This document shows positions 1-13,569 of a DNA stretch of 13,569 bases, one piece after another (position 1 is the first letter of the stretch; each line of letters starts with the position of its first letter). The stretch lies in the NCBI GenBank assembly GCA_018830405.1, contig JAHJSF010000176.1, forward strand, positions 1 to 13,569. The letters are read 5' to 3'. Source of the DNA: Nitrospinota bacterium (GTDB lineage Bacteria > Nitrospinota > Nitrospinia > UBA9942 > JAHJSF01). The position numbers and the translations under genes are program-made. The notes under the pieces are model-generated. The model had not been told where the DNA came from. It did not search any database and saw nothing but the letters and a program-made list of their open reading frames with translations.

Positions 1-10
1 CATATCTCTT

Positions 11-45
11 CTCTGTGCCTCTTGTGTCTCAGTGGTTAAAGACTA
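11..45 (+). repeat. Dispersed repeat abutting the ppiC stop codon
   Basis: Read on the plus strand, this stretch ends in GTGGTTAAAGACTA, and the final CTA is the complement of the TAG stop codon of the isomerase gene. The same layout recurs at 1146-1173 and 4231-4266. It resembles a low-complexity intergenic repeat common in environmental bacterial genomes (short CTCTGTG/CTCAGTGG units). It has no coding potential. Confidence 0.55.
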
Positions 46-321
46 ATCTCTTTTTGTAATTTCGATTAAATGATACCCAAACTGAGTCTTAACCGGGCCA
101 TGAACCTTACCTATTTCTTCGGAGAAGACAACCGTATCAAACTCCTTAACCATCTGCCCGGGGGTAAACTCTCCCAAGTCTCCTCCCTTACGGCCGGACG
201 GGCACTCAGATTTTTTCTTGGCTATATCACCAAAGTCGGCTCCCCCCTCTATCTCCTTTTTAAGGTCGTTACACTCTTTTTCTGTTTTAACAAGTATGTG
301 ACGCGCTTTCGCCCTAACCAT
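43..321 (-). CDS. ppiC: Parvulin-type peptidyl-prolyl cis-trans isomerase (PpiC-like)
   Basis: This 92-residue protein is a single parvulin domain with no signal peptide or membrane segment, so it should act in the cytoplasm as a cis-trans prolyl isomerase. It carries the family hallmarks: the opening ARHILVK strand, the CPSGRKGGDLGEF segment, GQMVKEFD, and the closing TQFGYHLIEI strand. From memory these line up nearly end to end with E. coli PpiC (93 residues). An in-frame ATG lies two codons upstream (325-327), but the GGAG ribosome site directly abuts it. That site sits 6 nt before the ATG at 319-321, so I place the start there. The gene ends at a TAG that is part of a dispersed repeat. 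No functional link to the neighbours is evident. Confidence 0.92.
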   Translation of the reverse strand: MVRAKARHILVKTEKECNDLKKEIEGGADFGDIAKKKSECPSGRKGGDLGEFTPGQMVKEFDTVVFSEEIGKVHGPVKTQFGYHLIEITKRD

Positions 322-420
322 AACCATCTCCTAATTTTAGATTTTGATTGAATGCAATTTTGTCTAATTGCCTATGGGGATAAGGTTATCAGATATGGGG
401 GGCAAATAAAACAGTTGGAA

Positions 421-470
421 TTAGAACAGATAAGGAATAATAACAATCAACCCAATTATTGCCGCGCCTA
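421..470 (-). pseudogene. Detached copy of the 3' end of the DgkA-family gene
   Basis: These 50 bases repeat 1171-1220, the last 50 bases of the intact lipid-kinase gene, 750 bp away in the same orientation. From 422 to 470 there are two mismatches in 49 bp. In frame, the copy encodes the same C-terminus (GAAIIGLIVIIPYLF) followed by a stop. Both internal differences are synonymous (ATC/ATT, TTT/TTC), and the stop is TAA instead of TAG. Similarity ends abruptly at 470/1220, and the left flanks (below 421 and below 1171) do not match. It is either the native kinase 3' end displaced by an insertion, or a remnant of a duplicated kinase gene. Confidence 0.85.
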
Positions 471-477
471 CAGCCTC

Positions 478-1020
478 TCATTTTTGTTCTTTGTTCACAA
501 CAAACCCGATAGGTTTTTTCTTTGTCGGTTTCGGGGATATCATAAGTTCGCGGATGGCCTCGAAGACGACTTTGAACTGGGTGTCGTATTTATTTTCAAG
601 AGCAGAGAGTTTGCGGGCCAGATCTGCATGGCTGGAGATTATCTGCCTGAGTTGAACAAAGGCCCGCATGATGGCAATGTTCACCTGAACAGCTCTTTCG
701 CTACGCAGTACACTAGAGAGCATGGCTACCCCCTGCTCGGTAAAGGCGTAGGGGGGATAGCGGCGGCCTCCCCAACTTGAGGTCACAGATTGTGACCTCA
801 AGAGATCAAATTCATTTTGCGTAAGCTGAAACATGAAATCAGCGGGGAAGCGGTCTAGGTTCCGCTTGACAGCCTGCACGAGAACCTTGGTCTCGACCTC
901 GTAGAGTTGCGCCAAATCCTCGTCGAGAATCACTTTGTCTCCTCTGACAGGCAGTATGAGTCGGGTGACTCTCTCAATAGGGATTATGGTGCTATCTATT
1001 TTCTTGTTGCGAACAACCAT
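478..1020 (-). CDS. ORF6N-domain DNA-binding protein
   Basis: This 180-residue protein has an N-terminal ORF6N domain at about residues 18-110. Visible hallmarks are the [20 protein letters not shown] opening, then [33 protein letters not shown] and the helix around [14 protein letters not shown] charged, probably coiled-coil region (about 112-160) follows, and the protein ends in the short KKPIGFVV tail often seen in the family. ORF6N domains occur in phage and mobile-element proteins, typically as DNA-binding or antirepressor-like modules, often with KilA-N or BRO domains; many bacterial chromosomes carry stand-alone copies. It probably binds DNA, but the target is unknown. The start ATG has a GGAG site about 10 nt upstream. 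The gene lies between two direct copies of the kinase-gene 3' end, which suggests it arrived as a mobile cassette. No integrase or transposase accompanies it. Confidence 0.87.
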
Positions 1021-1145
1021 ATCATAATATCTCCAAATTATTTTGAGGTGGAATTATCTCCGGTAAAATTCGGCAAATTATTAGCTATGGATCATATCAT
1101 AACTGTTTGATGATAATTGAAAAAGAAGGGGAATCAAAATAAACC

Positions 1146-1173
1146 ATCTGTGTTAATCCGTGGTTAAAAACTA
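1146..1173 (+). repeat. Dispersed repeat abutting the DgkA-family stop codon
   Basis: On the plus strand this reads ATCTGTG, TTAATCC, then GTGGTTAAAAACTA, where CTA is the complement of the kinase TAG stop. It matches the layout at 11-45 and 4231-4266. It occupies the start of the 150-bp gap between the kinase and ORF6N genes. I see nothing else definite in that gap apart from A+T-rich sequence that could hold the ORF6N promoter. Confidence 0.5.
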
Positions 1174-1220
1174 AAACAGATAAGGAATAATAACAATCAA
1201 CCCGATTATTGCCGCGCCTA
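1171..1220 (-). repeat. Direct repeat, kinase-internal copy (partner of 421-470)
   Basis: This is the 3'-terminal 50 bp of the intact DgkA-family gene. It pairs with 421-470 as a direct repeat bracketing the ORF6N gene, with a repeat-to-repeat period of 750 bp. The arrangement resembles left and right attachment sites of elements that insert at the 3' end of a gene and restore it. No recombinase is present to support that mechanism directly. Confidence 0.8.
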
Positions 1221-1533
1221 TTGATGAAATAAGAACCGCTCCGGCGGCGACATCTTTGGCCTTTTCGACCAAAGGATGAAATTCGGGGGAAGTAACATCG
1301 GCCAGAAGTTCAAGTGATGTGTTCATTGCCTCGGCCACCCAGACGGCAACAATGGCCACAATAATAAATGACCATTCATCTCTCGTAAAACCAAAATAGA
1401 ACCCGACTAAGACAACCGCTATTGTAGCTGAGGCGTGTATCCAGGCATTGTGCTGAGAGGCCAACATTCGCCCAATGCCTGTAAAGGCAAATCGGAAGCT
1501 TCTTAATCTGTTTCTAAAACTGAATTCTTTCAT
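1171..1533 (-). CDS. Diacylglycerol/undecaprenol kinase family membrane protein
   Basis: At 120 residues this matches the usual size of the DgkA family, small trimeric inner-membrane lipid kinases that phosphorylate diacylglycerol or undecaprenol with ATP. Three membrane helices are visible, at about residues 34-50, 54-72 and 96-117. The family signature EAMNTSLELLADV lies in the second helix region, followed by KAKDVAAGAVL, the conserved K/D/A stretch. In the N-terminal motif usually written ExNxxIH, this protein has QHNAWIH, so a Gln replaces the Glu; I recall this variant from other proteobacterial-type homologues. The substrate cannot be decided from sequence. The ATG is 12 nt after the flavoprotein stop with only a weak ribosome site, so translational coupling is likely. 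The last 50 bp are duplicated at 421-470. Confidence 0.87.
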   Translation of the reverse strand: MKEFSFRNRLRSFRFAFTGIGRMLASQHNAWIHASATIAVVLVGFYFGFTRDEWSFIIVAIVAVWVAEAMNTSLELLADVTSPEFHPLVEKAKDVAAGAVLISSIGAAIIGLIVIIPYLF

Positions 1534-1545
1534 GTCTGCATTCTA

Positions 1546-2760
1546 TCACTTTAACTGTGAGGCGATATAGCCCGTCGTCCAGGCCGCCTGAAAATTATAC
1601 CCGCCGGTAATCCCATCGATATCAAGCACCTCTCCGGCAAAATAGAGATTGGGGCAGGCCTTACTCTGCATTGTTTTTGAGTCGACACTCTCCAGGCTCA
1701 CCCCGCCGCAGGTTACAAACTCTTCCTTAAAGTTGGCCGTCCCTTTAACAGAGTAGATATCGTTGGTCAGGATGTTGGCTATTTTATTTATCCCCTTTTT
1801 CCCAATCTCCCCCCACTTTTTGTTGGCCGGGAAATCGCTCTTCTTAAGGAGATAGTGCCAGAGCCGTTCCGGCAGGGAGTAGGGCCTGAAGTTTAACAAC
1901 AATTTATTTGAATGCTCATCAATAATATCTTGCAGGGTCTTCACAACAAGGTCGTTGTTGCGTACTCCAACCCAGTTAAGCCTAAGATTAACTTCGTAAT
2001 CTTTTTCACTAAGAAGCCGCGCTCCGAAGGAGGAGAGTTTCAGGATAGCCGGGCCGCTCATCCCCCAATGGGTGATTAAGAGAGAGCCTTCCGCCTCAAT
2101 GTTTGTCCCCTGGATGCTGACCAATGTATTGTCGACCGCAACTCCGGTAAGCTTGGTAATCCTTTCCGCCGGCAACCTTAAGGTGAAGAGTGAGGGGACA
2201 GGATCGACTATTTTATGGCCAAGTTTCTCAAGCCAGACCAAACCCTCTCTTTTCGGGGAGCCGCCGGTAGTTACGATAACCTTATCAAAGGTAGTGGGCG
2301 GTATTCTCCCTCCGACAAACTCCAGTTCAAGTTTATCGTTCAGAAGGGTAATGTTTTTTACCTCTTCTCCCAATATAAGCGCAATCTCCAGTCTTTTAGC
2401 CTGCCTGAGAAAATAATCTATTACTGTCTCAGAGGTTTCAGAGGCGGGAAAGACACGCCCATCATCTTCGATAAGAAGAGGAATACCTCTCGACTGGAAC
2501 CATTTTATGGTATCGATGTTATTAAAGGTTCCGAAGGCCTTTTTAAGCATCTTTGCCCCACGCGGATAGGCGGCTGAGAGTTCTTTTATTGTGGGGCAGT
2601 TATTGGTAAGGTTACAACGCCCGCCCCCCGAAATTCTGACCTTGGCCAAGGGGGTTTGCCCCCTTTCAAAAATTGTAACTTCTGAATCGGGGTAATTTTT
2701 TTTGACGCCGAGAGCCGCAAAAAAACCGGCCGCCCCGCCGCCTATTACTGCAACTTTCAT
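1546..2760 (-). CDS. HI0933/BaiN-family FAD-dependent oxidoreductase
   Basis: This 404-residue flavoprotein opens with a Rossmann dinucleotide motif (VIGGGAAGFFAA, residues 5-16) and an acidic strand end (TIFERG). The family-specific SGGGRCNLTNNC segment follows at about residues 44-55. A second nucleotide-binding strand reads VIVTTGGSP. The C-terminus has the GGVSLESVD and CPNLYFAGEVLDIDGITGGYN blocks typical of HI0933-like proteins. Some relatives reduce steroid or flavonoid-type enones, but most are uncharacterised, so no substrate is assigned. The length is normal and no signal peptide is present, so it is cytosolic. The gene follows the toxin gene by 22 nt and precedes the lipid kinase by 12 nt, so it may be co-transcribed with both. 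Confidence 0.92.
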   Translation of the reverse strand: MKVAVIGGGAAGFFAALGVKKNYPDSEVTIFERGQTPLAKVRISGGGRCNLTNNCPTIKELSAAYPRGAKMLKKAFGTFNNIDTIKWFQSRGIPLLIEDDGRVFPASETSETVIDYFLRQAKRLEIALILGEEVKNITLLNDKLELEFVGGRIPPTTFDKVIVTTGGSPKREGLVWLEKLGHKIVDPVPSLFTLRLPAERITKLTGVAVDNTLVSIQGTNIEAEGSLLITHWGMSGPAILKLSSFGARLLSEKDYEVNLRLNWVGVRNNDLVVKTLQDIIDEHSNKLLLNFRPYSLPERLWHYLLKKSDFPANKKWGEIGKKGINKIANILTNDIYSVKGTANFKEEFVTCGGVSLESVDSKTMQSKACPNLYFAGEVLDIDGITGGYNFQAAWTTGYIASQLK

Positions 2761-2782
2761 ATTAATATCTCAACGTATAAAC

Positions 2783-3160
2783 CTACGGCCTAAACTTCTT
2801 AATCTGTACTTCTTTCATTACCTTATAATGCTTGTCATTAGAGGTAAGGATAGGATAGCCGGAAGCAATAGCCGTAGCCCCGATGAGGGCATCGGCCAAC
2901 TCTATTGAATGGCTCAGGAAGTGTTGTTCTACATAAAACATCGCCTTGGAAGATATTTCTTCTGAAACATAGATAATCTGTGCGTTCCAAATATGCAGGG
3001 CCTTGCGGAGGTTATTTAATTCTTTTTTATTTCTCATCCCCTGCACAAGTTCCATATAGGTTACAACAGAGATAAAAATAGAATTGAGTCCCTCAATAGC
3101 TTGGAATGCCTTTTTATTCCCCTTCAGGTACCATATAAGGACATCCGTATCAACAAGCAT
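2783..3160 (-). CDS. vapC: PIN-domain ribonuclease toxin (VapC-type)
   Basis: This 125-residue PIN domain keeps all four acidic positions expected of an active Mg-dependent ribonuclease: D4 in LVDTDVLIWYL, E37 in YMELVQG, D90 in ELADALIGATA and D109 in TSNDKHY. VapC toxins cleave specific RNAs, often tRNA or rRNA, when freed from the antitoxin. The start codon directly follows the antitoxin stop codon with no gap, the usual toxin-antitoxin arrangement and one that favours translational coupling. The flavoprotein gene begins 22 nt downstream, so toxin-operon readthrough into metabolic genes is likely. Length and motif order are normal, and nothing suggests inactivation. Confidence 0.92.
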   Translation of the reverse strand: MLVDTDVLIWYLKGNKKAFQAIEGLNSIFISVVTYMELVQGMRNKKELNNLRKALHIWNAQIIYVSEEISSKAMFYVEQHFLSHSIELADALIGATAIASGYPILTSNDKHYKVMKEVQIKKFRP

Positions 3161-3394
3161 TCAGACCCTTCCTTTTCTTAAATCCCGAACATACCCACTT
3201 ACATCGTCAACGTTATCGTTATCAGCCCACATTCCAAAAAGCTCATTATCCTCCCTCTTATTCTTAAGTTCCTTATAAGGAATGAGTTTGGCACAAGGTT
3301 TTCCGCGGAATGTTATAACGACCTCTTCACCCCGACTGACAGATTCAATAAGCTCTTTAGAGTGGAATCGTAAATCTTTTGCTGTTGCCTTCAT
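3161..3394 (-). CDS. vapB: Phd/YefM-type antitoxin (VapB partner)
   Basis: This 77-residue antitoxin starts with the Phd/YefM fold (MKATAKDLRFHSKELIESV, then GEEVVITFRGKPCAKLIPY), a DNA-binding dimer that represses its own operon. The C-terminal tail LFGMWADNDNVDDVSGYV followed by RDLRKGR is the segment that typically blocks the PIN active site. The reading frame extends 12 nt upstream to a TTG. The ATG at 3392-3394 has GGAG 6 nt before it, so that is the start chosen. A strong promoter and an inverted repeat lie immediately upstream. The gene abuts the toxin exactly. Confidence 0.92.
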   Translation of the reverse strand: MKATAKDLRFHSKELIESVSRGEEVVITFRGKPCAKLIPYKELKNKREDNELFGMWADNDNVDDVSGYVRDLRKGRV

Positions 3395-3412
3395 AGTATT
3401 CTCCAATTTGTT

Positions 3413-3445
3413 AAGTTTATACTCTGAATTGTAAACTTTATAAAC
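3413..3445. promoter_or_regulatory. Inverted repeats, candidate antitoxin operator
   Basis: Two overlapping inverted repeats are present: AAGTTTA (3413-3419) with TAAACTT (3432-3438), and GTTTATA (3415-3421) with TATAAAC (3439-3445). They cover the -10 box and the expected start of transcription of the antitoxin gene. Autorepression by the antitoxin or toxin-antitoxin complex at such a site is the norm for Phd/YefM systems. That this site is the operator is inferred. Confidence 0.55.
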
Positions 3446-3456
3446 AGAAGAGTCAA
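3428..3456 (-). promoter_or_regulatory. Sigma70-type promoter of the vapBC operon
   Basis: Read on the minus strand there is a TTGACT -35 box (3456-3451), a 17-nt spacer and a TACAAT -10 box (3433-3428). Transcription would begin near 3421, leaving a leader of about 26 nt that contains the GGAG ribosome site of the antitoxin. This is one of the two best promoters in the window. Confidence 0.75.
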
Positions 3457-3532
3457 GGGAAACATCTTACAGGCTTAAGGCTACCACTTTATTAACCACC
3501 GTATAAAGTAGGTATTCCTGCCAGATCTGCCG

Positions 3533-3572
3533 CTACCCCCCGATATCTCTCAAAGTTTGCAAGATGGGGGTA
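3533..3572. other. Imperfect hairpin downstream of the 170-residue membrane-protein gene
   Basis: TACCCCC (3534-3540) can pair with GGGGGTA (3566-3572), extended by ATCT/AGAT across a small bulge. It lies about 30-70 nt past the stop codon of the membrane-protein gene. There is no T-run after it on the minus strand, so I do not call it an intrinsic terminator. The rest of the 3457-3602 gap shows nothing I recognise. Confidence 0.3.
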
Positions 3573-3602
3573 TAGCCTCCGGAGATTGGCCCCTCTATCA
3601 GC

Positions 3603-4115
3603 TCACATAGAAGGGGGAAGCACTCCAAACCCGCCCCGCTCGGCCAGCCATTCGAGTTCTTTGGCAACAGCCCGTCTATCGAGGTTTTGGCAGATTGTGA
3701 GCTCTTTTCCTTCGGGAAGGCCGGTAATAGTTTCCTTAAAAACCAAATTACCGTAGTGGAGAATACTCCCCGCCCCGCCCCCCATCTCGGGAGAGGTTAT
3801 TAGTGACAGGTTCTCAACCATATCGAAAGGTATCTGGCAATCAACCGTTTCTCCACTGCGCCCCCGTTTCTGATAGACAATCCTCTCTCCGGCAAAGTCG
3901 AAGATTATCCGTTCGTACCTGGCAAAGATTGTAATCCCGACACCCAGAATCAAGAGGGCCGCCATAGCCATGAATACGGCATACACCACTTCACCTGTCT
4001 GCCAGAAGGAATATCCCCCGTAACCGATAAAAATGGCCAACAAGAAGAGAAAAAAACTAAGATTCCTCTGCGCGCTGCCGTAAACAACTATATTCTTCTC
4101 TGATGACCGGGGCAT
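3603..4115 (-). CDS. Hypothetical membrane protein with two helices and a cytosolic C-terminal domain
   Basis: I do not recognise this family. The 170-residue protein has a short polar N-terminus, two hydrophobic helices at about residues 18-37 and 43-64, and then a soluble domain of about 100 residues. The layout resembles small membrane proteins whose beta-rich domain follows a helical hairpin, as in PH-like bacterial proteins: after the helices comes ARYERIIFDFAGERIVYQKR, a strand pair typical of such folds. That resemblance is only suggestive. A TTG six nt upstream opens the frame, but an AAGGA site 8 nt before the ATG at 4113-4115 supports the later start. It lies alone between the copper ATPase (148 nt upstream) and vapBC. 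No function can be assigned. Confidence 0.72.
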   Translation of the reverse strand: MPRSSEKNIVVYGSAQRNLSFFLFLLAIFIGYGGYSFWQTGEVVYAVFMAMAALLILGVGITIFARYERIIFDFAGERIVYQKRGRSGETVDCQIPFDMVENLSLITSPEMGGGAGSILHYGNLVFKETITGLPEGKELTICQNLDRRAVAKELEWLAERGGFGVLPPSM

Positions 4116-4230
4116 AAACAAGTTCCTTTAGATAATTTTATACAGTTTCCATTAGTATATCTCAGGGGGGTAGTTCAGGGAAGAGATCGGATTATCTTCC
4201 TGATTTTTGTCTAGACAGCTCTTTATTCTT

Positions 4231-4266
4231 CTCAGCGGTCTCAGCAACCTCAGCGGTGAAATACTA
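4231..4266 (+). repeat. Dispersed repeat abutting the copA stop codon
   Basis: On the plus strand, short CTCAGCGGT/CTCAGCAAC units lead into GCGGTGAAATACTA, whose final CTA is the complement of the copA TAG stop. It aligns with 11-45 over its whole length (CTCTGTG... and CTCAGTGGTTAAAGACTA there). The remaining part of the 4116-4230 gap shows no clear terminator or gene. Confidence 0.55.
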
Positions 4267-6708
4267 TTCAATTTCTTTGTTGTATAGGCGGAGGCTGTTG
4301 GTTACAACCGATATACTACTAAAGGCCATAGCCAGAGCGGCCAGTATGGGATGAAGTTGGCGCAAGAATGAGGGAAATACGGGGAATGGGGCCAAGACTC
4401 CGGCCGCCACCGGTATAAGGATTATGTTATAGAAGAAGGCCAGAAAGAGGTTCTCTTTAACCGTAGAGATAGTTTTCTCACTTATATCTATGGCCCGCGA
4501 TACCCCTATCAGGCTACCCCCGGCCAAGATTACATCACCCGTTTCTATGGCTACATCGGTACCTGTGCCGATGGCAAAGCCCACATCAGCCTGGGCCAGG
4601 GCGGGAGAATCGTTTATCCCATCACCTACCATCCCCACCTTTTGACCATCCTGTTGTAGTTCTTTTACCTTTAATGATTTTTCCTCCGGTCGGACCTCGG
4701 CAAATATTCTATCCACTCCAACCTCAGCGCCAATCGCCTCGGCGGTCTGGATATTATCCCCGGTAAGCATGACCACGGTCAGCCCCATCTCTTGCATCTT
4801 TTGTATCGCTTCTTTCGATTCCGGTTTGACAACGTCAGACAGGGCGATGATGCCCAATAAAGATTTATCTGTGGATAGGAGAATAACGGTCTTCCCCATA
4901 GACTGGAGTTGTTCTATCTGCGGCACAGCCCCTTTAATATCTATCCCAACCTGTCCAAACCAAGTAGGACGGCCGGCCATAAATATGCTCCCATCTATCT
5001 TCCCCGCAACACCTGCCCCGGCCGATGCCTTGAAATCGGTCGGCTCGGTTATGGCAATAGACTTTGATTCCGCCTCATTTACTATGGCCCGTCCAAGGGG
5101 ATGTTCTGAACCCTTTTCGAGAGAAGCGGCTATTCTGAGGACTTCTTCTGAGTTGATAGCCGAATCGAGTGAAACAATATCGACAACGGTTGGTTTCCCC
5201 ATCGTAATAGTCCCGGTTTTATCCAAGACTATGGTGTTCAATTTTGTGGCATTCTCTATAGCCTCGCTCCTCTTAAAGAGAACACCTTTTTCAGCCCCTT
5301 TACCGGTACCGGCCATTATGGCGGTAGGGGTCGCCAAACCGAGGGCACATGGGCAGGCGATGACCAAAACGGCAACCAGCCTTATCATTGAAGGAACAAA
5401 TTCTCCGGTAATCCCAAGCCAGATGAAGAAGGTAATGACAGCCGTAACAATTACTACCGGAACGAATATTGCCGCCACCTTGTCGGCTAGAGCCTGAATG
5501 GGGGCCTTGCTCCCCTGCGCCTCTCTGACCAACTTTATAATATTGGCTAGGGCAGTCTCTTTACCCACCCGTGTAGCCTTAAATTTCAGGAGACCTTCTC
5601 CGTTGATTGTTCCACCGACAACCGTATCATCTTCCCCTTTTTCAACCGGCATCGGTTCCCCTGTCAGCATAGATTCGTCAACCGATGAACTGCCGGAAAT
5701 AACAATACCGTCAACCGGAATTCGTTCTCCGGGACGGACAACCACGGTATCCCCAACCTTAACCATTGTTAAAGGTATCTCTCTTTCCGCACCATCCTCA
5801 ACTATTGTGGCAATCTTCGGTTGGAGACCGATAAGTTTACGGATTGCTCCCCCAGTTTTTCCCTTGGTTCTAGCTTCCAAGAGTTTGCCTAGTTTAATGA
5901 GGGTAATAATTACGGCCGAGGTCTCAAAATAGACATGCCCCCCCAAAGATGGGATGAGTAGGATAGCCAGAGAATAAAAGTAGGCAACCGAGGAACCGAG
6001 GGCAATAAGGACATCCATGTTGGCGCTTCTGTTACGAAGACTTTTATAGCCGCCGATATAGTAATCAAGGCCGGTGTAGAACTGAACCGGAGTGGCCAGA
6101 AAAAGGAAAAACCAGTTGACCCAAGGGGCATACGACCATGCGCCAACCAGAGAAAAATCGCGGGACATGCTCAGCACAAAGAGGGGAAGGGTGAAGATAG
6201 CCCCTATGATAAATTTATGGGTTTGCCCCCTCACCTCCGCCTCGCGGGCCATCTGCTCCGCATCCTCTTCCTCAACACCATCATCCGTGACAACCGCCCC
6301 ATACCCAGCCCCCTCTATCGCCGCAACGATGTCGCTGATGGTAGATAGGCCGGGGATATATTCGGCGTTGAGACGTTCGGTGGCGAAGTTGACCGAGGCA
6401 CTAAGAACCCCGGCAACATTTAGGTTGACACTTTTTTCAGCGGTTATGGCACAGTTAGCGCAGGTCATGCCGGTAATGGGGAGCTCAACCTTGGCGGTGG
6501 CCACGTCATAACCTGATCTTCTGATATTGTCGACTAAGGTCTTGATGTTGGTTTTGTCGGGGTCAAAGAGTATGGAGGCCTCTTCGGTAGCAAAGTTGAC
6601 ATTCGCTTCGATTACTCCTGCCCCGCGCCTAAGCCCACGCTCGATAGTCATGGCACAATTGGCGCAGGTCATCCCTAAAACAGGTAGTTCGATTCTTCGT
6701 TCAGCCAT
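4264..6708 (-). CDS. copA: Copper-exporting P1B-1-type ATPase
   Basis: This 814-residue cation ATPase exports Cu(I) across the inner membrane. Two N-terminal HMA domains carry intact copper sites, GMTCANC at residues 12-18 and 80-86. The core has the TGEPMPVEK actuator motif, the CPC ion site at 452-454, the phosphorylated aspartate D496 in DKTGTIT, the SEHPLGRA motif and GDGIND at 695-700. The YN in the seventh helix and MAFSS (794-798) in the eighth are the copper-specific P1B-1 residues. Eight membrane helices fit the sequence. The frame extends upstream to a GTG at 6741, but those 11 codons belong to a decayed ATPase fragment. The ATG at 6706-6708 has AAGGA 7 nt before it and aligns with the start of the neighbouring HMA gene. 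It is the last gene of the chaperone/HMA/ATPase group. Confidence 0.97.
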
Positions 6709-6886
6709 GTCGGTATCCTTCTTTTTCCCTTTGTTTCTCACCTCCGGAAGTTGGCCAGGTTTTATGAGGGCAATAATTACGGCCGAGTGAGTGGGACGAG
6801 GCGTTTGGTGGCTAAGTTGACCTATGCGGCCAGAGCCTCGAAAACATTTACATTGCGGCGTTTATAACCCAGTTGGCGCAGATTAT
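6709..6886 (-). pseudogene. Decayed remnant of a second copper ATPase
   Basis: Two pieces of copA-like sequence are recognisable here on the minus strand. From 6886 to about 6795 there is an HMA2-like domain. It begins CANW at 6880-6869 (CANC in copA), then after a frameshift reads [10 protein letters not shown], a TAG stop at 6824-6822, and VNLATKRL, matching the cop[21 protein letters not shown] stretch. From 6786 to about 6720 it reads [20 protein letters not shown], matching copA internal residues [20 protein letters not shown], which lie far downstream in an ATPase. The sequence between these two pieces is missing, as is everything after them. The fragment runs straight into the copA ribosome site. 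This is a tandem duplicate that has lost most of its body. Confidence 0.88.
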
Positions 6887-7729
6887 TTAGGCAAACTTGG
6901 CTTTAAGCTTTTCGATATCAACGTCATAACCTATTTTCCTGATATTCTCAACTAAGGTCTTGGGGGTGGTCTTTTCGGTATCAAAGAGGATAGAGGCCTC
7001 TGTAGCAACAAAACTAACAGTTACTTCGATTACCCCTTCGCCCCTTCTTAGGCCATTCTCTATGATGAGGGCACAGTCGACAGAAGTCATTCCCAAAATG
7101 GGTAAATCAATAATTCGTTCGCCCGTGACCGCTGGCGGTTTGACAGGGGCAGGGGTTTCGACAGACACAGGTTTGTCAACCGGGCGGGGAGGGATAACAT
7201 CGGGCACCTTAATCTTGGCTGGAGGAATCTCCTCTTTAGGGGGCTCTTCCACGACGGTTGGGGGAGGAGCTTCTTTCTTCTCTTCCTCTTTCAAATACTC
7301 TTCCGGAACTACCGCCCCATATCCGGCCGCCTCCACGGCCGCAACAACATCTTTGATGGTCGAATAGCGGGGCATATATTCGGCGGTGAGAAGGTCGGTA
7401 GAGATGTTGACCGATGCCTCCAAAACCCCCTCAACTTTTTCAAGTACACCTTTTTCCACATTGTGGGCGTCTTCTTTGGTGTTCATACCGGTAATGGGCA
7501 ATTCAATCTTGGTGTGGGCAACGTCATAACCTAATTGCCTGAGATTCCCAACTAGGCCCCTGATGGTGGCTTTTTCGGTATCAAAAAGGATGGATATCTC
7601 TTCGGTGTCTACGCTAACGGTTGCTTCAATTACCCCTTGTCTTCTTCTTACGCCTCGGGCTATATTGTTGGCAAAGCTAGTGCTACGGACCATTCCCAAA
7701 ACAGGTAACTCAACGATTCGGTCAGCCAC
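6887..7729 (-). CDS. Triple HMA-domain protein lacking CxxC copper sites
   Basis: The 280-residue product has three HMA folds: about residues 5-72 (copA HMA1-like), 73-143 (HMA2-like) and 205-272 (HMA1-like). An acidic, proline-rich linker (about 150-203, several PP pairs) separates the second from the third. The metal-binding GMTCxxC has become GMVRSTSF, GMNTKEDA and GMTSVDC, so the protein keeps only one cysteine and should not bind Cu(I) in the usual way. A GTG at 7733-7735 also opens the frame, but the GTG at 7727-7729 aligns with the copA start (GTGGCTGACCGA against ATGGCTGAACGA), with a shared AAGAAGGA upstream. The frame ends just before a decayed fourth HMA, so it looks like the surviving N-terminus of a duplicated ATPase. 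Whether the protein still has a role, such as a scaffold or a partner of CopA or CopZ, is open. Confidence 0.8.
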   Translation of the reverse strand: MADRIVELPVLGMVRSTSFANNIARGVRRRQGVIEATVSVDTEEISILFDTEKATIRGLVGNLRQLGYDVAHTKIELPITGMNTKEDAHNVEKGVLEKVEGVLEASVNISTDLLTAEYMPRYSTIKDVVAAVEAAGYGAVVPEEYLKEEEKKEAPPPTVVEEPPKEEIPPAKIKVPDVIPPRPVDKPVSVETPAPVKPPAVTGERIIDLPILGMTSVDCALIIENGLRRGEGVIEVTVSFVATEASILFDTEKTTPKTLVENIRKIGYDVDIEKLKAKFA

Positions 7730-7759
7730 AGCCACCCCTTCCTTCTTTGTTGTTAGACT

Positions 7760-7963
7760 TTAAGCCGCCGGATAGTTTATATCCTCCAGCCGTTTCTTTA
7801 TGGCTTCCAGCGTAGCAGGTTCCTCCCACTCAACAGTAATTGTTTTGTTGACAGGGTCCCCTTCGACGAGAAGCACTCCGGCCAGGTCAATCAACTCACT
7901 CTTTATAGCATTCACACAATGCCCACACGATATATTCGGGACTGAAAAAATATTTTTATTCAT
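7760..7963 (-). CDS. copZ: CopZ-like copper chaperone (single HMA domain)
   Basis: This 67-residue protein is one complete HMA domain, the size of CopZ/Atx1-type metallochaperones that carry Cu(I) to the ATPase in the cytosol. The copper site is CGHC at residues 13-16 in SVPNISCGHCVNAI; the residue two before the first cysteine is Ile rather than the commoner Met. The rest shows the beta-alpha-beta pattern (VEGDPVNKTITVEWE, then LEAIKKRLEDINYPA). It starts 15 nt after the DUF2892 gene and ends about 30 nt before the triple-HMA gene, with a modest GGA ribosome site. Chaperone and ATPase in one directional group is the standard copper-export arrangement. Confidence 0.87.
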   Translation of the reverse strand: MNKNIFSVPNISCGHCVNAIKSELIDLAGVLLVEGDPVNKTITVEWEEPATLEAIKKRLEDINYPAA

Positions 7964-7978
7964 TATAGCATATCCAAA

Positions 7979-8164
7979 TTATGGTTTAACCCCCAATTTG
8001 CCCAGTATCCACATAGCTGGACACCAATCTGTAAAGGCTGATTGAAGCAGGTTCGCGCCGACAAAGGCGGTAAACCAGAGCCAATTTTTATTCATATATA
8101 CCGCCAGTAACAAACTCAACAAGACAAAAAACCCGGCCATCCCGCGTAATATTCTATTCATCAT
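7979..8164 (-). CDS. DUF2892 (YgaP-type) small inner-membrane protein
   Basis: The 61-residue protein matches the DUF2892 pattern: a basic start (MNRILRGMAG), a first helix at about residues 8-24, a short NKNWLW turn, a second helix at about 28-42, and the signature LLQSAFTDWCPAMWILGKLG at the end. The Cys-Pro in this signature is a conserved feature of the family. The same hairpin forms the membrane part of the rhodanese YgaP. Function is poorly known; relatives often sit beside sulfur-transfer, thiol-redox or metal genes. AGGAG lies 7 nt before the first of two consecutive ATG codons. It lies 15 nt before copZ and 54 nt after the beta-barrel gene, bridging the exporter and copper halves of the cluster. 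Confidence 0.82.
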   Translation of the reverse strand: MMNRILRGMAGFFVLLSLLLAVYMNKNWLWFTAFVGANLLQSAFTDWCPAMWILGKLGVKP

Positions 8165-8218
8165 AATTTAGCTCCTACAAAATAATACTATTTTTATCAA
8201 ATACAAGCCAACAGATAT

Positions 8219-9508
8219 TTAGAAGGTATATCTAACCCTGGCATAAATATTTTTATTCTTTTCCATCCCCCCAAACTCGGTAATATAATCCTCACCCCAG
8301 GGGAGGTTGGCCCCGGTAGTAACCTTCCACTGGTCGGTTATATCATAACTGACACTCGGCCTGAAATAGCCGTCATTATCCGACGGAGAATAGAAGGTAA
8401 AAAGTGAGACCCGCACCGTCTGATTATTGAGCAATTTGGTAATCCTGTTGGTCAAAAGATGTCTATGCTCGTCCCAATAGTAGTCGTTGGGGAGGAGGGC
8501 CTCTTTATAGTTATCATAGTCGAGTTTCCTCTCGTACAGATATTGAAAACCAACCTTCAGGTCGCTGCCAAGATCAACCTCGTAGCCGGTCATAGCCTTG
8601 AAGGAAGAATTCTCTATCATCCTATCGGTTCCATCCGTATCCTCAGGTGATTCATAATATCCAACTTCAATATTACCTATGCCTCCGGCTATTGCCCCTC
8701 TGATACTCGCACCGTAGACATTAAGCTTCTGATAGTAGAGTTCCCTATTGGCCTCATCCAGATAACTGCGCGGATTTTTATCAAACCCCCTGAAGTAGTA
8801 GAAGGCAAACTCGTTCCCCCCCACATTCTTATAGACACGGGCTGCATACTCAGCATGGTTGATATCCTTGGTCGGTTCTACCAGAGTTCTCTCCGATTCC
8901 GTTCCGGCTATCCCCTGCTGAAAGCTGTCGAAGAATGAAAGCCTGTCCCCTTCCGGTATCGTATTCGGAGTAAAGTAGGGGATAGCTACCAGGTCAACAT
9001 TGGCCAACGCTGGATAGAGAGAGGCCTTTAAGGCATAAGATGGTTTCTTCAGATACTCATCGTCACGCCCCGTAAAGAAGGAGATATAATCCTTCGGGAA
9101 GAGGTCGTTTATAAAAAGGTAATCCCCTGTCCCCCAGGTCAGCACCTGAAGCCCTGCCTTTAGGTCAACCATGTCGTGAGGGGTAAAAGCAAGGTTTAAC
9201 TCCCTCAGCTCTACCTCAGTCTCGTCATCATTGTGCTGGTCAACAAGAAAATCACCTTTGAAGGATATAACTCCCCCCTTATCGGCCAGGTAGTTATCTC
9301 CGTCAAAATAGTATTGGGTCTTAAGCTGTCCCCTCTGCTCGGAGAGGTTAAAGTCTTCATGCTTGGTGCCGTCATCTTCAAGCTTATAGCCGTAGGCCGC
9401 CTCTAAAAAGCCATGAACTTCCGGTAGCTCTGCCTTGGCCACCCCCAAGGGGATAAGCCAGGCAGTCAGCGCAGCTATTACTATATTCTTTATCCTTACT
9501 GTACCCAT
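8219..9508 (-). CDS. Predicted outer-membrane beta-barrel protein
   Basis: The 429-residue protein begins with a signal peptide (KNIVIAALTAWLIPLGVAKA, cleavage near residue 26). The mature part is rich in alternating aromatic/polar strands such as QLKTQYYFDG, VGYYESPED, VGFQYLYERK and VRVSLFTFYSP. The last residues, YARVRYTF, end in Phe preceded by aromatic/hydrophobic residues in alternation, the classic BAM recognition signal. The internal WGTGDYLFINDLFP stretch resembles DUF1302/alginate-export-type barrel proteins; this family guess is tentative. The ATG lies within the end of the LolA-like gene (13-nt overlap) with AGGAGGG about 10 nt upstream, so the two are translated together. Its likely role is the outer-membrane component, a channel or receptor, for whatever the RND permease and LolA-like protein move. 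Confidence 0.78.
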   Translation of the reverse strand: MGTVRIKNIVIAALTAWLIPLGVAKAELPEVHGFLEAAYGYKLEDDGTKHEDFNLSEQRGQLKTQYYFDGDNYLADKGGVISFKGDFLVDQHNDDETEVELRELNLAFTPHDMVDLKAGLQVLTWGTGDYLFINDLFPKDYISFFTGRDDEYLKKPSYALKASLYPALANVDLVAIPYFTPNTIPEGDRLSFFDSFQQGIAGTESERTLVEPTKDINHAEYAARVYKNVGGNEFAFYYFRGFDKNPRSYLDEANRELYYQKLNVYGASIRGAIAGGIGNIEVGYYESPEDTDGTDRMIENSSFKAMTGYEVDLGSDLKVGFQYLYERKLDYDNYKEALLPNDYYWDEHRHLLTNRITKLLNNQTVRVSLFTFYSPSDNDGYFRPSVSYDITDQWKVTTGANLPWGEDYITEFGGMEKNKNIYARVRYTF

Positions 9509-10293
9509 TTTGCAGGCGCCCTCCTAAGATAGCGTTCGGCAAATACAGACTCATCCAGACCAACATTATAATCTATGCCGAGGAAGTCGATAGTTGTCTC
9601 CCCCCCTCTCAGGAAGTTTTTGGCGTGAGACTTAGTGACGGTTGGGATGCCTTCGATATCCTTCACCTCAAGGGCCTCAACCACACGTATCAGCTTACCC
9701 TGCCCATCATAATATTCAGCCTTCATCGGGATAAAATTGGCCTTATCTATCCAGACATAGTAGTAGGCAAACTCAACCCCTTTGCTATCCTTCGGGGTAT
9801 TCTTGATCTTGTGTAGATTCCCCTCTGAACCGACAAGCTGATGATCATCCTCGTTGGTTCCGCGGCCCGATACATCCTCATAGACAAAGTGCGACCCGAT
9901 AAAACTAGACCGTTTATCACTGGCCGCTATACGCTTGACGAGATCCAAGGCCGGTAGATACAACCAGCGGTCATCGTCCTGCCCAGGGTGTTTCCAAACC
10001 ATAAAGACCATCTTGGCCACATCAGCCGGTTCTGTGAAGTAGACATAAAACTTCTGGTCTCCCCCATCCTTAATGTTGAGACGCAATATTCTAAACTCAC
10101 GGACTCTCTCTCGCCCCTGAGAATCGGTAATGGTCATACGCACATCAGACTTACCGTCTTTTCCTGCATAATATGAGGCCAGGTTGGCCTTATTTATTAT
10201 CTCGTTGGCGGTGAGCCCCTCCGCAAAGAGGGCTCCGCCGCCTATCAATACAAAACTTATAGCTATAACCGCTATTCGTCTAATTTTATTCAT
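9496..10293 (-). CDS. LolA-like exported protein (outer-membrane lipoprotein-sorting-like)
   Basis: The 265-residue protein has an N-terminal signal peptide (RRIAVIAISFVLIGGGALFA, cleavage near residue 24), so it should be periplasmic. The mature sequence fits the LolA-like family annotated as outer membrane lipoprotein-sorting protein: DVRMTITDSQGRERVREFRI, FYVYFTEPADVAKMVFMVWK, RWLYLPALDLVKRI and the SFIGSHFVYEDVSGR block. LolA-fold proteins shield lipid or acyl chains in a hydrophobic cavity. This subfamily commonly neighbours MMPL-type RND permeases, and lipid or hydrophobic cargo transport is the usual inference, unproven here. A strong GGAGG ribosome site precedes the ATG, and the 3' end overlaps the beta-barrel gene by 13 nt. 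Confidence 0.83.
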   Translation of the reverse strand: MNKIRRIAVIAISFVLIGGGALFAEGLTANEIINKANLASYYAGKDGKSDVRMTITDSQGRERVREFRILRLNIKDGGDQKFYVYFTEPADVAKMVFMVWKHPGQDDDRWLYLPALDLVKRIAASDKRSSFIGSHFVYEDVSGRGTNEDDHQLVGSEGNLHKIKNTPKDSKGVEFAYYYVWIDKANFIPMKAEYYDGQGKLIRVVEALEVKDIEGIPTVTKSHAKNFLRGGETTIDFLGIDYNVGLDESVFAERYLRRAPAKWVQ

Positions 10294-10338
10294 AACAATC
10301 CTCCATTTATTTAAAGATTAACCGTTAAACTAAAACAA

Positions 10339-12837
10339 TTAAGCGCACCCTTTTCTGTTGGCAGAGAGGTAGCAGAGAGGAACTGAGGCAACCAGTATAC
10401 CAATCACCACATAGATAACGGTCTGCAGGCCGACATTTGTATATCCCAAGAGGAGATAGGCAGCTACTACAGCTACAAAAGACCAGGTCAGCATACAGTG
10501 TCCCTTATTGCATCCAGCCGAGCTATCCAACTTGAGCAACAGATCCGGCCAGGTTGCCAGAACCGCAGGGAGAAGCAAGAGTGTTGCTAGTCCGGAAACG
10601 GCCATTATGGCAAACATGAAGAAGCCGACCGTGTTGTAAGGAACAAGCGGTGCCGCCAAGAGGGGCAAGAAGCCTATCGAAACAACCAGGGCATTCCTGA
10701 TTATCGCCCTTCCGGGGCCCTTGAACATCTCATCGGCCGTGGCCTGCCAATCCTGCTTTTCCTTATATATTTCCACCGACCTCTCTATAAAGTGGATGGC
10801 GAAGTCTATCGAGAGTCCCAAGGTTAGGGCCGATAAAATCGCTACCGGCATATCATAATCCTTACCTATAAAACCAAGGGTGGCATATATAACCAATATA
10901 GTCACGGTCAAAGGTATCATCGATATTAAGGCCTTAACTGGCGACTTAAATAAGAACAACATCATAAAGAGAACAATAATCCAGCTTCCCAAGAAATTTT
11001 TTATCATACCGGTGACCATATTATGCTGCCAGACGACATTTATATAGGTCAGCCCGGCCCACTGGTGGCTTATCTCCATCGGGGCAGGATGCGTGGCCAT
11101 ATAATCCTCAACATATTCCACCACCTTAGACATATCCTTATTGTCACCGCTCTTAAGCTGCAGCCATATATTCACCTTGGAATAATCAGGCGTAGTCAGA
11201 TGCCACAGGTCATCCGGCTTATGCGAATTCTCAAGAGAGATAATCGACTGGGCAATGGCAGCCTTGGTTTCGGGAATTACATTATTAATCCTATCCCCCC
11301 CTAAAAGTTCGTAATAGACCTTCTTAACCATGTCGGCCAAGGAGGTGGTCTTACCAACCAGACCGCTGGCCATCATGCTCTCTTGTAATCCCTCAACATA
11401 GGTAAGCATTTCAGGGTGTATAAATGCCTCAGCCGTTTTGTCCTTGGCCTCAACCACCAGGTAGGCCCCGTATGTTCCGGCAAAGTGTTCGTTCAAAACC
11501 CTGTCGGCCACCCTTATCGAATGATCCTTGTTGAACCAACGAACAGGGTTATCATTCACCTGTATATGGCTGATACCGTAGCCGGAGACAACCACCAAAA
11601 GTATGGTAGCGGCAAAGACCATCTTGGCATGCTTAATCGAAGCAACCTTAAGCCAATGCAAAACCTTGTTCAGGATAAACGCCCCCTCTTCCTGATTCTT
11701 CAAACGGCTTCTCTCGAATTTCCCAAAGTTTACAACCATTATGTAGGCAGGTATAAAAGTGATGGTTAAAACCCAAGCCAACATAACACCGAAGGCCACA
11801 AAGACACCGAATACCTGAACCGGAGGAATCGGTGAAAATGAGAGGGAGAAAAACCCAACCGCCGAAGTCAACGATGTGTAGAGCATCGGGGTAAATAGTT
11901 CCTTCATAACAAAGCTGATCGTCTTCCCCTTATCATTAAAATCAGGATACCTGTCGTAAAACTCACTCATGATATGAATCGAGTCGAGAACCGATATCGG
12001 CATAAGGAAGATAGGAATCATTGAGCTCATTATATGAACCGGGAACCCGAAACCGATTAAAAGACCCATCGTTACAATAACCGTAACCATGGCCACCAGC
12101 ATCGGGGCAATAATCAGCTCTATCGACTTAAAGAAGACCCACATCAGAATAAAGATAACCAGACCGGCCAAAGGAGCCGAAATAGCCATCTGCTTAAACA
12201 TCTCCGTCCCAAACTGGTCATTGGCTACCGGCAGCCCCGTATAATGAAACTCCTCGTCCCCCTTATACCGCTCAACAATCTTCTTTATCTCCAGGGTAAC
12301 CTCATAGCTGATATCCTTCTGCCTGATAGGTACATAGATGGCCATCGCCTTCCCATCCTCAGAGACAAGCAGACCCTTAAACATAGGGTTATCCTCAGCC
12401 TCACTCCTTATATGTAGCGCCTCTTCTTCTGTCTTAGGCGGTTCCGGCATAAGCCAGTTAAAATGAACCGCACCTATGCCCGCCTGCTCAACATTATCCT
12501 TGGTGGAAGGGGAAATAATCTCTTCGGCTATAACACCGTCTAACTTCTTAATCTCCTCAGTTATATTGTAAATAGCCCCCAGAGACTTTACATTAAAGAC
12601 CCCCTCGGGATGCTTATTGTTAACCACCCCGACAACAATCATGTCGTAGAGGGCAAACTCTATCTTCATCGCCTCATGGGCCACCCTGACAGGGGCAGTA
12701 TGCGGCAGCATGTTTTCAGGGTCGGTATCCATCTTCACCTTGTAAAACTGACTCAAGGTAAGCACCACCATAAGGGCCGCTATAGTCAATATAAGCTTCG
12801 GCCTCTTAATGGAAAAATCTGTAATCTTTCTAAACAT
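10339..12837 (-). CDS. RND/MMPL-family permease with a cysteine-bearing C-terminal extension
   Basis: The 832-residue inner-membrane protein shows the duplicated RND plan: helix 1 (about residues 13-32), a large periplasmic loop to about 212, five helices to about 385, helix 7 (about 402-420), a second loop to about 610, then five more helices to about 765. Each half has an in-membrane aspartate in an SxxDxxIH-like motif, D285 (LDSIHIM) and D678 (SIDFAIHF), positioned like the proton-relay residues of MMPL/HpnN-type proteins. That group exports lipids and other hydrophobic compounds rather than forming AcrB-type drug pumps. After helix 12 there is an unusual tail with CNKGHC at 776-781, two more hydrophobic helices, a further Cys and a terminal KGCA. 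A GGGAG site lies about 8 nt before the ATG. It follows the ArsR gene by 15 nt. Confidence 0.92.
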   Translation of the reverse strand: MFRKITDFSIKRPKLILTIAALMVVLTLSQFYKVKMDTDPENMLPHTAPVRVAHEAMKIEFALYDMIVVGVVNNKHPEGVFNVKSLGAIYNITEEIKKLDGVIAEEIISPSTKDNVEQAGIGAVHFNWLMPEPPKTEEEALHIRSEAEDNPMFKGLLVSEDGKAMAIYVPIRQKDISYEVTLEIKKIVERYKGDEEFHYTGLPVANDQFGTEMFKQMAISAPLAGLVIFILMWVFFKSIELIIAPMLVAMVTVIVTMGLLIGFGFPVHIMSSMIPIFLMPISVLDSIHIMSEFYDRYPDFNDKGKTISFVMKELFTPMLYTSLTSAVGFFSLSFSPIPPVQVFGVFVAFGVMLAWVLTITFIPAYIMVVNFGKFERSRLKNQEEGAFILNKVLHWLKVASIKHAKMVFAATILLVVVSGYGISHIQVNDNPVRWFNKDHSIRVADRVLNEHFAGTYGAYLVVEAKDKTAEAFIHPEMLTYVEGLQESMMASGLVGKTTSLADMVKKVYYELLGGDRINNVIPETKAAIAQSIISLENSHKPDDLWHLTTPDYSKVNIWLQLKSGDNKDMSKVVEYVEDYMATHPAPMEISHQWAGLTYINVVWQHNMVTGMIKNFLGSWIIVLFMMLFLFKSPVKALISMIPLTVTILVIYATLGFIGKDYDMPVAILSALTLGLSIDFAIHFIERSVEIYKEKQDWQATADEMFKGPGRAIIRNALVVSIGFLPLLAAPLVPYNTVGFFMFAIMAVSGLATLLLLPAVLATWPDLLLKLDSSAGCNKGHCMLTWSFVAVVAAYLLLGYTNVGLQTVIYVVIGILVASVPLCYLSANRKGCA

Positions 12838-12852
12838 TTAAAATCTCCCTTT

Positions 12853-13131
12853 TTATATTAAACAAGATTCAATACAACCAATTATCTTCAACACCTCTCT
12901 ATTCTTAATAGAATAGTAGACCACATTCCCCTCCCGTCGTGACTCAAGAATCCCCTTGCTCTTCATGCGGGTTAAATTTTGTGACGTAATCGACTGCTTC
13001 ATCTGAAGGCTGTCCTGTATTTCTGATACAGACATTTCCTTATCTCTCAATATAGCGATAATCTTTAAACGATCCGGATGGGCTATCACCTTCATTGCCT
13101 CAGCCGCAAGTTTGTAACGTTCATCATCCAT
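12853..13131 (-). CDS. ArsR-family winged-helix repressor
   Basis: The 92-residue protein is a compact ArsR/SmtB-type dimer: an N-terminal helix, the HPDRLKIIAILRDKEMSVSEI segment, the recognition helix region QSITSQNLTRMKSKGILESR, and the wing RREGNVVYYSI. The classical ELCVCDL arsenic/cadmium site is absent (EMSVSEI here), and the usual zinc-binding acidic/His set in the last helix is not obvious. Instead the C-terminus has two cysteines, C86 and C90 (GCIESC), which could form a thiol, persulfide or metal sensor. The inducer is unknown. An AAGGA site lies about 7 nt before the ATG. As first gene of the cluster with a promoter and small inverted repeat upstream, it probably represses itself and the genes that follow. 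Confidence 0.9.
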   Translation of the reverse strand: MDDERYKLAAEAMKVIAHPDRLKIIAILRDKEMSVSEIQDSLQMKQSITSQNLTRMKSKGILESRREGNVVYYSIKNREVLKIIGCIESCLI

Positions 13132-13170
13132 ACTTAATTCCTTTCAAGTTGTGAAGACTTATTAAAGTAT

Positions 13171-13187
13171 TAATATATGGTAATATT
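13171..13187. promoter_or_regulatory. Imperfect inverted repeat over the arsR -10 box
   Basis: On the minus strand TATTAC and TTAATA form a near-perfect inverted repeat with a 6-nt centre that covers the TACCAT -10 box, and the flank is strongly A+T-rich. ArsR-family repressors typically bind such A+T-rich dyads over their own promoters. That this is the operator is inferred, and the exact limits are uncertain. Confidence 0.4.
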
Positions 13188-13205
13188 GTAATTGTTCTTT
13201 GTCAA
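13177..13205 (-). promoter_or_regulatory. Sigma70-type promoter of the arsR-RND cluster
   Basis: On the minus strand there is a consensus TTGACA -35 box (13205-13200), a 17-nt spacer and a TACCAT -10 box (13182-13177). Transcription would start near 13170, giving a leader of about 40 nt before the repressor gene. It is the only strong promoter I see ahead of the cluster down to copA, but internal promoters cannot be excluded. Confidence 0.65.
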
Positions 13206-13234
13206 GAGGGGATAGGGGAGATTTGAACTATATA

Positions 13235-13274
13235 TTAACCACTAAACCACGAAACACACTAAAAACACTAAAAG
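13235..13274 (-). repeat. CACTAAA/CCACGAAA dispersed repeat
   Basis: On the plus strand it reads TTAACCACTAAACCACGAAA followed by short CACTAAA units. Its complement (GTGGTTTAGTGGTTAA) resembles the repeats at 11-45 and 1146-1173, but here it is inverted and not next to a stop codon. Confidence 0.45.
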
Positions 13275-13285
13275 ACCCAACCTCT

Positions 13286-13315
13286 TGTCATTCCCCGATT
13301 TAATCTGGGAATCCA
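13286..13315. repeat. GTCATTCCCC palindromic repeat, copy 1
   Basis: TGTCATTCCCCGAT and ATCTGGGAATCCA form an imperfect palindrome with a TTA centre. The same element recurs at 13440-13470 in direct orientation. This REP-like palindrome type is widespread in intergenic DNA of environmental bacteria. Confidence 0.65.
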
Positions 13316-13330
13316 CTTACCAAAAGATTT

Positions 13331-13357
13331 AGACAGGATAACAGGAATGGACCGGAT
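13331..13357. repeat. ACAGGAT-type short tandem repeat
   Basis: AGACAGGAT, AACAGGA and ATGGACCGGAT are successive variants of one short unit. It resembles the AACAGGATTAACAGGAT dispersed repeat seen in many environmental genomes. Confidence 0.4.
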
Positions 13358-13368
13358 GTTTTTCTGCT

Positions 13369-13386
13369 CCCCCTTTAGCAAGGGGG
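13369..13386. repeat. C5/G5 hairpin repeat
   Basis: CCCCCTT (13369-13375) pairs perfectly with AAGGGGG (13380-13386) around a TAGC loop, and is followed by a second GGGGG run (AAGAAGGGGGATTTGA). This is a common dispersed intergenic hairpin. It is not followed by a T-run. Confidence 0.55.
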
Positions 13387-13439
13387 AAGAAGGGGGATTT
13401 GAAACTGTGAACACATTAAGCCCTTAGAATTTTTTTTGC

Positions 13440-13470
13440 TGTCATTCCCCGACGCGATCGGGGAATCCAG
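13440..13470. repeat. GTCATTCCCC palindromic repeat, copy 2
   Basis: TGTCATTCCCCGA and TCGGGGAATCCA pair around a CGCGA centre, a better palindrome than copy 1 at 13286-13315, and they share the same outer arms. Confidence 0.65.
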
Positions 13471-13522
13471 TTCTACCATCCCCTTCTCGCCCCCTATAAT
13501 AAGGTCTTCTCATCCTTTGCCT

Positions 13523-13543
13523 CCTCCCCCCTCGCGGGGGAGG
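13523..13543. repeat. CCTCCCCC/GGGGGAGG hairpin repeat
   Basis: An 8-bp perfect stem (13523-13530 with 13536-13543) surrounds a 5-nt loop, followed by further G-runs up to the window end. This is a common dispersed intergenic hairpin type; its right end may run past the window. Confidence 0.55.
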
Positions 13544-13569
13544 ATTATGGTGGGGGAAAGGGGGGAGAG

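Follow-up and report, generated by a model that had tools for sequence, protein, structure and literature searches.

An ORF6N gene between two copies of a dgkA gene end, and its likeness to displaced carB ends in Limisphaerales

How did an ORF6N gene come to lie between two copies of the 3' end of its neighbor while that neighbor stayed intact? The question is raised by the window, i.e., the whole stretch of 13,569 nucleotides that was analyzed (contig JAHJSF010000176.1 of a Nitrospinota bacterium). On its minus strand an intact diacylglycerol kinase-family gene, dgkA (1171..1533; 120 aa; PF01219, E = 1.1e-29), is followed by a spacer of 150 bp from the dgkA stop codon to the ORF6N start (1021..1170; 30% GC), an ORF6N gene of 180 aa (478..1020; PF10543, E = 3.7e-34) that matches PADLOC candidate family PDC-S05 (E = 2e-57), and, on reading of the sequence, a 7-bp junction (471..477). 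The last 50 bp of dgkA (1171..1220) then recur as a direct repeat at 421..470 on the same strand, 47 of the 50 bases being identical and the two starts lying 750 bp apart, just as an earlier note, made from the sequence alone, had claimed. The spare tail, 16 codons ending in TAA, thus begins 7 bases past the ORF6N stop codon. The identity of the two copies ends 2 bases past the dgkA stop codon, and their flanks are otherwise unlike. Behind the spare tail lies a gene for a PpiC-type prolyl isomerase (43..327, minus strand; PF13616, E = 9e-23), presumably the native downstream neighbor of dgkA.

The window repeat is far beyond chance. A blastn comparison of one flank with the other gave E = 2e-17, and the ungapped score was 43, while a score of 40 was reached by only 0.5% of 1384 random intervals drawn from ORF6N loci. 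The copies differ at three sites (ATC/ATT, TTT/TTC and the stop codons TAG/TAA), all of them synonymous (3 synonymous and 0 nonsynonymous differences, P = 0.017); codon comparison thereby bore out the note's reading of two silent internal changes and an exchanged stop codon. Open reading frames and a domain search showed no gene besides ORF6N and no integrase or recombinase between the repeats (421-1220), again as the note had it. The base composition of dgkA showed no shift towards that of ORF6N, and 50 bp with three changes are too little to tell a native dgkA copy from an imported one.

The genome to which the window belongs (G000) is a metagenome-assembled genome of 1.42 Mb in 185 contigs with 87% completeness. 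The search that the note had proposed, for further ORF6N genes flanked by copies of neighboring gene ends in the same genome, returned none, and the ORF6N gene of the window is the only one there. A gene-order search for an empty site among order-level relatives yielded dgkA genes that were just 30-34% identical, with none of the neighbor genes of the window nearby. Several other features of the window were also observed. The spacer begins, directly behind the dgkA stop codon, with a dispersed, simple-repeat-like sequence, TTAACCACGGATTAACACAGATGG (1144-1167), a second copy of which, with 3 mismatches, separates a HigA-like gene from another gene on contig C184 of the genome (408-431); sequences similar to it occur at 1-43 and 13235-13279 of the window. 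Palindromic repeats of the form TGTCATTCCCC...GGGAATCCA are found at 13286-13318 and 13440-13472, and they resemble repeats of the dRS3 or REP kind, which are small, interspersed and widespread. Beside a copper-type P-ATPase, a 282-aa protein (6887-7735, minus strand) carries three heavy-metal-associated domains, all of which apparently lack the usual CxxC metal-binding pairs.

The encoded ORF6N protein scored 117.3 bits against PF10543, for which the cut-off is 27.8, and is thus a member of the ORF6N domain family. It also matches anti-repressor PHROGs, and its sole other Pfam match is a weak one to Phage_pRha. The predicted model consists of a small mixed fold and a long helical tail (mean pLDDT 72); a fold search with this model gave no significant structure match, and no nuclease was among the matches. 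The idea that the protein is a hidden nuclease found no support in the Pfam, PDB sequence or fold searches and was rejected. Neither the sequence nor the predicted model hints at catalysis. Relatives at 57-69% identity occur singly and are scattered over many phyla, and the ORF6N tree scatters the phylum labels with 42 changes, compared to a minimum possible of 21, a pattern that fits frequent transfer but does not prove it. Judged by titles and abstracts, the papers found to mention ORF6N reported no link between these genes and gene-end duplications.

The arrangement found in the window is not confined to it. A total of 173 ORF6N loci from many phyla with sufficient flanking sequence were surveyed for the best ungapped direct repeat between both sides, with a threshold score of 17. 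Direct repeats bracketed the ORF6N gene at 30 of these loci (17%), compared to 34 of 1384 random intervals from the same loci (2.5%) and 16 of 420 other genes in them (3.8%; Fisher P = 1e-7). The excess was also found for flush geometry: the downstream copy started within 12 bp of the stop codon at 15 of the 173 ORF6N loci vs. 1 of 420 control genes (P = 7e-8), and at 0 of 27 PIN toxin loci. The counts include tandem ORF6N arrays (L085, L146, L072 and L108) that also bear repeats at the ORF6N end; when these arrays were left out, 9 of 169 loci, by an approximate count, remained flush vs. 1 of 420 (P = 8e-5). In the arrays the genes are only about 45-60% identical to the query, whereas the stretches of 30-50 bp behind their stop codons hardly differ from one another. 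More diverged tails were also sought at the protein level; that search gave too many chance matches and was excluded from the counts.

The repeated sequences of the clear cases outside the arrays are 3' ends of neighboring genes, i.e., dgkA in the window, hsdM in L045 and L054, the N-half gene of carB, carB(N), in L048, a short gene in L182 and ruvX in L192, and each of the six repeats ends at the gene's own stop codon. At the two hsdM loci the ORF6N gene sits between hsdM and hsdS, and the hsdM tails of L045 differ by 3 synonymous and 10 nonsynonymous changes. At L192 the intact ruvX gene faces ORF6N in convergent orientation, with the scrap on the upstream side; the ruvX copies are identical at 41 of 42 positions, and a simple target duplication would leave this one-base difference likewise. 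The relative G393, which has ruvX without ORF6N, was considered as a clean empty ruvX site and rejected, as its left flank is unlike that of L192. By eye, no shared DNA motif was seen at the conserved C-terminal IGF end, where codon use varies. The junctions, too, showed no conserved end sequence.

Genes other than ORF6N, and sequences other than gene ends, show related arrangements. GxxExxY genes (PF13366) behave alike, with 10 of 29 loci bracketed and 4 of them flush, mostly with CACAGAG-type simple repeats. GxxExxY (PDDEXK_3) genes at L215, L219, L220, L221, L226 and others lie flush between direct copies of simple repeats of the CACAGAG or GGATTAACACGG type, and at one GxxExxY locus the repeated sequence is an 85-bp palindromic repeat. 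At L062 the start of a transposase gene is copied upstream of ORF6N (-111 to -57 relative to ORF6N; the other copy at +431), so gene starts are repeated as well as gene ends; the transposase is presumably of the REP-associated type.

The carB case (L048) comes from the Limisphaerales genome G394, and the search of its order was extended to carB(N) loci. The 3' end of the carB N-half gene proved to be a recurrent insertion site in Limisphaerales: one or more displaced carB tails were found at 24 of 69 carB loci, which were scanned up to 4 kb downstream. ORF6N is the cargo in G394 and G436, and G441 has a degraded or variant copy. Other loci carry ParE/RelE-type pairs, PIN with an antitoxin, HicB-like proteins, an AbiEii-like nucleotidyltransferase, an acyltransferase or DNA methyltransferases, and most of the cargo is of toxin-antitoxin or defense type. 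ORF6N is therefore one kind of cargo rather than the agent, and the notion of an ORF6N cassette, as put forward at first, is too narrow. The spare carB tails begin at a few recurring points. One of these, codon R99 of the query, is shared by 6 genomes with differing cargo, and other clusters lie near -62, -346 and -510; some of the shared start points must reflect common descent. Whatever the cargo, a distance of 1-11 bp separates the end of the last inserted gene from the R99 scrap. At carB(N) loci such as L315, L378, L383, L386 and L387, an older carB scrap with a CTCTCAACCATGAACTCTCAAC-like sequence in front of it follows the last inserted gene or the carB stop codon at a distance of about 35 bp, which suggests layers left by successive insertions.

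The carB tails were compared with the ordinary alleles of the order, to which in G415 the working tail shows an identity of 0.79 and the spare tail one of 0.93 (0.97 at most); the corresponding values are 0.78-0.81 and 0.92-0.94 in G419, and 0.76 and 0.84 in G394. The working tails of these three genomes, however, resemble one another at 0.85-0.93, and those of G415 and G419 are shared among carriers at 0.88-0.96. The foreign tract starts at one common place, about 420-440 bases upstream of the stop codon, in G415, G394, G419 and G411. In G415 the spare tail starts there as well, with about 27-29 bases at the junction (AGCTTCGAGCCGAGCATTGATTACGTCGT) identical in the two copies. Past this core the working copy turns foreign while the spare copy stays ordinary, the pattern of left and right junctions left by an insertion that put its own gene end in place of the old one. 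The working and spare tails of G415 differ by 68 synonymous and 0 nonsynonymous changes over 105 codons (P = 8e-42 under neutrality), and the corresponding counts are 51 and 7 in G403 and 19 and 5 in G394. Such mostly synonymous differences imply that both tails evolved as functional ends of different alleles. Ordinary sequence has since taken the place of part of the foreign tract in G411, G403 and G436. As judged from these sequence comparisons, at carB in G415 and G419 the working tail is imported and the native tail is displaced.

By analogy with carB, the arrangement in the window would have arisen when incoming DNA, bringing its own last part of dgkA, then the spacer, then an ORF6N gene that ended at the right edge of the insert, recombined with the resident dgkA within the shared gene end. 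The resident gene would then end in the incoming version (1171..1220, presumed imported from the repeat match and the carB case) and remain intact, while its original last ~50 bp would have been displaced behind ORF6N and would persist as the spare copy at 421-470. The exchange may have taken place over the short run of identical bases at the junction, by homologous recombination of the host or through a recombinase or nuclease acting from elsewhere; short-core homologous recombination, one-sided illegitimate joining and a site-specific step catalyzed in trans are the candidate routes. We regard such a displacement of the native gene end, with the imported end restoring dgkA, as the likeliest reading of the window and give it somewhat better than even chances, in view of the geometry, the flush junction, the exclusively synonymous differences and the analogy with carB. 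Insertion at the 3' end of a host gene with restoration of that gene, as the earlier note had envisaged it, is thus supported in kind by the excess of bracketed ORF6N genes, the flush geometry and the imported and displaced ends at carB, and for the window itself by analogy. Against it stand the even base composition of dgkA, the mostly nonsynonymous hsdM changes of L045 and the single-base ruvX difference of L192. The main fact that displacement leaves unaccounted for is the flushness of the last inserted gene with the R99 scrap. A wider proposal is offered only tentatively: bacteria may harbor a class of minimal cassettes, each made up of a new 3' end for one particular host gene and one or two selfish or defense-type genes (ORF6N, toxin-antitoxin or PDDEXK) flush at the right edge. 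Such cassettes would enter that gene end with no enzyme of their own, either moved in trans or by recombination over short homology.

Other processes could leave a similar product. Homology-facilitated illegitimate recombination, in which one side of the incoming DNA pairs with dgkA and the other end is joined randomly inside the resident gene, would yield the same arrangement with no element and no fixed ends. It is known in bacteria, where it has been invoked to explain the orphaned 3' ends that line up in T6SS and Rhs arrays (PMC5361080), and the varied carB cargo and the several start places of the spare carB tails agree with it. The homologous side is clear. The junction on the other side, however, is flush and recurs, which does not look random: random joining predicts neither a junction 1-11 bp past the stop codon of the last inserted gene, nor six spare carB tails that start at the same codon behind different cargo, nor the shared start of the foreign tract and the spare tail in G415. 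We consider this explanation rather unlikely for the window, though the foremost of the alternatives. A tandem duplication of dgkA alone, or of a region with both dgkA and ORF6N, after which most of one copy was lost, would account for the window repeat without any transfer, and the earlier note had named a largely lost duplicate of the kinase gene as the simpler alternative. The window copies, however, differ only synonymously, the flush geometry recurs at unrelated genes, and at carB this explanation was rejected because the two tails are different alleles, as their synonymous excess attests; for the window we hold it to be improbable.

Insertion with a long target-site duplication, i.e., a staggered break and fill-in that leaves copies identical at birth and diverging later, suits flush ends and the nearly identical ruvX copies of L192, and the direct repeats around the GxxExxY genes look like duplicated targets. 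Yet about 75% of the differences should be nonsynonymous under neutral decay, and those observed were 0 of 68 in G415, 7 of 58 in G403 and 5 of 24 in G394, so that a decayed target duplication is refuted for these three; moreover, the repeats stop at the stop codon in the six gene-tail cases found first. For the window such an origin is likewise improbable. That the repeat is a product of chance or of misassembly is scarcely credible. A MAG in 185 contigs with 87% completeness does invite caution; on the other hand, the E value of the repeat speaks against chance, the longest identical runs (16 and 29 bp) were judged too short to misjoin contigs under usual k-mers, and the same geometry is found in many independent assemblies. 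Displacement of the native dgkA end thus remains our preferred reading. ORF6N genes and toxin-antitoxin modules are small, patchy genes that spread over phyla without visible transposons. If they do share a recurring, gene-preserving route of entry, displaced gene ends would provide a simple mark of such insertions, and the route would explain hybrid housekeeping genes such as those with imported carB ends. The Limisphaerales carB locus offers a system in which this could be tested.

Among known systems, several share part of this architecture. The ORF6N proteins of PADLOC family PDC-S05 have the same domain and length as the protein of the window. Gene 3' ends are the integration sites of integrative elements and genomic islands that restore the gene, e.g., SGI1 at trmE (PMC8409611). 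Like such islands, the inserts described here have a gene 3' end as their target, direct repeats at both ends and a restored reading frame, and gene-end direct repeats are present at both borders in the window. Unlike those islands, which carry an integrase gene, they measure 0.6-3 kb and have no integrase in the open reading frames examined. In T6SS immunity arrays and Rhs loci, gene ends are displaced by homology-facilitated illegitimate recombination (PMC5361080), and there, too, a conserved upstream part of the gene anchors the incoming DNA while old 3' ends pile up downstream. The displaced parts in those systems are functional immunity genes or effector ends, whereas those found here are non-functional scraps of housekeeping or restriction genes, and the flush junctions and recurring start points also set the present cases apart.

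The mobile ORF elements (mORFs) of fungal mitochondria, found in the atp6, atp9, cox2 and nad3 hybrids of Glomus and in atp6 of Allomyces macrogynus, are arranged in the order of a foreign C-terminal end that restores the gene, a mobile ORF and the native end (PMC3630166). Their native ends are closer to relatives than the inserted ends are (91-98% vs. 64-81%), and in the atp9 and cox2 elements the native end starts 1 bp past the ORF (PMC3630166). Similarly, the native end would lie directly behind the ORF in the window (7 bp), and it does so at carB in G394 (1 bp) and G415 (about 2 bp), with identities to relatives in G415 of 0.93 for the native and 0.79 for the working end. The mORFs encode LAGLIDADG or GIY-YIG homing endonucleases (PMC3630166), while the cargo here consists of the DNA-binding ORF6N or of toxin-antitoxin genes in bacterial chromosomes with no endonuclease seen; membership in the fungal type therefore fails on this point, and the architectural likeness stands. 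The fungal mitochondrial mORFs are the nearest known architecture, and if the displacement proposed here is correct, an arrangement tied to homing endonucleases in fungal mitochondria would extend to bacteria.
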